Below, one piece after another: positions 1 to 64,000 of a stretch of 64,000 bases of DNA. The DNA is taken from positions 1 through 64,000 of IMG/VR virus record IMGVR_UViG_3300023174_000118. One strand, written 5' to 3'. This DNA comes from a virus. Numbering within the stretch: position 1 is the stretch's first letter; the number at the start of each line of letters is the position of its first letter. The notes beneath the pieces were generated by a model. The model was not told the DNA's origin and did not search any database. It saw only the letters and a program-made list of their open reading frames with translations. The position numbers and the translations under genes were made by a program.

Positions 1-102
1 TTTTGCACTTCCGTCCAAAACAACCCATGCTATAAACATTCCTAATAGAGTCCAAAGCTGATCGATCATATCTTGAATTACTTTTTTGATATAGTTAATC
101 AT
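1..102 (-). CDS. Small membrane protein, holin-like, partial
   Basis: The gene starts with ATG at 102 and runs off the window edge, so only 34 residues are visible. An AGGAG ribosome site lies about 7-8 nt before the ATG. The visible part has an amphipathic start (INYIKKVIQDMIDQ) followed by a hydrophobic stretch (LWTLLGMFIAWVVL) that fits one membrane helix. The start overlaps the end of the large surface-protein gene by 8 bp, so the two are co-transcribed. Its size, membrane helix and place after the lysis region suggest a holin or similar envelope protein. The family cannot be fixed from this fragment. Confidence 0.6.
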   Translation of the reverse strand, partial: MINYIKKVIQDMIDQLWTLLGMFIAWVVLDGSAK

Positions 103-2692
103 TCTTTCTTCTCCTCATTCCTTTGGAGTCACCAGAGGCTCCTCCTCCACCTGAACCACCTGAGTTACCCCCGCCTGAGCGAGAGCCTCCCGTAGATCCT
201 CCAGTGGATGCGCCTGCTACGGCGCCAACAGCATTTAATGCTGCTCCTGTTGCTACGACTGTAGCCACAACCATTTTTGTTGCTTCTTCTCTTTCGCCTT
301 CTGTCATATCCGCACCAATACTGCCAAGTGCTTCTAATGCTGCTCCTGGGTTATTAAATAATTCTGCTGCAAATGCTGCTGGATCTGATATCAATTCTAC
401 TTGTACAGCAACTTCTGCTGTAATAACAACTGCTTCACCATTTTCAGATGTACGAACATCTACTGGTGTATCTGGTGGTAAATCTGCTAATTTAATTCCA
501 GCCTCGGCTACCTGTTCTTTAGTTAGGTTTTCACCTTCTGGAACTGATTGAATTAATGCATCAGCAACAATATCTTTTTCTGCTTCAGATAATTTACCAT
601 CTGAACTGGCCAGTGCAACAATTGCTGCAACATCTTCTTTTGATACTTCTCCATCTGACGCAAGGGCTTTTAACACAGCCTCTTGGTCCGCTATTGAAAC
701 TTTTCCATCTGCTGCTAATGCATCAATTAATTGATCAGTTTCTTTTGCATCAATTTCTCCATCTGCTGACATTGCATCTGCAATATCTGCAACTTCTGTA
801 CTGTCTAATTTACCGTCTGCTAATGCATCATCAACAGTATTGTTTACATCTTCTATTGATCCCGCCTCTGGCTCAATCGCAGGTGGCTCTTCTGCAGGGG
901 GTTCTTCTGCAGGTGGCTCAACCACAGGTGGTTCTTCTGCAGGTGGCTCAACCACAGGTGGTTCTTCTGCAGGTGGTTCAACCGCAGGTGGCTCAACCGC
1001 AGGTGGTTCTTCTGCAGGTGGTTCTTCTGCAGGTGGCTCAACCGCAGGTGGTTCTTCTGCAGGTGGTTCAACCGCAGGTGGCTCAACCGCAGGTGGAGTA
1101 GGAGCTGGTGCAGGTGCTGGAATTACATTAATTACTGTTTGTGCCTCTGCAATTATTGCAGGTGCAGTAGTTACTTTTTCTACTGCTGTAGAAACAATTG
1201 CAAGATCTGCTACTTTTGCAGTTAATATTGTATTTGCTGTTGCTAATGCAGTCACAGTATTTTGTGAAACTGTTGCAATAGGAGCAATTACTGTATTTGT
1301 ATTTATTGTATTTGCTGCTACAACTGCTGTAATTGCTGAGTTTAATGTAGCAATTTGTGCATTTGCCGTATCAATTGCTGCCAATACTGTTGCATTGTCT
1401 GGATCAGGGGTAGGAGTAAATGCGGAGCCCTGAGTAATTGTTCCAGTAAAACCTGTTGTGGTGCTTGTATTAGCAATAGCTGTTACGGCACCCCCAGCTG
1501 TCTCTCTTACGTTAAACCTAGCACCATTTGGTATTGGCCCAGTCACACTTACATCTGCTTGCCATGCGCCATCTGCTGGGTTTACATCTGCATTAAATCT
1601 AATTTGAGTCATTTGAGTATCAGCAGTTCTTAAAGGATATACACGAACATCCCAAGCAACTGAAAGGGTGTTAGTTGTTGTTGAGTAGGTAACTCCAGAG
1701 CCATTACTCCATGTAGTCCAATCATATCCCGCTACAGAAATAGAAGGTGCATTAGGAGTAGAATAATAATTTGGGCCCTCATTTACACCAAAAGTAATAG
1801 TAGCATTAGATCCAACATAAACATTATTATATGTAACTCCGCCCATCTGTAAATTAAATGGAAGGTTCATTCGAACACCAGCATCGTCTACATTGGATAA
1901 AACATTTGTGGTTGTACCAATAGTTGCTGCAAGGGCATTAACTGCATCTTGAGCATTATTAATTGCTACGTTTGCTTGAGTTAATTGTGTTTGAGCCTCT
2001 GTTCGTGCAGGTGTTATTGCTGCTACTGCCGTGGTTGCCGTTGCAACTGTAGCTGTGGCAGTATCTACAGATGTTTGTGCTGTTTGAATTAAAGTAGTTG
2101 CTGTCTCTGATTGTGCAACTTCTACCGCAATTGCAGTTGCTACCTGAGTAACCGTAGTTGGCGCTTCTGTCATTAAGGGAGTTGCTGTGGCTATAACTGT
2201 AGACGTTGCTGATTCAATTACAGGTACTGCTGCAGTAATTACTGCCTGTGCTGTAATTACTTCTGGTGTTTGAGTTGTAGATGTTACTGGAATTGCAGCC
2301 ACTGCCTGTGTGACAGATGCTATTGTTGATGTAACTGTTTGAACAACTGTTGTTGCTGTTTCTACGGCTGAGGATACATTTGATACTTCTGCTACCGCAG
2401 CCGTCGCTGCTGCTACCGCTGTATTTGCTGCTGCTACGGCTGTATTAGATGCTGTTACCGCTTGCACAGCTGTTGCTATTGTTACTGTTGCTGTATCCGA
2501 TGCAGCTGCGGCTTGTGCAACTTCTGTCGTTGCAGTTGCGATTGCTGTATTGACCGCTTGTTGTGCTGGGCTTACAACAACTTGCTCTGAGGGGGCTGGT
2601 GGCTCATTAGCATTAGCAAAGTTAGGGCTAAAAAGGAAAAGCCAGCCGATTATAAAAAGGCTGGTAAAAAAATACTTTAGCTTTCTAGTCAA
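95..2692 (-). CDS. Large secreted, membrane-anchored surface protein with acidic DG repeats
   Basis: Start is TTG at 2692, with AGGAG 7 nt before it. An N-terminal signal peptide is visible: basic n-region, hydrophobic core LFIIGWLFLF, and an AxA-type site near residue 28. A long Ala/Thr/Val-rich low-complexity stretch (about residues 40-265) follows. Then comes a compact beta-rich domain (about 270-400) with the pattern PFNLQMGGVTYNNVYVGSN. Further on are a PPAVEPP/PPAEEPP linker and five acidic repeats of the form xDGKLSxxE. A hydrophobic helix (MVVATVVATGAALNAVGAVAG) precedes a Gly/Ser tail ending in RRRK. This looks like a protein exported by the host Sec system and held at the cell surface. 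I do not recognise the whole protein. Superinfection exclusion or an envelope or lysis role are guesses from its place before a holin-like gene. Confidence 0.8.
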   Translation of the reverse strand: MTRKLKYFFTSLFIIGWLFLFSPNFANANEPPAPSEQVVVSPAQQAVNTAIATATTEVAQAAAASDTATVTIATAVQAVTASNTAVAAANTAVAAATAAVAEVSNVSSAVETATTVVQTVTSTIASVTQAVAAIPVTSTTQTPEVITAQAVITAAVPVIESATSTVIATATPLMTEAPTTVTQVATAIAVEVAQSETATTLIQTAQTSVDTATATVATATTAVAAITPARTEAQTQLTQANVAINNAQDAVNALAATIGTTTNVLSNVDDAGVRMNLPFNLQMGGVTYNNVYVGSNATITFGVNEGPNYYSTPNAPSISVAGYDWTTWSNGSGVTYSTTTNTLSVAWDVRVYPLRTADTQMTQIRFNADVNPADGAWQADVSVTGPIPNGARFNVRETAGGAVTAIANTSTTTGFTGTITQGSAFTPTPDPDNATVLAAIDTANAQIATLNSAITAVVAANTINTNTVIAPIATVSQNTVTALATANTILTAKVADLAIVSTAVEKVTTAPAIIAEAQTVINVIPAPAPAPTPPAVEPPAVEPPAEEPPAVEPPAEEPPAEEPPAVEPPAVEPPAEEPPVVEPPAEEPPVVEPPAEEPPAEEPPAIEPEAGSIEDVNNTVDDALADGKLDSTEVADIADAMSADGEIDAKETDQLIDALAADGKVSIADQEAVLKALASDGEVSKEDVAAIVALASSDGKLSEAEKDIVADALIQSVPEGENLTKEQVAEAGIKLADLPPDTPVDVRTSENGEAVVITAEVAVQVELISDPAAFAAELFNNPGAALEALGSIGADMTEGEREEATKMVVATVVATGAALNAVGAVAGASTGGSTGGSRSGGGNSGGSGGGGASGDSKGMRRRKND
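880..1105 (-). repeat. Tandem PPAxEPP-coding repeat
   Basis: The DNA repeats a unit of about 15 bp reading as gcaggtggttc or gcaggtggctc variants, about 14 times. It encodes alternating PPAVE, PPAEE and PPVVE units. This makes an extended, acidic, proline-rich spacer between the beta domain and the DG repeats of the surface protein. Copy number could vary by slippage. The repeat also creates misleading open frames on both strands. Confidence 0.85.
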
Positions 2693-2699
2693 TTAGGAT

Positions 2700-2732
2700 C
2701 TCCTAAGTAAAACAATATTTTTGTTTACTTAG
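2700..2732 (-). promoter_or_regulatory. Hairpin touching the ribosome site of the surface-protein gene
   Basis: CTAAGTA-AAACAA pairs with TTGTTT-TACTTAG with one bulged A, giving about 12 bp around a small loop. The 3' arm on the minus strand ends inside the AGGAG ribosome site (2700-2704) of the TTG-started gene. It could limit translation of that gene. The run of T needed for a good terminator is missing, so I do not call it one. Confidence 0.45.
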
Positions 2733-2758
2733 TAATTATAGCAGAGTGTTAGTTTAAA

Positions 2759-2947
2759 TTACTTAGGATTATCTGTTTTATAAAAGCCATTACCTTTAAA
2801 CTGTATACCAAATGGAGTAAAGTGTCTTGTCATTTCTGAATCACATTCTACACATGTATAACCTGGATCTTCATCTTTAATTGATCTATGCGTTGACATT
2901 GTTGGATGTGCATCATCATATGAGCACTTGTATTCGTATACTGGCAT
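2759..2947 (-). CDS. FmdB-like zinc-ribbon protein
   Basis: The 62 residues match the FmdB/CxxC-CxxC regulatory family: start MPVYEYKC, a CVEC pair at 32-35 and the hallmark end GIQFKGNGFYKTD. The first pair is incomplete: C8 is present but the usual partner cysteine is replaced (the next candidate is H14), so zinc binding may use His. FmdB-type proteins are small and thought to be regulatory, and their biochemical role is not settled. The gene follows a GC-rich structured region and has an AAAGGATAGGT ribosome site. Why a phage keeps it is unknown. The family call is firm, the role is not. Confidence 0.8.
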   Translation of the reverse strand: MPVYEYKCSYDDAHPTMSTHRSIKDEDPGYTCVECDSEMTRHFTPFGIQFKGNGFYKTDNPK

Positions 2948-2979
2948 TACCTATCCTTTAATTATAGTGAGCAGTTTAA

Positions 2980-3048
2980 GGACTTACTCAGGTCCATCCT
3001 GCGGGTAACGGCCCGCTATCTGCGACTCCCCAGTGACGGGGTGCAGAT
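2980..3048 (-). ncRNA. Candidate structured small RNA or leader
   Basis: This short stretch is much richer in G+C than its surroundings and folds on the minus strand into three consecutive stems. P1 pairs ATCTGC (3043-3048) with GCAGAT (3018-3023) and encloses CCCC-GTCACT-GGGG. P2 is GCGGG-CCGTTA-CCCGC (3001-3016). P3 is GGAC-CTGAGTAA-GTCC (2980-2995). The first stem begins where a transcript from the TATAAT at 3053-3058 would start. It has no open frame of note and leads into the FmdB-like gene. It could be a stable small RNA, a leader regulating FmdB, or a terminator of hsp20 transcripts. I could not match it to a known riboswitch. Confidence 0.5.
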
Positions 3049-3052
3049 TTCT

Positions 3053-3058
3053 ATTATA
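3053..3058 (-). promoter_or_regulatory. -10 box before the structured RNA
   Basis: TATAAT sits a few bases after the hsp20 stop codon. The best -35 alternatives (AAACAA or AAAACA, 16-17 nt upstream, inside hsp20) are weak. A start 6-8 nt downstream would coincide with the first stem of the structured RNA. Confidence 0.4.
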
Positions 3059-3060
3059 CC

Positions 3061-3486
3061 TTACTTGATTTTAATTGTTTTAGGCTTCTTTTCTTCTGGA
3101 ACAACTCGTTCTACAAAAATATTAAGAAGACCGTTTTCTAAAGAAGCATTTGTAACTTCCATATACTCACCTAATGCAAAGGTGCGAGTAAACTTCCTGG
3201 CAGCAATTCCTTTATGAACTACATGCTTTGGAGCATCCTCTGTAAGATCTTTTCTTTCACCTTTAACCACGAGTGTTCCATTATCAACTTGAACCGAGAT
3301 GTCTTCTTTGCCAAAACCAGCTACTGCTAGAGTGACAACGTATTCATCATCATCATGTTGAAAAACATCATATGGTGGATAAGATTCGTGAATTGCTTCC
3401 CGATGTATATTATTAAGACGGGCTAAGTCTCTATTAAAGCCAATAAAAAATGGATCATTAAATAGATCCATGAATTGTGTTACCAT
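3061..3486 (-). CDS. Small heat shock protein (Hsp20/alpha-crystallin)
   Basis: The 141 residues contain the alpha-crystallin domain from about residue 38 (YPPYDVFQHDDDEYVV, VAGFGKEDISVQVDNGTLVV, then ARKFTRTFALGEYMEV and LENGLLNIFVERVVP). It ends with an IKIK tail of the I-x-I type used for oligomer contacts. sHsps hold unfolding proteins in a refoldable state without ATP. The start ATG at 3486 has an AAAGGGG ribosome site. A separate promoter lies upstream, so it can be expressed apart from the nuclease and endolysin genes before it. Hsp20 proteins are known from some large phages, and a role in virion assembly or stress during infection is inferred. Confidence 0.95.
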   Translation of the reverse strand: MVTQFMDLFNDPFFIGFNRDLARLNNIHREAIHESYPPYDVFQHDDDEYVVTLAVAGFGKEDISVQVDNGTLVVKGERKDLTEDAPKHVVHKGIAARKFTRTFALGEYMEVTNASLENGLLNIFVERVVPEEKKPKTIKIK

Positions 3487-3513
3487 TATATTCCCCTTTC
3501 AAGCGAATAAATT

Positions 3514-3548
3514 AATATATGGACCCTCTAATGAGCGATCCATATATT
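3514..3548. repeat. Inverted repeat at the hsp20 transcription start
   Basis: AATATATGGA and TCCATATATT (10-bp arms, 15-nt spacer) flank the expected start point of the hsp20 promoter. One arm abuts the -10 box. The position fits an operator better than an RNA hairpin, because the transcript would begin inside the first arm. Confidence 0.45.
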
Positions 3549-3577
3549 ATTATAGCAAAATATTTATATCTTGTCTA
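3549..3577 (-). promoter_or_regulatory. hsp20 promoter
   Basis: TAGACA (3572-3577), a 17-nt spacer and TATAAT (3549-3554), with TGC directly before the -10. This is a near-consensus vegetative promoter. The -35 overlaps the stop codon of the nuclease gene. Expected start is near 3542, with a leader of about 55 nt. Confidence 0.75.
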
Positions 3578-3979
3578 CTTCTTTTTAGCCCTTACTTTAG
3601 CAAGTGCTTCAAAGTCCTTTACCTTGGTATCTCCTAGGTATCCCCAGGCATATCCATCGGAAATCATTTGTTCATTGACTGATATTTTAGATCCATCTAG
3701 GAATAGCCATCCAAGGATACGCCCGTATTTTTCTGATGAGTCCATTTTTTCTGTCTTAATGACAACATCTTTAGCATCTTTAATCTTAGACTTTACATAC
3801 TCTTTAGCCTCAAGCCCCAAAACTTTTTCGGCTTTATTTGTTGTTCTGCTTTCTGGAGTATCAATTCCAGCCAACCTAACTCTTGAGCTAAAAGATATGT
3901 CAAAACCTAGATCAATTTCTACGTCTATTGTATCTCCATCTACGACGTTAGTTACTTTTTTAACGTGATATTCGTACAT
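3575..3979 (-). CDS. Staphylococcal-type nuclease (thermonuclease)
   Basis: From the ATG at 3979 the protein has 134 residues with the SNase (OB-fold) signature: VVDGDTIDV, RVRLAGIDTPES and YGRILGWLFLDG. The catalytic R35, E43 and R87 and calcium ligand candidates such as D16 are all present. SNases cut DNA and RNA with Ca2+. I chose 3979 because its ATG overlaps the endolysin stop by one base (TAATG) and has an AAAGAAGAAG ribosome site; a start at 4036 would run inside the endolysin gene. No signal peptide is seen, so it probably acts in the cytoplasm, perhaps degrading host nucleic acid for nucleotides. Confidence 0.93.
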   Translation of the reverse strand: MYEYHVKKVTNVVDGDTIDVEIDLGFDISFSSRVRLAGIDTPESRTTNKAEKVLGLEAKEYVKSKIKDAKDVVIKTEKMDSSEKYGRILGWLFLDGSKISVNEQMISDGYAWGYLGDTKVKDFEALAKVRAKKK

Positions 3980-4521
3980 TACTTCTTCTTTACGGTTGCT
4001 TTTACTGTAGCCGCCTTTGGTGCCGCAGCATCCCAATCTGGACGAGCAACTGACATTACTAGGCTATACGCTCTTTTCTTAAGGAATACCCCATCACCAT
4101 TTGCTTGTGATCCTTTTGAGTCTCCACTAGTATTTCCTTCATAACAATGTAAGTTTTTGCCATCATTCTTTACAACAATACCAACATGTTCTGTATCTGT
4201 GGGAGTCTTATCAAAGTTAAAAAATACTACATCTCCAGCTTGAGCTTGCCCAATTGGAACAATTCTTTTGTTTTTTGCAAACCATTGTGCTCCTGCATCG
4301 CATGACGCAAAGCCTTTCTTTGTAGAAGCTGCAACTAGATGAACTAGTCCCGCATCATCAAAGCATCCTGAAACAAACATAGCGCACCATGGTTGATTAT
4401 TCATTCCATAACGCTTTCCAAAAATTGTATCGTTATTAGTTCCTTCTGTGTACTTCTCATCAGCATATTTCTTAGCCGCTGCTAATACCTTTGCTGCATT
4501 TGAGTGAATTACTTCTGCCAT
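3979..4521 (-). CDS. Endolysin with CHAP amidase/peptidase domain
   Basis: The 180 residues form a single CHAP domain. The catalytic cysteine is C46 in NQPWCAMFVSGCFDDAGL and the catalytic histidine is H112 in TEHVGIV. An acidic third residue is likely near E128 (CYEGNT). CHAP enzymes cut peptidoglycan peptides or the amide bond to muramic acid. The C-terminus is a short Ala/Lys tail (AAAPKAATVKATVKKK) that may bind the wall electrostatically; no repeat-type wall-binding domain is seen. No signal peptide, so release needs a holin. It has an AAGGAG ribosome site and is translationally coupled to the nuclease gene. Confidence 0.92.
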   Translation of the reverse strand: MAEVIHSNAAKVLAAAKKYADEKYTEGTNNDTIFGKRYGMNNQPWCAMFVSGCFDDAGLVHLVAASTKKGFASCDAGAQWFAKNKRIVPIGQAQAGDVVFFNFDKTPTDTEHVGIVVKNDGKNLHCYEGNTSGDSKGSQANGDGVFLKKRAYSLVMSVARPDWDAAAPKAATVKATVKKK

Positions 4522-4531
4522 TTTATTCTCC

Positions 4532-4975
4532 TTAGTTTACGGATGTCTTTAGTGAGGCTGACAATTGCCATGACCAAAACTGATGTTGATCAATTCTTTC
4601 TGCAATAAAGTTTGCAAGTCCTTGTTCATTTCCCGCATCTGCCATTTCAAAAGCATCTTTTAAATCTTTAATTATTTGATTATTGGAATCAAGTAAATTT
4701 CTAAGCATTTCCAAAGGTGACGTTGTTGGAAAATCATATTTTACGTTAGAAGCCTGTAGTATTTCATCAATTTGAAATGGTGCATACGCTCCAAGTTTTC
4801 TTGACCATTCTGCATAAGTATCAATTGATTCAAATACGTCTTCATAAATTTCTAAAAAGAATGCATGAAGTTGTTTAAACAAAATGCCTTCCACGTTCCA
4901 GTGATATCCGTGTGTTTTTGTATAAAATACAAAAGCATTAGATTGTAGTTGCTTGAGTTTATTTAATAGATCCAT
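4532..4975 (-). CDS. Dps-like ferritin protein
   Basis: The 147 residues match the Dps/ferritin-like four-helix family: THGYHWNVEG, LHAFFLEIYEDVFESIDTYAEW. Ferroxidase positions align with E. coli Dps: H25, H37, D52 and E56 fit H51, H63, D78 and E82. The position of D67 is L41, with E42 next to it, so one ligand may be shifted. Dps forms a 12-mer that stores iron and protects DNA from peroxide. The lysine-rich N-terminal tail used for DNA binding in E. coli is absent. A -10 box 6 nt before the ATG suggests a leaderless transcript of its own. A role in protecting phage or host DNA late in infection is inferred. Confidence 0.9.
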   Translation of the reverse strand: MDLLNKLKQLQSNAFVFYTKTHGYHWNVEGILFKQLHAFFLEIYEDVFESIDTYAEWSRKLGAYAPFQIDEILQASNVKYDFPTTSPLEMLRNLLDSNNQIIKDLKDAFEMADAGNEQGLANFIAERIDQHQFWSWQLSASLKTSVN

Positions 4976-4981
4976 AATCCT

Positions 4982-4990
4982 AGTATACCA
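4982..4990 (-). promoter_or_regulatory. Extended -10 promoter of the Dps gene (leaderless)
   Basis: TGG-TATACT ends 6 nt before the ATG at 4975. Transcription would then start at or next to the A of the ATG. The -35 position falls in the tRNA-Gly gene and has no clear match, so the TGn extension would have to compensate. Confidence 0.5.
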
Positions 4991-5002
4991 TTTCTTTATT
5001 TG

Positions 5003-5073
5003 AGCGGATGATCAGAATCGAACTGACCCCTTCTGCTTGGAAGGCAGAGGCACTACCAATATGCAACATCCGC
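5003..5073 (-). tRNA. tRNA-Gly (TCC)
   Basis: The acceptor arms GCGGATG and CATCCGC pair fully. The anticodon stem TCTGC/GCAGA holds the loop CTTCCAA with anticodon TCC, reading GGA. The T arm has the GTTCGATTC loop type. CCA is not encoded. GGA is a favoured glycine codon in AT-rich phage genes, so this tRNA may support translation late in infection. Confidence 0.93.
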
Positions 5074-5077
5074 ATTG

Positions 5078-5150
5078 CGCCGTCGGCAGGAATCGAACCT
5101 GCGACCAAGACCTTAGAAGAGTCCTGCTCTATCCCCTGAGCTACGAAGGC
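5078..5150 (-). tRNA. tRNA-Arg (TCT)
   Basis: The acceptor GCCTTCG/CGACGGC has one mismatch. The D arm TAGCTCAGGGGATAGAGCA, the anticodon loop CTTCTAA (anticodon TCT, reading AGA) and the T loop GTTCGAATC are all canonical. AGA is often a rare codon in G+C-richer Gram-positive hosts and common in this AT-rich genome. Confidence 0.95.
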
Positions 5151-5156
5151 ATTCCT

Positions 5157-5468
5157 TTAATCGTTTGGAATATCTTCCTCATGCATATTAATCTCTACCA
5201 AGCCTAACTCTTTTGCCATTTCATGGCCTTCTTCTGACATTTCTATTGTTGCTTCAAGGTTATCATTATATGTAACCTTTATTAATCCCGCCTCATATAG
5301 CTGAACCAATGACCTATCTACATGCTCTTGATGGGCTTCCCATAATTCTGGAGCAATGTATTTTGCTTTTTCTGTAATCTGGAAAATAAATTCTCCATGC
5401 TCATCCATACCTGCCAACTCAACTGCACCCATCTCTAGGTACCTTGATAGTTTCTCGTCATCATCCAT
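5157..5468 (-). CDS. Acidic protein of unknown function
   Basis: The 103 residues are strongly acidic (MDDDEKLSRYLEMGAVEL at the start, HEEDIPND at the end). A middle part reads like a small winged-helix fold: VDRSLVQLYEAGLIKVTYND, then EATIEMSEEGHEMAKELG. That resemblance rests on helix and strand order only. AAGGAG precedes the ATG. It lies between two tRNA genes in the unit downstream of the terminase. I do not recognise a family. Confidence 0.7.
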   Translation of the reverse strand: MDDDEKLSRYLEMGAVELAGMDEHGEFIFQITEKAKYIAPELWEAHQEHVDRSLVQLYEAGLIKVTYNDNLEATIEMSEEGHEMAKELGLVEINMHEEDIPND

Positions 5469-5480
5469 GCGATCTCCTTG

Positions 5481-5554
5481 TGCAACAAGTAGGACTTGAA
5501 CCTACGATTACCGAATTATGAGTTCGGGGCTTTAACCAACTAAGCTATTGTTGC
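5481..5554 (-). tRNA. tRNA with CAT anticodon (elongator Met or Ile2)
   Basis: Acceptor GCAACAA/TTGTTGC pairs fully. The anticodon stem CCGAA/TTCGG holds the loop CTCATAA, giving CAT. The D stem GCTT/AAGC and T arm GTAGG-TTCAAGT-CCTAC are intact. The first base pair is G-C, so it is not an initiator, which would have a C-A mismatch there. Whether it charges with Met, or with Ile after lysidine modification, cannot be told by eye. Confidence 0.93.
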
Positions 5555-5562
5555 TTAGTGAT

Positions 5563-5814
5563 CTATTGTATCGTGCCATCTTCATTCTTGTCAATAGTTT
5601 CTTCTACTATTTGCTGAACATATTCAGAAAAATGTTTTCTAATATTTCCCATTGGCCTATGCCCAGCAGATTTCCATATTCTCTTATATTCAATTACATT
5701 AGCAAATGTAGTTGGGCATAAAACTATCCCACTATATTCTTTTAGTACTGTTGGCAGTGGAACATGCTTGCCACAGCATTTACATTCTTTAGCTTTTTCT
5801 TGATATGTACTCAT
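5563..5814 (-). CDS. Small zinc-finger-like protein
   Basis: The 83 residues carry CKCCGKHVPLP near the N-terminus and a further Cys (IVLCPTT), which could bind one zinc. The rest is basic then acidic, with helices (NVIEYKRIWKSAGHRPMGNIRKHFSEYV). The start overlaps the end of the terminase large subunit gene by 4 bp, so the two are translated together. It may be a DNA-packaging accessory protein. No family recognised. Confidence 0.75.
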   Translation of the reverse strand: MSTYQEKAKECKCCGKHVPLPTVLKEYSGIVLCPTTFANVIEYKRIWKSAGHRPMGNIRKHFSEYVQQIVEETIDKNEDGTIQ

Positions 5815-7613
5815 ATTATTGTCATCCTGTCCATTGCATCTCTTAAGTTTTCTGGCATTCTTGGTGCCCTTATCATATTATATGAGCTGGTTTCTCCGTC
5901 ATTTTTTGTTCCAAAGTCGTTGTCATAACTCATGGACTCATAGGTATGTATATTTATTTCTTCATTTGTATCAAATTTACTTCTGCTAATAGCATTGTAA
6001 ATAGCTCCACAAACTGCATCCGCCAAGTCTTTTGAACCTTTTCTTGGGTGGTCAACCCTATCTCTCATTATCTTAAGCTGAAGTAATTCATCTATAAGCA
6101 ATTGTATATGTGGTCCAGATAATCTTTCTTCTGCTACGATCATAGCCATATCGTCATAATGTTTTTTAGCGACAGATAGAATTTCTGTATTGATGCCGTA
6201 TTGTTTTAGTTGTTGCATCATATCGTGAGAGTTCCATCTGTCAAAGGTGCAGACACGAATTTTAAATCCTCGTGTTTTTAATGAAAGAATATAATCTTTT
6301 ACTTCAGTAAAGTCTACTGATTTATCTTTTGTTGGTGTCCAGAATCTTACTGCATCTATCTCAACTATGGGAGCTGGCTGGGAATATGTATCAGTAACTT
6401 TAATGTTGACCCATTTATTTACATGTCCCATTGCAACTGCACAATGATCGTGCTTTTGAGCAAGGTCAACGTGTATAAAATATTCTTTGTCTGGATCTGG
6501 AATAAACCAGTCTTCAAGTCTGCCAAAATTATCTACTGCAAAGTGTGCTTTATTAAAAGCCTTTTCAACTTTCTCTCTTGATTTAAAAAATGCGTCTACA
6601 GCATCTGGTGGCATACATGCAAATCTAGATAAAGCATCCGTAGGGTTTGTAAAGAATGCTACTTTAAAATCATCAATCTTTCTTACTGGATTAACTTCCC
6701 ATGTGGGTCTTTTAAGAGCATACACTCTAGGTATTTTATATGAAAGAATATGGTCTTCTTCCCATTCAACACTGAATTCGTTTCCTTGTGTTCCATCTGG
6801 CAAGTCTTCGTCCATCTTAAAATTATGATCACGAATAATAGTTTCTTTGTCCGCTACTACAGCATTGTATCTTTGTTGTATATAATCGTTTTTATATCTA
6901 GGAAATGACAGCAGGATTACTTTGCCAAAATCTGGAAAACGAGAGTCTACTGATGCACGGTACATATCATATATAGCTGCGCCTGTCTTTGCCTGCTCGT
7001 GACCTGTTGTATTATCAATGGCAAATCCTGAAATTTCATCAAGTATAACAACAATTACGTTATAGCCTTCCCACGCTTCACGCTCTGAGTGACCTGAGTG
7101 TACTGTAATAGCTTTATCAAATTTAACTTCTGAGGCCTTGTCATTATACTTTCCAGCAAACCAAGGTGACTTATCGATGCGTGTTTTAAACCCTTTGAAG
7201 AACACGTTGCTTGCCTGTTGAGAGTTAATAGCAATGTTAATAATATCAATGCTATCTCCTGGAGGCTTTCCGTAATATGTGGCTGGATCCTTAAGGCATA
7301 ATAGCAAATATACTATATAGGATACTGCAATAGTTGAGCAATAATCTTTTCCCGACCCTTTTCCTAATTGAGCAACTACTTCGTTAGCAGTTTGCTTAAA
7401 CCTTATTCTTCCTTCTTCTTCTCCAAATAGCTTGATAAGCGTTGACTCTTTATAAATCTGGGAACTTTTTTCGATAAGCGTGTACTGATAGTCGGAAAGT
7501 TCTGGAAGCCCAAGGTATTCTGGACTTCTAACAAACGTTTTAAGATCGACTGGTTTCTCATCGAACTCCTCTCCATCGAGCATATCGATAAGATCGGTAA
7601 AATCAAACGACAT
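5811..7613 (-). CDS. terL: Terminase large subunit (packaging ATPase and nuclease)
   Basis: The 600 residues have both terminase halves. The ATPase has a Walker A variant QLGKGSGKD (residues 82-90) and Walker B VIVVILDE (186-193). The C-terminal RNase H-like nuclease has acidic residues D383 (HVDLAQKHD), D458 (VCTFDRW) and D529/D532 (SKDLADAVCGA). It pumps DNA into the prohead through the portal and cuts the concatemer. It overlaps the small-subunit-like gene upstream by 11 bp. The gene lies about 41 kb from the portal gene, an unusual separation unless the map is viewed as a circle. Confidence 0.95.
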   Translation of the reverse strand: MSFDFTDLIDMLDGEEFDEKPVDLKTFVRSPEYLGLPELSDYQYTLIEKSSQIYKESTLIKLFGEEEGRIRFKQTANEVVAQLGKGSGKDYCSTIAVSYIVYLLLCLKDPATYYGKPPGDSIDIINIAINSQQASNVFFKGFKTRIDKSPWFAGKYNDKASEVKFDKAITVHSGHSEREAWEGYNVIVVILDEISGFAIDNTTGHEQAKTGAAIYDMYRASVDSRFPDFGKVILLSFPRYKNDYIQQRYNAVVADKETIIRDHNFKMDEDLPDGTQGNEFSVEWEEDHILSYKIPRVYALKRPTWEVNPVRKIDDFKVAFFTNPTDALSRFACMPPDAVDAFFKSREKVEKAFNKAHFAVDNFGRLEDWFIPDPDKEYFIHVDLAQKHDHCAVAMGHVNKWVNIKVTDTYSQPAPIVEIDAVRFWTPTKDKSVDFTEVKDYILSLKTRGFKIRVCTFDRWNSHDMMQQLKQYGINTEILSVAKKHYDDMAMIVAEERLSGPHIQLLIDELLQLKIMRDRVDHPRKGSKDLADAVCGAIYNAISRSKFDTNEEINIHTYESMSYDNDFGTKNDGETSSYNMIRAPRMPENLRDAMDRMTII

Positions 7614-8139
7614 CGGCTTCCTCTACTGAAACTGACTCAATTACTCCAGTTATTTGAGATAATCTTTTTGCAACATCCATTTTACACTTAGGGCAAGTCG
7701 ATGTAACTTCTTTTAAAATTCTAACAAGAACATCTTGTTTACGTTCTGTCTCTGCAATTTGTGCAGCAATCTCATTATTTTCTAATACTCCAATAGACTG
7801 TAGCATTGCAATTCTTTTAGTTTCAATATCAGCAATAAGTTTTAATGCTCCAGACTTAATACCTAGTTGCCCTGATGTATCTGCATCCTCTACCGTCTTC
7901 CACGCTTCTTTAATAAGCATGGCATAGTGCTGATCAGCCCCTGAGATGGCCTCTCGGGCACGATCTCTGATATTGCTATCATTATGTACTACATCTTTCC
8001 AGTCGTCGATTAGCTCTAAAACTTCTTTACGCTGGATGCCTGTAATTGTGGCGATTTGGGTGGCGGTACTTCCCTTGAGAAGTTCTTCTACAACCCTATT
8101 CATTCTATCAAAATGCTGTGATAATTCTATTTCGCTCAT
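7603..8139 (-). CDS. terS: Probable terminase small subunit
   Basis: The 178 residues begin with a helix-turn-helix-like part (VVEELLKGSTATQIATITGIQRKEVLELIDDW). A long helical centre follows (LGIKSGALKLIADIETKRIAMLQSIGVLENNEI), as in many small terminase subunits that bind DNA and form rings. A CPKC pair lies near the C-terminus. The call rests on this layout and on the 11-bp overlap with terL. It starts with ATG at 8139 with no ribosome site but a perfect promoter whose -10 ends 6 nt before the ATG, so the mRNA is probably leaderless. Confidence 0.75.
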   Translation of the reverse strand: MSEIELSQHFDRMNRVVEELLKGSTATQIATITGIQRKEVLELIDDWKDVVHNDSNIRDRAREAISGADQHYAMLIKEAWKTVEDADTSGQLGIKSGALKLIADIETKRIAMLQSIGVLENNEIAAQIAETERKQDVLVRILKEVTSTCPKCKMDVAKRLSQITGVIESVSVEEADVV

Positions 8140-8145
8140 TAATAT

Positions 8146-8174
8146 ATTATACTTTTAGTCGACTAAAATGTCAA
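8146..8174 (-). promoter_or_regulatory. Consensus promoter with palindromic operator before the terminase genes
   Basis: TTGACA (8169-8174), exactly 17 nt, then TATAAT (8146-8151). Both hexamers are perfect consensus. Bases 8153-8168 of the spacer form the perfect palindrome TTTTAGTCGACTAAAA. A protein bound there would block RNA polymerase directly. The ATG follows the -10 by 6 nt. The -35 overlaps the stop codon of the upstream gene. Confidence 0.85.
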
Positions 8175-8503
8175 TTAGATTTATCCCTTACAATCTTATA
8201 TAATACTAAATATCCAATCAAATCATCAATATCATTGTCTCCAGCATATCCTTGATTATTCTTAACTCTATTTAACTTATCATCAATTCGAACCTTTAAT
8301 TGTTCTGTTGAGTCCGCCGTTGAAAATATTCTTGCAGGCTCTAAAGCAGAGTTTCCATATGAGATATTCTTTTCAATTAGCATGTGTGCTATCTCATGAC
8401 ACGTCGACCAAATCTTATTACCTGCAGGAGCACCTACAGATTTTAAATATAGGTCATTGCAATTAAATTGCGTAACATCTTCAAATACTGGTCTTAATTT
8501 CAT
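8171..8503 (-). CDS. Nmad1/DUF1599-like protein
   Basis: From the ATG at 8503 there are 110 residues. The part MLIEKNISYGNSALEPAR, then LKVRIDDKLNRVKN and DNDIDDLIGYLVLYKI fits the DUF1599 (nucleotide modification associated domain 1) pattern: a conserved YGNS and a helical D-D-x-x-G-Y. The family is linked to phage nucleotide or DNA modification by gene context; no enzyme activity is proven as far as I know. Start 8503 is chosen because its ATG overlaps the upstream TGA (ATGA) and GAGAGGT lies before it. A start at 8536 would add residues inside the neighbour. Confidence 0.75.
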   Translation of the reverse strand: MKLRPVFEDVTQFNCNDLYLKSVGAPAGNKIWSTCHEIAHMLIEKNISYGNSALEPARIFSTADSTEQLKVRIDDKLNRVKNNQGYAGDNDIDDLIGYLVLYKIVRDKSN

Positions 8504-9219
8504 TGTGTACCTCTCACTAAGGGATCCTGAATCCATTGAATATAGCTTCCATCATTCCATGCTTGGCTTCCATAAATATGTTTTACAGACTCAAAATGAA
8601 ATATTCTCCACTGATCTTTGCCGTAACAGTGGAATTTATACAGTTTAGCATTATCTGATGAGTTTAACAAGTCTACATCATCTATTAAATTTGTTACTGA
8701 AATTTCTAGTGCCTTATTAATTCCTTCTGTCCATATAGCAGGACCAGTGTGGCTATGCACAAAATGTGGTGAGCCGTATTCTGGGTTTAATAGTCTATCT
8801 TTAATTAGATCTAATACTGACTTTAAAATTGGATTTTTTGCTGATGAGGCAAATGTCCATTGACAAAAGTGTTTATCTGTTTCAGGACAAACAATAAAAT
8901 CTTTATCTTCTAAGATCCATGTGTCTATGGGCGACATACAGTGTGTATCTAAATCTGCATAAACTCCACCATATTTATATATAACCATGTATCTCCACAA
9001 GTCTCCACGCATAACTCCAATTGGTAGCCCTATAAAAATATCATGCCATTCCTGGCCAAATTCTTGCAAAACAAAATCTGCTGCTTGAACGTCATCCATA
9101 TATCTATGTTGATACTCTGGATTAAAATCTTTCCAGGTGTTCATTGCCGAATGCATGTACCAAGCAAGATCATCGTAAGGATCCTTATAGGTTTGCCATA
9201 TAACTTTAGGAATTGTCAT
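8500..9219 (-). CDS. Glycosyltransferase with DxD motif (GT32-like)
   Basis: The 239 residues from ATG 9219 start with IPKVIWQTYKDP, typical of the Gly_transf_sug/OCH1-like family. They carry the nucleotide-sugar motif YGGVYADLDTHC (DLD at 89-91). The preceding MRGDLWRYMVIYKYGG is also characteristic. It should transfer a sugar from a nucleotide donor; the acceptor is unknown. AAGG lies before ATG 9219, and the gene overlaps the methyltransferase by 14 bp. With the GT25-like and methyltransferase genes it forms a glycan cassette that could modify phage DNA, virion proteins or host surface sugars. Confidence 0.88.
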   Translation of the reverse strand: MTIPKVIWQTYKDPYDDLAWYMHSAMNTWKDFNPEYQHRYMDDVQAADFVLQEFGQEWHDIFIGLPIGVMRGDLWRYMVIYKYGGVYADLDTHCMSPIDTWILEDKDFIVCPETDKHFCQWTFASSAKNPILKSVLDLIKDRLLNPEYGSPHFVHSHTGPAIWTEGINKALEISVTNLIDDVDLLNSSDNAKLYKFHCYGKDQWRIFHFESVKHIYGSQAWNDGSYIQWIQDPLVRGTQ

Positions 9220-9730
9220 TATCAAACCTTGCAATAAATGTACCAGTTACTTCAAATTTTTTATGCTCAATAATATTACTAAACTTTTCTAGTACTCTTT
9301 CTACTGTCCAGTCTTCTTCTACGTGTACCTCATATGGGTTGCCATTGATTGCATCCTGATGGTAATGAATAATAGGAATAGATATGATTGCATATTTTGC
9401 CTGTTTTGAAATCTTATCCCATAGATTTATAGCGTCAGGCTCAGACATATGCTCAAGAATATCTCCTAGTATAACTAAATCATATTCAAAGTTTGTCATA
9501 TCTCTTACATCCATCGCAAATAGCTTATCGTATCTATTTAATAGGTTGAATTGATCTATGTATGGTTGCCATACCTCTACTGCATTTACTATTACCCCCG
9601 CTCCCAACCTTTCTCTGATAAGATCTAGATAGGTTCCTTGCCCAGCACCGACATCTAGCACGGTTTGTGGGCGCAGCTCAATTATTTTTTGTTGAGCCCA
9701 TGGCTTGTTTTCTGGATTAGAGTATCCCAT
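9206..9730 (-). CDS. Class I SAM-dependent methyltransferase
   Basis: The 174 residues show the SAM-binding motif I TVLDVGAGQGTYLDLIRERL (from residue 23), an acidic motif II end (VNAVEVW) and the motif LVILGDILEHMSEPDAINLW. The last is common in small-molecule or sugar methyltransferases. A DNA methyltransferase DPPY or NPPY motif is absent. It sits between two glycosyltransferases with short overlaps, so methylation of a glycan or its precursor is the simplest inference. Confidence 0.88.
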   Translation of the reverse strand: MGYSNPENKPWAQQKIIELRPQTVLDVGAGQGTYLDLIRERLGAGVIVNAVEVWQPYIDQFNLLNRYDKLFAMDVRDMTNFEYDLVILGDILEHMSEPDAINLWDKISKQAKYAIISIPIIHYHQDAINGNPYEVHVEEDWTVERVLEKFSNIIEHKKFEVTGTFIARFDNDNS

Positions 9731-10412
9731 TTAATGCTTCTCTCTTTTGCTTTGTTTGAAATGTTGACTCTATAGGAAATAAAGAACAGGCTGTAGATGA
9801 TTCTGGCTTTAATGTAAAAATATTAAATAAGTGTGTCTGTCTAAACATATGCCAGTCTAGTGGCAATGATATTCTAGTTGATGACTCAAGCAATCTCTCT
9901 GCTCCCTTTCTAGTTATAATATAGCATAAGCATGACCAATCTTGATATGGGTAGCATACATCAATAGCTCCGAAGTCGTTAGTATGATTATATTTATAAA
10001 ATTGATCTTCTGGTGCAAAAAGGTGCAGCACATCCCAATCATCTGGCATTTGTAAAATAGAGTCTTTTAATATATCAATAAACTTACGACTATAAACAAT
10101 GTCATCTTCCATCAATATTAAATAATCTGAATCTGTTTCAAGAAATTTTTTCCATGCTGTTCTATTGCTTGCCCAGATACCGATCTCTCCGTACCTCCAC
10201 CCTTGCTCGCCGTCTAAAGAATAGCCTGAAGGATCTACAATAAAATCAGGGTTGTTGCTAGCAAACTTTAAATATTCATCATTAGATAAAATTTTAAATG
10301 TTGGTGTATCAAGTTGATCAGAGTATAAAGAAAGATAATCATTAATACTATTTACCAAATGATCCCTGTCATTTTGCTGCTCAATGTGAAAAACTTTATG
10401 AGTAAATTTCAT
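9717..10412 (-). CDS. Glycosyltransferase (GT25-like)
   Basis: The 231 residues resemble the GT25/LPS biosynthesis family. They start KVFHIEQQNDRDHLV, have GEQGWRYGEIGIWASNRTAWKKF as acceptor-side region, and the metal-binding triplet in YLILMEDDIVYSRKF (E102-D103-D104). They end in the usual RKGAERLLE and PLDWHMF region. It should use a UDP-sugar. The start ATG overlaps the stop of a small HTH gene (ATGA). Family-level call is good; the substrate is unknown. Confidence 0.85.
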   Translation of the reverse strand: MKFTHKVFHIEQQNDRDHLVNSINDYLSLYSDQLDTPTFKILSNDEYLKFASNNPDFIVDPSGYSLDGEQGWRYGEIGIWASNRTAWKKFLETDSDYLILMEDDIVYSRKFIDILKDSILQMPDDWDVLHLFAPEDQFYKYNHTNDFGAIDVCYPYQDWSCLCYIITRKGAERLLESSTRISLPLDWHMFRQTHLFNIFTLKPESSTACSLFPIESTFQTKQKREALNGIL

Positions 10413-10555
10413 CTCTTTTTAATCAATCCAAACTGATCTAGGTATCTCTGTATGGTCATAGCGGATACATTACACTCTTTAGCTATCTCTGTGACTGTCT
10501 TTTTCTGCAAGACATATCTACGGTGTAGCCAATCTCTACTCTGATAATATTTCAT
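10409..10555 (-). CDS. Small helix-turn-helix protein
   Basis: The 48 residues read MKYYQSRDWLHRRYVLQKKT followed by VTEIAKECNVSAMTIQRYLD and QFGLIKKR. The middle is a clear HTH of resolvase type (TVTEIAKECNVSAMTIQRYL). Both ends fit the operon: its ATG overlaps the stop of the RuvC-like gene and its TGA overlaps the start of the GT25-like gene. It may be a stand-alone regulator or DNA-binding accessory, or the HTH remnant of a homing endonuclease. The exact overlaps favour a working gene. Confidence 0.85.
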   Translation of the reverse strand: MKYYQSRDWLHRRYVLQKKTVTEIAKECNVSAMTIQRYLDQFGLIKKR

Positions 10556-11118
10556 CGTTCCGTCAATATACTGTTTGAATAATGTGCAATCCCGAATGAA
10601 TCTGCCACATCAAAATCTGATAATGCTAGGTTATATTTAGAGTTAAAGTAATCTACTGTTCTTTGCTTACGCATATTACGTAATTGATTTTGGTACCAAG
10701 AGTCTGCATAGCCTGGGCTCTTTACCCTAATAGCCGCTTTTTCCTCTTTTGTAGGGTTCTTGTTGCCTATGTATGACTGCCAAGAGGAAGGTCCTATTGT
10801 AATAACCTTTGCTCCCGTAGACATAAGCTCTGCAATAACAACACCATAAACATATGATAGTTTAATTACAGCATCTGCAGACTTTACAAACACTGCACCC
10901 TCAACAACAATATAGTCTGATTTAAGTTCATCCAACATTGAAGCCATCTTAATTTTAGCATCATGAATTTTTTCATATATGTCATTTCCTGTTAGATTAA
11001 TTTTTCCCCACTTTAATGGAACATCGTTCTCCATTAAGCAAAAAGCAATAGAGTTAGTTGAAGCGTCTATGCCTAAAACTCTATTTGCTTGAGTTTTCTT
11101 TAAACTAGCTAATGTCAT
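10552..11118 (-). CDS. RuvC-like Holliday junction resolvase
   Basis: The 188 residues have the RNase H-like order of RuvC: VLGIDASTNSIAFCL (D18), DYIVVEGAVF (E73), and FDVADSFGIAHY (D170, D173). These acidic residues bind the metals that cut branched DNA. It probably resolves recombination or replication joints before packaging. The region IRVKSPGYADSWYQNQLRNM between them is a variable insert. It overlaps genes on both sides. Confidence 0.9.
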   Translation of the reverse strand: MTLASLKKTQANRVLGIDASTNSIAFCLMENDVPLKWGKINLTGNDIYEKIHDAKIKMASMLDELKSDYIVVEGAVFVKSADAVIKLSYVYGVVIAELMSTGAKVITIGPSSWQSYIGNKNPTKEEKAAIRVKSPGYADSWYQNQLRNMRKQRTVDYFNSKYNLALSDFDVADSFGIAHYSNSILTER

Positions 11119-11383
11119 TTATCATCCTAAACAGTTTGCTTTTGTTTTCAAGATTTATATTTTTTTCGCATGTTGCACAAAAATCACCTTTATTATATCT
11201 GCTTAACTGATATCCGCACCTAGAACATGGACGCAAGGCGCCATTTCTAATAGCTTTACGCTCATAATACTTTTCCATAATTCTACGGTTAGTAGCAATT
11301 CGGCAACATTCATCAGTACAATACTTTTGATTGTGTGTCTTTGGAGTAAAGTCTTTTTTACATTCCGAATTGGCGCAGATCAT
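11105..11383 (-). CDS. Double zinc-ribbon protein
   Basis: The 92 residues carry two zinc sites. One uses C3, C8, C22 and C26 or C27 (MICANSECKK to YCTDECC). The other uses CSRC (53-56) and CATC (69-72). A basic helix (RRIMEKYYERKAIRNG) joins them. Such proteins often bind nucleic acid or other phage proteins. It lies between the Cas4-like nuclease and the RuvC-like gene with overlaps, so a role in recombination is possible but inferred. Confidence 0.8.
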   Translation of the reverse strand: MICANSECKKDFTPKTHNQKYCTDECCRIATNRRIMEKYYERKAIRNGALRPCSRCGYQLSRYNKGDFCATCEKNINLENKSKLFRMINDIS

Positions 11384-12171
11384 ACAGAAGGAACCTCAAA
11401 TTTTTCAATTTGAATTGTGCCTATTGGTGTCTCTTTAGAGTAACACTCTTTTTTAACTGGGCAATATGTACAAGGCATCTTTGATTTAGTAGCCCCTGCA
11501 GGTCTCATTGGTAGGTCGCCATCTTTAAAATTATCCCATACTTCGCACATCCAAGCAAAGGTATCTTCAATAATTTTTGTATTTCTTTCATTCATTGAAA
11601 TTGGAATGACAAGTATTTCTTGAGTGTTTTTGTTCTCATATAAAAAGAAACCTTCTTTGGCATTCTTTAATTTCATATAAGTTAGCAACTGAAGCATATG
11701 ATTAGCAGTAGGTTTCATCTCAGACTGTCTTGTATCCCATACTTCTTGCTTAGCCGTCTTGATTTCACCAATAACGGTTTCACCATCGTACTCCATAATA
11801 AGATCTATAAATCCTCTGATTGGTGGATATTCGTTAAGAATCTCTTCTTCTTCTGCTTTAAACTGTGGCATAGATGAAATAAGTTTTTGAAGTCTTTCAT
11901 GTGCTTGTGTACCCTGTGCCATATTGGCAACTGCAACTGCATCATTATCATCTATAAACATTGCCCCAGAGAAAGCCATATACCAATATCGTGGACATGT
12001 TCCATGGCCATATCCAAGGGAACTTGGGCTAAATGACTTCTTAGTCATGTCTCCGTCTGCACGTTTTGTATTTCTATATGACTCATCAAGCAAGCTTGCA
12101 AAAAGCTCTGGATCAAAAAATTTACCAGTGTACTTTTTAAACTTTAGATTCTTTACTATATCTCTAGCCAT
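11380..12171 (-). CDS. Cas4/RecB-like PD-(D/E)XK nuclease with Fe-S cysteines
   Basis: The 263 residues have the nuclease core H91, D123 (RGFIDLIMEYDG), E136 and K138 (VIGEIKTAK), and a QLLTYM helix. Four cysteines are placed as in the 4Fe-4S Cas4/AddB group: C59 (TCPRYWYM) and C234, C237, C243 (MPCTYCPVKKEC). Such enzymes trim DNA ends, usually 5' to 3'. With RecA and SSB nearby it likely produces single strands for recombination. There are no CRISPR genes here, so adaptation is not implied. Confidence 0.9.
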   Translation of the reverse strand: MARDIVKNLKFKKYTGKFFDPELFASLLDESYRNTKRADGDMTKKSFSPSSLGYGHGTCPRYWYMAFSGAMFIDDNDAVAVANMAQGTQAHERLQKLISSMPQFKAEEEEILNEYPPIRGFIDLIMEYDGETVIGEIKTAKQEVWDTRQSEMKPTANHMLQLLTYMKLKNAKEGFFLYENKNTQEILVIPISMNERNTKIIEDTFAWMCEVWDNFKDGDLPMRPAGATKSKMPCTYCPVKKECYSKETPIGTIQIEKFEVPSV

Positions 12172-12510
12172 TTAGGAGTTATACCTCACAACATATTTAA
12201 GCGCATCAACCAATTTGTCTATGGACTCTTTTACAGAATAATATATATTCTTTTTATTATTATTAGCCGTTCCAGCCTTGTCCTTAGCAATTGTAGAATA
12301 TACAGATGCAAGCACTGCAAATTTTGTTGACATTGCTTGAAGCTCCATAATTAAATGGGGGGCTTTTGCTGATGGAACATCAGGATTCATTAATAATTTT
12401 ACCACAATTGCAAGTGCTCTGTCTAAGTGTTCATCTTTCATAAACTCATGCAGATCATTGAACTCTGTAATATCACTAATTAACTCAAGAGTATTTTTAT
12501 CTTCTGCCAT
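12172..12510 (-). CDS. Helical protein of unknown function
   Basis: From ATG 12510 there are 112 residues, mostly helical: TLELISDITEFNDLHEFMKD, LDRALAIVVKLLMNPDVPSAKAPHL, and a C-terminal helix ESIDKLVDALKYVV. I chose 12510 because that ATG overlaps the stop of the XapX-type gene by one base (TAATG). A start at 12546 would add a stretch inside that gene. No family recognised. The position beside ssb and the nuclease suggests a replication or recombination role. Confidence 0.75.
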   Translation of the reverse strand: MAEDKNTLELISDITEFNDLHEFMKDEHLDRALAIVVKLLMNPDVPSAKAPHLIMELQAMSTKFAVLASVYSTIAKDKAGTANNNKKNIYYSVKESIDKLVDALKYVVRYNS

Positions 12511-12668
12511 TATGCAAATCTTCCAATCAGGCCGTAGCCTAGCCACAAGCCAAAAATCCCCATTAGACCAGCAAATACTGGCGGCGCTGGCACTGGTAGT
12601 TTAAATAAAGCAAAAACTATACCTACACCCATTCCAGTAATTGTTGTCATTAAAATTTCTTTAATCAT
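12510..12668 (-). CDS. XapX-type small membrane protein
   Basis: The 52 residues start MIKEILMTTITGMGVGIVFA, continue with LFKLPVPAPPVFAGLMGIFG and end LWLGYGLIGRFA. Two hydrophobic helices joined by the KLPVPAPP turn match the XapX domain (DUF1427) family. The function of that family is unknown. The gene fills the space between ssb and the next gene exactly (TAATG overlap), which supports it. It is an inner-membrane protein inside a replication operon, an odd place for one. Confidence 0.88.
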   Translation of the reverse strand: MIKEILMTTITGMGVGIVFALFKLPVPAPPVFAGLMGIFGLWLGYGLIGRFA

Positions 12669-13091
12669 TTAAAATGGAACCTCTACTTCTGTAATATCCC
12701 ATTTAGTAGGAGCTGACCATGAATCTGACTTAAGAGATTGCTTAAAACTACCTGATTCATTCTTTGATAAAGACCATGTTGTTACTGCAATTGTATCTGC
12801 ATTTACATCATAAGATGTGCGGCTGTTACCTTCTTTGTCTTTCCAGGTCTCTTCATAAATCTTACCTACTATAACTACTTCTTGGCCCTTTTTTAGAGTA
12901 GCAATACTCTGTTCTGCCAAGCTCTTCCACGCCTTGACGGTCCACCAAGATGTATCTTTATCATCCCATTTACCCGTTGAATCATTCTTTACACGGTCAT
13001 TAGATACGATACGCAATCTAACTCCGCCTCCATTAAGCTTAACTGGATCTTGTCCTACTCTGCCAACTATTGTAATTATTGGATTAGCCAT
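12669..13091 (-). CDS. ssb: Single-stranded DNA-binding protein (OB-fold)
   Basis: The 140 residues follow bacterial SSB: ITIVGRVGQDPVKLNGGG, SWWTVKAWKSLAEQSIATLKKGQEVVIVGK and YEETWKDKEGNSRTSYDVNADTIA. The C-terminus TEVEVPF resembles the acidic DDDIPF tip through which SSB recruits partners. It coats single-stranded DNA during replication and repair. The phage also encodes a separate T4 gp32-like protein at 18.4-19.1 kb, so it has two such proteins. Confidence 0.92.
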   Translation of the reverse strand: MANPIITIVGRVGQDPVKLNGGGVRLRIVSNDRVKNDSTGKWDDKDTSWWTVKAWKSLAEQSIATLKKGQEVVIVGKIYEETWKDKEGNSRTSYDVNADTIAVTTWSLSKNESGSFKQSLKSDSWSAPTKWDITEVEVPF

Positions 13092-13392
13092 TGTTATTTT
13101 CCTCCCAGAATGCGATCAAGTCTTCTAAGACTGACCACTCAATGATTCCAAGACGAACCTTGGAATCCTCACCGATAATAATTTTAAGTGCAGGATGCAT
13201 GTCTCTGCTTACCTTAAAAGTATCTGTACAGATTTTAGCCCATACATCTTTATTTAAATTAAATGATGCTTTGGCTTCCTTATAATCTACAAGAAATTGA
13301 TTCCATTTAGCATCACCTTTTTGATAATCACCACGCCCACTATTTTTTTGAGCCTTAGCGCCATCACGTTTTACTTCTGATCTTTCTGACAT
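13084..13392 (-). CDS. Possible Hjc/PD-(D/E)XK-type DNA endonuclease
   Basis: The 102 residues have KRDGAKAQKNSGRGDYQKGDAKW, then FLVDYKEAKASFNLNKDVWAK and HPALKIIIGE. The order R-x-G, GRGD, and D-x-K (VDYKEAK) recalls archaeal-type Hjc or VRR-type nucleases of the PD-(D/E)XK fold, with D36 and K38 as candidate active residues. Its C-terminus overlaps the ssb start by 8 bp. The fold assignment is tentative. If right, the phage has two junction-cutting enzymes. Confidence 0.6.
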   Translation of the reverse strand: MSERSEVKRDGAKAQKNSGRGDYQKGDAKWNQFLVDYKEAKASFNLNKDVWAKICTDTFKVSRDMHPALKIIIGEDSKVRLGIIEWSVLEDLIAFWEENNNG

Positions 13393-13580
13393 TATCCGAC
13401 CACATAAGAATTCTTATGTCCGTCTGGACACTCCCAAGATATAGTCATGGAGACTGCGTCCCAGAAATACTCTTCCGAATCCTTGTCACACTTGTTACAA
13501 GGTTTTATTCCACCTATTTTTTCAAGTTCTGGAGAAAAGATACGCTCTGGCTTATTAAGAAACTCGTTAATGTTTGGCAT
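13392..13580 (-). CDS. Small CxxC protein
   Basis: The 62 residues have CNKC in GIKPCNKCDKDSEEYFWD and a later WECPDGHK. That gives three cysteines and a histidine, which could hold one zinc. The gene overlaps recA and abuts the Hjc-like gene, so it belongs to the recombination unit. Function unknown. Confidence 0.75.
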   Translation of the reverse strand: MPNINEFLNKPERIFSPELEKIGGIKPCNKCDKDSEEYFWDAVSMTISWECPDGHKNSYVVG

Positions 13581-14571
13581 TTATGTCTCCAATTAAGCTG
13601 TCTACAACATCTAGATTTTCCTTTAAATATGCTACAGCCTTTGCACGTCCTTGAAAACGTTCTCCATTTACTGTGTACCATGCGCCACCCTTTTCTATAA
13701 TGCCGCACATTTCTGCAACATCTAAAGTTTCTCCAACACTATCTACACCAAGAATATCCCCTTGGTAGTAGAAGTCGTATTGTCCCGATAAATTTGGGGG
13801 GCCAAGTTTGTTGTAATCAATAATCCAGTTAACTGGCCTGCCAACTCTTTGTTCAATAATTTTGTCGCCAACTTTAATGCCAGCCTTGATAGCGTTAGCC
13901 TCAGCTTCAGACGACCAGAGTTTAATAACTGTGGAAGAGAAGAACTTGACAGCCATGCCGCCCGTGGGGATGTGACTAGCATGCATAGATCCAAATTGAT
14001 TTCGTTGTTGTGAGATGAGAACAAGTAATGTGTTTTTGTTTGCATAGTTTAACATCTTGACTGCGTGGGTCATATCCTTTGCTTCAGCGCCGATTTGCTT
14101 TGTATCTTGCAAATCCTTCATTTCATTTCCGTCTTTTTCAAAATAAATTGCAGGTAGCAATGCTGAGATTGAATCTACAACAATCATATCAACGCCTGCA
14201 TCCATCAACTTTGTAGCAACATCAACCATATCATTGACAGTTTTTGCTGATGAGTAGATAAGAGAAGAGGAATCTACTCCTAGCTTTTCTGCCCAAGATT
14301 GGTCGTAGGAAGCTTCTGCATCAATCCATGCACAAGTCTTACCTTCTTTTTGTGCAAGAGCAATCATCTGTAGGCAGAAAGAAGACTTACCAGCAGATTT
14401 ATTTCCCCATACAAGTACTTGTCTGCCGTAACCCAAACCTCCACGCAGCGCAAAGTTTAAACCAATACTAGGTGTTAGTTGCTTTTCAACTTGTACATCC
14501 TGTGCGGATTGAACTCTTGCTCGTGTTTTTGGATCTAGCTTGGCTAAAATGCCATCTATTTCTATTGTCAT
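13567..14571 (-). CDS. recA: RecA-like recombinase
   Basis: The 334 residues show Walker A GNKSAGKSS (56-64) and Walker B MIVVDSISALLP (D133). The L1/L2 area and ISQQRNQFGSMHASHIPTGG fit RecA. It forms filaments on single-stranded DNA and drives strand exchange. It is close to bacterial RecA in length and motifs and could also be called UvsX-like. It has its own promoter upstream and an AAAGAGTTT-type ribosome site, so it can be transcribed separately from the polymerase unit. Confidence 0.95.
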   Translation of the reverse strand: MTIEIDGILAKLDPKTRARVQSAQDVQVEKQLTPSIGLNFALRGGLGYGRQVLVWGNKSAGKSSFCLQMIALAQKEGKTCAWIDAEASYDQSWAEKLGVDSSSLIYSSAKTVNDMVDVATKLMDAGVDMIVVDSISALLPAIYFEKDGNEMKDLQDTKQIGAEAKDMTHAVKMLNYANKNTLLVLISQQRNQFGSMHASHIPTGGMAVKFFSSTVIKLWSSEAEANAIKAGIKVGDKIIEQRVGRPVNWIIDYNKLGPPNLSGQYDFYYQGDILGVDSVGETLDVAEMCGIIEKGGAWYTVNGERFQGRAKAVAYLKENLDVVDSLIGDINAKH

Positions 14572-14591
14572 TTAAACTCTTTCTTTCCTAT

Positions 14592-14620
14592 AGTATAGCA
14601 TTAAAATAAATTTCCGTGAA
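14592..14620 (-). promoter_or_regulatory. Promoter of the recA unit
   Basis: TTCACG (14615-14620), 17 nt, TATACT (14592-14597), with TGC just before the -10. It lies between the MazG stop and recA, partly inside the end of the MazG gene. Expected start near 14585, with a leader of about 15 nt carrying a ribosome site. Confidence 0.65.
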
Positions 14621-14948
14621 GCTTTTGTCGTTCCTTATTTATATTAATTTTCTTTTCTAGAATTTCATCTAGGCTGTGTAATACCTGTTCTTCATTTCTC
14701 ATTGCAGCATAAACATCAAGCAGTCTAATTATTACATCAGCCATTTCTTCTACAATGTTTTCGCTTCCTTTTGATTTTCTAATAGCTTCTAAAACTTCAG
14801 TTACTTCTGAATGAACTAAAGCTAATTTATTTCCAATTTTGTCATGGTTATACTCTCCATCCCAAAATCCTTTTTCAATTGCAATTTCATGAAGCATGGC
14901 AGACAATGCGTCTAACCCATACTCAGTCAGAATCTGATTTGATTCCAT
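14601..14948 (-). CDS. MazG-like nucleotide pyrophosphohydrolase
   Basis: The 115 residues show the all-alpha NTP-PPase pattern: HSEVTEVLEAIRKSKG (E48, E51) and IVEEMADVIIRLLDVYAA (E68, D71). These acidic residues bind Mg2+. MazG enzymes hydrolyse (d)NTPs or related alarmone-like nucleotides; in phages they are proposed to shift nucleotide pools or reduce the stringent response. It overlaps its upstream neighbour by 26 bp and sits between polymerase and recA genes. Confidence 0.9.
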   Translation of the reverse strand: MESNQILTEYGLDALSAMLHEIAIEKGFWDGEYNHDKIGNKLALVHSEVTEVLEAIRKSKGSENIVEEMADVIIRLLDVYAAMRNEEQVLHSLDEILEKKININKERQKLHGNLF

Positions 14949-15138
14949 CTGTCTCCCTCAAACTAAAAGTAAATGACGGACCCGTTTCGTCATAATCTAT
15001 TACTAACTCTTTGTTACTAACATTAACATCTAAAAACCTTAATGTTGGAACAACTACTTTCTCGTGTTCTTCAAGAATAGCAACTAAGACTTGATTCATA
15101 TTAATTGAAGCAACTAATTCTTCTATATCCTGTGTCAT
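14923..15138 (-). CDS. Small acidic protein, unknown
   Basis: The 71 residues start with an acidic helix (MTQDIEELVASINMNQVLVAILEEHEKVVV). A strand-rich part follows (VSNKELVIDYDETGPSFTFSL). The start overlaps the end of the polymerase gene by 4 bp (ATGA). No family recognised. It may be a polymerase accessory because of the tight coupling. Confidence 0.7.
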   Translation of the reverse strand: MTQDIEELVASINMNQVLVAILEEHEKVVVPTLRFLDVNVSNKELVIDYDETGPSFTFSLRETDGIKSDSD

Positions 15139-18100
15139 TTTATTTCCTTTACCATTAAAGTTCCGTCATCTAAAGTGGACAGAACAACCTTACACTTCAT
15201 TCCTTCTCGCATTTTTGCTAGGGACATTTTATACATTGTTGGGAAAGCAATAACTCTGGTTAATTCTTTCTGTGCATTTGAAAGAACTATATGGCTCATT
15301 GTTTTGCCAGCCTTAGTCACATATGGAGTAAAGTCTACTACAACATATTCGTCTTCTTCAAGATCATATTCCTTTTTGTATAAGTAGTCTACGAATGAGT
15401 TAGACCCTGTTGGATCAATCTCACTAACCTTTACATAACGAGCAATTCTATTATCTCCGACAAGAATGAAATACATCTGTCCAGTTTCTATCTGGGTTTG
15501 CTCTATATGGAATAGACCAATGGATCCCGTTTCATCTACCAACTCGATACGTGCCCATCCATTACCACGCTTGATTGACTTAACCATACCAAACATAACG
15601 AATGAACCTAGGTCTTCAAACTCTTCAATCGGTCTTGCTTGTAATTTAATACGTGGTGGAATTCCTTCTAGGTTAAATGTAGGTATACCTAGATATTCGT
15701 AGTAACTATCTTTTTCGTTTCCGCTTCTAGGATTATCTGGGAATGCCGCTCCGCCAATTGCATTTAAAGCAGATATAGCACGGCTATTGATTCCGCTACC
15801 TTTTTTAGAAGCTTTATCAATAAACTCCGAGTAAGAAGCAAATGGTCTTTGATCAATAATTTTGTTTGCAATACTATCTGAAATAAACTTTACTTCTCCG
15901 AGACCAAATCTAATCGAGTCTTCCTTTAAAGAAAAAAATATATCAGACTCGTTGATATGTGGAAGCTTAATACTTAACTTTAATCTCTTAGCCTCAATCA
16001 GATACTCTGTTCTTTTGTCTTTGTCATTTTCGTTTTTAAGAATCGAGAACATAAATTCCAAAGGATAATAAGTCTTGAGCCAAGCAGTATAATAAGATAG
16101 CATAGAGTAAGCAACAGCATGGGAACGGTTAAAAGAATACCCAGCGTGAGCCTCGAAAGTATGCCAGAGCGTTTCGGCTTGCTTCTTAGAAATGTGTTTT
16201 GAAGCCCCAGCAATAAACCTATCTTTGAATTGGTCGAACTCTTTTGCATCTTTCTTCTTTCCAATAATCTTGCGGACCTTATCAGCCTCTGACCAAGTCA
16301 TACCGCCCAGGTGTACGCATGCCTGCATAACCTGCTCCTGATATATAATAACACCATATGTATTCTCGGTAAAAGGCTTCATAATTGGATGAATAAACTG
16401 GACTGCTTCATTACCGTGTTTACGCTTAATGTAAGAAGCACCCACTGTATTCATGGCTCCTGGACGAACTAATGCATTTGATGCAGCAAGGTCTTCAAAC
16501 TTATCTACACCCATCTTGATTAGCAAATTGGTGTACGGAGTTGCTTCTGCTTGAAACACTCCCTTTGTATATCCTTCGCTTAAAACCTTATAAACATCTG
16601 GATCGTCAAGGGTTAACTCTGAAAGATTAATATTTTTGCCTGAGCGTTTTTTAATTGAAGCAAGTGTATCTGAGATCACAGATAAAGTCTTAAGACCTAG
16701 TGCATCTAGCTTAATAAGACCTATATCTGCAACCGTATCCATATCGTATGCGACGACAGGAATTCTACCTGATACTAAATCACTTGCGTCCGCTCTTGAT
16801 TCAACAGGAGCATATTTTCTTAAATCATCTTTTGCAACTACAACACCTGCAGCGTGTACTCCAACAGATCTAATTCTTCCACGAAGTCTATCTGCAAGCC
16901 ACAAGACTTCAGGGTATTTGGTTCTAAACTCCTTAGTATTTGGCGACTCAACAAAGTCTTCAAAGGTATCAATAGACTTCATTGCACGGTTAACATCTGA
17001 AAGTGGAACCATAAATACACGAGCAGCATCTCTAATTACACCCTTATCTTTAAAGTAAGTGTATGTAGAAATAGATGCAACGTGCTTAAACTTCTTCTTT
17101 AAATAATCCTTAACCTCTTTACGACGGCGGTCTTCAAAGTCTGTATCAATATCTGGAAAGTCATTACGTTCTGGATTAATAAAACGGAAGAACAGTAAAT
17201 CATACTCTATTGGGTCCACATCAGTAATTCCTAATGTATAACAAACTAAAGATCCAGCTGCGGAACCACGGCCAGGACCGACCATAATATTATTTTCTTT
17301 AGCCCAGTTAATCATATCTGCCACAACTAGAAAATATGATGCAAAGGACTTGTTTCTAATTACTTCTAATTCTTCCATTAATCTTTGCTCATACACATCA
17401 TTTCCTAGCCAGCCGTCTGTTAAACGTAGCCTTTCTAGGCCCTGGAAGGCCATCTCAGCCAGTTTCTGGTCGGCATCGGTCTTGGGTACTGGGAGCAGGT
17501 CTAAACCCCTGTTAAAATCGTATTCTTCAATTTTTTCAGATATCTCAATAGTATTATCATATATATCTGTACGAGTAATTCCAGCCTTATTAAAATCATA
17601 CTCAATTTCAGACCTTGATTGAATAAATAAATTATAGTCCTGAAAGGATATTCTACGGTCTGGATATAAGTAATTTAATCTTTCATTAATATCTTTAATC
17701 TGTCTAGACATTTCAAAGTCAGCATCCTTATCCATTTTAGGGGATGTTGATAATATAAGCATTGCCTCTTCTAGTACACGGTCTTCTTCTTTAGCAAAGT
17801 GAGCATCACCTGTTGCCACCGCCTTAATTTTAAGTTCATCTGCTAATTTTAATAGGGCAGAGTTAATTGGTTCAGGGTTATGGGATTGAACCTCAACATA
17901 AAAATCTGGGCCAAATGTCTTCTTAAATCCTTCAAGTAAAGTTTTGGCCTCATCTAGACTGCCTCTATCAATAGCCTTACTAATTAATCCATTAAGACAT
18001 CCACTCAGAACAATGATACCTTCGCTGTATTGATCTAATACTTCCTTATCAATTCTTGGCTTATGATAAAAGCCTTCGTTCCAAGCAAGCTCTTGGAGAG

Positions 18101-18416
18101 TATTGATATTTTCTAATCCCTTTTTATTCTTTGCTAATAGGATGATGTGGTTATATGCTTGAATAGATTTATCTGTTTTTGAAGATTTATCAAATCTATC
18201 TGTTGGAGATATGTATGCCTCTACTCCAAGGATTGGCTTTATGCCTTCTTCTTTACAGGCAATCTGCATTTCACGGTGTGATGATAATGTTCCATGATCT
18301 GTAATTGCTATTGCTGTTTGTCCCGCCGCTTTTGCTGCTTGAACAAGTTCGAGGGGAGAGTTAAGACCATCCATTAAAGAATAGTATGAATGCACATGTA
18401 AATGCGTAAATGTCAT
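15135..18416 (-). CDS. dnaE: DNA polymerase III alpha subunit (DnaE type)
   Basis: The 1093 residues match bacterial DnaE in length. An N-terminal PHP domain begins FTHLHVHSYYSLMDGLN. The polymerase part has MVGPGRGSAAGSLVCYTLGI and the catalytic aspartates in DFPDIDTDFEDRR (about residues 415-425). An HhH/OB-like region follows (GMVKSIKRGNGWARIELVDE). It copies the phage genome. No separate proofreading exonuclease is seen, so the PHP domain may proofread, as proposed for some actinobacterial DnaE enzymes. A GGAG site precedes the ATG. Confidence 0.97.
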   Translation of the reverse strand: MTFTHLHVHSYYSLMDGLNSPLELVQAAKAAGQTAIAITDHGTLSSHREMQIACKEEGIKPILGVEAYISPTDRFDKSSKTDKSIQAYNHIILLAKNKKGLENINTLQELAWNEGFYHKPRIDKEVLDQYSEGIIVLSGCLNGLISKAIDRGSLDEAKTLLEGFKKTFGPDFYVEVQSHNPEPINSALLKLADELKIKAVATGDAHFAKEEDRVLEEAMLILSTSPKMDKDADFEMSRQIKDINERLNYLYPDRRISFQDYNLFIQSRSEIEYDFNKAGITRTDIYDNTIEISEKIEEYDFNRGLDLLPVPKTDADQKLAEMAFQGLERLRLTDGWLGNDVYEQRLMEELEVIRNKSFASYFLVVADMINWAKENNIMVGPGRGSAAGSLVCYTLGITDVDPIEYDLLFFRFINPERNDFPDIDTDFEDRRRKEVKDYLKKKFKHVASISTYTYFKDKGVIRDAARVFMVPLSDVNRAMKSIDTFEDFVESPNTKEFRTKYPEVLWLADRLRGRIRSVGVHAAGVVVAKDDLRKYAPVESRADASDLVSGRIPVVAYDMDTVADIGLIKLDALGLKTLSVISDTLASIKKRSGKNINLSELTLDDPDVYKVLSEGYTKGVFQAEATPYTNLLIKMGVDKFEDLAASNALVRPGAMNTVGASYIKRKHGNEAVQFIHPIMKPFTENTYGVIIYQEQVMQACVHLGGMTWSEADKVRKIIGKKKDAKEFDQFKDRFIAGASKHISKKQAETLWHTFEAHAGYSFNRSHAVAYSMLSYYTAWLKTYYPLEFMFSILKNENDKDKRTEYLIEAKRLKLSIKLPHINESDIFFSLKEDSIRFGLGEVKFISDSIANKIIDQRPFASYSEFIDKASKKGSGINSRAISALNAIGGAAFPDNPRSGNEKDSYYEYLGIPTFNLEGIPPRIKLQARPIEEFEDLGSFVMFGMVKSIKRGNGWARIELVDETGSIGLFHIEQTQIETGQMYFILVGDNRIARYVKVSEIDPTGSNSFVDYLYKKEYDLEEDEYVVVDFTPYVTKAGKTMSHIVLSNAQKELTRVIAFPTMYKMSLAKMREGMKCKVVLSTLDDGTLMVKEIK

Positions 18417-18439
18417 TTAACTCTCCGCCTCTTAACCTA

Positions 18440-19105
18440 TTACCAGTCTACGCTACTTGAAGAAGTAGACTCTTCGCCATTTGTTTCACCAGCAAAAAAT
18501 GCTTCTTGCTCTGTGTATGGCATGTCACGCACTGCTGTATCCTCAAGCTGATAAAGCTCAAGTGATGAACTGTCGAATGGTGTTTCATCTTTTGCAAGTG
18601 GGATAATTGTATAGCTTGTGTCTGTCTTTGTACCAGTACGCTTGATGCGCCACATTAGGTTAGTAATGCTTCCCATCTCTCCAGCATACTCGATAAGTGT
18701 TGGTGTGATTGTTTTTCCGCTTGAACCCTGAGACAAGATTCCTACATAAGGGTCTTCCTTGCCGTCATCAATAAGTACATTGATGTAAAGTCGTGAACGA
18801 CCTTTCCATCCTGCCTTGTAGTCCTTGCGGTGTTGTTCACAACCATAGCACTTGCCTTGATCGTCCATTGTGCATAAAGCCTTGCGACGATAGTCTTTTG
18901 GATTTGTGTGTTCTACTGCAATAAATCCTAGACCTAGTTTTTGATTATAGGTAGGTGAGTCTGGATCAAGTTCTTGAAGAAAACGAACTTTAACGCTTTC
19001 TGCATCCTCTAACTTAACCCAACGAGCCTTTGTACCGTCTCCACCTGAAGACTGTGGCTTGTCCATTACTTTGTTAAGGTCTTTTAACCCTTTTACTATT
19101 CCCAT
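18440..19105 (-). CDS. T4 gp32-like single-stranded DNA-binding protein
   Basis: The 221 residues contain a zinc site with H66, C78, C86 and C89 (ALCTMDDQGKCYGCEQHRKD). Spacing is close to the His-Cys3 site of T4 gp32. The OB-like core follows (KGRSRLYINVLIDDG, MWRIKRTGTKTDTSYTIIPL). The C-terminus is acidic and serine-rich (TNGEESTSSSSVDW), as in proteins that recruit replication partners. It lies between primase and polymerase and has a GAGGAA ribosome site. Main replication-fork SSB is the likely role. Confidence 0.85.
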   Translation of the reverse strand: MGIVKGLKDLNKVMDKPQSSGGDGTKARWVKLEDAESVKVRFLQELDPDSPTYNQKLGLGFIAVEHTNPKDYRRKALCTMDDQGKCYGCEQHRKDYKAGWKGRSRLYINVLIDDGKEDPYVGILSQGSSGKTITPTLIEYAGEMGSITNLMWRIKRTGTKTDTSYTIIPLAKDETPFDSSSLELYQLEDTAVRDMPYTEQEAFFAGETNGEESTSSSSVDW

Positions 19106-19158
19106 GTTTCCTCATTTCATATAGTTGATGGTGTATATCCATCTTTAGTTTGTTTTTA

Positions 19159-20157
19159 TTATGGGTTCCAAGATCTGTATTCTATGTCTGATACTGCATT
19201 TTTAATACAGATTTTAATTTCTTCATCAGTCATATCACCAGCATCTTTTGCATCATGTGGATATATCTTACCATATTCGTAAGAAGCCCACAAGAGGTCT
19301 TTATTTTTTAATCTATTGGCTATGCTCAAGCCTAGCTCTCTGCCAGCCAAATCTGCGTCTGTCATTACGGTTACTTTATTAAAATACCTATTAAGAAGTT
19401 TATGCTGCTCGTTTGATAAAAAACCTCCAAGGGTGGCAACAACATTTGGAAATCCAGCCTGATGCACACGGATTGCATCAAAACTAGACTCCACAACTAT
19501 AACATTGCTACCAATTCTTTTGGCACGATGTAAATTAAATAATGTCTTGCTCTTTGGTAGGTTAGTGCTATTCTTAAAAGATTTGCCTTCAATTGATCTT
19601 CCTACAATTCCGATTGGTGTGCCGTCTGGACTATGCACTGGAACAGTAACCATATTTTGTTTTTCAGAATAACCTAAAGCAAAATGTGTCATTGAAGACA
19701 TCTCTATTCCTCTTGATTTAAAATAGTCTTTAGCCTTTTCAGAATTAACTAATCCATTATATAAACCCTTTAAAGTATCTTCTGAAAACTCTTCAAAATC
19801 AGGCTTGTCTTCTAATATGCTTGCCATTATTTCATCAAAGTTATCCAGTACTTCTTTTTCTTGAGCGCCTATAAACCTAATAGCTTCAAAATCATTTTTG
19901 TGTAATACACGTCTTACTAGTTCTACCAATGTTCCAGACTCTCCGCATGATGGGTTAAAGCATAGCCAAACCCCTGTAGATTTATTTATGCAACAGCTTG
20001 CTGTATGTCTATTAGAATGAAATGGGCAGTAAAACATAACCTCATTACCTGGTTCTGCCACAACATCTAAGCCTAAATTTTTAATTATAGCCTTGATATG
20101 GTTTGGCGCATACTGCGTGGAATTAACTTTCCTTGCGTTATGCCCTCTGATAGCCAT
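19159..20157 (-). CDS. DnaG-type DNA primase
   Basis: From ATG 20157 the 332 residues have an N-terminal CHC2 zinc domain (C44, H47, C66, C71; MFYCPFHSNRH and VWLCFNPSCGESG). A Toprim core follows (IVVESSFDAIRVHQAG, ATLGGFLSNEQ, VTVMTDADLAGREL). It makes RNA primers for the fork. It is shorter than bacterial DnaG, lacking a clear helicase-binding C-terminal domain. An AGGAAAG site precedes ATG 20157; a start at 20208 is less likely. Confidence 0.93.
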   Translation of the reverse strand: MAIRGHNARKVNSTQYAPNHIKAIIKNLGLDVVAEPGNEVMFYCPFHSNRHTASCCINKSTGVWLCFNPSCGESGTLVELVRRVLHKNDFEAIRFIGAQEKEVLDNFDEIMASILEDKPDFEEFSEDTLKGLYNGLVNSEKAKDYFKSRGIEMSSMTHFALGYSEKQNMVTVPVHSPDGTPIGIVGRSIEGKSFKNSTNLPKSKTLFNLHRAKRIGSNVIVVESSFDAIRVHQAGFPNVVATLGGFLSNEQHKLLNRYFNKVTVMTDADLAGRELGLSIANRLKNKDLLWASYEYGKIYPHDAKDAGDMTDEEIKICIKNAVSDIEYRSWNP

Positions 20158-20384
20158 GCTTGCTTCTTTCCTATATATACTCCGTAAAGTGTCATTAAGA
20201 ACACCCACGTTTGTCCGTCAAATTGTACCGAAAAGTTAGTGTCTATGTCAAGAACTCTTGCATAGCCTTTACTTCTCATGTCGTGAGTAAGCATGCTTTC
20301 GTACTGGTATTTTAATCTAGGTATACCAGAATCGTCAGCAAACTCAACCCTTACTTGAAATCTTTTTATCTGTTTGTGGTTCAT
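20085..20384 (-). CDS. Unknown protein between helicase and primase
   Basis: From ATG 20384 there are 99 residues including RVEFADDSGIPRLKYQYESM, RVLDIDTNFSVQFDGQTWVF and LMTLYGVYIGKKQAWLSEGI. The regular strand pattern argues for a real protein. It overlaps the helicase by 41 bp and the primase by 73 bp, long for this genome, and its ribosome site is weak, so the ends are uncertain. It is the only gene that would fill the 187-bp space between helicase and primase. Confidence 0.6.
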   Translation of the reverse strand: MNHKQIKRFQVRVEFADDSGIPRLKYQYESMLTHDMRSKGYARVLDIDTNFSVQFDGQTWVFLMTLYGVYIGKKQAWLSEGITQGKLIPRSMRQTISRL

Positions 20385-21612
20385 CTTTTTGGAATGGATT
20401 CTCGTAAATTTCCTTGACGATACCACGGTTGATATCCCAGTCTAGATAGAAATTAAAATCATGACCGTGTCTATTCTTACGAGAAACAATCTCAATCATA
20501 TTAGTTTGTGGGTATCTGTGAACGGCTAAAGCCATATCAGCATCATACTCAATTGCCTTTGACCAAGCAACTTGGCTCATCATTGGCGGATTATCTTGAT
20601 CGGAAATATCGTCTGCTGTTGCAGCGGTAATATCAATGATTGGAATGTTATTTGATACTGCAAGCATTTTAAACTCACGAGAAACATTTCTATTTCTTTC
20701 TACTTCAGAGTTAGAGCGCTTGTTGTCATTAAATAGCTGGTGATAATCCAAGATAACTAAGTCTGGCTTATGTTGATCTATCTTGCCTTGAATAGTTGCA
20801 GGAGTAACTTCTGATGCACCTTCGTTTGATATTAAAACAAAACTATTCTTTCCCTCAAACTTTTTGTTTCCCCATGTACGGAAGTCATCAATATTAATAT
20901 CACCCTTTGATAAATCACTTGCTTTAAATATTCCAGAGCCTAACATTGTAAAGATACGGTCACGCATATTTTCTGGAGACATTTCAAGGGACACAATCAT
21001 TGGCTTAAATCCTTGTTCCCAAGCTTTGCATGCAAGGTAAGCGGTAAACCAAGTCTTTCCTTTTCCTGGCCAACCAATTGCAACAATTAAGTGTCCTGGC
21101 GCCATTCCTGTTGGATAAGCTTTATCAATTGCATCAAACCCAGTTAAGATTCCTGGGGCTCCACCCATTACAGATGAACGTTCTTTAACTGCCTGATAAT
21201 GTCTTGCTGCATTTTCAACATCAACAATATCTAAATCTCTTACGTTGTTTGTGTATCGACTTAAACCTGCAAGGTCACTTTGCATTTGTGCAAGTACTCT
21301 GGATGCTGCATCTTCTTTAAGGGCAGATCCTCCACGTATAATAATGGTCTTAAGTTTATTTGAAATAAACTCGTTTTTAAGTATGTCTAGGTAGTATCCT
21401 GTCTCCGCCTTTGACTCAACTGGCTCAAAGTCTTTATGTCGTTCCATAAGAACGCCAACCTCTGGGACTGCTTTAAACTTATAGTAGTATGACTTTAGGC
21501 TTTCCCAAATATCTCTATGTGATGTAAAAAGTTCGTCAACATTGTCTGCCAGTAGGGTGCTGATGTCCTTATTCTTACATACAGCAGAGATTAGTGTTGC
21601 TTCTGTATTCAC
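20344..21612 (-). CDS. DnaB-type replicative helicase
   Basis: The 422 residues start with GTG (21612) overlapping the upstream TGA. A short N-terminal helical domain precedes the RecA-like core: GILTGFDAIDKAYPTGMAPG, Walker A IGWPGKGKTWF (179-189), Walker B PDLVILDYHQLF, and ATADDISDQDNPPMMSQVAWSK. It unwinds DNA as a ring and pairs with the primase encoded next to it. No AAA+ DnaC-like loader is seen; the small gene just upstream could play that role. Confidence 0.93.
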   Translation of the reverse strand: MNTEATLISAVCKNKDISTLLADNVDELFTSHRDIWESLKSYYYKFKAVPEVGVLMERHKDFEPVESKAETGYYLDILKNEFISNKLKTIIIRGGSALKEDAASRVLAQMQSDLAGLSRYTNNVRDLDIVDVENAARHYQAVKERSSVMGGAPGILTGFDAIDKAYPTGMAPGHLIVAIGWPGKGKTWFTAYLACKAWEQGFKPMIVSLEMSPENMRDRIFTMLGSGIFKASDLSKGDINIDDFRTWGNKKFEGKNSFVLISNEGASEVTPATIQGKIDQHKPDLVILDYHQLFNDNKRSNSEVERNRNVSREFKMLAVSNNIPIIDITAATADDISDQDNPPMMSQVAWSKAIEYDADMALAVHRYPQTNMIEIVSRKNRHGHDFNFYLDWDINRGIVKEIYENPFQKDEPQTDKKISSKG

Positions 21613-21926
21613 TCTTCGCCCTCCACCATCTTCTTAGTCTCATTCAGTAGAATGCTACGGTTAAACTTGTCCTTTTTAATTTCTTTATTTAAAGCATCTA
21701 TTCTATCAAAGTTGTTATAGAAAAAATTTAATGGGTGCCCTGTCTTGTTAGTAGAAAAATAATATATTAAAAGTTCTTGAGCACGTTGAAAACCAACACT
21801 CTCAATAACATCATTCATTGCCCACTTCTCTCTAAACTTGTTTACTGTAAGAGACTTATTGTATCTCTCTTTGTAAAGTGAAAGGTATAGTCCAATTAGG
21901 ACGTAGGGCTCTTTTTCATTTGCCAC
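21609..21926 (-). CDS. Helical protein before the helicase (possible loader)
   Basis: The 105 residues are mostly helical (YVLIGLYLSLYKERYNKSLT, KFREKWAMNDVIESVGFQRA, NFFYNNFDRIDALNKEIKKD). It overlaps the helicase start by 4 bp. Small helical proteins just upstream of phage DnaB genes are often helicase loaders. The sequence alone does not prove it, as there is no ATPase motif. Unknown family. Confidence 0.7.
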   Translation of the reverse strand: MANEKEPYVLIGLYLSLYKERYNKSLTVNKFREKWAMNDVIESVGFQRAQELLIYYFSTNKTGHPLNFFYNNFDRIDALNKEIKKDKFNRSILLNETKKMVEGEE

Positions 21927-22119
21927 GCTTTAATTCTTCTTCCACCTCACGAGTCTTTTCAATAAGCTTGTCTTCAACAAACTTATAAACTCTTTCAGTA
22001 GCAGTATCTACATTCTCTCCGTCTCGAAGATCATCTTCAACCCCTACTCCAATTTTAATGCTTTCATAATTACCTAGGTTACGTGTGAACGAAAGGTCCA
22101 CCTTAACTCTCGTTGTCAC
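21916..22119 (-). CDS. Small protein of unknown function
   Basis: The 67 residues start with GTG at 22119, overlapping the stop of the C2H2 protein (GTGA). It begins with strands (RVKVDLSFTRNLGNYESIKI, GVGVEDDLRDGE) and ends in a charged helix (RVYKFVEDKLIEKTREVEEELKR). No family recognised. It is in the middle of the replication operon. Confidence 0.75.
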   Translation of the reverse strand: MTTRVKVDLSFTRNLGNYESIKIGVGVEDDLRDGENVDTATERVYKFVEDKLIEKTREVEEELKRGK

Positions 22120-22226
22120 TTGTGCTCCTTATTTGTATGGTTAGATAATGTCATATGGGCAAAATCTGATCTAACTTCTAATTCTTTATTACAAATTGGG
22201 CAAATCACAATACGACTACTCGCCAT
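22116..22226 (-). CDS. Tiny C2H2-like zinc-finger protein
   Basis: 36 residues: MASSRIVICPICNKELEVRS followed by DFAHMTLSNHTNKEHK. CPIC and two histidines (NHTNKEH) make a C2H2-like site. AAAGGTG lies before the ATG at 22226. It overlaps neighbours on both sides (11 bp and 4 bp). Possible nucleic-acid or protein binder, function unknown. Confidence 0.75.
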   Translation of the reverse strand: MASSRIVICPICNKELEVRSDFAHMTLSNHTNKEHK

Positions 22227-22353
22227 CGTCATCACCTTTAACGCTCTTAACTACTACTGGGCCATTCAATGAATTCCAATAGGCAACTTCTTCTTCTCTC
22301 TTACGCTTCTTTGCTGCTCCCGTTTCAAGGGTATACTGAGCATTGAATGTCAT
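22216..22353 (-). CDS. Small charged protein
   Basis: 45 residues with a basic patch (GAAKKRKREEEVAYWNSLNG) and an acidic end (VKGDDDGE). The ATG at 22353 overlaps the upstream stop by one base (TAATG). No known family; helical, maybe a small regulatory binder. Confidence 0.65.
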   Translation of the reverse strand: MTFNAQYTLETGAAKKRKREEEVAYWNSLNGPVVVKSVKGDDDGE

Positions 22354-22493
22354 TATTCTGCCTTCCAAACTGGAGTAAACTCAAACTTATTAATACATTT
22401 AACACAAATGGCAAAGATATCTGGTTTCATAACAACTGGATACACCTTAGCCTTCGCACCTAAATCCCTACCGCATTCTTCACAAGAATTCAT
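22353..22493 (-). CDS. Small zinc-ribbon protein with FTPVWKAE tail
   Basis: 46 residues: CEECGRDLGAKAKVYPVV, then FAICVKCINKFEFTPVWKAE. Two CxxC pairs make a zinc ribbon. The last residues FTPVWKAE nearly repeat the FIPVWKAE end of the gene just upstream, and the DNA there is repeated too. Start and stop both overlap neighbours by one base (TAATG). Confidence 0.8.
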   Translation of the reverse strand: MNSCEECGRDLGAKAKVYPVVMKPDIFAICVKCINKFEFTPVWKAE

Positions 22494-22975
22494 TACTCCG
22501 CCTTCCATACTGGTATAAATCCGCTATCTGTCTTAGTATACAATATAATGTTGTGTTTGAGAAGCCCCAAAAGCTCTGTTCTTGAAGGAACATTTCCAGA
22601 GTGTCCTGAGTCTAATATAAACTCGTGTAACTCTAATATATCCTTTTCATTAAACATATACTTAGACCAATTCTTATTATCTGGATCCCCTATAGGGTAT
22701 ATTTTTTGGGGGGCTTTTATCTTGCCCTCCAAAATATAATCATGCAAAGTAACTGTATGTTTATTTAATAATGCTGAAACATCTTTCATTGCATAAGCTT
22801 TACCCATATATTTTTCAACTTGAGAGTAAGAATACATTACTCTCTTTTTATCGGGGTAACACCAAGCAACTATCTCATCCTTTGATCTAGATGATTTAAT
22901 TACCTTGTGTATCTTATCGTTTAAAAAGAAATACCGTAGTTTTTTAAGGTTGCTGTTTCTTTTTTTTCTAGCCAT
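22493..22975 (-). CDS. Putative DNA-binding protein, MerR/HTH-like
   Basis: The 160 residues begin very basic (ARKKRNSNLKKLRYFF). A helical part that may be an HTH follows (YSQVEKYMGKAYAMKDVSAL, LNKHTVTLHDYILEGKIKAP). Then comes NWSKYMFNEKDILELHEFIL, as in helix-turn-helix proteins of the MerR/excisionase kind with a wing. It ends IILYTKTDSGFIPVWKAE. Its start lies 55 bp inside the upstream zinc gene. A regulator or replication-origin binder is possible; the family call is tentative. Confidence 0.65.
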   Translation of the reverse strand: MARKKRNSNLKKLRYFFLNDKIHKVIKSSRSKDEIVAWCYPDKKRVMYSYSQVEKYMGKAYAMKDVSALLNKHTVTLHDYILEGKIKAPQKIYPIGDPDNKNWSKYMFNEKDILELHEFILDSGHSGNVPSRTELLGLLKHNIILYTKTDSGFIPVWKAE

Positions 22976-23106
22976 CTTCCGAAAGCACTCGTTTCTTTAT
23001 TACACATCCAGCGTTTGCCGCACATGATACAAAATAACTCTACATGTAATTTTTGAGAAAAAACTCTGTCAACAAACACTCTGCCATTGCATTTACCACA
23101 CCACAT
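22921..23106 (-). CDS. Small zinc-ribbon protein
   Basis: 61 residues with MWCGKCNGRVFVDR (C3, C6) and LFCIMCGKRWMC (C26, C29), a classic two-pair zinc ribbon, then a basic helix. The ATG is coupled to the phosphoesterase stop (1-bp overlap). The overlap with the next gene is long (55 bp), yet both proteins look real by motif. Function unknown. Confidence 0.75.
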   Translation of the reverse strand: MWCGKCNGRVFVDRVFSQKLHVELFCIMCGKRWMCNKETSAFGRWLEKKETATLKNYGISF

Positions 23107-23906
23107 TATAAAGTAAATACCTTGCCATCAACTACACAAGAATAATCTGGTGCAATATGAATCATTTGAATATGAGGATAATCATTTACAATATGAGCAA
23201 CGGCAAATCCTTTTTGCCAATCGTGGTGCTGACTATATTTCATTCCGTCACTCTTTTCATCACACATGTGTCCAATTTCATAGCCACGAAGAGTTTCTCC
23301 TTCTCCGCTGTTTCTAAGTTCATATGTTACCATATGTGAGGCAATTCTGTGTGAGTGTCCACGAATAAGAGAGACCTGTAGGTCTTCCATATCTTTTCTT
23401 ACTGCGCCAGTTGCTGAAATAGAAAGTCCGTGGTGTACATGAATATCTCCAAATCGACGCTTAGGCAATTCATTATAATATATGTACTCATATCCTAATG
23501 AGTCCAGACTCCATAAGCTTTCTGGCGTAACTTCGGTAATATAATCAGGAAGCTTTGCATCTACATAATTAAATACTCTGATGTCGTGGTTTCCTAATGC
23601 TGAAAAAAGTTGTGCATCTGGAAGCATCTCTCTTGTCTTTGCATAAAAATCTCTTGCGCCCTTGGCTTCATGTCGCATCATCGGAACAATAAGATCCTTG
23701 CTATCATTCTTATGATAGTTTAAAAACTCTGCAGATCTTCCTTCTGTATACTTGCTATAACATGCCTGATCATCTGTGTCACCTAGATAGTCAACAACAT
23801 CTGGCTTAAACCATTTCATGACTTTAAACCATAGGGCAATCATCTTATCATCTTGATATGGGAACTGCTGATCGGATGAAAGCATCCATTTTAAATCGTT
23901 GCTCAT
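23106..23906 (-). CDS. Calcineurin-like metallophosphoesterase
   Basis: The 266 residues show the metal-binding motif order: SSDQQFPYQD (D12), VVDYLGDTDDQ, LFSALGNHDIRVF, DIHVHHGLSI and LIRGHSHRIASHM. The usual first DxH looks like DxQ here, an unusual change. Members hydrolyse phosphodiesters or monoesters, including nucleic acids and cyclic or signal nucleotides; the substrate is not predictable. It is the first gene after the mid-genome promoter and so probably leads the replication operon. A weak AAGG site precedes the ATG. Confidence 0.88.
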   Translation of the reverse strand: MSNDLKWMLSSDQQFPYQDDKMIALWFKVMKWFKPDVVDYLGDTDDQACYSKYTEGRSAEFLNYHKNDSKDLIVPMMRHEAKGARDFYAKTREMLPDAQLFSALGNHDIRVFNYVDAKLPDYITEVTPESLWSLDSLGYEYIYYNELPKRRFGDIHVHHGLSISATGAVRKDMEDLQVSLIRGHSHRIASHMVTYELRNSGEGETLRGYEIGHMCDEKSDGMKYSQHHDWQKGFAVAHIVNDYPHIQMIHIAPDYSCVVDGKVFTL

Positions 23907-23926
23907 TTTATACCTTAATATGTAAA

Positions 23927-23948
23927 AAAGTCACGGATACGTGACTTT
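23927..23948 (-). terminator. Hairpin with U-run between structural and replication modules
   Basis: AAAGTCACG-TATC-CGTGACTTT forms a perfect 9-bp stem, followed on the minus strand by a run of T. It fits an intrinsic terminator for late structural transcripts ending past 23993. It lies just after the start point of the replication promoter, so it may also act as a 5' stem-loop or attenuator on that transcript. Confidence 0.7.
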
Positions 23949-23950
23949 AA

Positions 23951-23988
23951 TGTTACAGTAATTGTAACATATTTATAAAACCTGTCAA
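23951..23988 (-). promoter_or_regulatory. Replication-module promoter with palindromic operator
   Basis: TTGACA (23983-23988), 16 nt, TACAAT (23961-23966). The inverted repeat TGTTACA-N5-TGTAACA (23951-23969) covers the -10 and start point, a likely repressor site. It would drive the phosphoesterase gene and the whole replication operon. Confidence 0.75.
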
Positions 23989-23992
23989 GGGG

Positions 23993-24412
23993 TTAAGAGT
24001 GCTGTATAACTAAATAATAAAAGTATGTGTCTCCGCCAGTGTATCCTGTAGGCTGAAACACTTTACATGTTGCTTTGTCTGGGCCAACTGAGCTTTTTAC
24101 AACATGAGCTTCCATTGCGGACATGCCCACCTCACGAACAGGAGTAAGCAAAATTGATTTTGGCGCAGCAGTAAGTTTTGCCTCCGCATAATTAATTGTA
24201 AATGTAGACGTACTTCCTGGTTTTAAAGTAACTTTACCACTTATTCCTCCATAAATTTGTGGAATAACTACTGTTTCAATAGCTTTATTATCCATAGACA
24301 CATTTGATGTTGAAGATCCAAATTGAGGTATCTTAGATTTAATTTCAGCTAGGGAGGTTTCTAAGGCGCCTAGTTGTGCAGCGTCAATTGGATCTCCATC
24401 ATTAAATGCCAT
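23993..24412 (-). CDS. Probable virion or tail-tip protein
   Basis: The 139 residues begin with a helix (NDGDPIDAAQLGALETSLAE) of the kind that joins fibre subunits. A beta-rich part follows with KVTLKPGSTSTFTINYAEAK and a C-terminus GGDTYFYYLVIQHS. This layout is typical of small fibre or tail-tip proteins. It closes the structural gene run and is followed by a terminator. AGGGAG precedes the ATG. Confidence 0.65.
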   Translation of the reverse strand: MAFNDGDPIDAAQLGALETSLAEIKSKIPQFGSSTSNVSMDNKAIETVVIPQIYGGISGKVTLKPGSTSTFTINYAEAKLTAAPKSILLTPVREVGMSAMEAHVVKSSVGPDKATCKVFQPTGYTGGDTYFYYLVIQHS

Positions 24413-24424
24413 TATATTTCTCCC

Positions 24425-24598
24425 TTATGCTGGTAAAGAATCTTCAAATTCTTTTACTGCTTTTTCTTTTTCTTCTGCCGCTTGCATTTGCTGAGTAATC
24501 TCTGCACGTAATATTGCAATTTGTGTCTCATAGTTTGAGACAATTTCGCCAATACGTTGCTGTAGTGCGGTTATAACTAGTTCGGCTTTATCTGCCAT
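24425..24598 (-). CDS. Small coiled-coil protein
   Basis: 57 residues: MADKAELVITALQQRIGEIV, then NYETQIAILRAEITQQMQAA and EEKEKAVKEFEDSLPA. The heptad pattern and charge suggest one long coiled coil. The gene fits between its neighbours. Possible chaperone or trimer stalk of a fibre; unknown. Confidence 0.75.
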   Translation of the reverse strand: MADKAELVITALQQRIGEIVSNYETQIAILRAEITQQMQAAEEKEKAVKEFEDSLPA

Positions 24599-24599
24599 T

Positions 24600-24827
24600 T
24601 TATGCCTCTTCTACTGGATACTTAGAAAGTTCTGCCGTTAGAGCAGAAATTTGAATTGCGTTATCTGCAAGGAAAGCTGTATAATTTGCTAAAGCTTCTT
24701 GATCTGGGACCGCTTTAGAATTTTCAGCAACCTTATCTATTTCAAGACTAAATTTGTTGTAGTTTAAATTTTTTAGCCTTGAATTAATTATTGTTACTTT
24801 TTCTGCATTTGTTAGTGCTATTGTCAT
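24600..24827 (-). CDS. Small helical protein, unknown
   Basis: 75 helical residues (NAEKVTIINSRLKNLNYNKF, PDQEALANYTAFLADNAIQI). An AGGAGG ribosome site and a strong promoter lie directly upstream, so it and the two genes after it can be made apart from the tail genes. Similar in style to the helical gene upstream (68 residues), but no clear homology by eye. Confidence 0.75.
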   Translation of the reverse strand: MTIALTNAEKVTIINSRLKNLNYNKFSLEIDKVAENSKAVPDQEALANYTAFLADNAIQISALTAELSKYPVEEA

Positions 24828-24846
24828 TTTGTTCCTCCTTTTATAT

Positions 24847-24874
24847 TATATCATTTAACCCTGATTAGTCAAGG
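24847..24874 (-). promoter_or_regulatory. Strong promoter inside the distal tail region
   Basis: TTGACT (24869-24874), 16 nt, TATAAT (24847-24852), with TGA before the -10. Expected start near 24840, followed by AGGAGG and the ATG at 24827. It sits at the end of the previous gene. Confidence 0.75.
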
Positions 24875-25061
24875 CTAACTTCTCTATTTCCAGAACATCA
24901 ATGACGCTTATAATGTCATTGAGCACGGACTGCCTGGTTGGCTTTTCTGGATTATCTCCCAGAGGTTCTCTGGAAATGTCATCAAGAAGAGCAGACACAT
25001 GTAAATTCATCATGTTAATTTTACTCTGTACTATCTCTATTTTTTCTATATTATTTATCAT
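24855..25061 (-). CDS. Small helical protein, unknown
   Basis: From ATG 25061 there are 68 residues, with helices INNIEKIEIVQSKINMMNLH and SVLNDIISVIDVLEIEKLAL. ATG 25061 almost touches the upstream stop (25063), which favours this start over 25094. It sits between tail fibre genes; a fibre chaperone is possible. Confidence 0.7.
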   Translation of the reverse strand: MINNIEKIEIVQSKINMMNLHVSALLDDISREPLGDNPEKPTRQSVLNDIISVIDVLEIEKLALTNQG

Positions 25062-25062
25062 T

Positions 25063-27435
25063 TTATGCCCACGCCGTATATCCAGTAAAAGCACTACTAA
25101 GACCAGTGGACGTGTTATTTGCCCTTGCTCTTGTTCTAGCCCAAGGGTAGGACTGTGCTCCTGTAGTTCTTGAACCAGCCGAAGCTCCCATAAAATAGGT
25201 TACTGTGTTTTGAACTGTTCCACCATTAGTATTTGCATACTGAACTTGAAATTCAATATTTGTTGCATCTGAAGCTGTTGCTGATAATGTAAAGTTGTTT
25301 CCTGATCCCCAACTAATAAATGGCCCACTTGTGATTGCTGGAGTAACTGGTGCTGGAGCAGATGTTGTAAAGCTATAGTTAGCAGATGCTGAATTACCAG
25401 TAGAAGAATAAACAGTAACAGTTCCAGAATAAGGTGTGCTTGAGGATAAACCAGAAAAAGTATAGCTATTAGCAAAACCAATATTTGTACCGTTTACAGT
25501 AGAATACGATTGATTACTTGACGACCAGTTGATTGTTGCACCGCTTGTAGTAATATTAGTATTTGCATTCATTGTAATTGTTGGGGTAATTGGCGCTTGA
25601 GTAACAGTAAATTGATATCCAGTGCTCCACTCGCTTATTGTTGGAGAAGGCCCTGTTCCAACGTTAGTTAAGCTTGATACTGATCTAACATAAGCATACC
25701 AGGCAGTACTGGCGGATGTAGGGCCAGTATAATCTGTTATTGGGCTAGAATAATAAGCCTCATCGTATCCTGTTCCGCCAACTCCAAGAGTCCACCAAAT
25801 TTGATAGTAAGGACCAGACCCGCCATTAAAATAAACTGTTACTGGTTGTCCACTAGAATCACCAGCAGATACGTAATAAATGTTTGGGGGAGTTAAATTA
25901 GACGCAATAGAGAAAGATGTTTCATTTTCAGGGCTTACTAACTCGTCATAGTTTCTAGTTCTAATTTTAATATAATATGTTTGACCACCAGATAGTCCAG
26001 TTAAAGATATTGGACTAGAGCTGGAAGTCCACGTTCCAGAATAAGAACCACTAGATGCTCTATACTGGTATTCGAATGCGGGTGAATACAGATAATTGCT
26101 ACCCTGAGTTCCTGCCGTTACTGGTATTGATGCTGTTGTTGAACCCGTTGTAATAGTACCAAAAGTGGGCTGACCTGGGGCAACTCCTGATGCATATATA
26201 TATGATCCGCCATCTCCAATTACGGTTGTAGCAGTAGATGTATTAGATGCTCTAACTCTGGCTCTCATAAAATAATAGTATCCGTACCCGCCTACTGGTT
26301 GTGGGCTACCCCAAGAAGCAGATTGAGAAGTTGAAGAGGTGTATGAAGATGCTGCAAATGACTGAACGGTGGTCCAACTACTATTATCATTACTTCCTTC
26401 GTATTCAATTTCATATCGAGTAGCATTTGTTGAAGCATTCCACGATAAAGAAGTTGTTCTTACAATACCACTACTACCGCTAGATGGGAAATTTTTTGTA
26501 AATGATATTGTATTAAATGCTTTAGGTGTAGTGTCTGCCACAATTGCAGATACTGCTGTTACCTGATTTAATCCATTAGTAAATAAATTCACGCCTATAT
26601 CGTAATCTGATCCTGTGTTAAATGCGGTTTCTTCTGCAATTATATAACTACCAAAATCTTCTGGCTGCACAATATAAGAGTATGAACCAGAGGCGGAGTA
26701 AATTGGAGTTCTTCCTTGACCATTATATATTGATGTATTACTGTTAGATTTATACCAATAAATTGTATTTCTAGCAGCATCTGGCTTATAGGCCTCAGTT
26801 GTATTCCAAGCAGAACTTATAGATAAAGTAGAACCTACGCTAGCCGTTCCAGTTATTCCAAACGATATGTTTATAGGAGTTCTTCTTATTACTTTAATTT
26901 TTCCATAAGTATCTTTTGAATCCGCCGTATTACTATAAAGAGCATTTGAAGCATTTGCAGTTATTTTAAAAGAAATATATTTTCCATCTGCTGCAGATGC
27001 ATTTGAAAGAGTACTTATTGTTAAGGCTCTAGAAGGAGATGAGTATACTCCAGTGCCTAAATTGCCAATTAAATCAGAGTCTCCTGACTGATTTGCTGCG
27101 TCGGAATAATATGGCCAAGTGTAGTTATAAGAAGATATAGAAAACCCATTAGCATCCCAGGTTCCATTTCTTCCATAATAGGTTGTACCTATTCTAACAA
27201 CATCATTAGCTCCATAAAGAGGAGTGCTGCCACTTGAAGTAGTTGTTATGTATGGATCTGTTATGGCAAATACTCCAGATGTTGGCCATACTCTTAGCCA
27301 GCCAACAGTTGTATTTTTAATCCATATAACTTTGGCGGCCACCCATGTAGAAGAAAATCTTTTAATGTAGATATTAAGAGCTTTTCTCCATTTAGTAGTA
27401 GCTGTGTTGCTTGTTTTAATCCATATATCTGACAT
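25063..27435 (-). CDS. Tail protein with fibronectin type III domains
   Basis: The 790 residues start with a Trp/Lys-rich segment (IWIKTSNTATTKWRKALNIY, then IWIKNTTVGWLRVWP). At least three FN3-like domains are recognisable: TSLSWNASTNATRYEIEYEG, then GLSGGQTYYIKIRTRN, and SGATINWSSSNQSY with FSGLSSSTPYSGTVTVYS. FN3 domains in phage tails bind sugars or act as spacers. The ATG follows a -10 box by 6 nt with no ribosome site. Likely a distal tail or receptor-side protein. Confidence 0.8.
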   Translation of the reverse strand: MSDIWIKTSNTATTKWRKALNIYIKRFSSTWVAAKVIWIKNTTVGWLRVWPTSGVFAITDPYITTTSSGSTPLYGANDVVRIGTTYYGRNGTWDANGFSISSYNYTWPYYSDAANQSGDSDLIGNLGTGVYSSPSRALTISTLSNASAADGKYISFKITANASNALYSNTADSKDTYGKIKVIRRTPINISFGITGTASVGSTLSISSAWNTTEAYKPDAARNTIYWYKSNSNTSIYNGQGRTPIYSASGSYSYIVQPEDFGSYIIAEETAFNTGSDYDIGVNLFTNGLNQVTAVSAIVADTTPKAFNTISFTKNFPSSGSSGIVRTTSLSWNASTNATRYEIEYEGSNDNSSWTTVQSFAASSYTSSTSQSASWGSPQPVGGYGYYYFMRARVRASNTSTATTVIGDGGSYIYASGVAPGQPTFGTITTGSTTASIPVTAGTQGSNYLYSPAFEYQYRASSGSYSGTWTSSSSPISLTGLSGGQTYYIKIRTRNYDELVSPENETSFSIASNLTPPNIYYVSAGDSSGQPVTVYFNGGSGPYYQIWWTLGVGGTGYDEAYYSSPITDYTGPTSASTAWYAYVRSVSSLTNVGTGPSPTISEWSTGYQFTVTQAPITPTITMNANTNITTSGATINWSSSNQSYSTVNGTNIGFANSYTFSGLSSSTPYSGTVTVYSSTGNSASANYSFTTSAPAPVTPAITSGPFISWGSGNNFTLSATASDATNIEFQVQYANTNGGTVQNTVTYFMGASAGSRTTGAQSYPWARTRARANNTSTGLSSAFTGYTAWA

Positions 27436-27441
27436 GTTATG

Positions 27442-27470
27442 ATTGTATCATTTCTAATTAAAATTGTATA
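27442..27470 (-). promoter_or_regulatory. Promoter of the FN3 tail gene (leaderless)
   Basis: TATACA (27465-27470), 17 nt, TACAAT (27442-27447) with TGA before it. The -10 ends 6 nt before the ATG at 27435, and no ribosome site is visible. Confidence 0.6.
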
Positions 27471-29467
27471 TAAATGTCGCCAATATAGGCTGAATACCCT
27501 AATGCGTTATTAGAACTACTAGTAGACTGTGTTGCTGATCCCGCTGTTATGTTTCTAAATTCTCTTAATGCTATTGTTCCGTTAGCACTTGAATTTACTG
27601 GACCATCAAAATAAGCTTCCCCTGTAGAACTAAGTGTTAATGTTTTATCACTTAATCCATCGCTTCCAGACCAGCCAAGGGATATGGTTGTTGGAGCTAA
27701 AGACAGGTATGCTGAACTTGTAGGGTACCCATTATATGTTCTAGAGTTACCCTGTCTAAGAATTACTTCATTACCAGAGTTAAATCCATATAACTGTCCA
27801 GTAACTGTTCCATCTCCATTAACAACTTCAAAAGCATAACTTGAAGAATTTAATCTAGCTGCTCCAAAAAGTCCTGAACTACCTGTTGTTACTATGGCTC
27901 CAGTAATTGTTCCTCCACTAATTGTTGCAGAAGATGTAATGTTTCCATTAAATGTACCACTACTAAATATAGCGTCTGTTGCACTCATATTGCCATCCAT
28001 GTCAACAGTAAATTTAAAATTACTTGTAGTTCCAGCTCTAATGCCCGATGTTGGATCAATTTTAATTACTTTAATTCCAGACTCAGAACTTGCATGTGCA
28101 CTTTGTCTTATTTCAAATTTAGGGCCAATAGGGTCTAATTCAATAGTAGGAAATGCTACAGCAGTGCTCTTAAAAGCATTTTCACTAATTGACCACCCGC
28201 CAATAGATCCACTATTTGCAGTTACTGTTCCACTAAATGTAGCACTTCCATCTGATGCAATATTAAAATTGGTTGAAGATATACCTGAAGTACCTATTGT
28301 GACTGGGCCAAATACCCCTGTTGATCCAGTCAAAGTTCCTTTAATTGCTAGCGTGGGGGTTACTGCTCCGTAATCAAAACTTAAGACCTCATTGTTACCG
28401 CTGTCATATGCAGTTATTCCTCTTTTTACTGTTCTGGTTGTAAGAGAATCAGTAAAATTATTAACCCCGCTTAATTCTAATCTTCCTCCCCCAGATGTTG
28501 AACTAGATCCAACTCTTAGGTAAGAAGAAAAATTGCCATTACCTGCAACTAAATTTTCTATAGATATAATTCCGTTAGTCAAATCAACAAGGTTGGCTTG
28601 TGTTGGATTTACTGTTGAAGAATTTATTCTAGTATATGTTGGAGTTCCAGAAACAGAATACAATGCGTCTTGAGAGTTTCTTGTAATATAATAAAAAAAC
28701 ATTGGAGATGTATATGCTAATGTATTAGTTGCTAATGATAAAGCCTGTCTTAAATTATCTAAACCAATGTTTTGCCTATTAGTTGTTCCAGTTACTGTTA
28801 GGGATGCTACTTGAGTAGTTGTAGAAAATCCAGCAGTTGCGGTTGATCCTACATCAGATCCACGAACGTGAATGTCAATTGATTTAAATCCGTCAAAATC
28901 TGCTGACGAGTAAGTTCCAGCCCAATTTACTGAAACGGCAAATGGCTCTGAATTTATAGTTAGTCCAGATGCCAGTGTTGGTGCTTCTACTTGAAAGTTA
29001 GCCGCTGGATCCGTAACAATAATTGTATGTGTTGTTCCAACCGTGCTTGTTCCGCCAGTAGAATTTGTTGACCTAAGTTCAACTACGTAAGTACCAGCTG
29101 ATGCTGCAATTGTTGCTTTCCCTGCAGAAAAAAATGTGTACGCAATTTTTCCTGTTCCAAACATTCCATTGGCAACAATAACATCTACCTTTTTAGATCC
29201 AGTAGGAAAAGTTGGAAGCTCTACTGGAATTGATCCTGCAAACGTAGATGGGACAATTGTTCCAGTTGGAACTCCTGGAGCAGATTCATTTGATGTTCTT
29301 ACAACATATGAAGGAGACCAATCACTTGTTTGATCATCAGAATAAATCCATTTAAATTGAGTTGCATAAGTTTTATTTAATTTTAAATTTTTAATAGTTA
29401 CATTAAAATAGTTTTTATCTGAACTAGTTTGAGCAACTATAGACAAGTCATTAAATGCATCTGCCAT
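27458..29467 (-). CDS. Tail tip or fibre protein
   Basis: The 669 residues start with a fibronectin-like part (LKLNKTYATQFKWIYSDDQT and GVPTGTIVPSTFAGSIPVEL). The middle has repeated beta motifs such as GSTGVFGPVTIGTSGISSTN, DGSATFSGTVTANSGSIGGW and GNITSSATISGGTITGAIVT. These match the central fibre repeats of many siphophage tail-tip proteins. It likely helps contact the host surface. It directly abuts the next tail gene. Confidence 0.75.
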   Translation of the reverse strand: MADAFNDLSIVAQTSSDKNYFNVTIKNLKLNKTYATQFKWIYSDDQTSDWSPSYVVRTSNESAPGVPTGTIVPSTFAGSIPVELPTFPTGSKKVDVIVANGMFGTGKIAYTFFSAGKATIAASAGTYVVELRSTNSTGGTSTVGTTHTIIVTDPAANFQVEAPTLASGLTINSEPFAVSVNWAGTYSSADFDGFKSIDIHVRGSDVGSTATAGFSTTTQVASLTVTGTTNRQNIGLDNLRQALSLATNTLAYTSPMFFYYITRNSQDALYSVSGTPTYTRINSSTVNPTQANLVDLTNGIISIENLVAGNGNFSSYLRVGSSSTSGGGRLELSGVNNFTDSLTTRTVKRGITAYDSGNNEVLSFDYGAVTPTLAIKGTLTGSTGVFGPVTIGTSGISSTNFNIASDGSATFSGTVTANSGSIGGWSISENAFKSTAVAFPTIELDPIGPKFEIRQSAHASSESGIKVIKIDPTSGIRAGTTSNFKFTVDMDGNMSATDAIFSSGTFNGNITSSATISGGTITGAIVTTGSSGLFGAARLNSSSYAFEVVNGDGTVTGQLYGFNSGNEVILRQGNSRTYNGYPTSSAYLSLAPTTISLGWSGSDGLSDKTLTLSSTGEAYFDGPVNSSANGTIALREFRNITAGSATQSTSSSNNALGYSAYIGDIYIQF

Positions 29468-30553
29468 TTAAAACTCCAGCGCTAGCTTATATTCTATATC
29501 TACTTGTCTTCCCGAAGGCTTTGTAAGTATACTTCCTCCAGTTAAAACAGACCTGCTGATAAGTCCAAAATAGGGATCAAATGTGTCTTCATCATTAATT
29601 CTTATTCCATCAAAATAAACAGTTGTTGCGCCGCCCGATGAGGCAGTAACTTCTACACCAATTTTAATAATAGATGATAGATCTGGTGGAGTAGCACTTA
29701 CGTTACCAAAAAGATTATTTAATGTTGATGATTGAATTCTATCTCCCGTCCCTGATTCTGGTGTAAAATCAATCCAACAGTACGATGTGCTTGAACTATA
29801 AAATTTAATTCTTATTTTAGATGTGTTTGCATCTGCTTTTTTATATGCAATTGAAAGACTATCGTTAACACTGTAGCCAGAAATGTCCAAGGTAGTATTT
29901 GAATTTGTGTACTCTTTTGCTGTACTAGTTGTAGCAGTAACTTCAATCATATTATCTCCTATTTTAGGAATAAATGAATCAGTCTTATAAGCGATTACTG
30001 GATTAAAAGATCCATCTGTCCAGGATAGGTTGTTATCGAATGATGTTATAAACTTACTATCAAAATTATTAATTGATTTTCTAGATCCAGGGTAGAGGCC
30101 GATCTCAGATATTACTCCAGATATGTCTTGTGGAATTGTTGCCTTATATATAACAGAATATGATGAGGCATATCCTCCAGATGTATATGTACCCGTAGCC
30201 GAGTTAGTTATTGTAAATTGAGTATTTGTTGCCGACGCAATTACAGCACTTGATAAATTATATTGTGATGGAGATATGCCAGTTATTTTAATAGTCTGCC
30301 CCGCAGTAAAATTATTATCAGCAGTATATGTAATAACTGTTCCGCTTCCTGTGGCACCTGTTATATTTGCAGATCTTATGTCTACGCTGCTTAATGTTGC
30401 TGGAAGTCTATAAAATTCAAAATTTAATTTTGTATCATTTCCTTCTGAGTTGACTGCAGTACTTCCTATGCCTAGGGCTAGGTCTTTTGTAGTAAAATCT
30501 ACCATGCCAGCCATGTGGCCAGTTAAAAATCTTTTACCAAATTTTGTTATCAT
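29468..30553 (-). CDS. Minor tail protein with inserted beta domain
   Basis: The 361 residues have a baseplate-like frame (KFGKRFLTGHMAGMVDFTTK and YKATIPQDISGVISEIGLYP), probably joining other tail parts. Residues about 64-130 form an inserted module, from ITGATGSGTVITYTADNNFT to FTITNSATGTYTSGGYA. A similar module is in the collagen-like fibre at 54.6-56.5 kb. A carbohydrate-binding-like beta sandwich fills the second half. It overlaps the previous gene by 4 bp. Confidence 0.75.
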   Translation of the reverse strand: MITKFGKRFLTGHMAGMVDFTTKDLALGIGSTAVNSEGNDTKLNFEFYRLPATLSSVDIRSANITGATGSGTVITYTADNNFTAGQTIKITGISPSQYNLSSAVIASATNTQFTITNSATGTYTSGGYASSYSVIYKATIPQDISGVISEIGLYPGSRKSINNFDSKFITSFDNNLSWTDGSFNPVIAYKTDSFIPKIGDNMIEVTATTSTAKEYTNSNTTLDISGYSVNDSLSIAYKKADANTSKIRIKFYSSSTSYCWIDFTPESGTGDRIQSSTLNNLFGNVSATPPDLSSIIKIGVEVTASSGGATTVYFDGIRINDEDTFDPYFGLISRSVLTGGSILTKPSGRQVDIEYKLALEF

Positions 30554-30948
30554 AGTAGCTCTATTCTTGCGTTTATCGCTTTTAGATTTTGTGCACTTGA
30601 ATTTTTAATTTTAAAAACTAATTCTACTGATGGATTTCCTATTGCATCATATACTACATTATTTGAAACGACTTGAATATCAGATAAAGATGGAGCTGAT
30701 GGATAAAGAACAGATGTTACTGATTCTGTTACATTTTGTTCTGCTGTTTCATTTTCTGCAATTACTAAAGCTCCATCAATTTCATCATAACCTATATCTG
30801 GAGACCCCATATATAAAGCCCCTACAACATTCCCAGGAATTACTCTTCTATAGTTTGGGCCTAGGTCATTTGCCTCTGGAGAATTAGAGTATATTACAAT
30901 AGGAGCGTCTGCTGCTACGCTTGTTGTTGATGGCTTATTTGATGTCAT
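30550..30948 (-). CDS. Small tail-region protein
   Basis: The 132 residues are beta-rich: PIVIYSNSPEANDLGPNYRR, GALVIAENETAEQNVTESVT, and NPSVELVFKIKNSSAQNLKA. The end resembles an Ig-like domain. It is coupled to the next gene (4-bp overlap) and preceded by a leaderless promoter. Structural role inferred from position. Confidence 0.7.
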   Translation of the reverse strand: MTSNKPSTTSVAADAPIVIYSNSPEANDLGPNYRRVIPGNVVGALYMGSPDIGYDEIDGALVIAENETAEQNVTESVTSVLYPSAPSLSDIQVVSNNVVYDAIGNPSVELVFKIKNSSAQNLKAINARIELL

Positions 30949-30954
30949 TTTTTT

Positions 30955-30963
30955 ATTATACCA
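30955..30963 (-). promoter_or_regulatory. Extended -10 promoter (leaderless)
   Basis: TGG-TATAAT at 30955-30963 ends 6 nt before the ATG at 30948, and the 6 nt are all A. No ribosome site. The -35 position has only AGGACT, so it would rely on the extended -10. Confidence 0.55.
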
Positions 30964-30971
30964 TTTCTTGG

Positions 30972-32765
30972 CTAAAGAGTCCTAGCCGTAATGGAAGTCT
31001 CCAATCCTTGATTAAATGAATTTGTCACATTCATAACTACAAACTTTTTAGTTCCGTCTAAATCATTAGATGGGTAATTTATAGTGACTATATCTCCCAC
31101 AGAAATAAGTGGGTTTCCAAAAACTTGCATAGATACCACTGATTGCTGCTTAGACCATAAGTCTTTAATCCAGGTAGATATAGATTTGGCATCTGATTCT
31201 TTCTGTATCCATTTTGATTCAAAAATTACTGGCTCTGGATTAGTATACTCATTAATAGTACTGTCCATATATTCATGCTGACCTGAAGTAACTAAATAGT
31301 TACCAATTATACTAAATGAGTTTAATGAGGAATCATCTAATGGTACCCATGTTCCCGCATTATTTATTAAATATACTTCTGCTCCAAATGAAGTAAGCCT
31401 AGACCCCAACACACTAACAAATTTATTTATTCCTAAACTTGGGTATAGTGGATACCCTGGCCTAGATTCATATTTAATATCTACTTTTCTTAACTCACGA
31501 GCAACAGTTCCAAATTCTTCAAGATAACCATTTTTTAAAGTAGTTTTATTAAAATTACTTAATACTTTTTCTCCATATAGGAAATTTAAAACCGTATCAT
31601 TAAATTGGCCATTGTATACATTTTGTAATATACCAGAGTTATACTCACTTTCTTCAAGCGGAAGAGCATAGACATAATCATAATATGCTGATCCTGTAGT
31701 AGCACACATAGATATGTTTGGTGTAACTGGAAGCACTTTATTTCTTGGATCAGTGCTAGTAGTAGAATCTGTATCAACTGCACTTATTTTAAAATTATTT
31801 ATATACACATCAATTGTTCTTGAGCCAGATGCTACTTTAACTTTTATGTCGACCTTATAAGAGGTTGCCCCTAAAATTCCAGTAAGTGATTTTGCTGGAT
31901 TGTTTTTTTGGCTATCATTTAATTCAACCTTGTTTCCGTTTACTACTTTTAATATCTTAACTTCTCTATCTGATGTATTTGAAAGATTAGAAGTTGTTTG
32001 CATTAAAACATAGTACCCAGATTTTCCAGCATCGTCTGTAAAAAATCCTATTCCTCCAGCCGCATCAACATTTGTAGCGCTGCTTTGAAAAAATACTGCC
32101 GTACCAAATGAGTAATAGCTATATGAATTAGATATTGCAGTATTTTTTGTAGCAATTGAAAAATTAGTTGGATCTTTAGAGTTGTTTGTAACTCTAAATA
32201 AAGATTTTTCTACTTGTCTATTACCGCTTGTAGCAAATGAAGACCCAGTAACTGTTTGCACTGGTACACCATCGTCTGCTCCAGAATCAAAAGCTGAGTT
32301 GTTTACAACTACAGGTGAAGCTGGCTTTGTTGATGAAGGGGCTCCTGCTGCATCTCCTGTTGAACCAGGGGGAACTAGTACTGCTGTAGTAGTTGATGTT
32401 ACCCCCGACAGTGGGTTATACTTAGGCATAGTAAAACTTTCTGTAATATAAGGACCAAATGTTCCTGTAGCTCCCGCTCCTGTATATGCTCGTGCCCTAA
32501 CTGTATACTTTGCACCTGGAATTAAACCTTCACGAACATGCACTCCGCTTGATGTTGTAAATGTAAAATCTGGATCATTAAATGTTCCAGTGCTAACTGC
32601 TGATCCAGCGTAGCTTCCTGGCGTTTGTGTTGGAGTACCTAAAGTTATAACTGCTCTTGTTACAGATGTAGTTTGAATTGAAATCCAAGGGATAACAAGA
32701 TTTCCTGGTGAAGGAGTTGGAATTGGTAAAAATGAACTATCCCAGTAATTGTATGCGTATGCCAT
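30972..32765 (-). CDS. Tail protein with FN3-like and LamG-like parts
   Basis: From ATG 32765 there are 597 residues. The N-terminal part is FN3-like (SIQTTSVTRAVITLGTPTQT, REGLIPGAKYTVRARAYTGA). A glycan-binding-like sandwich follows (RNKVLPVTPNISMCATTGSA). The C-terminal part, QKESDAKSISTWIKDLWSKQ and NPLISVGDIVTINYPSNDLD, resembles siphophage tail-hub proteins. ATG 32765 overlaps the upstream stop (TAATG), so it is preferred to 32795. Likely a baseplate hub or tail-associated lysin partner; no enzyme motif seen. Confidence 0.75.
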   Translation of the reverse strand: MAYAYNYWDSSFLPIPTPSPGNLVIPWISIQTTSVTRAVITLGTPTQTPGSYAGSAVSTGTFNDPDFTFTTSSGVHVREGLIPGAKYTVRARAYTGAGATGTFGPYITESFTMPKYNPLSGVTSTTTAVLVPPGSTGDAAGAPSSTKPASPVVVNNSAFDSGADDGVPVQTVTGSSFATSGNRQVEKSLFRVTNNSKDPTNFSIATKNTAISNSYSYYSFGTAVFFQSSATNVDAAGGIGFFTDDAGKSGYYVLMQTTSNLSNTSDREVKILKVVNGNKVELNDSQKNNPAKSLTGILGATSYKVDIKVKVASGSRTIDVYINNFKISAVDTDSTTSTDPRNKVLPVTPNISMCATTGSAYYDYVYALPLEESEYNSGILQNVYNGQFNDTVLNFLYGEKVLSNFNKTTLKNGYLEEFGTVARELRKVDIKYESRPGYPLYPSLGINKFVSVLGSRLTSFGAEVYLINNAGTWVPLDDSSLNSFSIIGNYLVTSGQHEYMDSTINEYTNPEPVIFESKWIQKESDAKSISTWIKDLWSKQQSVVSMQVFGNPLISVGDIVTINYPSNDLDGTKKFVVMNVTNSFNQGLETSITARTL

Positions 32766-34660
32766 TATGCCCAATTCACCTCGTATCCGCTCCATGAATT
32801 TAATATTGTTGATGCTGCTGCATAATGATTTGCTACTGTTGTATTAAATGCACCTCTAGATTTAATTCTATATCGGCCACTTGGTTGATAATTTTTAGCA
32901 CCCACTACGCCTGCTCCTAAATATTTTAATACATCTGACTCACTTGTTACCCAAACTTGAGTTTTTGTATTGTTTTCATTTAAATATTCATATTGAATTG
33001 CATCGTATTCAATAATTTCTGAATCAATTACTAAATATCCACTGTACTCATAAAGAACCTTGGTCTTTGACTGATACGTATTAACAGTAATAGGGGAAAG
33101 AGAAATATAACCACCTGCTACAATGTTTGAGGGCAAGTCTTGTTCTAGAGAAAGTGCACCCATAGATGTGGTGCCAGATTTCCATAGGGGCTGTGAGTTT
33201 CCAGTGTACTCTGATGTAGTTACACTATTCCATAGAACCTTTACTTGATTTGCTGAAGCTAAATCATTTTTAGATAAAGAAATAATGTTTGAAAGATTTG
33301 ATCCATCTGCTGCATATCTAAAAGACCAATTTGTTGTCTTAGCCAAATCAAACATATAGTCTCTTGTGTAAAATTGTAATACATTGTTTTCATCAAATAC
33401 TGCAGTCATTTGTGAGTCTCTACATAATTCTTGTATTGCATTCCAAGCTGTCTTTGAATCATCCGTCCACCAAAATCGGGGAGAGAATACAGAAGTGTCT
33501 GTAGCGGTTGAATTAAAATTATAATTAGTGAATCCAACCGAATCTAGAAGTCTTCTTAATATTGCAATAGCTGAGTATCCTTCACATACAATACTTGGAG
33601 CTATAACATCTTGTAATATCTTTGCTCCATCTAATGCTGTAATTGATATATCTCCAAATTCAGATGTTGACCAATTGTCTAAGTAAAAAGTTCCTTGATT
33701 AATTTTTTCGTATGTACCGACAGAATCTGTAAGTGTACCAAAAGATCCGTACAATTTAAAATATGGTTTAACTTCTATTTTTTTGTATAAATAAATTTTT
33801 GAAGAATCAAAAGTATAAGTTTTATCAAAAGATATAATTTTTCTTGCTGCTTCATATGATACAAGATTCATAGACAATGAGTTGGCTGAAACTTTTCCAA
33901 TAGGCAAGATATCCTCAGCACTTGTAGAAGATTCTTTTGAAATTGAAATATCTGTAACATAATCACTTACATCTAGAACTAATCTGGGAGAAAATTCAAT
34001 TACACCAATATATTTACCAGACACTGCTCCTGTAGTCAATCTAATAGATGTTATGCTAACTGGACCACCTAATGTTGCTGGCTCTGTAGTTACCCACGCT
34101 GTTCCATTATAATAAAGTGTTAATGTTCCAGCATCATATTGTCCAGAGGCAAATGGCTTTATTTGTGTGTTTGTTCCATTTGCAATAGATGAGCCGTTTG
34201 CATATATGTTCCAAGTTGTGGGGGTGGAATGAGATATTTCAAATCTTGCTATAATTTTATTAGTCAGCATTGTCTTTGGGTAGGTAATAGTTAAATCTAC
34301 TCCCACGCCTTTTGCTGCTAGCCAATATTTGTAGTATGTATCTGCTCCTGGATAATATGTTCTGTAGTTGATTGAATATATGCTTGATCTGGGATCTCTA
34401 TATGTGCCAGTTCCTACGTCTCCTGTAATTCCATACTTTACTCCCGCCCCAATTGGCCTAACTGGTTTAATTACAGAGTCTATTGGAAAAAGTTTTTTAA
34501 ATGGCTTGCTTCCATCGGCTTTTGTTATATCATCACCAGCAACAGTTATGTTATCTACCATACTGTTTATATTGTATTCAAACGTACAGCCAGTATTTAA
34601 TTTTATAGATGTGTTTTGTTCAAGGGCAGTTTTTGCTGAAGTAGATGCTGATACTGGCAT
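32765..34660 (-). CDS. Baseplate or tail-hub protein
   Basis: The 631 residues include VTDISISKESSTSAEDILPI and LSMNLVSYEAARKIISFDKT. These are followed by ALDGAKILQDVIAPSIVCEG and WNAIQELCRDSQMTAVFDEN. This order fits the hub-type (gp27-like) part of siphophage tails. An N-terminal beta domain (about residues 100-230) carries a receptor-like galactose-binding pattern. It lies between the Dit-like and the distal proteins and overlaps both by one base. Confidence 0.75.
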   Translation of the reverse strand: MPVSASTSAKTALEQNTSIKLNTGCTFEYNINSMVDNITVAGDDITKADGSKPFKKLFPIDSVIKPVRPIGAGVKYGITGDVGTGTYRDPRSSIYSINYRTYYPGADTYYKYWLAAKGVGVDLTITYPKTMLTNKIIARFEISHSTPTTWNIYANGSSIANGTNTQIKPFASGQYDAGTLTLYYNGTAWVTTEPATLGGPVSITSIRLTTGAVSGKYIGVIEFSPRLVLDVSDYVTDISISKESSTSAEDILPIGKVSANSLSMNLVSYEAARKIISFDKTYTFDSSKIYLYKKIEVKPYFKLYGSFGTLTDSVGTYEKINQGTFYLDNWSTSEFGDISITALDGAKILQDVIAPSIVCEGYSAIAILRRLLDSVGFTNYNFNSTATDTSVFSPRFWWTDDSKTAWNAIQELCRDSQMTAVFDENNVLQFYTRDYMFDLAKTTNWSFRYAADGSNLSNIISLSKNDLASANQVKVLWNSVTTSEYTGNSQPLWKSGTTSMGALSLEQDLPSNIVAGGYISLSPITVNTYQSKTKVLYEYSGYLVIDSEIIEYDAIQYEYLNENNTKTQVWVTSESDVLKYLGAGVVGAKNYQPSGRYRIKSRGAFNTTVANHYAAASTILNSWSGYEVNWA

Positions 34661-35130
34661 TACACTTCATCCATACTTAAAGAAACATTCCAGTGTGGCT
34701 GTATACCACGCTTGGCAATTACAAAATTACAATCAGTAAATATAACATTATACTCTTCATATCCTGATGACTCTTGAGATACACCATTTTGGGCTATATT
34801 AAGTCTAATCTTAAAAGTGCCTTGCCCTTCTTCTCCTAAATAAAAAGATTTTAGATCTTCGGCTCCCCATGCTCCGTCTACCGTTAAACTTCTATATGAT
34901 GGAAGCATGCTCCATGATGTTGAAAATTTTCTTTTATCCGCCACAAAATTCTTTCGTAGTGTTCCATTTGAGGTTCTAACAACTTTTTCAATTCTTTCAA
35001 CATTTATGCTAAACTCACTTCTATTATGTTCTGTAACTTTGTTCCATACCTTTGTAGTTCCAGCGGGAGTTGCAAGAAGATCTTTAGCCTCTATACTAAA
35101 AATTGATCCTCTTGGTAATGTCATTGCCAT
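34660..35130 (-). CDS. Probable distal tail (Dit-like) protein
   Basis: The 156 residues immediately follow the tape measure gene, the usual place of the distal tail protein. Motifs: NRSEFSINVERIEKVVRTSN, FSTSWSMLPSYRSLTVDGAW, and GQGTFKIRLNIAQNGVSQES. Dit rings connect the tail tube to the tip. GGAGG precedes the ATG. Assigned by position and size more than by clear homology. Confidence 0.65.
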   Translation of the reverse strand: MAMTLPRGSIFSIEAKDLLATPAGTTKVWNKVTEHNRSEFSINVERIEKVVRTSNGTLRKNFVADKRKFSTSWSMLPSYRSLTVDGAWGAEDLKSFYLGEEGQGTFKIRLNIAQNGVSQESSGYEEYNVIFTDCNFVIAKRGIQPHWNVSLSMDEV

Positions 35131-38100
35131 TATATTGATCCTCCAACTGTTCTGCCTATTCCTTCTTTTGCATTAACTAATGCAAGCTCTTGCTTAAATC
35201 TTTTTACTACATCATCGGCAGTAACATTAGTTCCATTTAATGCAATACTAATATTATAACTATTATTGTTGTATGAACTATTTACTCCACCACGCATTCC
35301 AGTCACCTGTCCGCTGGCAATATTATATTTAGGCATAGTATCCGCATTTGGACGTATAATTCCACTCATCTGTGGAGTGAATGGTGTAAATCCTTCTTGT
35401 TGATACCCTAGAGGAGTAAGTCTATCATTTACAGCATAGGTTTGTCCAGCAACTACTGGTCCGCCTAAAGCTTTTTTAACTGCTCTGGATCTCATCCAGC
35501 CGTCTTCTCCTCTTTTAACTACGTAAGTTCTATCATCATAAGTAAAAGTATCGCCTTCTTTTAATTTATATTTATCAATAATGCGTTCTCTTGCTTCATC
35601 TGTAAGGTCTCCTTGAGTTGAGCCCTTAGCTGTCTTTTTTAAAGCGTCAAGATTAAAACCTTTATTAGCTGATAAAACATCTGCGGTTACAAGAGATTTT
35701 GTTGCTTTTGCACTTCCACCCATTGCTCGTACAACATCAGTTAAAGTTGAGCCACCCTTGATACTTTCAGCCATGGCTGCAAAGTTTGCTTTTGCTCCGC
35801 CTTGTATTTCTGTAACAAGTTTAGAAAATGCTTGATTGCCTTCTCCAGCGGCTGTTGGAACAAAAGTGGAACCCTGATAGCTTCCGCCTGCTGCCAGTTT
35901 TCCTTTATTTGTTTTTGAATCTACATATTCTGGGAATGCTTTTTGAACAACATCTGATGCTTTTTCAAGGCCAGCCACAACAGTCTGCAATCTTCCGTCT
36001 AATGATTTTTGGCCTTCTGCTTTTTTAACAGGGTCTTTTAAGTTATTATTTTCAATTTGATCAATTGCTAGTTGCGATAAAGCTGTCTTAACGGCATTAA
36101 TTTCTGATAACTGTTCTGCAAAAGTTTGTCCAGATTTATTATATTTATTAATAGTATCTTGCTGTTTATCTTTTTTAGCTTGATCATCATCAAGAAGTTT
36201 TTGTTGTGCAGCTTCTTCTTTTTTAGCATTTGCATCAATTTTATCTGATGCTTTTCTTAACTGAGTTTCTTTAGTTAACTGTTCTATAGATAGATTTGCT
36301 GCTTCGTAAGCATCTCTATCTCCACGAGCAAGGGCTGATTGTGCTTCTAACTGAAGCTTCTTTAATTCTAATTCTGTATTTTCTGCGCTTACAGAATCTG
36401 ATAGAGCTTTCTTTTTTGCATCAGCACGATCTCTAATTGCTTTAATTTCATCTTGAATTGCTTTTATTTTAGCCTTGTTAAAACCTGCTTCTGTTTTTTC
36501 AGCAGACTTTATAGCATTTTGACCATTTTTAATACTTGTTGTTAATTCATTAGTAGCTTTATTTGCAGTTCCCAAAGCACCTGCAGTATTTTTATTATCT
36601 ATTGCTGATGCTGCCGCCATGCTTAATGCTTCTTCATATGCAGCAATTCCCATTGCCTGCTCTGATGTTATATTTCTTAAATCAATATTAACCCCAGCAA
36701 GAACAACACGCCATTTAGCATATACTCCAGCAATAGTATCTGAGCTTTTAAGTATGCCTGCAAGCTCTGGTCTTTCTTTTTTCAAATGTTCTAGTCCTTT
36801 TTCCCCAATTTTTTCTCTATCTGCGCCTAACGATTTTAATTTTTCAAATTGAGTAATAAGTGCATCTGCTTGTGTTATTGTTTTTCCTTGTGCATCTTTT
36901 GTTCCTATTAAAGCAGTTGCTGCAGAATCAAGACTAGATATAACTGTATCTATGTTTGAAGCAAAAGCTTTAGAATCTACCTTATCAATTTCTTTAAGGC
37001 TACCTAATAGTGTATTAATTATTGATGTTGCAGCAGAACCTCTATCTGTAATTGCTTTAAATCCTGATGATGCAATAGCACCAAATCCCTGACCAACTTT
37101 ATTTGATGCTTCTATAATTGCATAAATTTTATTTGTTGCATCTTGTGCACTCATTCCAGCGGCAACAAATTGTGCCTTTAAGTTAACTGCAAGATCGGTA
37201 ACCTTAGAAGAATCAATACTATTAAATGTTCCTACTAATTCTGGCATTGTTTCTTTTGCTGTTTTCTTTAATTCTTTTAATTGAGCAATTGTTAGTGTAA
37301 GTCCACCTACTCCTGAAGGAGTCATTGAATCATATGCAGAAAGCCCAGCTTCTTTTTGAAGTTTTAATTGATCTCTAACGTCTTTAATAGAGTTTCCAAT
37401 ATTCTTATAACCTATACCTGCTTCTTTAGCACCCTTTTCGGTAATACCATTAAGCATAATATGCTCTCTGCGTGTGTCTTCAAGTGATTTTTGCCACATC
37501 TTGACGCCTTTGTACAAAAGTAACAATGTAGTAATTGCAGCGGCACCTGGAAGCATTCTTGTTAATAGACCTGCTGCTTTTCCAGCAAGACCTAATCCAT
37601 GTGTAAATAATCCAACACTCTTGTCTGCTCTACTAATTAATGGTATAATTTTTTGAAATGGCAACATTGGAAGAATAGTTGAAGCAGCAGTAATTGCAGT
37701 TCCTACTCCTCCACCAATACTTTGTCCTAACATTGATCCGCCCATCATTATTCCCATTTGAGTTCCCATGCCAAGGCCGCCGCCTTCTGGTCTGCTCATA
37801 AGACCTTTACCCAAATAACCTTTATCAGTCTGAGATTGAAATCCTGCTCTAAATCCTACTGGGCCACCACCTTCATTAAAGTATTGAACCATTCCACCTT
37901 TATTGTATCCTGGCACCATTCCACCATTTGCCATATAAACTGGTCCGCCATTTGCAAATCTTCTTCTTTGAGCAGCCCAACCTTTATGAACAAATCTTGA
38001 TTCTGTAGCAGTAATACCAGCAGTCATTAATCTTTTTAAAAGAGGAGCTGGAGTTGTTGCATGTGCAAAAAATCCTTGCGAACGTGTTGCCTTTAATGGA

Positions 38101-41100
38101 TCAAGTTCTATTGTTTTACCATTATGAGAAATTGATCGTAACTCCATACTAGGGCTACGCATCATATCGCCATTGCTTCTTCTATTTTCTGAAACTATAT
38201 AAGCTGGCTCAGATGAAAATTTATTCCAAAAACCTAAAGCGTCTGGGTTATTGTATAAATGTTTTTGTATTACCATATCTGATGCCTGATGATATGGATT
38301 TCTTGCGTCTGTTACAGTTGCAAGATTTCTAATTCCTCTTCTATAAATAGTGTCAATTTCTTTTTGTAAACCTTCAGCATCTTTTCCAGTAATAATTCCA
38401 GCTTTTGCTAAAGAGTTTAAAAACTGATCTGTTGATCCTACGTGTGGGTGTCCTGATGCTTTCATTGCAGCTTCATAAACTGGCGTTGGAACACCTGGTC
38501 TTCCAGCCAACAAAGCATTCAGCTTTTCTCTTGATATACGCCCATTCTCAACAAGATGTGGGTATTTTGCTAAGATTGCAGGATCTGTAACATCATTTAA
38601 ATATACTCCCGCTGTTCCTCTTAATCTGTATGAACCAATACTTCCTCTTCCTCTAAACCTATCTGGAAAAGTTGTTTGCATCTCTTGTTGTGTAACACCA
38701 GTTAATCTAGGAACAGTTACATCTTCATTTGCTCCCATTAAGGTTGCACCGCCATTTATTGCTTTAAGAAGAGGCATATTTTGTTTTGCAGCATCTGCAT
38801 TAACAACAAACTCTCCTTCTGTAAGCATTGCGGGAACTGTATCTGTACCCATTGGCGTAAACTCTGGGCCGTCACTTCCTTGTTGTCTATATACAACTCC
38901 ACCTGTTGCAAATCTTTTTGGAATTGTTGTCTCTGTGCTATATCCAGCGCCAAATGTTTTTACGCCTAGACCTCTTGCAATTTTATTAAGAAGATCTCTT
39001 GTTCTTCCTGGACGAAGAAGTTCTTTCATATTAGATTTTCCAGCATTATTTACTACTGGTTGATTTAATAGAGGAACTGTTGTTAGACCAATTGATCTTC
39101 CTTGTTGCCCCGCAATGTCTACTGATGCTTGTGCAATCATAGATTCTACTTGTGCATTTAATTGAATAATTTTAACTCTTGCCTGATCTACTGTTATTTT
39201 TCCTGCCTGTAATTGTGCAACAATTGCTGCTGATTCAACTGCCGCATTTGCTGTAAGCTTAGTCATTGTTGGAAGTAATGCTTGATATGAATCAGATAGC
39301 GATGCTGTTATTAATCCAGTGCTGGCAACTTCTTTTTTAAGTAATGCAATTTCTGCTTGTGATTGCATTGCAAGTGCGCCTGTCATTGCATGCCACTTTG
39401 CTGCTTCTGCCGCAACAATACCTGTTGATGCTCCGTTTACTGAAGTCAACCCTGGAATCTTTGGAAGATCATCAGCCATATACATCTGAGGATTATTTCC
39501 AATCTTTTGATTGACTTTTGGTGCACCTGGAACTACTCCAAAAATTGTTTGTGCGGCTTTTTGATCACTTGTCATACCTGCAACTGGATTAAGATGAGAC
39601 ATTGATCTAGTGTCTTGTGGACTGATTAATGGGTGGCTTGGATTAACAACTCTTTCTCCACTGCCCTTAACAATATTTCCAGCCACCGTTGAAATTGCTG
39701 GTGCAACAGATACTGCACCTGTCATTGCTTTAGACTGTAAGATTTCAAATTCTGTTACAAGTCCTGCAATTGCCGTCTTTAATACTGTGGCTGCTTTAGC
39801 ATCACTATAAAATGTTGCTTCAACTAATGATCCAGCTTTTTGTGCCGCCAAAATTTCTGGAGTAAGCATTTTCCAGCCTTCTCCACCTTTAAATAATGAT
39901 TTAAAGTGTGAGGCGCCCTTAATAATATATCCAAAGAAGTTTGCAAGCACACCAGTTAGCATAATAACTGGTCCAATAATTGCTGTTAAGCCTGTAACAA
40001 AAGTTAGAATAGTTTTAATAGGAGCTGGCAATTTATTAATAAACTTAAGAATACCATCAGTAACATTAATAAAAAATGTTTGTACTTTTAAAAATTCTTC
40101 TCCCATACTTGCTAAATCTGCTTTTAGTCCTTCAAGAGCTCTTCTATATTTTCCAGATGCTGATTCTGTAACCATACTTAATTCTCGACCCGCCACACCA
40201 GCTAATTCTGCTGAACTTGCTTTCATTAAATCTAATACTTGTAAAGTCTGACTTCCTTGCTTACCTAAGTTTGCAAATAAAGCATTCATACGAGCAAATT
40301 GAAATTTACCAAATAGTTGCTCAATTGCTTGTTGTTTTTGTAATGGATCTAAATTATCTAAAGCTTTTTGTAATTCTAATATTGTTCCTGTAAGATTTCC
40401 TGCATTTTTAGTTACAATTCCACCAAGATCAATGCCCATAGATGCAAACTTTTCTGATGCTACTTTTGTTGGATTAATTAATGAAGCAAGTGCTGATTTA
40501 AGAGCATTTGCTCCTTCTGCAGCATTTACTCCACCTTCTTTCATTGCTGTTAAATATAATGCTAAATCTTTTACACTTCCGCCCATGCCTTGAATAACTG
40601 GGCCTGCTTTTGGAATTGCTTCAATAAGATCAGCAAGACTTGTTGATGTCTGGTTTTCAACTGCGTTAAGAAAGTTAATAGATTCTGAAAGTTGATCTGT
40701 ATTTTGTTTAAATGTGTTTTGAATTGCCAGGGTTGCTTTCATTGCATCTTGTCTGTCAACTTCTCCAAGTACTGCAAGTCTACTTGTTTCTTTAACAGAA
40801 TTTAGTAAATCGTTACCTTGCTTACCTGTTGCTGCAATATCTGCAGCAAGAGTGATGGTATCTTTAAAAGATACGCCATACGTTTTTGAAATATCTTTTG
40901 CTGTTGCAGAAACTTCATTTCTAACTTTGCTTAATTCTGTTGCTGATGTTGCTGCAATTCCACCATAAACTTTTGTAAGTCTTGTTAATTCAGCATCTGC
41001 TTCTCTAAAAGCTTTTGATGCTGCTGTACCAAAAGCTGCTAATGGGACTGTAAGACCTACTGTTAGTTGACGTCCTGCCCACTGAGTATTTTTACCCCAG

Positions 41101-41621
41101 TTAATCATTTGAACTCCACCATCTTGAATAACTTTATTCATGATCTGAAGTTCTTGTTTAGCAAGAGCAGTTTTATTTTTTATAGAATCAAGACCCTGTG
41201 GAATATGTACGCTATATTGCATAAGACCTTGAGCATTTTTGCCCATAGGCTGTATAATTGCATTTTGTAAAGCCACTTGCTGTTTAGCAAGTTCTCTAAT
41301 TAATCCACCTTGAGTTTTTGTATGCTGTTGAAATGTCTGAAAATATTGCTTCAGTTTCATTTGGCCCTTGTCTAGGTTGGTACCAAACTTTTCAACATCC
41401 GATGTTAAAGTAACAAAGTGTGTTGCAAACTGTCCAGTTCTTCTTAGGTTTTCGCCAAAAGATCTGTTCATCGTAGCAACTTGACTTGCAAGTCTTGCGT
41501 CCGATTGAATTATTTGTGCTTGAAGTTTTGATAGAGAGGCTGCAACCTTATTGACATCTGCAATAAGACCTGAGAAATCTGCATTAGCAACTATATTAGT
41601 TACAATATTTTCATCAGCCAT
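35130..41621 (-). CDS. Tape measure protein
   Basis: The 2163 residues start with a long helical part and carry the tape-measure core: QLTVGLTVPLAAFGTAASKA, VSATAKDISKTYGVSFKDTI, and MKEGGVNAAEGANALKSALA. Membrane-like segments include PIKTILTFVTGLTAIIGPVI and AAITTLLLLYKGVK. Glycine-rich hinges (FATGGVVYRQQGSDGPEF, then FANGGPVYMANGGMVPGY) bracket a separate domain. By the usual rule of about 0.15 nm per residue the tail would be near 320 nm. It sets tail length and helps DNA entry. The ATG follows the frameshifted chaperone closely. Confidence 0.95.
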   Translation of the reverse strand: MADENIVTNIVANADFSGLIADVNKVAASLSKLQAQIIQSDARLASQVATMNRSFGENLRRTGQFATHFVTLTSDVEKFGTNLDKGQMKLKQYFQTFQQHTKTQGGLIRELAKQQVALQNAIIQPMGKNAQGLMQYSVHIPQGLDSIKNKTALAKQELQIMNKVIQDGGVQMINWGKNTQWAGRQLTVGLTVPLAAFGTAASKAFREADAELTRLTKVYGGIAATSATELSKVRNEVSATAKDISKTYGVSFKDTITLAADIAATGKQGNDLLNSVKETSRLAVLGEVDRQDAMKATLAIQNTFKQNTDQLSESINFLNAVENQTSTSLADLIEAIPKAGPVIQGMGGSVKDLALYLTAMKEGGVNAAEGANALKSALASLINPTKVASEKFASMGIDLGGIVTKNAGNLTGTILELQKALDNLDPLQKQQAIEQLFGKFQFARMNALFANLGKQGSQTLQVLDLMKASSAELAGVAGRELSMVTESASGKYRRALEGLKADLASMGEEFLKVQTFFINVTDGILKFINKLPAPIKTILTFVTGLTAIIGPVIMLTGVLANFFGYIIKGASHFKSLFKGGEGWKMLTPEILAAQKAGSLVEATFYSDAKAATVLKTAIAGLVTEFEILQSKAMTGAVSVAPAISTVAGNIVKGSGERVVNPSHPLISPQDTRSMSHLNPVAGMTSDQKAAQTIFGVVPGAPKVNQKIGNNPQMYMADDLPKIPGLTSVNGASTGIVAAEAAKWHAMTGALAMQSQAEIALLKKEVASTGLITASLSDSYQALLPTMTKLTANAAVESAAIVAQLQAGKITVDQARVKIIQLNAQVESMIAQASVDIAGQQGRSIGLTTVPLLNQPVVNNAGKSNMKELLRPGRTRDLLNKIARGLGVKTFGAGYSTETTIPKRFATGGVVYRQQGSDGPEFTPMGTDTVPAMLTEGEFVVNADAAKQNMPLLKAINGGATLMGANEDVTVPRLTGVTQQEMQTTFPDRFRGRGSIGSYRLRGTAGVYLNDVTDPAILAKYPHLVENGRISREKLNALLAGRPGVPTPVYEAAMKASGHPHVGSTDQFLNSLAKAGIITGKDAEGLQKEIDTIYRRGIRNLATVTDARNPYHQASDMVIQKHLYNNPDALGFWNKFSSEPAYIVSENRRSNGDMMRSPSMELRSISHNGKTIELDPLKATRSQGFFAHATTPAPLLKRLMTAGITATESRFVHKGWAAQRRRFANGGPVYMANGGMVPGYNKGGMVQYFNEGGGPVGFRAGFQSQTDKGYLGKGLMSRPEGGGLGMGTQMGIMMGGSMLGQSIGGGVGTAITAASTILPMLPFQKIIPLISRADKSVGLFTHGLGLAGKAAGLLTRMLPGAAAITTLLLLYKGVKMWQKSLEDTRREHIMLNGITEKGAKEAGIGYKNIGNSIKDVRDQLKLQKEAGLSAYDSMTPSGVGGLTLTIAQLKELKKTAKETMPELVGTFNSIDSSKVTDLAVNLKAQFVAAGMSAQDATNKIYAIIEASNKVGQGFGAIASSGFKAITDRGSAATSIINTLLGSLKEIDKVDSKAFASNIDTVISSLDSAATALIGTKDAQGKTITQADALITQFEKLKSLGADREKIGEKGLEHLKKERPELAGILKSSDTIAGVYAKWRVVLAGVNIDLRNITSEQAMGIAAYEEALSMAAASAIDNKNTAGALGTANKATNELTTSIKNGQNAIKSAEKTEAGFNKAKIKAIQDEIKAIRDRADAKKKALSDSVSAENTELELKKLQLEAQSALARGDRDAYEAANLSIEQLTKETQLRKASDKIDANAKKEEAAQQKLLDDDQAKKDKQQDTINKYNKSGQTFAEQLSEINAVKTALSQLAIDQIENNNLKDPVKKAEGQKSLDGRLQTVVAGLEKASDVVQKAFPEYVDSKTNKGKLAAGGSYQGSTFVPTAAGEGNQAFSKLVTEIQGGAKANFAAMAESIKGGSTLTDVVRAMGGSAKATKSLVTADVLSANKGFNLDALKKTAKGSTQGDLTDEARERIIDKYKLKEGDTFTYDDRTYVVKRGEDGWMRSRAVKKALGGPVVAGQTYAVNDRLTPLGYQQEGFTPFTPQMSGIIRPNADTMPKYNIASGQVTGMRGGVNSSYNNNSYNISIALNGTNVTADDVVKRFKQELALVNAKEGIGRTVGGSI

Positions 41622-41632
41622 TTATCTTTATG

Positions 41633-42300
41633 TTACTCCTCTGTATAGCCTAGACCTGCTCCAATTCCAAACCCTGCTTGTGCTGCAAAGCTTCCCTGAA
41701 GAGAAACTATATCATCACCTGAAGCTTTTATACCAAGAGCTTGTCTCTGTACATCTTCAAAAGTTTTTCCTTGTGGTGCTGCGTCTTCCTCATCTACATC
41801 TAAATCTATTCCTTTAAGACTTGCCGTAAACTTTCTGTCTTCCGACTTTTGTTTCTTAAAAGATTTCAATGTTTGAATAAGTTCTGGCATTGAAAGACTT
41901 TCTTCTAGTTCTTCGTAATTCTTCCAGTGACCCAGAAGAAATACTTCACCCTCTAAAGCGGCTAAATCTAGTTCTGACCAGCCAGAACCGCTGCCGCTAG
42001 AAGGTTTGGGTCGTCCATCTTAATCCCACCACATACTTCAAGTATGCGATTAATTGTGGGGACGTCAAGTGCATCTTCTAGTGCATCTCTATCTGCTACC
42101 AATTCTGGTAGTTGTTTTTCAAGTGCTACTGCAACTGCGTCAATTAATACGTTGAGTGTTTGCGCCTCTGTAGTTGAATCGCTTGCTGCTTGTAGTACGA
42201 GCATAAACTTTCTTAGCTCTTTGATGCTTAGGGGCTTCAACTTAACTGTTGAGCCATTCTGAAGCGTTACTTCTTCTACGCTATATACTGTTGTTGCCAA
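41633..42300 (-). CDS. Tail assembly chaperone, -1 frameshift product (gpGT-like)
   Basis: Translation begins at TTG 42300 and shifts -1 at CCCAAAC (42004-42010), then continues to the stop at 41633. That gives 99 + 123 = 222 residues. After the slip the second part reads GSGSGWSELDLAALEGEVFL, LGHWKNYEELEESLSMPELI, ending AQAGFGIGAGLGYTEE. It has no convincing start of its own; the ATG inside at 41890 is well within the domain. Such long forms bind the tape measure protein during tail assembly, as gpGT does in lambda. The place just before the tape measure gene fits. Confidence 0.85.
41968..42300 (-). CDS. Tail assembly chaperone, short form (gpG-like)
   Basis: 110 residues from TTG 42300: ATTVYSVEEVTLQNGSTVKL, then KPLSIKELRKFMLVLQAASD and a C-terminus MDDPNLLAAAVLAGQN. 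I chose TTG 42300 because AGGAGG lies 6 nt before it; the ATG at 42327 is upstream of that site. The short form is made when no frameshift occurs and is needed in excess over the long form in known systems. Confidence 0.88.
   Translation of the reverse strand: MATTVYSVEEVTLQNGSTVKLKPLSIKELRKFMLVLQAASDSTTEAQTLNVLIDAVAVALEKQLPELVADRDALEDALDVPTINRILEVCGGIKMDDPNLLAAAVLAGQN
42004..42010 (-). other. -1 ribosomal frameshift heptamer CCCAAAC
   Basis: The zero-frame codons are CCA AAC. Slipping by -1 gives CCC AAA, so both tRNAs can re-pair (X XXY YYZ). The -1 frame is open from there to 41633 and encodes a convincing protein. Location near the end of the short form, just before the tape measure gene, is the classic setting. 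Confidence 0.85.
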
Positions 42301-42329
42301 TTTAATCCTCCTAGGATCTAGTCTCAATT

Positions 42330-42358
42330 ATTATAACATATAGGCATTATCTATACAA
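42330..42358 (-). promoter_or_regulatory. Promoter of the tail chaperone/tape measure unit
   Basis: TTGTAT (42353-42358), 17 nt, TATAAT (42330-42335) with TGT before it (extended -10). It follows directly after the terminator of the major tail gene. Start near 42323, leader about 23 nt with AGGAGG. Confidence 0.65.
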
Positions 42359-42364
42359 ATGGAA

Positions 42365-42386
42365 AGCCCCCAGTTTCCTGGGGGCT
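42365..42386 (-). terminator. Terminator after the major tail protein
   Basis: AGCCCCCAG-GAAA-CTGGGGGCT: a perfect 9-bp GC-rich stem with a GAAA tetraloop. TTTCC and ATTTG follow on the minus strand. It should end most transcripts of the major tail gene and raise its level relative to the chaperones. Confidence 0.8.
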
Positions 42387-42407
42387 CTCATTAATAAATT
42401 AAATTTA

Positions 42408-43124
42408 TTATGATGATACTGTTAGTACACGGTCAATAATCTTACCGTATTCTGAGCCAGAGTAGTTAGCATCTGGGAGAAGACGGAAAGTCACTGGGAA
42501 TGTAGTTGGAGTAGTACGTGCAAGAGAGTGCTGTGACTGTTGTACAGACAAAACACGACGTGCATAATATATACGCTCTGCGGTTGCTGTAGTGCCAGCT
42601 GTTGGAGCTTGTCCAATTGCAATTAATTGACGCTCTGTTGGAGCTTGTCCCAAAGAACCTGCTTCAATTTTAATTGTATCAACCTTGCTTGTTCCAGTAC
42701 CTGTTGTTGATAGTGATGTTGCAGATTGTCCGAATACGGTTACAATGTTTTCTAAAGTACCTTCTGACATTTCTGTTGCAATCATAACTTCCATTGCAGA
42801 CTTGAACAGCTTAGCTGTATCAAGTAGCTGATCAACAGTTACTGAGTCGTATGTTGGGTTATATGTAATCTGAAGACCGTTGTTAGTAAAACCAACGTTA
42901 CGATATCCAAATAATCCTGATGTTTGATCTACACCATTAAGTGTAGTTGTGTATGAAACTCCAGTTGAAAAAGCTGGAACTGCTACGTTTTTTGCGCTGG
43001 AAGCAAGGCCTGCGCCTGGCTCAACATTTGAGATGTAATCTGAATCATTAATGTCAACGTTCGACAAAAACAATGGAGATGCACCAACTAAAATGTTTTT
43101 AGCATTACCTACGGATTGTGCCAT
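42408..43124 (-). CDS. Major tail tube protein
   Basis: The 238 residues are beta-rich (VDINDSDYISNVEPGAGLAS, GLQITYNPTYDSVTVDQLLD, ERIYYARRVLSVQQSQHSLA). The position fits the major tail protein: after connector genes and before the chaperones and tape measure. A long leader with AGGAGG, a promoter and a strong terminator around it support high expression. Family is by context rather than a decisive motif. Confidence 0.8.
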   Translation of the reverse strand: MAQSVGNAKNILVGASPLFLSNVDINDSDYISNVEPGAGLASSAKNVAVPAFSTGVSYTTTLNGVDQTSGLFGYRNVGFTNNGLQITYNPTYDSVTVDQLLDTAKLFKSAMEVMIATEMSEGTLENIVTVFGQSATSLSTTGTGTSKVDTIKIEAGSLGQAPTERQLIAIGQAPTAGTTATAERIYYARRVLSVQQSQHSLARTTPTTFPVTFRLLPDANYSGSEYGKIIDRVLTVSS

Positions 43125-43200
43125 AGTTATTTTCCTCCTATTTATAAAAATATATATATATTGTTGTAAATCATTAAATCTTGGCTGGCTAGGCCCTTCC

Positions 43201-43240
43201 CTCTATGTATAATAATAGAGTATAATGCCCCCAAAGGCAA
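43201..43240 (-). promoter_or_regulatory. Promoter and inverted repeat of the major tail gene
   Basis: TTGCCT (43235-43240), 17 nt, TATTAT (43212-43217). CTCTAT-N8-ATAGAG (43201-43220) overlaps the -10 and may be an operator or just chance. The same TTGCCT -35 is used by the prohead protease promoter. The leader is about 80 nt, longer than usual here, and ends in GGAGG. Confidence 0.55.
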
Positions 43241-43241
43241 A

Positions 43242-43751
43242 CTAAAGAAATCTGCCTGTTGTGTTTAGATGTCTTGCGTATTTAACCTCAAGGATTACAT
43301 CGGTAGACAAAAACCCTGCTAATTCTTCAGATGGGGCTGTTGGAGAAATATCGGCTATAAATATGCTAAAGAATTTGAACTTCTTTGATATGCCAGAATA
43401 GGCATTTGCATCTCTAGCCGAATCATCCATTCTTCTAAACAGGTCTGTCATCAAGTTTCTAATCTCATTTATTTCTGAAACATCTGTTGAATATATAGTA
43501 AACAAAATCTGCTCACAGCAGATTGCCCAGTTGTCCTCATATGATAGCCCTATCTTGTCATAGACTATATGTTTCTTCCCGCTCAAAAATTGATTCATTT
43601 CTGGAGACTGCTGAACAGGTATGATTGGAATAATCTCTTGCCCTATATTATCTGAATAGTAGTCGGTAGATTTAAAAATGCTATTAGCCGTTAATTCAGA
43701 CCAAAGGTACTTTCTTAAATCAACCATTATGTCTGCCTTATAATCTGTCAT
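43242..43751 (-). CDS. Probable tail terminator/completion protein
   Basis: The 169 residues (VDLRKYLWSELTANSIFKST, EIIPIIPVQQSPEMNQFLSG, SEINEIRNLMTDLFRRMDDS) occupy the usual place of tail terminator proteins, just before the major tail gene. The alpha/beta pattern fits. Homology is not obvious by eye. Confidence 0.65.
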   Translation of the reverse strand: MTDYKADIMVDLRKYLWSELTANSIFKSTDYYSDNIGQEIIPIIPVQQSPEMNQFLSGKKHIVYDKIGLSYEDNWAICCEQILFTIYSTDVSEINEIRNLMTDLFRRMDDSARDANAYSGISKKFKFFSIFIADISPTAPSEELAGFLSTDVILEVKYARHLNTTGRFL

Positions 43752-44530
43752 ACCACACCTCCAAATGCTGAAGCAATTGCTGATTCTGCATGCATATTTA
43801 ATGTGTTAGCATTAAATGAATATTTAACCTTTTTAATATCTGATGGAAGTTTCATTGATTTAGTTAATGATGAATTAAATATTTGTTGAAAACCTGATTT
43901 TTTAATTGATAAGTTTATTAAATTACCTGTAAAAAATTGTGCATATGCTATTTTGAACCTTCCAGTCGCTTTGCCTCCACCAGGCCTTGTAACGGTCACA
44001 GAGGCTCCTTTAGGCATATATACTACTCCAGTACTAGTTTCAAATACTAATCGCTCTGCGAACCTAGGACGGATTACTAGAGGCACTCCAGCTTCCATCA
44101 CAGACGCTTTATTAATAAATACGTGTCTTTTATTTCCAAAGTTACTTGGAACAACAGATTTAGAAGGCAAAAAATCAGATGTAATCTTAAATGAAAGTCC
44201 ATCTGTAGATAGCACTTTTAGCTTAAATAGTCTTGCGCTTTTATTGCCAGTCTTTTTCCACTCATATACATGATGCAAAGATTTAGGATTTGTTCTTGAT
44301 TTTGAATCTATATATAAGCCAAAGTCTTGTTCTATTTGTTTAAATATTACAGACTGAAATTTTTTTTGAAATTGTTTATTTGTTGTAATTTTAGAAATAA
44401 CCTGTGCCTGATAATATATTGCTGCTGATATTTGAGCAACTGTACTATCTTTTAAAACGCTGCCAGAGGTGCCAGCCATGCCTTTTTGTAGTCCGCTGGC
44501 TGCTGTAACTAATAATGAGCTATTGTCCAA
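43748..44530 (-). CDS. Neck/connector protein (HK97 gp10-like place)
   Basis: The 260 residues are basic and partly repetitive (ISKITTNKQFQKKFQSVIFK, SRTNPKSLHHVYEWKKTGNK, RPRFAERLVFETSTGVVYMP). It is in the HK97 gp10 position, between head closure and tail terminator proteins. It overlaps both neighbours. No motif fixes the function. Confidence 0.65.
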   Translation of the reverse strand: MDNSSLLVTAASGLQKGMAGTSGSVLKDSTVAQISAAIYYQAQVISKITTNKQFQKKFQSVIFKQIEQDFGLYIDSKSRTNPKSLHHVYEWKKTGNKSARLFKLKVLSTDGLSFKITSDFLPSKSVVPSNFGNKRHVFINKASVMEAGVPLVIRPRFAERLVFETSTGVVYMPKGASVTVTRPGGGKATGRFKIAYAQFFTGNLINLSIKKSGFQQIFNSSLTKSMKLPSDIKKVKYSFNANTLNMHAESAIASAFGGVV

Positions 44531-44948
44531 TTGTCTGATTTTCCGATCTCTTGACGGTAGAGTTATATCCTAATATTCCGCCTAGCGGATCCGTCATTGG
44601 AGTTACTCCCATTACCTCAAATACTGTAGGGGTATTACTAGGAAAATTTAATTCTTCCCAGATAACTGTTCCTTCTGAGTCTCTAATGTTTGTTATTTTT
44701 TCTCTTAGTATAATTTTTTCTGATGTTCTAATTTGTAGCATTTGCTCATTAACATATTTGTTAGACAATGTTTGTCTATCGCTAGTTCTGCTTGAGGCAG
44801 AGTTACTTATAACACCTTTTGCACTGCAAGGTACGGTCCTATCAAATTGCCATTCTTTTTTTATTGAGCCTGTGTCTGCATCTTGTAAATCAGATTGCTT
44901 GTAGACATCCATATACATAGACAAAATAGAGTCAACAAGATCATACAT
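44520..44948 (-). CDS. Head closure protein, probable
   Basis: The 142 residues (MYMDVYKQSDLQDADTGSIK, QMLQIRTSEKIILREKITNI, TPTVFEVMGVTPMTDPLGGI) have the size and beta content of head-tail stopper proteins, and the order of genes fits. Overlaps the connector before it by one base. Confidence 0.65.
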   Translation of the reverse strand: MYDLVDSILSMYMDVYKQSDLQDADTGSIKKEWQFDRTVPCSAKGVISNSASSRTSDRQTLSNKYVNEQMLQIRTSEKIILREKITNIRDSEGTVIWEELNFPSNTPTVFEVMGVTPMTDPLGGILGYNSTVKRSENQTIGQ

Positions 44949-45928
44949 TAGATTACAACCATCTTGTTGATAACATATGGAAGAAGTAATTGATCTGCAT
45001 AGAGATTACCAGTTCCTGAATATGTACCAGAATTGTACTCGAATTTCCAGTCAAATGTCTGTATTGACTTCATATACTTATTACGCCAAACTTTATCTTT
45101 TGAAAAATAATCTTTCATTAATTCAATACAGGCAAGATCAACTTCATCAGGAACTTCTTCCCAGCCAAATCTACCTTGTACTCTATAGGTTATTCCATTT
45201 GCAAATACTCCGTTATAGGTATCATTCATTGGAGGAGGAACCATTCCATTTGCTGTATACACTGTATTGTCAAGCATATTAGCTCTATTAATTCTTATTC
45301 CAAATCCACTTTCTGAAATAATTGTATTATAGTTCCAGTTACTGACATTAGTTAAATTATTTAAAAGCAGTATATCATTCATATATAACTCATGAAGTTC
45401 TGCTAACTTATAAGGTAAAGGCAAAACGTCAGAACCTGATCCATATGCTATTTGAACATCGTCATACAAATAGAACTGTTGCTGAGTATATGCTTCAATT
45501 AATTTTCTGGCATATCTTTCAGCATTACACAATTCAAAATATGATTTAGAATTAGGGTCAGAATAATCAGACCCTAATCCCAAAGCATCAATTGCTTGAC
45601 TCATATCTGTATATGGAGTTTGCACGTAAACCTTATGGCTTTTTTCTGTAGATACTGAGCCAACTGTGTATGACCAATTTAGTCTAAGCTGTCTCTGTCT
45701 TGTGGTATATGATACTGGAATATATACTACGTATGTACCCGCATCTACTTCCGACTTTATTGCCGTTAATGTTGCAAGTATTGTTCCAGGGTTAATAGGT
45801 GGAGATATTGCTGGATCTTCTGTAATGTCATATAGCCGAACAACTGGAAGACTATCTGAGTCAGTTAGCTTTCCTTGCCAAAACACTTTATGTGTTACTG
45901 GTGAATTTGAACCTACTAGAATTTCCAT
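44948..45928 (-). CDS. Head-tail adaptor-like protein
   Basis: The 326 residues have an N-terminal beta domain (VTHKVFWQGKLTDSDSLPVV, DAGTYVVYIPVSYTTRQRQL). A helical adaptor-like part follows (YFELCNAERYARKLIEAYTQ, EVPDEVDLACIELMKDYFSK). The helical half looks like gp6/gp15-type adaptors that bind the portal ring. The extra N-terminal sandwich is unusual for such proteins and may decorate the neck. Confidence 0.7.
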   Translation of the reverse strand: MEILVGSNSPVTHKVFWQGKLTDSDSLPVVRLYDITEDPAISPPINPGTILATLTAIKSEVDAGTYVVYIPVSYTTRQRQLRLNWSYTVGSVSTEKSHKVYVQTPYTDMSQAIDALGLGSDYSDPNSKSYFELCNAERYARKLIEAYTQQQFYLYDDVQIAYGSGSDVLPLPYKLAELHELYMNDILLLNNLTNVSNWNYNTIISESGFGIRINRANMLDNTVYTANGMVPPPMNDTYNGVFANGITYRVQGRFGWEEVPDEVDLACIELMKDYFSKDKVWRNKYMKSIQTFDWKFEYNSGTYSGTGNLYADQLLLPYVINKMVVI

Positions 45929-45938
45929 TTAATAAAGG

Positions 45939-46346
45939 TTAAGCGTAGTACTCCTGAACTTCCTTTGGAGTTGCTAAGCGAAAACCCTCCTCCTTGTCAA
46001 AAATTTCTTGAGCATCATCTGCTGTCATTGCAACAAAAGGATGCTCTTTTGTAAACGTAAATCCAAGAATATCATATCTATAATTCTCTCTAGTCATTCT
46101 GACTAGCATTGTGTTTTCTGGTTGAGAATCAAGATTAAATCTTGGAAGAATTTCTTCAGCGTCTTCGCTAAATTCATCTGCCGCCTTTTCAATATCTTTA
46201 ATAGTCTTTTGATAAACAGACCAAGTTACTCCCTCTTCGGCAAGAGCGGCAACAATATCGGCCTTATTCTTTAGTCCATCAGTGTCAACTGCAAAGTCCT
46301 CTGCAACTTTTCTGAGTTCTGCTACTTTCAATGTCTCAAATGACAT
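45939..46346 (-). CDS. Small head protein with SAP/Rho-N-like domain
   Basis: The 135 residues begin LKVAELRKVAEDFAVDTDGL followed by NKADIVAALAEEGVTW, the helix-extended-helix pattern of SAP/Rho N-terminal domains. The C-terminal part (MLVRMTRENYRYDILGFTFT, TADDAQEIFDKEEGFRLATP) is a small alpha/beta domain, often found in head fibre or joining proteins. It has its own promoter after the capsid terminator and an AAGGAG site. Confidence 0.75.
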   Translation of the reverse strand: MSFETLKVAELRKVAEDFAVDTDGLKNKADIVAALAEEGVTWSVYQKTIKDIEKAADEFSEDAEEILPRFNLDSQPENTMLVRMTRENYRYDILGFTFTKEHPFVAMTADDAQEIFDKEEGFRLATPKEVQEYYA

Positions 46347-46371
46347 ATATTCTCCTTTGTTAGGTTCTTCA

Positions 46372-46400
46372 ATTATAGCATTGTTAAATTAAAATGAAAA
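46372..46400 (-). promoter_or_regulatory. Promoter of the connector unit
   Basis: TTTTCA (46395-46400), 17 nt, TATAAT (46372-46377) with TGC before it. The -35 overlaps the U-run of the capsid terminator, forming a compact terminator-promoter pair. Leader about 20-25 nt. Confidence 0.65.
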
Positions 46401-46422
46401 GCCCCCAAAATTAATTGGGGGC
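46401..46422 (-). terminator. Terminator after the major capsid protein
   Basis: GCCCCCAA-TTAATT-TTGGGGGC, an 8-bp stem, followed by TTTTCATTTT on the minus strand. A strong intrinsic terminator that would raise capsid relative to connector proteins. Confidence 0.85.
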
Positions 46423-46447
46423 CTCTCTGGGGCTAATTCTTAATTAA

Positions 46448-47497
46448 TTAAGAAGCAACCTTAACGTTCTTTACGACAACCCAAGCATCTGCTTGTTCGA
46501 TCTGGACGCCAACACGAGTATACATTGTGTACTCGATTGAGTCCTTACGTGGCCAGAAGAAACGGTAAACAGTTACATCACGCTTGATTCCAATAACAAC
46601 GTTATTTGGGAATGACAAGTGGATATCTCCGTGTGAACCTGAAGCTCCTGAGTGTGTTCCAGTCTGTGTCTCGTTAAGAAGTGGTACTTCAACAATTGGA
46701 ATACCAAATGCGAATGGTGCCACATATCCTGCTGGGCCACCTACTGGTGCTGTTCCTCCACGGATAATGCTTGAAGCGATGTCCTGTGGAATTGTCTGAT
46801 TTGTTCCAATGCTGTTAGCATATAGGAAGTCCTGAATCAAGTTTGATCCAGCAAGGAAGCGAAGGTCTGCACGACGTTGCTTGTACTTACGTGGCATAGC
46901 CTTAAGTGCCTTGTTGAATACTTCACGAGAAACTCCAGCGCCAGCTGCGTCTACGACACGACCTGATGCCTTTGCCTTCTTTACAACGCCATCAAATGAC
47001 TTGTAAAGAGCGTCTGAAGAAAGTGATGTGTCACCGTTAAGAATAACATCTTCGATGTCATTTCCTGCTTGTGTTGCCATCAAACGTGCAATATGATCTT
47101 CTAGATCTGCACCTTCGATGTTATCTTCTAGAGACTCTGTTGAAAGCTCCCAATCCATGCGGAGTTTCTTTGTTGTTAAAGAAATTTTTGAGAAAGTTAC
47201 GGCACTGTTAGCACCATCGTTATCTCCTTCGGTTGCAAGCTTCATAAGCTTCTCACCAACGGACATACGGTCGATCTCGGCTGTGTCTGACTTCATACGA
47301 ACTGTACGTGCAACTTTACCGATTACGGTTGCGTCGAACATATAGTCAAGGAAGCGAGCAGATTGTTCTGGGTTTAGAAGACCACCATTGCCATTTTCAG
47401 ACGCTGTGTGTACTCCTGAACCACCAGTTGTTGAAGCAAAAGTACCACGAGCTGTTGTGCCTGTAGCAATTGCTTTTTCTAATGTTTCATTACTCAT
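46448..47497 (-). CDS. Major capsid protein (HK97-fold type)
   Basis: The 349 residues follow the protease/scaffold gene and precede connectors. Typical parts: LLNPEQSARFLDYMFDATVI (N-arm), VGEKLMKLATEGDNDGANSA (E-loop region), MATQAGNDIEDVILNGDTSL (spine helix end) and NVVIGIKRDVTVYRFFWPRK (A-domain end). An AAGGTAGGTG site lies before the ATG. The strong terminator after it fits high expression. Lys residues in the E-loop might cross-link as in HK97, but this is not predictable. Confidence 0.93.
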   Translation of the reverse strand: MSNETLEKAIATGTTARGTFASTTGGSGVHTASENGNGGLLNPEQSARFLDYMFDATVIGKVARTVRMKSDTAEIDRMSVGEKLMKLATEGDNDGANSAVTFSKISLTTKKLRMDWELSTESLEDNIEGADLEDHIARLMATQAGNDIEDVILNGDTSLSSDALYKSFDGVVKKAKASGRVVDAAGAGVSREVFNKALKAMPRKYKQRRADLRFLAGSNLIQDFLYANSIGTNQTIPQDIASSIIRGGTAPVGGPAGYVAPFAFGIPIVEVPLLNETQTGTHSGASGSHGDIHLSFPNNVVIGIKRDVTVYRFFWPRKDSIEYTMYTRVGVQIEQADAWVVVKNVKVAS

Positions 47498-47513
47498 TTA
47501 TTTTTCACCTACC

Positions 47514-48062
47514 TTAGTTAAATATTTCGTTCACGGAACCGAGGAAAGAACCGTTCCATTTAGATTTTTTGATTGTTACCTCTTCTGATCGGCCAAGATC
47601 TGAAGACTTCTTAATTGCAGTCTCTGATTCTACTGCATCGACACGCTTTTGTACACCATCAATCGTGCTCTTGATATCATTTACAGCACTTGAAAGCACT
47701 GTGTGTTGTTCTGCCAACTCTGAAATTCTAGCATCTACGCTCTTGCTGAAAGATTCAACAGTCTCTTGGATTGTTGTTACCTGTGCTGCATTTGCTTCTG
47801 ATGCCTTGTTTAGAGTTTCTGAGAAAAAGCCTTTTAGATCGCCTAACATCTTCGCAAAATCAGGTTCATCAACCTTATCTTCTGATACTTCGGCTGCTTT
47901 TTCCAGAGTTTCGGCAGGAACGTCTTCTGCTACTGCATCTTCTGCAGGCGCCTCAGCTGGAGCTGCATCTTCTGCAACAACTGCTGTCTCTTCAACGGCT
48001 ACTTCAACTGCTGCATCTACTGCAACGTCTTCAGCAACTACGTTTTCTGTGTTATCTGACAT
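47514..48062 (-). CDS. Scaffold protein from an in-frame internal start
   Basis: ATG 48062 is preceded by AGGAGG at 48070-48075 with 7-nt spacing, the best ribosome site in this gene. It would give 182 residues in the same frame: MSDNTENVVAEDVAVDAAVE, then a long acidic Ala-rich part and a coiled coil (TTIQETVESFSKSVDARISE). Nested scaffold genes of this kind are known from lambda (C/Nu3). The link region before it is not needed for either function. Confidence 0.8.
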   Translation of the reverse strand: MSDNTENVVAEDVAVDAAVEVAVEETAVVAEDAAPAEAPAEDAVAEDVPAETLEKAAEVSEDKVDEPDFAKMLGDLKGFFSETLNKASEANAAQVTTIQETVESFSKSVDARISELAEQHTVLSSAVNDIKSTIDGVQKRVDAVESETAIKKSSDLGRSEEVTIKKSKWNGSFLGSVNEIFN

Positions 48063-48851
48063 TTCATTACCTCCTTCTGCGTTTGCCTGTTTTGCAATTT
48101 TTTGTGTATCAGGCAACGTAAATCTTGAATGCTTGTACGCATCAAGAATCTTATCAATCTCTTTTGCTTTGTTAACATCTGAACTCTCAACCCAACCAAT
48201 TAGTTGTGCTGGCTTACCAGATACTGGTGAGTCATATGTTTTCTCTGTTGAGATAAAAACAGAGTTACTGTCTTCACAGTAAAAAATATTTTCGGTTACA
48301 ACATCTACTGCTATACCCTTTGCAATGTATTGTCCATTTACTTTCTGAATAGAAAGAATGTTACAAAGCTCATTTGCTGGAGAGTCTACAATTGATAGTT
48401 CCATCAATTCATAGTCTTTAATAAATCTTACAGTTTTACCCGTAGCCTTATTAACTTCATTATCTGACTCTTTAATCTTTCCGCCGATTGAGAATCCTGA
48501 AAGAGTTCCATCTAGAACTTTTTCCCAACTGTCCTGTGCGCCTTTTGAAATGTATGCTGTGACATAAACTCCGTTATAAAATTCTTTAGTTGCTGGGTCA
48601 TAGAAAGTTTCTGGCTTAAAAGAAACCATTTTTCCAACTGCAAGAGATCCGTGCATTTCACGAATGTTTCCACGGAAACTTTCAAATGCTTTTACGCTTG
48701 CTTCTGATGTTACAACATCGCCTGTTTGATCAACATTGTCTAGTGTTGCAAAACCAGAGACAGTTCTTTTTTCACGGTTAACTTTAGTGAAAGGAACAGA
48801 CAAGTTAATGTCGTTGCCATGGCTAGTCCATAAAGACTTTTCAATATTCAT
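47514..48851 (-). CDS. Prohead protease fused to scaffold
   Basis: The 445 residues have a protease half (1-170) with H67 (IREMHGSLAVGKM), S121 (GTLSGFSIGGK) and D156 (LMELSIVDSPANE), the HK97-type serine protease triad order. It cleaves scaffold and capsid precursors. A region of about 85 residues links this to an Ala/Glu-rich, coiled-coil scaffold half. A second start inside the gene can make the scaffold alone. The ATG at 48851 has no ribosome site and a -10 box 7 nt before it, so the mRNA may be leaderless. Confidence 0.9.
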   Translation of the reverse strand: MNIEKSLWTSHGNDINLSVPFTKVNREKRTVSGFATLDNVDQTGDVVTSEASVKAFESFRGNIREMHGSLAVGKMVSFKPETFYDPATKEFYNGVYVTAYISKGAQDSWEKVLDGTLSGFSIGGKIKESDNEVNKATGKTVRFIKDYELMELSIVDSPANELCNILSIQKVNGQYIAKGIAVDVVTENIFYCEDSNSVFISTEKTYDSPVSGKPAQLIGWVESSDVNKAKEIDKILDAYKHSRFTLPDTQKIAKQANAEGGNEMSDNTENVVAEDVAVDAAVEVAVEETAVVAEDAAPAEAPAEDAVAEDVPAETLEKAAEVSEDKVDEPDFAKMLGDLKGFFSETLNKASEANAAQVTTIQETVESFSKSVDARISELAEQHTVLSSAVNDIKSTIDGVQKRVDAVESETAIKKSSDLGRSEEVTIKKSKWNGSFLGSVNEIFN

Positions 48852-48858
48852 ATGCTTA

Positions 48859-48887
48859 ATTTTATCTACTTATAGATAAAAAGGCAA
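48859..48887 (-). promoter_or_regulatory. Promoter of the protease/capsid unit (leaderless)
   Basis: TTGCCT (48882-48887), 17 nt, TAAAAT (48859-48864), ending 7 nt before the ATG at 48851. No ribosome site before that ATG. The promoter lies in the 53-bp space after the portal gene. Confidence 0.65.
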
Positions 48888-48904
48888 ATAACAGTTGAGT
48901 AGAG

Positions 48905-50488
48905 TTAGTCAACCTGTCTGCCATCGCCCTTAGCATTTCTTCCCTCTCCAGAAATATCTGGGGTGGTTGCTTGGCGATTTTGGGATCTTTGTCTGGTATT
49001 TCCAGCCACGGCTGTCTGCTCGGCCTTTGCTGGACCCTTAAGTTCAATAACATTATCTCCGCCATCTAGCGGGATCATGCCTTTTCTAATTCTAACTTCA
49101 TTAGGGGTAATTACCTGCATTCTTAAATATCTTTCGTCAATTTTAGACTGAGTATCTTCATCAGTTAAAGTTAATTCATTAAATTTAAGTACTAGGGCAT
49201 CTGTCTTTTCCTCAAATATTTTATTTACTTTTTTCTCTAAAATCATTTGGGCTGGACGACAAACCTGCTCTTTAAATGTTTTATCAGCATCTCTTGCTAC
49301 CGCTAAATTGACTCCTTCTGGAGTTCCAATTTTATTAATTGGGACACGGTGGGCCAATAGAATTTCATCTCTATTTGATTTACGATAAATATTAAATGAT
49401 GATTCCTGTGGATTTGCTTCCACTGGCTCCATTTTAAATTCTGTCTTTGAGTCGGGGGTATCTCCTGGAAGTGGTATATATAGGGATCTATGATTCTTTC
49501 CCTTTAATCCGACCTGGAAAAACTCAAGCAATTTTCTCTCTGACTCTGGAGAAAGCTTTGCTCCCTTTACTGTAATAATATATCTTGGGACCGCTTTGTT
49601 TTCAAAATAATCTAGGTTGTATCTGCCAGATAATTCATTACCTGCAAGGGCTACCTGTGCGGCAATAATGTCTGGGATTCCGTAGTAGTTATTCATGGGG
49701 GTATATTTCTTCAAATGAATAATTTCATTTGGACGATCTTCTTGTCCAGCGATTGGATTTTCTGTTTCTGTATCTCCAAAGTTATTGAAGAATACTGCCT
49801 TGCCATATAGCAATTGAATAAATCCATCTCTTAGTCTACGCACACGCATTGTCTTTGCTGGGATATGACCAATATATCCAATGTTTCCGCCAGTGGTTCT
49901 TCCTATTTCAATATAGCCATTTCCTGTTGCTTCTAAATCTGTATAAGTCTTTATTAAAGTTTGAGTAAATGTATCTTCTTCATTTGTTGTATCAAGCCAT
50001 GCGTGAATATCTTGGCGTAACTTACTTATTTTTCTACGTGCTCTTTCAAGAGACTTATCATCTGTAAGTCCATCGAGGGCATCATTTGTTTTCTTTGTTT
50101 CTACAAAATCATATCCTAGGCCAACTATGTTGGCAACCTTTGCATTAATTGCTGCGTAGTTATATGTTGATGTTTCATACACTACCGAAAGGTATTCAAG
50201 GTTATATGTTGGCTCTACCAAATCGAACATAGCATATCCTGTAATAGCTTGTGCTAATAGGTTTTGCTGTGTTCCCGTTCCTTCTACGCCAGTAAACGAT
50301 TTAGAAAATTCTCTGCTTATTTTTCTCTTAAATGAAGAACCCAGTCCTCTAACTTTTTTTAATTCATCTATTCCTGCAGCAAATGGGTCATTGCTTACTT
50401 GATCCTTTTTTAAGGAGAACCAGTCTGCTGTGTTTGAAATATCAATTATATTTTCAGAACTTTCATCATCAATAAATTCTACGGTCAT
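48905..50488 (-). CDS. Portal protein
   Basis: The 527 residues contain portal features: YETSTYNYAAINAKVANIVG, GNIGYIGHIPAKTMRVRRLR, PNEIIHLKKYTPMNNYYGIP and DIIAAQVALAGNELSGRYNL, then NRDEILLAHRVPINKIGTPE. It forms the 12-subunit DNA gate at the capsid vertex. It overlaps the next upstream gene by 4 bp. It resembles the PBSX-type portals of Gram-positive phages. Confidence 0.93.
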   Translation of the reverse strand: MTVEFIDDESSENIIDISNTADWFSLKKDQVSNDPFAAGIDELKKVRGLGSSFKRKISREFSKSFTGVEGTGTQQNLLAQAITGYAMFDLVEPTYNLEYLSVVYETSTYNYAAINAKVANIVGLGYDFVETKKTNDALDGLTDDKSLERARRKISKLRQDIHAWLDTTNEEDTFTQTLIKTYTDLEATGNGYIEIGRTTGGNIGYIGHIPAKTMRVRRLRDGFIQLLYGKAVFFNNFGDTETENPIAGQEDRPNEIIHLKKYTPMNNYYGIPDIIAAQVALAGNELSGRYNLDYFENKAVPRYIITVKGAKLSPESERKLLEFFQVGLKGKNHRSLYIPLPGDTPDSKTEFKMEPVEANPQESSFNIYRKSNRDEILLAHRVPINKIGTPEGVNLAVARDADKTFKEQVCRPAQMILEKKVNKIFEEKTDALVLKFNELTLTDEDTQSKIDERYLRMQVITPNEVRIRKGMIPLDGGDNVIELKGPAKAEQTAVAGNTRQRSQNRQATTPDISGEGRNAKGDGRQVD

Positions 50489-50826
50489 CTCATACCTTTC
50501 AACTTTTTCATCTCGTCTTTATAGTTTCCAATATCTAATGGATCTGGAACTAATCCCCAGTCAAGTCTTTGTTTTTGGTGTTGGAATTCCTCATCGTCAA
50601 TCTTCCTTCTTCCAGAAAGAAATTTAGGCCCGCCTTCATATATACCGAATGAGCGAACTTCTCTAGCCAAAGCATCGATCTTGGATCTATTTCCTTTTTT
50701 GGCCGTGATTGAAAGAAAGTTGCCATCATCGTCCCCAATCCATCTACCGTCAGGCATTTGCCAAACATATATTCCGAGAGTTGTTTCTTCTTCAAGAATC
50801 TTGGTATTTATACGATTAATATCCAT
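50485..50826 (-). CDS. Protein of unknown function before portal
   Basis: The 113 residues include YVWQMPDGRWIGDDDGNFLS and NRSKIDALAREVRSFGIYEG, then an acidic/basic tail (QHQKQRLDWGLVPDPLDIGN). No family recognised. It is coupled to the portal gene (ATGA overlap), so a head-assembly role is likely. It has a -10 box 8 nt before the ATG and no ribosome site. Confidence 0.7.
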   Translation of the reverse strand: MDINRINTKILEEETTLGIYVWQMPDGRWIGDDDGNFLSITAKKGNRSKIDALAREVRSFGIYEGGPKFLSGRRKIDDEEFQHQKQRLDWGLVPDPLDIGNYKDEMKKLKGMR

Positions 50827-50834
50827 AGTGATTT

Positions 50835-50863
50835 ATTTTACCATTATTTCTTACTCAAGTCCA
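50835..50863 (-). promoter_or_regulatory. Promoter of the portal unit
   Basis: TGGACT (50858-50863), 17 nt, TAAAAT (50835-50840) with TGG before it. The ATG at 50826 follows the -10 by 8 nt. Probably leaderless or nearly so. Confidence 0.5.
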
Positions 50864-50889
50864 GCTTTTTGTCACAAGATTGGACAATT

Positions 50890-52740
50890 TTATATACTTT
50901 GCAACACAATCCAGTCATTGTTATATGATTCAATTCCTTTTTCTGTCATAGTAATTGCCAAATCTTGTACTGAAATAGCAGGTCTTCCGACATATAAATC
51001 ATAATGAGTGGCAGCAATAGTGGATGTCAATTCCTTTGCATATATAGCAATATTGTTATATAGACAGGATGGGCCTCCTGAAACTAAATAATTAAATTTT
51101 AATATGCCTGAAGCAGGTTGTGTTAAAACTATTATAATATGATGAAGTTGATTTACCGAGAATACGCCTGATATATTTGTCTGACTTGTTTTGTCTATTC
51201 CGTTTACGTATATCTTTAATATATTGGTCTTTGTTATGGTCCCATCGTTTGTCCAAGAGTACCTAGAAGCTGCGTACGAGCCCGTAGAGACGGTATCTAA
51301 CAAGGTGTTAGCAGTAAGTGCAGAAGGTGTTAAAAACATCTCTAATGACTTTACAGAGCCTGTAGTGGTCAAATTAAAGCCTGCTCCCGCCTTGGTTCTT
51401 ATTCCATTGTCATAATGCCTAGAAAGAAGAGGGTAATTTAATGATCCAAGGTAATACTCAGTTGAAGATGAAATTATGTCTCCATAATTATCTGCATAAA
51501 CATCTTTGTTGGTATAAAAACTAACTGCAAAATATGCCAGTCTTGGCAAAAATTTGCTAGCATCTGTAGTAGCCATAGTTATTTTAATATGAACCACACC
51601 CGTGCTGCTAAATGAATCTTTTGTATATTGAGCTAATGGCTGTCCATTTGAACAATTTTGCCAGTTTGTTCCATCTACACTTGATTCAACTGTAATACCC
51701 AGATCATTTCTCCATTCAACCTTTGAGCTTACAAATGGAATTTGGCTAGGTATTAAAAATGAATCTTGTAATATAAATGTTTTTGACTGTACTGATTCTG
51801 TTTTATAAAAAGATATATATCCTGCAGACTCATTGTAGTAGGTATTACTATCAATAAATTCCGACCAATTTCTATTTACTGGATAAGAATATTGAAACTG
51901 TGCTCTTATAGAGGCATCTGTGCAAGAAAAAAGAATTCCCTCATCGGGGGCAACAACTTGAATGGCTGGAGCAGAAAAATTACCATCTGCATAATGTCTT
52001 TGAATAGAGGCATTAGAAAGGGAATGTCTATAAATTGCTGGTCCATCAATTATAAAAGAATCTCCAGAAGAAGCGGTTGGCCCAACAGAAATAGATAATG
52101 TTGTATTTGTAAATTTAAATCCGTCGACTAAAGATTTATTTGCTACCAATCTTCCATCGACATATAAAGAAATTGAATATACGGAGTATACTCCTACTAG
52201 GTGTAGTGCTCTTTTAGAGTATGTTACTGGATACCTAATTGATTCTGTAGCAGATGCCTTAAAAACAACATCTCCATTTTCCCAGTACAGTCCTATATTA
52301 TTTGCACTATCTGACATAATTGGAGTTTGAGATGTTGAAACAATTGAAGGGTATATCCAACATTCTATGGTAAAGTCATTATCAGATGAATATTTAGTTC
52401 CCATACCTTGGGTTGTTGAAATTCCGTAATAGTTTTTATTTATAGGAAGAGTAATTGATGAGCTGCTATTTATTGTTGTTCCAAAAACTCCGCCCGAAAC
52501 TAGGGGTAGGGCATCTGTATATATATCTCCAACATATGTTCCATCGTTTCCGCACCCAGAAACATCATAAACTACAGTGTCTATAACATTTAAATATGTT
52601 AAAAAATCATTTTCAAATGCTTGATATGTTGCATAATTATCTTTAACGTCTTGATATGTTTTTATCGTTGCATTATGTATTTCCGTTAATGGATAATATG
52701 CAATAGGATGATCTTTTAATACTTTTAATTTATATGACAT
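50890..52740 (-). CDS. LamG/concanavalin-like virion protein
   Basis: The 616 residues begin LKVLKDHPIAYYPLTEIHNA, the start typical of LamG-type sandwiches. The domain continues with DFTIECWIYPSIVSTSQTPI, SKRALHLVGVYSVYSISLYV, DGRLVANKSLVDGFKFTNTT and GPAIYRHSLSNASIQRHYAD. A second sandwich lies near the C-terminus (SVKSLEMFLTPSALTANTLL, NISGVFSVNQLHHIIIVLTQ). Such domains bind glycans. It may be a capsid fibre or tail decoration. A GGGAGGT ribosome site is present. Confidence 0.8.
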   Translation of the reverse strand: MSYKLKVLKDHPIAYYPLTEIHNATIKTYQDVKDNYATYQAFENDFLTYLNVIDTVVYDVSGCGNDGTYVGDIYTDALPLVSGGVFGTTINSSSSITLPINKNYYGISTTQGMGTKYSSDNDFTIECWIYPSIVSTSQTPIMSDSANNIGLYWENGDVVFKASATESIRYPVTYSKRALHLVGVYSVYSISLYVDGRLVANKSLVDGFKFTNTTLSISVGPTASSGDSFIIDGPAIYRHSLSNASIQRHYADGNFSAPAIQVVAPDEGILFSCTDASIRAQFQYSYPVNRNWSEFIDSNTYYNESAGYISFYKTESVQSKTFILQDSFLIPSQIPFVSSKVEWRNDLGITVESSVDGTNWQNCSNGQPLAQYTKDSFSSTGVVHIKITMATTDASKFLPRLAYFAVSFYTNKDVYADNYGDIISSSTEYYLGSLNYPLLSRHYDNGIRTKAGAGFNLTTTGSVKSLEMFLTPSALTANTLLDTVSTGSYAASRYSWTNDGTITKTNILKIYVNGIDKTSQTNISGVFSVNQLHHIIIVLTQPASGILKFNYLVSGGPSCLYNNIAIYAKELTSTIAATHYDLYVGRPAISVQDLAITMTEKGIESYNNDWIVLQSI

Positions 52741-52848
52741 TTTTTATACCTCCCTTCTTTTTGTTAATAAGTACAGCAAAAGTACCTACGAATGAGTTAT
52801 CATTTTAGGCACTATTGTTTATAAAACATTTAGATATTCTATTTATAT
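52741..52848 (-). other. Short untranslated gap
   Basis: This 108-bp AT-rich space has no open frame of note. It contains AGTAC-AGCAAA-AGTAC as a short direct repeat and a TAAAAT that could be a -10 without a good -35. I see no clear terminator. Confidence 0.5.
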
Positions 52849-53148
52849 TTACAAAGATTGTAAAACAGTAAGAATAGCTTTTGCTTTATTCATTTCTACA
52901 GTTTCAGTACGAATTGCTGCATAGCATTGATCTGCATACCATAATTGTGATAGAAGCTCTACATCTTCCATATCATGAACTGTTGCAATTGTTGCATGCT
53001 TATCAGTTGCTCCACGATATTCAAGAAGGCGTGTAGGCCATTCTTGTGGAAGTGTTGCAAGGATTGCTGTATACATGGCAATGTTTGCCTCATATTGTGC
53101 AACTTCTGCTTCTCTTGCCTGTAGTGGTGTCATTGGTGTATCTGTCAT
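52849..53148 (-). CDS. Small helical protein, unknown
   Basis: The 99 residues are helical (PLQAREAEVAQYEANIAMYT, MEDVELLSQLWYADQCYAAI). AAGGAG precedes the ATG. It lies next to fibre genes and may be a fibre chaperone or assembly factor. No family recognised. Confidence 0.7.
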   Translation of the reverse strand: MTDTPMTPLQAREAEVAQYEANIAMYTAILATLPQEWPTRLLEYRGATDKHATIATVHDMEDVELLSQLWYADQCYAAIRTETVEMNKAKAILTVLQSL

Positions 53149-53170
53149 TTTATTTCTCCTTTTCTATTTT

Positions 53171-54280
53171 TTAATTAAAATTGATTCCGCCAGTAAAGCT
53201 TCCTGTTGCAAGTAATGATGATGGATTATTATATTTTGTTCCAAATCCAGTTGTTTCTGAAAAACTATAAGCATGAACATATGGGGAATCAGTTGCAAGC
53301 ATTGCCAATGCTTGTGCATTATAACTAAAAGCAATGGTATTATAATACGGTGGCGCTGTCGGCAAAGTGGCAGGATTGCTGAATTTTGAACCAAACCCGC
53401 CTGCAATTGTAAATTGATAGGCGTTTATAAATGGACTATTTTGGTTTACAAAAGCTACAGTGTTTCCAGTTGAAGAAAAAGCTACTGAATACGCATATGG
53501 GTCTCCTGATGGTTGTGCATATTTTGTTCCAAATCCGCTTGATCTTGACCATGCATATGCATAACAACCAGATATGCCCTGAGTTGTTACGGCATCTCCA
53601 GAAGGGTGCACTTCGGGATTACCATATCCTCCATATGTAGGAGTTGTTGTTGGATTTGCGTACTTTGTACCAAATGATTGATTTGATATTGAAAATTGAT
53701 AGGCATGTAAAAATGGAGTTGTAGATGAATTTAAAAATAATGTTTCATTAAAATATTTAACTCCTGTTGCCGCACTTGACAATATTGTTGCTGGATCTGA
53801 AATTTTAGTTCCGTATCCCGCATATCCAAATTGATATGCTGAAACATACGGACTTCCAGAATGCGCTATAAAAATAAGAGAATCATCAATTTGTAAATCA
53901 ACACCATTTCCATCGGATCCTGCTGGTAAAGTTAATGGATTAGAATAAGCGGTTCCAAATCCTGTTGAATTATTAAACGCATATGTTCTAAATAATGCGC
54001 CGCCGCCGTATGCTATAGATAGATATCCTTTACCACGACTCCATGAAGCGTCACGAACATAACTAGGTGGCAATGATGCTGAATCTGCATATTTGCTATT
54101 AAAACCAGTAGTGGTTCCATTAAACCAATTTTGTACCTGCATATATGGGCTAGCATAAACTGGAAGGAACACAGCATCAGAATTAGTTGTAGGTAAGTAT
54201 GGTATATTGCCAGCCAACATATTTGCATATCTACTTAAAGAAGACATGCCACCTATTGTTCTAAGTTTTTTTATAAACAT
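53171..54280 (-). CDS. Seven-repeat beta-propeller-like virion protein
   Basis: The 369 residues hold seven repeats, each ending like GFGTKYSNPATLP (GFNSKYADSASLP, GFGTAYSNPLTLP, GYGTKISDPATIL, SFGTKYANPTTTP, GFGTKYAQPSGDP, GFGSKFSNPATLP, GFGTKYNNPSSLL). Each is preceded by SPYVHAYQF-like strands. Seven such units of about 48 residues fit a seven-bladed propeller of WD40-like shape. Propellers bind proteins or sugars; here a receptor-binding or decoration role is likely. It overlaps the next gene by one base. Confidence 0.8.
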   Translation of the reverse strand: MFIKKLRTIGGMSSLSRYANMLAGNIPYLPTTNSDAVFLPVYASPYMQVQNWFNGTTTGFNSKYADSASLPPSYVRDASWSRGKGYLSIAYGGGALFRTYAFNNSTGFGTAYSNPLTLPAGSDGNGVDLQIDDSLIFIAHSGSPYVSAYQFGYAGYGTKISDPATILSSAATGVKYFNETLFLNSSTTPFLHAYQFSISNQSFGTKYANPTTTPTYGGYGNPEVHPSGDAVTTQGISGCYAYAWSRSSGFGTKYAQPSGDPYAYSVAFSSTGNTVAFVNQNSPFINAYQFTIAGGFGSKFSNPATLPTAPPYYNTIAFSYNAQALAMLATDSPYVHAYSFSETTGFGTKYNNPSSLLATGSFTGGINFN

Positions 54281-54585
54281 TATGCTATTTCAACTCCTGA
54301 AATATGAATATTAACAGATGTTGCTGAGGCTCCACCTGCAATAATTTTTGTTGCTCCCAATACCTGCTTCATATCAATTACAATTGAATCTGTTGCTGAT
54401 ATAGCTACTGCTGCCGCAATGCTTACTCCATCAAGTGATAAAGAATAAGTCTGAAGAGAGGCAGAAGTATTTGTAATTACAATATTTGTAATTACTGCTG
54501 TTGTTGCAGCGGGAACTGTGTAAAGAGTAGTAGCAGTATTAGTTGTTGCAGCACCTCTATATAACGCTTTAACTGTTGTTGCCAT
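54280..54585 (-). CDS. Small beta-rich decoration-like protein
   Basis: The 101 residues are Thr/Ala-rich and form an Ig-like sandwich by pattern: TTLYTVPAATTAVITNIVIT, LQTYSLSLDGVSIAAAVAIS, TSVNIHISGVEIA. Such proteins are common next to fibre genes in phages and are probably virion components. AGGAGGG precedes the ATG and a promoter lies upstream. Confidence 0.75.
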   Translation of the reverse strand: MATTVKALYRGAATTNTATTLYTVPAATTAVITNIVITNTSASLQTYSLSLDGVSIAAAVAISATDSIVIDMKQVLGATKIIAGGASATSVNIHISGVEIA

Positions 54586-54607
54586 TATTTAACCCTCCTA
54601 TCTTTAT

Positions 54608-54616
54608 AGTATAGCA
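54608..54616 (-). promoter_or_regulatory. Extended -10 promoter
   Basis: TGC-TATACT at 54608-54616, a few bases beyond the stop of the fibre gene. No good -35 is seen 16-18 nt upstream. It would start near 54601 and give a short leader with AGGAGGG. Confidence 0.45.
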
Positions 54617-54618
54617 TA

Positions 54619-56526
54619 TTAGAATGCTCCCATAATATTCATTAGTTCTATATCTTTTCCGTTTAATTCAAATGACCCATTGGAATTTATTTCAGCTAAA
54701 ACTGTTCCTGATGAATTTTGCCATTGTGTAAGATCTGCGGTTTGAGAAACTGCGCCTTTAATAATTAATCCAATTGTAGATGCGGCAGGGGTTACAGAAG
54801 CTTGAGTTCCACTTAAATAGTTTCCTATTGATAATGTTCCGCTAGTTTGAAATGAACCATAAGCATTTATAGATGCTGCTATTGAGCCCGTATAATCTTG
54901 CCACTCTTGCATACTGGCAGTTTGTGAAGCAGTTGCTTTAATAACTAAACCTTTATTTGCTGCTGCAACAGTAGTAATTAAAAATCCACCAGTGTCACCA
55001 TTTGTTGTTAACAAAGCTTTGCTTGCTGCTTGAGATGTTAAAGCGGGAAACTTTAAAGTTGCATCTGCTGCCATTGATCCTAATACTGTTGAATATGCCG
55101 AATTTCTAAATTCAAATAAATCTCCTGTTTGACCTGATGCTTGCTGTATTCTCATTGCTGGAAGTCCACTGCTAGATGCTACAAAATATCCTGTTCCAAC
55201 AATATTCATTCCTGAAGATGAATTTGTACCTATATTAAGTTGTCCACCAGAGGTTATGTATCCTAAAAGATAGCCGTCGCTGTTATACCATTGCATTATA
55301 TTATTTAGTCCTGCAACCTTTAAAGTTGCGCTGCCTACATAAGTATCTGAAGTAGTATTTGCGACTGTAATAGATGTAGCTGTTGCTGATAATATTGTTC
55401 CACTTGAAATGTTAAAAGTTGTTGGGTTGGCACCAGTAATACCTACTGTTTCTCCCGCCATTGGAGGAGTAAGGCTAGATCCAGCAAAATTATAAGTTAC
55501 TGTAGTTCCATTTCCTGTAGCAGAAGTAACTGCTGTAGTAAATGCAGGTCTATTTCTAATAGTTAACGGAACACTTCCGCTATGTTTTGATTGCATTGTA
55601 ATTGCTCTATATCCATCCCAATCAAATGGAAGGTTTCCTTCAATTCCTGTTGCATCCCCACCTTGATCTCCTGCACGATATGAAAGTAATTCTATATTTG
55701 CAAGTTGAACAGATGAAGTTGCATGAGTATTTTGCATTGTAATTCTTATATATCCGTCACTACCAATATCTGTTGTTGCAAATATTCTTCTTGTTACCGC
55801 AGATGAAATTCCAGACCAAGTTCCTCTTGAGTTCCAGCTTGAGCCGTTTGAACTTGATTCAAATGTTAAGTTATATGAGGGACTTGGTGATGTATAAGTA
55901 CAAGTAACTCTTAACCATTTATTAAGCATGTAATTAAAATTAAGATTTGAAAATGTCCATCTATAATATGTCGATGGCGGGATAGCAATTACACTATAGT
56001 TTCTTCCATCAAAAGGAGATGAATTAAATGTTGTATTTGTCCAAGTTGTTCCATTTGTAGATGTTTCAAATGCTCCATTTTGAAATCTTAATCTATCAAA
56101 CCAAACATCGTTTGGTAAAAATGAAATATTGTTTGCTGATGCTTGTGCGCTTATATCATTGGTGTCATAAACGCCTGAAGTGTAAAGTTTTCCAGTAAAT
56201 GTATTATCTACGTTTAATAATGCTACGTTAGATGGAGTTAAACCTTGAATTCCTTGAGTACCTTGAGTTCCCGTAGTTCCTTGAGTTCCCGTCGTTCCTT
56301 GAAGTTGATTAAATCCTCCGCCTTGTAAACCCTGAACACCTTGAGTTCCTTGAACGGATCCCGCAATACCTTGAATACCTTGACCAGTTAAACCTTGGGT
56401 TCCCTGTAATCCCTGAACGGTACCAACAGATTGCCATGTTGTACCATTCCATAACCATGTACGACCTAAATATGTGTATGTGCTTACACCTGACGTTAAG
56501 CCTGTTGTTGGAAAATTAATTGGCAT
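54619..56526 (-). CDS. Collagen-like tail fibre protein
   Basis: The 635 residues start with an attachment segment (TTGLTSGVSTYTYLGRTWLW). Gly-X-Y repeats of the QGTQG type follow (about residues 40-95). A galactose-binding-like sandwich (about 110-280) and a module (about 337-405) with TSATGNGTTVTYNFAGSSLT and TSITVANTTSDTYVGSATLK come next. The C-terminus has fibre repeats (NKGLVIKATASQTASMQEWQ, VAEINSNGSF-like). It is probably a trimeric fibre. It overlaps the next gene by one base. Confidence 0.83.
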   Translation of the reverse strand: MPINFPTTGLTSGVSTYTYLGRTWLWNGTTWQSVGTVQGLQGTQGLTGQGIQGIAGSVQGTQGVQGLQGGGFNQLQGTTGTQGTTGTQGTQGIQGLTPSNVALLNVDNTFTGKLYTSGVYDTNDISAQASANNISFLPNDVWFDRLRFQNGAFETSTNGTTWTNTTFNSSPFDGRNYSVIAIPPSTYYRWTFSNLNFNYMLNKWLRVTCTYTSPSPSYNLTFESSSNGSSWNSRGTWSGISSAVTRRIFATTDIGSDGYIRITMQNTHATSSVQLANIELLSYRAGDQGGDATGIEGNLPFDWDGYRAITMQSKHSGSVPLTIRNRPAFTTAVTSATGNGTTVTYNFAGSSLTPPMAGETVGITGANPTTFNISSGTILSATATSITVANTTSDTYVGSATLKVAGLNNIMQWYNSDGYLLGYITSGGQLNIGTNSSSGMNIVGTGYFVASSSGLPAMRIQQASGQTGDLFEFRNSAYSTVLGSMAADATLKFPALTSQAASKALLTTNGDTGGFLITTVAAANKGLVIKATASQTASMQEWQDYTGSIAASINAYGSFQTSGTLSIGNYLSGTQASVTPAASTIGLIIKGAVSQTADLTQWQNSSGTVLAEINSNGSFELNGKDIELMNIMGAF

Positions 56527-57800
56527 TAGATGTTAAACCTTCCTCTTACTGCATTAAAATTTTGTAGAACTTCAGCAGCTGACAATGCTTTATTATACTG
56601 TCTTATATGTCCTATTTTACCAGCAAATCGATCTATACCCGTTCCAATTCTTTGTCCTAAATATATTGGGCTTGTTGGTGAGCTAAATCCTGTTCCTGAA
56701 AGTGTTGTTGTTGCTGTTTGTGTGCCATTTACATAAACCCTTAAAATACTATTTGGCCAATCATAAACGGCAGTTACATGTGACCATGCATTTACTGTTG
56801 CGCTTGATCCAGCGGTAATGCCTGTTGTTCCATTATAAGCAGCAATAAACCAAGAAGGTGTGGGTCCCAAGCTACTTAATCTAATAGCATATGGGTATCC
56901 TACTGTTCCACTATAATTCCATTTTTCTAATATTACTGCTTCACCAGAGTTTGCTCCGCCCGAACCATTTGGTTGATTAGAATATGGGTATGCTGTAAAA
57001 TCAATTGAATATGCAGCGGCCTCTGAAAAATTTATTGAAGTAGCATTTGGAACTGTACCTACATCAGTAGTTGAGTTTCCATCCCATTCAAAGTATCCCT
57101 GCTCATTAAAATATGGCATATTTAAAGTAGCATTATTTGAATTGCCCGAAAGGTCATTCCAAGTGTTGCTTCTATTTATTACAGCTCCAGTAGTTGGAGT
57201 ATATGGTCCTGGAAAAACTCCTCTTTCAAGTTGAGGTCCCCATAAATAACAATTTGTTCCACCACCTAAAGCTGTATAATAAGTTGGGGCAATTGAGCCA
57301 GTACTTCCAGCAAATGTACTCCAAAATCTATACCAACCATTTCCACAATTAATGGAACCAGAGTTAATTATGTTGCTTCCGACAGATGTAACTGTTCCAC
57401 CATTACAATCAACAGTCATCAATCTATTATTTCCTGGATCTACCCAAATTGATCCATTATTACCTGAACGTGGGGAATTTCCATAAATACTCATAACATA
57501 AATTTTGCCAGAAGCTGGGACACCTGATGTATAGTTTGAGTATGGCCCTACATATTGACCGCCTGCCGCCCACTGAACGCTAGTCTGTGTTCCATCTGGA
57601 GCATTAGAATAATTAAATGTAGGAGTCCATCCATTTATTGGAGGGTAGTACGTTGTGTTACCAAAATACCCAGGTCCGCTGGTGGGAATTAAATTTTCTG
57701 AACCATCATAACTTTGTTTTACAGAAGCATCAAGATTTAATACTAAATTATCTCTTACGTAATTTTTTCCTTGTCCAGCAAATCCAATAACCGCTGTCAT
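56526..57800 (-). CDS. LamG-type fibre or decoration protein
   Basis: The 424 residues have a start RDNLVLNLDASVKQSYDGSE, then a carbohydrate-binding-like domain, and a C-terminal LamG sandwich. That sandwich runs FSEAAAYSIDFTAYPYSNQP, NAWSHVTAVYDWPNSILRVY, VNGTQTATTTLSGTGFSSPT and GKIGHIRQYNKALSAAEVLQ. Such proteins are common in marine and freshwater phages as putative receptor-binding or head-decorating proteins. Confidence 0.83.
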   Translation of the reverse strand: MTAVIGFAGQGKNYVRDNLVLNLDASVKQSYDGSENLIPTSGPGYFGNTTYYPPINGWTPTFNYSNAPDGTQTSVQWAAGGQYVGPYSNYTSGVPASGKIYVMSIYGNSPRSGNNGSIWVDPGNNRLMTVDCNGGTVTSVGSNIINSGSINCGNGWYRFWSTFAGSTGSIAPTYYTALGGGTNCYLWGPQLERGVFPGPYTPTTGAVINRSNTWNDLSGNSNNATLNMPYFNEQGYFEWDGNSTTDVGTVPNATSINFSEAAAYSIDFTAYPYSNQPNGSGGANSGEAVILEKWNYSGTVGYPYAIRLSSLGPTPSWFIAAYNGTTGITAGSSATVNAWSHVTAVYDWPNSILRVYVNGTQTATTTLSGTGFSSPTSPIYLGQRIGTGIDRFAGKIGHIRQYNKALSAAEVLQNFNAVRGRFNI

Positions 57801-59269
57801 TAGCTCAACCCCGAACCAGATATAACAAAAACATTAGAGGCAACACATAAAATACTTGTTAAGCCGTATTGGGATAATGTTCTATTTCCAAAGCTTGAAG
57901 TGCCTGCAAGTCTTAATGTTACACCGCTTCCTTGTGTTATAGTTTGGCTGGAGGATGAGTTGTTGTAAATCATAATATTATCACCTGAGCTAAATGTTGA
58001 AGAAGGAACTGTTACTCCACCTGTTGTGATGGAAACATGTTTACCTACGTCTGCTAATGCTAGAGTATATGAGGCTGTCTGTGCATTCTGTGGAATTGTA
58101 GGTGGACCATAAATACCTTGAATTCCTTGAATTCCTTGAAGCCCAGTCAAATTATTATAAGGCTCAAACCATTGAGTTCCACTCCACACATAAAGTCTTG
58201 AATCTTCTGTATTTAGCCACGCTAGTCCTTGTAATGGAGAAACTGGTGCTGTTGCACTTGTTATATAAGTTCCTTGGGTTCCAAGAATACCTTGGATTCC
58301 CTGCACACCCTGTGTGCCTTGAAAACCTTGTAGCCCTGTAACTCCTTGAGACCCTATAGATCCTTGTGTACCCTGTGCACCTTGCACACCCTGTGTGCCT
58401 TGAATACCTTGTAACCCTGTAACTCCTTGAGATCCTACAACCCCTTGAAGTCCCGTTGTTCCCTGTACACCAGATGCAAATGTAATTAAAACTAATTGAT
58501 GATTATTTGGAAAACCAGTTACACCAATTCCACCTGCTCCAATGTAGGAAACTGGAATTTGAACATAAGTATTATTTCCAATATCTGGTGTTCCAGTTAT
58601 TTTAAATTGTTGATAATTATCAGAATTATTTGCATCTTGTACATAAATTTTATCTTCTTGTTTTAATATTGCAAGAAATAAATCAATATCAATATTATCT
58701 GATGTTAAATGATTAACATATAAACTTGTTGCAGAAGTTTGAGTTGCATTATTCCATCTTAATTTTCCATCGGCTGGTTGTGAATTTGTTTGTGAGTTTG
58801 CATCTGCTTTGTAATTAAAATATGAAGAAGAGCTTCCACTAGCTCCTGTTATTCCTTGTACTCCCTGTGTTCCAGTTGCACCCTGCGCTCCTTGAATACC
58901 TTGAGTGCCTTGAATACCTAATAAACCTTGTGTACCTTGTACGCCTTGTGCACCTTGAAGACCTTGCACACCTTGTGTGCCTTGATTACCAAGCAATCCT
59001 TGAGTTCCTTGTGTACCCTGTGCACCTTGCACACCCTGTGTGCCTTGTATGCCAATTAATCCTTGAATACCAGTTGTGCCCTGTACTCCTTGAACTCCTT
59101 GTACGCCTTGTCTACCCTGAGTTCCTTGAGTTCCTTGAGTTCCTTGAGGACCTGGGTGTGTAGTTAAATAATCATCTATGTCTTGAGCTAGCAAACCCAT
59201 GTCTCTTGGAACATCTGGAGACATGTCAAGAGTTGGATATCTAAAATTTTTAGCAGTACTGTTGCTCAT
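57800..59269 (-). CDS. Collagen-like fibre protein
   Basis: The 489 residues begin with FRYPTLDMSPDVPRDMGLLA, a virion-binding start. Long Gly-X-Y stretches of the QGTQGVQG kind cover about residues 37-140 and 268-330, with a short one near 380. Compact beta parts lie between and after. The end contains YTLALADVGKHVSITTGGVT and NIMIYNNSSSSQTITQGSG, a trimer-forming C-terminal domain type. The ATG lacks a ribosome site; TATAAT ends 6 nt before it. Confidence 0.85.
   Translation of the reverse strand: MSNSTAKNFRYPTLDMSPDVPRDMGLLAQDIDDYLTTHPGPQGTQGTQGTQGRQGVQGVQGVQGTTGIQGLIGIQGTQGVQGAQGTQGTQGLLGNQGTQGVQGLQGAQGVQGTQGLLGIQGTQGIQGAQGATGTQGVQGITGASGSSSSYFNYKADANSQTNSQPADGKLRWNNATQTSATSLYVNHLTSDNIDIDLFLAILKQEDKIYVQDANNSDNYQQFKITGTPDIGNNTYVQIPVSYIGAGGIGVTGFPNNHQLVLITFASGVQGTTGLQGVVGSQGVTGLQGIQGTQGVQGAQGTQGSIGSQGVTGLQGFQGTQGVQGIQGILGTQGTYITSATAPVSPLQGLAWLNTEDSRLYVWSGTQWFEPYNNLTGLQGIQGIQGIYGPPTIPQNAQTASYTLALADVGKHVSITTGGVTVPSSTFSSGDNIMIYNNSSSSQTITQGSGVTLRLAGTSSFGNRTLSQYGLTSILCVASNVFVISGSGLS
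58850..59160 (-). repeat. Collagen-like Gly-X-Y tandem repeat
   Basis: About 300 bp of degenerate 9-nt-based repeat, reading as QGTQG, QGVQG or QGAQG triplets. The Gln-rich triplets are typical for phage collagen-like fibres. It could recombine with the similar repeats at 58.28-58.47 kb and 56.24-56.43 kb. Confidence 0.85.
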
Positions 59270-59275
59270 TTTTAT

Positions 59276-59284
59276 ATTATAGCA
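59276..59284 (-). promoter_or_regulatory. Extended -10 promoter (leaderless)
   Basis: TGC-TATAAT, then 6 nt (ATAAAA), then ATG 59269. No ribosome site. A second TATAAT at 59293-59298 might be used instead. Neither has a good -35. Confidence 0.55.
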
Positions 59285-59360
59285 TTATCGAGATTATAAG
59301 CCTTTTATATAAGACTAACTACAATGCCATTCCTTTCATTAAAATTAATGGTAAAACTGA

Positions 59361-60032
59361 CTATTTAACCCAGATCATCCCTACATCTGCTGTTTGTCTA
59401 AGATTATACTCTAGCCACCCGCCGTTTTCCCAATCATTTTTAGTATCCTCAATCCAAGCGGGCAAAGTATCAAACAAAGACATAGAGCGATATTCTGCAG
59501 GCTCTACTAAATGATCAGTAATATACTGAAGAGCAAACTCTGTATAACCATTAATTTCTTTAAGACGTTTTAATTGTTCTACGTGTTGATCTAAAGTAAA
59601 TAAACTCCATTCAAAACATAATTGTTTTGGCTTGCAAGTCATTCCGTTAAACACTTGAGACTCTGCACCTTCAACATCTATTTTAACTAAATCTGGTAAT
59701 CCATATTTTTCTACAAGCCTGTCTATTGTGCAAGTAGTAGCATTAATAGTTCTAAATTCTTTTCCTTTATATAAAGCGTTTTCTCCAGTAAGCCATGACT
59801 TTTCTATTGTAGAAAGGCCATCTTCTACACATTCATAAAATTCAATCTTTTTACCATTAGAATCAGATACGGCATACTTAAGCGGAATAACCTTTTGGTC
59901 ATTCTTAAAATTATTATAAAGCATATAAAACATTTTTGGGGCGGGCTCTAAAGCAATTATTTTATCAAATCCTTTTTGAAGTCCTGCATATACTGCATCT
60001 CCTCTATTAGCACCAATATCAAATAATAACAT
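59361..60032 (-). CDS. FkbM-family methyltransferase
   Basis: The 223 residues show the FkbM pattern: SAM site LLFDIGANRGDAVYAGLQKG, EPAPKMFYMLYNNFKND, DRLVEKYGLPDLVKIDVEGA and ESQVFNGM. FkbM enzymes O-methylate sugars or similar small acceptors. It overlaps the TPR gene by 14 bp. With the GH130-like gene it forms a glycan unit between fibre and adhesin genes. Confidence 0.92.
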   Translation of the reverse strand: MLLFDIGANRGDAVYAGLQKGFDKIIALEPAPKMFYMLYNNFKNDQKVIPLKYAVSDSNGKKIEFYECVEDGLSTIEKSWLTGENALYKGKEFRTINATTCTIDRLVEKYGLPDLVKIDVEGAESQVFNGMTCKPKQLCFEWSLFTLDQHVEQLKRLKEINGYTEFALQYITDHLVEPAEYRSMSLFDTLPAWIEDTKNDWENGGWLEYNLRQTADVGMIWVK

Positions 60033-60591
60033 TTTTACCCATTTTTTCTAAATTATATCTGACTGTATTCTTGTAATCTTCTCTTATATCTTGTTGTAAT
60101 AATTGAGTAAAGATATTTAATGATTCATCTTCTCTTCCTATCCACCATCCCGATACAGCTTTTTCAAAAGATAAAACATACATTCCAGGAAAATCTACAT
60201 CTACTGGTAAAGGATCCATATCTTGATTAAACATTAATCCTATTTCAGCAAATGTATATGACTCCTGCCATTTTTGTGATCTTTCATAAAACCTAGACAT
60301 TAAAAAGTATGCTTCTGGTCTGTTGGGTAAATATTGTATTGCTTGTAGTATTACGTTGCTTACTGTATGTTCCCGCCCAGACTGGTCTTCAAAGCAATGA
60401 GACATTCTTAACAATGAAGCATATACTATTTCTGGATGAGTCTCATGACCATATTCTGCTGCTCTTAAATAAAATGAAACGGCAGAAGCAGTTTGTCCTA
60501 ATTGCTCATACTTAATGGCAATATTAAAGTTATGTTCTGGATTAAGCATATCATGAGAAACAGTCTCAATTAATTCTTCAATTGAATTCAT
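60019..60591 (-). CDS. TPR-repeat protein
   Basis: The 190 residues form helical pairs of TPR type: PEHNFNIAIKYEQLGQTASA with VSFYLRAAEYGH, and PEAYFLMSRFYERSQKWQES with YTFAEIGLMFNQ. A further pair is near the end (GREDESLNIFTQLLQQDIRE). TPRs are protein-binding. In phage and bacterial glycan clusters such helical proteins are often joined to glycosyltransferases. Here it may hold the methyltransferase and GH130-like proteins together; this is inferred from coupling (overlaps both). Confidence 0.78.
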   Translation of the reverse strand: MNSIEELIETVSHDMLNPEHNFNIAIKYEQLGQTASAVSFYLRAAEYGHETHPEIVYASLLRMSHCFEDQSGREHTVSNVILQAIQYLPNRPEAYFLMSRFYERSQKWQESYTFAEIGLMFNQDMDPLPVDVDFPGMYVLSFEKAVSGWWIGREDESLNIFTQLLQQDIREDYKNTVRYNLEKMGKNVII

Positions 60592-61588
60592 TTAGTAAAG
60601 CTTCCGCTATCATCTCTTCAACTACAATATTTGGCACCTTAAGCACAAATGCTGCATTGTCTTGAAATCCAAAAGATATCAATAAGTCATTATTGTATAC
60701 TGCTGCTCCTGCAGCAAATTCAATACGTGCATCTAAAAATGAAAATGCTTTGTGAGACATTCCAACAAGATTTAAATCGTCATCCCATACACATAGTCTG
60801 TGACGATATACACCATCTTTTTGACTAAGGTAGTTATTAAATAAGTTTGCCTCATGGGTTATAGATAGATATAGATTATTCCAGCGAATTAGTTGGCTTC
60901 CGCCTCTTTGATCAGCAGGAACTTTTATATTCTCAGTATGAGATATTTGATCACATCTGGCGGGAAGATCTGGATAAGTTCTTACAATCTCTGCTGGAGA
61001 AGTCCATTTAACAAAATGATAGGGCTTGTCTAATATTGGATACCAATTCTTTTCACAGTATGAATCATCTTTCCCAGGAGCTGGTATTCTAATACGGGAT
61101 ACTTCTTTTGCAGACCAATTAGATTTATCTAATTCTATCTTGCATAATTCCATTCTGCCCACGCCATTTGTTGTTGTATCTCTTCTTACTCCGATACAAT
61201 AATAGTCCCCGTCCCATTGAACAAGGCGGGCATCCTCAAGACCTACAAACTCCCATAAAGGTTCTACATCTAATTTACTAGTATCAATAACAGTATGATC
61301 TGTCATTACAAGGTCTTTATCTAATCTAACAATATAATTAGTTGTACGCAAATGCATATCTTTTTCTGGATGTAGATATGATAATGGTCCCCATCTTGAT
61401 GGAAACTTTTGAGTATTTTCAGAATGATATAGAGTATAATTTACATGTCTAAGGTTGACTAGTATTTCTCCGTCATTATCTACAAAGATGGAAGGATTCA
61501 TTAATCCAGTCCCAGATGTAAGACCTTTAGATATAACTAATGGCGCTAATTTACCGCCGTTGGACACGGCTCTTTGGACTAGGTTCAT
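60578..61588 (-). CDS. GH130-like beta-propeller glycan enzyme
   Basis: The 336 residues resemble the GH43/GH130-type five-bladed fold: NPSIFVDNDGEILVNLRHVN, FVGLEDARLVQWDGDYYCIG, CEKNWYPILDKPYHFVKW, GGSQLIRWNNLYLSITHEAN, and FAAGAAVYNNDLLISFGFQD. The EDAR and EKN motifs with the GGSQ region fit the GH130/COG2152 group (mannoside phosphorylases). Activity cannot be predicted. It may trim or build host-surface or virion glycans. TATAAT ends 6 nt before the ATG, with no ribosome site. Confidence 0.8.
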   Translation of the reverse strand: MNLVQRAVSNGGKLAPLVISKGLTSGTGLMNPSIFVDNDGEILVNLRHVNYTLYHSENTQKFPSRWGPLSYLHPEKDMHLRTTNYIVRLDKDLVMTDHTVIDTSKLDVEPLWEFVGLEDARLVQWDGDYYCIGVRRDTTTNGVGRMELCKIELDKSNWSAKEVSRIRIPAPGKDDSYCEKNWYPILDKPYHFVKWTSPAEIVRTYPDLPARCDQISHTENIKVPADQRGGSQLIRWNNLYLSITHEANLFNNYLSQKDGVYRHRLCVWDDDLNLVGMSHKAFSFLDARIEFAAGAAVYNNDLLISFGFQDNAAFVLKVPNIVVEEMIAEALLNEFN

Positions 61589-61594
61589 CTACTG

Positions 61595-61624
61595 ATTATA
61601 TCTTATTCAGTAGGGTTTTGTAAA
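61595..61624 (-). promoter_or_regulatory. Promoter of the glycan cassette (leaderless)
   Basis: TTTACA (61619-61624), 18 nt, TATAAT (61595-61600), ending 6 nt before the ATG at 61588. No ribosome site is seen. Confidence 0.6.
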
Positions 61625-61893
61625 GACACCTGTGCAGCAAGTGCTGCAATTTCTTCTTGAGTTAATCCTGCTGCAATTAATTTATCATTTGCTGCTTGAG
61701 CTGGATCAATTTCAACAGGTTCTGGTTGTACAAATTTACCTGTTTCTTCATCATATGTCCAGCCAATTCCTGCTGGATTTTCAGATGTATATTCAATTAA
61801 AGTTGCATGTAAAACATTTGATGCATCTTCTACATCATCTGCAACTATTACATTACTTACTGTGTTGCCACTCATTACTGCATATGTTCCCAT
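61603..61893 (-). CDS. Small virion-associated protein
   Basis: The 96 residues start TYAVMSGNTVSNVIVADDVE and contain NPAGIGWTYDEETGKFVQPE, a common phage pattern near fibre genes (short strand repeat plus helical end LTQEEIAALAAQVSLQNPTE). Often called tail-fibre-assembly-like, though its biochemical role is unknown. AAGGAG precedes the ATG. Confidence 0.78.
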   Translation of the reverse strand: MGTYAVMSGNTVSNVIVADDVEDASNVLHATLIEYTSENPAGIGWTYDEETGKFVQPEPVEIDPAQAANDKLIAAGLTQEEIAALAAQVSLQNPTE

Positions 61894-61902
61894 TTTATCT
61901 CC

Positions 61903-62763
61903 TTAGTAGTATAAATAAACAATTCCGTTTCCGCCAGTTCCTGATGTGCCGTTAGCAGGACAAGCACCGCCTCCGCCACCGCCTGCGCCGCCGTTGCCTG
62001 CAGTTGTTCCTAAAGCATTAGATCCAACACCCGTAAAACCGCCTCCGCCGCCGCCTGCTCCAAAACCTGCTCCTGTGCCTGATGAACTAGTACCGCCTGC
62101 GCCGCCTCTTCCTGATCCTCCAGCGCCGCCAGTTCCTAATCCTGATGCTGTTAATGCGCCTCCACCGCCTCCGACAAGTCCTGAACCGCCTGCTCCAGCA
62201 TTACCATTACCAATATTGCCACCACCGCCACCGCCTGAAGCACCAGAACCACCTGCAATAGGTGTTGCGCCACTTGTTACTGCATTTCCACCTCCGCCTG
62301 CATAACTATTTCCACCATTACTGCCACCAGGTGCTCCTGTGTAAGAAGTGCCTCCACCTGTTGAGCCACCTGTTCCGCCTCCGCCTCCGCCTCCGCCAGT
62401 TCCTACTGATCCAATAGGTGTAATTGATCCTTGACCACCAGCACCTCCGCCACCAATAACCATTCCATAAACACTTGGACTACCAGCATTAGAACCCACA
62501 GAAGCCGTACCACCTGCACCGCCAGTTCCAACAGTTACTGTGTTAGAAATATAAGTCCACCCAGCAGAATATCCTCCTGCGCCGCCGCCACCTGCTCCAG
62601 TGACTGCATATCCTCCACCGCCGCCGCCGCCAATGCAAATTGCATAAACTCTATTAATTCCTGCGGGAATGGTAACAGGACCTGATATAGTAAAAGTTTG
62701 TTGCAACTTTAAACCATAAGGTGAGTCGCTAAACTTTGAATTTGAATATATATCTACGCTCAT
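61903..62763 (-). CDS. Glycine-rich adhesin-like protein, copy 2
   Basis: The 286 residues start SVDIYSNSKFSDSPYGLKLQ and continue with TFTISGPVTIPAGINRVYAI, a compact beta start. After this more than 200 residues are about half glycine (GGGGGGG, GGAGGSGRGGAGG) and the end is GNGIVYLYY. Glycine-rich domains of this kind occur in phage adhesins and form polyglycine II-like lattices in known T4-like tip proteins. The same start and end occur in the neighbours. G+C of the repeat is much higher than the genome. Confidence 0.85.
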   Translation of the reverse strand: MSVDIYSNSKFSDSPYGLKLQQTFTISGPVTIPAGINRVYAICIGGGGGGGYAVTGAGGGGAGGYSAGWTYISNTVTVGTGGAGGTASVGSNAGSPSVYGMVIGGGGAGGQGSITPIGSVGTGGGGGGGGTGGSTGGGTSYTGAPGGSNGGNSYAGGGGNAVTSGATPIAGGSGASGGGGGGNIGNGNAGAGGSGLVGGGGGALTASGLGTGGAGGSGRGGAGGTSSSGTGAGFGAGGGGGGFTGVGSNALGTTAGNGGAGGGGGGACPANGTSGTGGNGIVYLYY

Positions 62764-62784
62764 GTTATCTCCATTTTATATCTT

Positions 62785-62793
62785 ATTATATCA
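62785..62793 (-). promoter_or_regulatory. Extended -10 promoter between adhesin copies
   Basis: TGA-TATAAT at 62785-62793 overlaps the stop of copy 1. It precedes copy 2 (ATG 62763) with a leader of about 15 nt carrying GGAG. The -35 is weak (TATACT or GTATAC). Confidence 0.45.
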
Positions 62794-63711
62794 GTAAAAT
62801 AGGTAAAGTATACCTGCTCCACCTGATGAACCACCACCGCCGCCGCCTGCACCGCCGCCGCCAAGACCGCCAGTACCGCCAGAGGCACCTGATGCGTTAA
62901 TACCATTGCCAGCGATTCCAGCACCGCCACCGCCTGCACCCAGTCCAATTCCTGATGTACCTGTGCCACCAGTAGTTATTGCCCCAGTTAAAATGTTTAT
63001 TCCGTTACCACCGTTACCGCCTGTACGAATTCCCGTTGTTGAAGAAGCACGACCGCCACCGCCGCCTGCCAAACCTGACCCACCATTACCGCCTGTATTG
63101 GTTTGACTTCCTGGAAAATATGTTGAACCGCCTCCGCCTCCAGAGATTCCATCCCCACCATTACCCGCCGTTGCTACTGCGTTTGTTCCACCACCGCCAC
63201 TACCACCACTACCGCTATTTATTATAGTCACTACGTTTGCTGTTACGGCTGCTCCACCAGGCATACCCCAATAATTTGTAGCGCCTGCTCCTGAATTAGC
63301 ATCTGGTAATCCTCCTGATCCTCCACCGCCAAGAAATGCTCCGCCGCCTTGACCACCTCCGCCACCGCCTGCTATTATGTTTCCATATTGTGTGTATCCT
63401 CCGCTAGTCTGTGTTCCTCCACCTGAACCTACAACACAAGAAGAAACTGCAATAGTCCAACCCCAAGCAATTCCACCTGCTCCACCTGGCGAATTACCAC
63501 TAGCTCCGCCGCCGCCGCCTGCTGCGATAGCATAAACAAATGTAATATTGGCGGGAATTGTAACAGATCCGCTAGATGTAATTACTTGTTGACATTTTAA
63601 TCCATAAGGATTTACAAAAGATGTAAATGATGTAGGAGTATTACTACTATTAGCAGTATGCCAATTAGACACTTGTGTGCCTGATTTATTTTTTCCAAAT
63701 ACATTTGTCAT
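62791..63711 (-). CDS. Glycine-rich adhesin-like protein, copy 1
   Basis: The 306 residues start TNVFGKNKSGTQVSNWHTAN. Shared core: NPYGLKCQQVITSSGSVTIP and ANITFVYAIAAGGGGG. The glycine-rich part follows (GGAGGIAWGWTIAV, then GGNGGSGLAGGGGG) and the end is GGAGILYLFY. The same order as copy 2 but with different loops suggests duplication then divergence. Receptor binding is inferred. A GGAG site precedes the ATG. Confidence 0.85.
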   Translation of the reverse strand: MTNVFGKNKSGTQVSNWHTANSSNTPTSFTSFVNPYGLKCQQVITSSGSVTIPANITFVYAIAAGGGGGASGNSPGGAGGIAWGWTIAVSSCVVGSGGGTQTSGGYTQYGNIIAGGGGGGQGGGAFLGGGGSGGLPDANSGAGATNYWGMPGGAAVTANVVTIINSGSGGSGGGGTNAVATAGNGGDGISGGGGGSTYFPGSQTNTGGNGGSGLAGGGGGRASSTTGIRTGGNGGNGINILTGAITTGGTGTSGIGLGAGGGGAGIAGNGINASGASGGTGGLGGGGAGGGGGGSSGGAGILYLFY

Positions 63712-63720
63712 ACATACTCC

Positions 63721-64000
63721 TTAATAATAAAGATAAAGAATTCCTGCTCCACCTGCTCCGCCAACAGTATTTCCACCACCACCTCCGCCGCCGCCTGCGC
63801 CGCCATTACCTCCAGTATAACCTACTCCATTTAAACCATTGCCAGCTGTGCCACAACCGCCGCCGCCAGAGCCAGCTACGCCAAACAATGAGCCTACTCC
63901 GCCTAATGCGGTTACACCTTTTTGAATATTAAAACCATTTCCTCCAAAACCACCTGGTCGAGTGGCCGTGCCTGCACCTGCACCGCCGCCTACTAAACCA
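63721..64000 (-). CDS. Glycine-rich adhesin-like protein, copy 0, partial
   Basis: A third member enters from the window edge. Only its C-terminal 92 or so codons are visible: a glycine-rich stretch ending GAGILYLYY and the stop at 63721-63723. The tail matches those of copies 1 and 2. The start lies beyond 64000. Confidence 0.85.
   Translation of the reverse strand, partial: GLVGGGAGAGTATRPGGFGGNGFNIQKGVTALGGVGSLFGVAGSGGGGCGTAGNGLNGVGYTGGNGGAGGGGGGGGNTVGGAGGAGILYLYY

Follow-up and report, generated by a model that had tools for sequence, protein, structure and literature searches.

What is the GC-rich stretch that separates the hsp20 gene from an FmdB-like zinc-ribbon gene on the minus strand of the phage record IMGVR_UViG_3300023174_000118: a small RNA, a switch for the downstream gene, or simply the end of the hsp20 message? 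All three possibilities had been raised in a preliminary description that placed the element at 2980 to 3058. We studied a 64-kb stretch of this 86.8-kb record (hereafter, the window), and our data confirm the observation of a small structured RNA. The GC content of the 80-nt element is 56%, versus 24 to 46% in the segments flanking it, so that the stretch stands out as described. Downstream of hsp20 on the minus strand come, in order, a TATAAT, hairpins P1 and P2, a linker (AGGAU), a pseudoknot, a tail devoid of G, and the Shine-Dalgarno sequence and coding region of the FmdB-like gene (Table 1), the product of which matches Zn_ribbon_8 with an E value of 2e-4, below the Pfam cutoff, and phrog_13665 with an E value of 8.5e-6.

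Table 1. Features of the structured element and its neighbors (window coordinates)
Feature	Position	Strand	Basis or remark
hsp20/alpha-crystallin gene	3061..3486	-	PF00011, E 3.2e-21; phrog_432; unchanging upstream neighbor
TATAAT, possible -10 element	3053..3058	-	sequence; good -35 missing
Hairpin P1, outer	3018..3048	-	ATCTGC 3048-3043 / GCAGAT 3023-3018; folding
Hairpin P1, inner helix	CCCC 3041-3038 / GGGG 3031-3028	-	folding
Hairpin P2	3001..3016	-	GCGGG 3016-3012 / CCCGC 3005-3001; loop CCGUUA, UCGCUA in relatives
Linker AGGAU	2996..3000	-	conserved in alignment of relatives
H-type pseudoknot	2969..2995	-	covariation; S1, L1, S2, L2, L3
Pseudoknot S1	GGAC 2995-2992 / GUCC 2983-2980	-	4 bp
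Pseudoknot L1, CU	2991-2990	-	
Pseudoknot S2	GAGUA 2989-2985 / UGCUC 2973-2969	-	5 bp
Pseudoknot L2, A	2984	-	
Pseudoknot L3, UUAAAC	2979-2974	-	
A/U-rich tail without G, ACTATAATTA	2959..2968	-	directly 3' of pseudoknot; 4 T in 9
Shine-Dalgarno AAAGGA of FmdB-like gene	2959-2954	-	
FmdB-like zinc-ribbon gene, 62 aa	2759..2947	-	ATG 21 nt 3' of pseudoknot

On the minus strand, positions 2980 to 3058 fold at -28.6 kcal/mol (z -2.45 versus shuffles) and positions 2969 to 3052 at -30.6 kcal/mol (z -2.15), the structure consisting of a long 5' stem that encloses an inner helix, followed by two more hairpins. The plus strand gives a better fold (z -3.5), so that folding energy by itself is a modest argument and leaves the strand unsettled. 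A transcript begun 6 to 8 nt 3' of the TATAAT would start within the first stem, much as had been suggested, but no -35 box matching at least four of six positions was found at normal spacing. The suggestion that the stretch encodes nothing obvious held up as well: a possible AUG inside the third hairpin opens a frame of 11 codons, which we rejected as a translated upstream ORF, its stop being absent from several relatives, and no conserved coding was found in the element.

While the nested stem and the two hairpins are indeed how the minus strand folds, the third hairpin is half of a larger structure. The GAGUA of its loop pairs with a UGCUC 11 nt farther along (2973-2969), and the result is an H-type pseudoknot; the element thus reaches 2969, and the 3' strand of S2 lay outside the bounds first proposed. 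The core consensus comprises S1 of 4 to 5 bp, L1 = CU, S2 of 5 bp (usually GAGYA/UGCUC), a 1-nt L2, and an L3 ending in AAAC, where the constancy of the loops is partly set by the search, as L1 = CU and an L3 ending in AAAC were preset in the scans. Rarer forms with AAAGGCUC occur in Rhizobium phage RHph_TM30 and in the L098 group. When loops and S2 were fixed and S1 was left free, S1 had at least 3 bp in 98 of the 102 instances inspected among the matches listed. Conversely, with S1 fixed and S2 free, S2 paired at 4 of 4 positions in 82/104 unique sites among the matches listed, and 50 of the 72 listed sites departing from GAGY/GCTC still paired, through variants such as AAGC/GCTT, GAGT/ACTC, GAAC/GTTC, GGGC/GCCC, and AGAC/GTCT; in a side sample at the rarer 6-nt spacing, again with S2 free, 47/96 of the listed sites were paired.

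Pair-by-pair tests used the helix that had not been subject to pattern selection, and alignment A2 was excluded because its members had been chosen for pairing. Within these unselected sets, whose sequences are related to one another, the successive S1 pairs formed in 90, 90, 91, and 73 of 91 sequences (shuffle maxima, 88, 58, 48, and 55) and the S2 pairs in 84, 91, 90, and 85 of 95 (shuffle maxima, 78, 81, 82, and 84), so that every count in both sets exceeded all 1000 shuffles, with many two-sided changes. Furthermore, the viral loci examined contain 395 unique pseudoknot copies, versus 2 in reversed sequence (9.03 Mb). The element therefore contains a conserved H-type pseudoknot with covariation in both crossing helices, and this evidence for the structure is decisive. 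Together with the lack of an Rfam match (see below), the covariation bears out the earlier expectation of a conserved noncoding phage RNA.

The complete element, including its 5' hairpins, has a narrower distribution. The exact 16-mer of P2 is present in at least 78 IMG/VR contigs, 64 of which carry the whole element, and in an alignment of 36 distinct relatives, 97% of pair cells were formed, compared with 41 to 49% when the partners were slid. This alignment contains two-sided changes at four pairs, and its covariation score was reached by 1/500 shuffles; three pairs with two-sided changes belong to helices 1 and 2. By direct reading, the closing pair of P2 is G-C, T-A, or A-T among relatives, a variation left unregistered in the MAFFT alignment.

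The neighborhood of hsp20 speaks to the proposed switch. Of 86 unique sequences flanking hsp20 homologs on the 3' side, 71 contained the pseudoknot by a strict scan and about 10 more by eye, while the gene behind it varied, being FmdB-like, a thermonuclease, or unrelated. Because the RNA keeps hsp20 as its upstream neighbor but has various genes behind it, a switch serving the FmdB-like gene alone is disfavored, all the more so since the core also precedes scaffold, glutaredoxin, primase, tRNA, and tmRNA genes and occupies tail-to-tail junctions. In 58/86 relatives, a TATAAT occurs no more than 40 nt from the hsp20 stop. At three loci (L252, L263, and L233), the hsp20 stop is followed by 6 nt, the pseudoknot, a T-run, and then a TATAAT. 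A second promoter 3' of the window pseudoknot (ACTATAATT) was considered and rejected, as it is not conserved among hsp20 flanks.

Two further RNA forms were noticed near hsp20. One, an extended form of the hsp20-linked RNA, lies 3' of hsp20 at L271, L305, L272, L337, L341, L264, L191, and L206, where the order is TATAAT, a branched 5' domain with the outer stem ATTCCG.../...CGGAT, a P2-like hairpin, the pseudoknot, and a second promoter-like site. A possible second noncoding RNA of about 90 nt is found 3' of hsp20 at L317 and L351 and after the pseudoknot at L305. This candidate, which gave no Rfam match at an E value of 1 at these three loci, is closed by CCCCACACAGG/CCTGTGTGGGG, begins after TACAATATAA, and shares a GTTACC...GGATAGAGACC core with P2 plus linker.

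Stripped of the two 5' hairpins of the window version, the pseudoknot constitutes a wider family that recurs in hundreds of phage contigs. Its carriers belong to groups associated with Firmicutes, Actinobacteria, Cyanobacteria, Alphaproteobacteria, and Bacteroidetes (crAss-like phages), that is, at least five host phyla. It precedes the scaffold gene in Lactobacillus phages KC5a, Lj771, and phig1e and in phiEF-1.1 and stands after or beside ribonucleotide reductase in roseophage SIO1, Lentibacter phages ICBM1 and ICBM2, and Celeribacter phage P12053L. Further carriers are Mycobacterium phage Labelle, Synechococcus phage S-H35, and the crAss-like phages cr124_1 and cr7_1, and slightly degenerate forms occur in Staphylococcus phage StB12 and Anoxybacillus phage A403. 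An additional hairpin 5' of the pseudoknot is weakly enriched outside the hsp20 group (11% versus 5%). BLAST matches in Erwinia phages, E. coli phages, and S-WAM1 contained no pseudoknot. We also rejected a role in bacterial genomes: matches in GTDB are mostly chance-like, with an S1 of at most 2 bp in 84/115 of those listed, and the remaining genome matches are perhaps prophages.

This 27-nt pseudoknot, recurring between the genes of phages from at least five host phyla, is absent from Rfam 15. The covariance-model search that had been suggested returned only tRNAs at the gathering threshold across the whole window, two chance matches around the element (E values of 1.5 and 10), and nothing at the pseudoknot of 28 further loci or phages; preQ1, SAM-II, STAXI, manA, wcaG, and ROSE were among the families that gave no covariance-model match. 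Short loops of this kind are familiar from preQ1-I riboswitches and polerovirus frameshift elements, which have a 2-nt L1, a 1-nt L2, and an A-rich L3 over S1. By this general comparison the phage pseudoknot is alike in L1, L2, and L3, but it differs in its conserved letters, its site after a stop codon, its closed frame, and its varied downstream genes. The GP20-a and GP20-b motifs of Weinberg et al. (2017) are reportedly linked, by their name, to the GP20 scaffold gene; going by the name alone, they resemble the Lactobacillus phage copies, which a scaffold gene follows, and those names may already cover this subset in the literature, although none of the Rfam families matched the copies from Lactobacillus phages. 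Phage RNAs containing pseudoknots include STAXI, a tandem repeat, and manA and wcaG, of which manA is described in 5' untranslated regions (UTRs) and, in marine phages, in the vicinity of ibpA (hsp20) chaperones (Weinberg et al. 2010, PMC2864571); unlike these, our element yields no Rfam match to any of the three. Pseudoknots go unmentioned in the main text of a 2021 microbiome survey (PMC8040213). The element lies 3' of hsp20, not in the hsp20 5' UTR over the ribosome site as a heat-shock RNA thermometer would, and its downstream genes are diverse where a riboswitch would be linked to those of a single pathway. Similarly, the ToxI-like tandem repeats of type III toxin-antitoxin RNAs are not seen, the window holding a single copy and tandem pairs occurring in few loci (L169 and L476), and none of the pseudoknot neighbors scanned with PHROGs and Pfam was called a toxin.

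The position of the pseudoknot was read relative to genes called by a simple ORF method. In 174 co-directional cases, the distance from the stop codon to S1 peaks at 5 to 9 nt (75/174), and distances to the next start spread widely and peak at 20 to 25 nt; both distances have sharp minima, of about 5 nt to the stop and about 17 nt to the start. The 9-nt tail contains at least five T's in 42% of copies, versus 9 to 11% of controls, and lacks G in 60%, versus 14 to 24%. A same-strand tRNA begins 3 to 14 nt downstream of 28/294 copies and an opposite-strand tRNA after none; many of these are tRNA-Asp, in related contigs, and Lys, Trp, Arg, Met, Ser, and Gln tRNAs also occur. In cr124_1 (L476), a pseudoknot (3918-3945) lies directly 5' of the phage tmRNA and two tandem pseudoknots (19961-20028) lie 5' of tRNA-Val, in each case at a spacing that fits RNase P cleavage. 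Elsewhere, the downstream genes are as diverse as scaffold, glutaredoxin, and primase.

Two independent loci are tail to tail. At L601 and its close relative L606, a tail-assembly gene and the gene for the ribonucleotide reductase small subunit converge on the pseudoknot, which the stop of the latter overlaps, and at L191, a peroxidase gene and a small ORF do so. Other apparently convergent cases, including L229 and L522, proved co-directional on inspection. We verified no divergent junction with a pseudoknot among the loci inspected: L196 and L254, and probably L616, reflect antisense ORFs called over hsp20, and L585, L589, L595, and L663 were ambiguous. Promoter-like sites (matching 11/12 positions) are enriched 3' of the pseudoknot (2.1% versus 0.2%), and not 5' of it (0.3% versus 0.1%). 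At four loci in Gram-positive-type phages (L176, L285, L613, and L614), the U-tract of an ordinary terminator directly touches S1, and T5 to T7 follows the pseudoknot in all of these except L614; overall, 11/357 upstream terminators abut the 5' side of a pseudoknot, versus 0.5% expected.

This anatomy, with its stop spacing, a stack before a weak U-tract, RNase P sites, tail-to-tail copies, and promoter-like sites on the 3' side, suits a transcript-end element. In the best-supported reading, which we hold tentatively, as function is here deduced from sequence, the pseudoknot may act as a terminator-like structure and/or a shield of the 3' end. In this scenario, stacking of S1 and S2 would yield a rigid helix of about 9 to 10 bp directly 5' of the tail. 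Such a helix could help RNA polymerase to pause and let go at that point, block 3'-to-5' exonucleases, or do both; the protected end would arise through termination or, where a tRNA or tmRNA adjoins, through RNase P. The pseudoknot would stand outside the footprint of the terminating ribosome. The window copy might mark where the hsp20 message, or else a short RNA begun at the TATAAT, comes to an end, with partial read-through into the FmdB-like gene remaining.

Of the possibilities raised earlier, the end of the hsp20 message comes nearest, but not as a classical terminator: no GC-rich hairpin with a U-run was found at 2959-3058. Like an intrinsic (Rho-independent) terminator, the element would set about 9 to 10 stacked pairs immediately 5' of a tail rich in U and poor in G, at a site that closely follows stop codons and in some cases closely precedes a new promoter, but a pseudoknot with the conserved loops CU and AAAC takes the place of the simple hairpin, its U-tract is often weak, and copies also lie 3 to 8 nt before tRNAs. 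These last copies cannot be U-tract terminators. Many tails lack a U-run, and the tail in the window has few T's (Table 1); the TATAAT just 5' in the hsp20 group would place the pseudoknot near a 5' end. The four terminator-adjoined loci likewise count against a transcript-end role, since the pseudoknot there would lie beyond the first transcript end. More broadly, phages may possess a hitherto undescribed RNA family of their own, whose mini-pseudoknot stands in for the terminator hairpin or caps RNase P-made 3' ends, a proposal that we would sooner doubt than assert. If the pseudoknot does end or protect transcripts, it would represent a new way of making RNA ends in bacteria, one that phages of at least five host phyla share to end and protect their transcripts, and it would improve the reading of phage operons and offer a compact part for RNA engineering.

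Since the downstream gene usually reads in the same direction, position is compatible with a 5' role in most cases. The pseudoknot might then be an aptamer or protein-binding site governing the translation or transcription of the next gene, T4 gene 32 being an example of an autoregulated leader. Compact pseudoknots with an A-rich L3, as here, are typical small aptamers; many copies lie 20 to 25 nt 5' of a start codon, synteny is kept before the Lactobacillus phage scaffold genes and before glutaredoxin or PhoH in cobaviruses, and a TATAAT precedes the pseudoknot in the hsp20 group. Such control is nevertheless unlikely, considering that the next genes are functionally unrelated and include tRNAs and tmRNA, that tail-to-tail copies have no co-directional gene to govern, and that around hsp20 the RNA outlasts changes of the gene behind it. 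The sharp minimum distances to stop and start codons and the close spacing to RNase P sites are what one would expect of an insulator or roadblock placed where genes meet, or of an RNA-processing site, acting for instance to fix a nuclease cleavage point, to block 5'-to-3' decay, or to hold terminating and initiating ribosomes apart; as neither would need a U-rich, G-poor tail or predict tail-to-tail copies, we regard this as rather improbable.

The put RNAs of phage HK022 act in cis, the nascent RNA modifying the polymerase so that it ignores later terminators. A comparable antiterminator would suit untranslated stretches 5' of tRNA clusters, and copies do precede tRNAs and tmRNA, lie inside late operons before scaffold and capsid genes, and in some cases stand directly 3' of a terminator. 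Yet a U-rich tail would be unexpected, tail-to-tail copies would drive antisense reading, and the 86.8-kb record has one copy only, which makes an antiterminator distinctly improbable. Finally, the succession of stop codon, 5- to 10-nt spacer, and pseudoknot also resembles retroviral and luteoviral recoding sites. That our element stimulates read-through or frameshifting is scarcely credible: the stop is TAA in 109/130 cases, the frame past it closes after a median of 7 codons with no open frame beyond, no slippery heptamer was seen, and tRNA-adjacent copies have nothing for a fusion.

Other features of the window are recorded here in their own right. On the minus strand 5' of hsp20, a strong promoter-like site (3549-3577) matches 11 of 12 positions, with TAGACA, 17 nt, and TATAAT and a TG before the second hexamer. 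An 865-aa protein (95-2692, minus strand) with long Ala/Thr/Val-rich and PPAEEPP/PPAVEPP repeat tracts has no PHROG match, and a 147-aa protein (4532-4975, minus strand) that matches phrog_3636, "DNA binding protein," is possibly Dps-like. The terminase large subunit (5814-7613, minus strand) is about 64 to 65% identical to those of Streptomyces phages, e.g., Francob and Gilson, a likeness that suggests an actinobacterial host.
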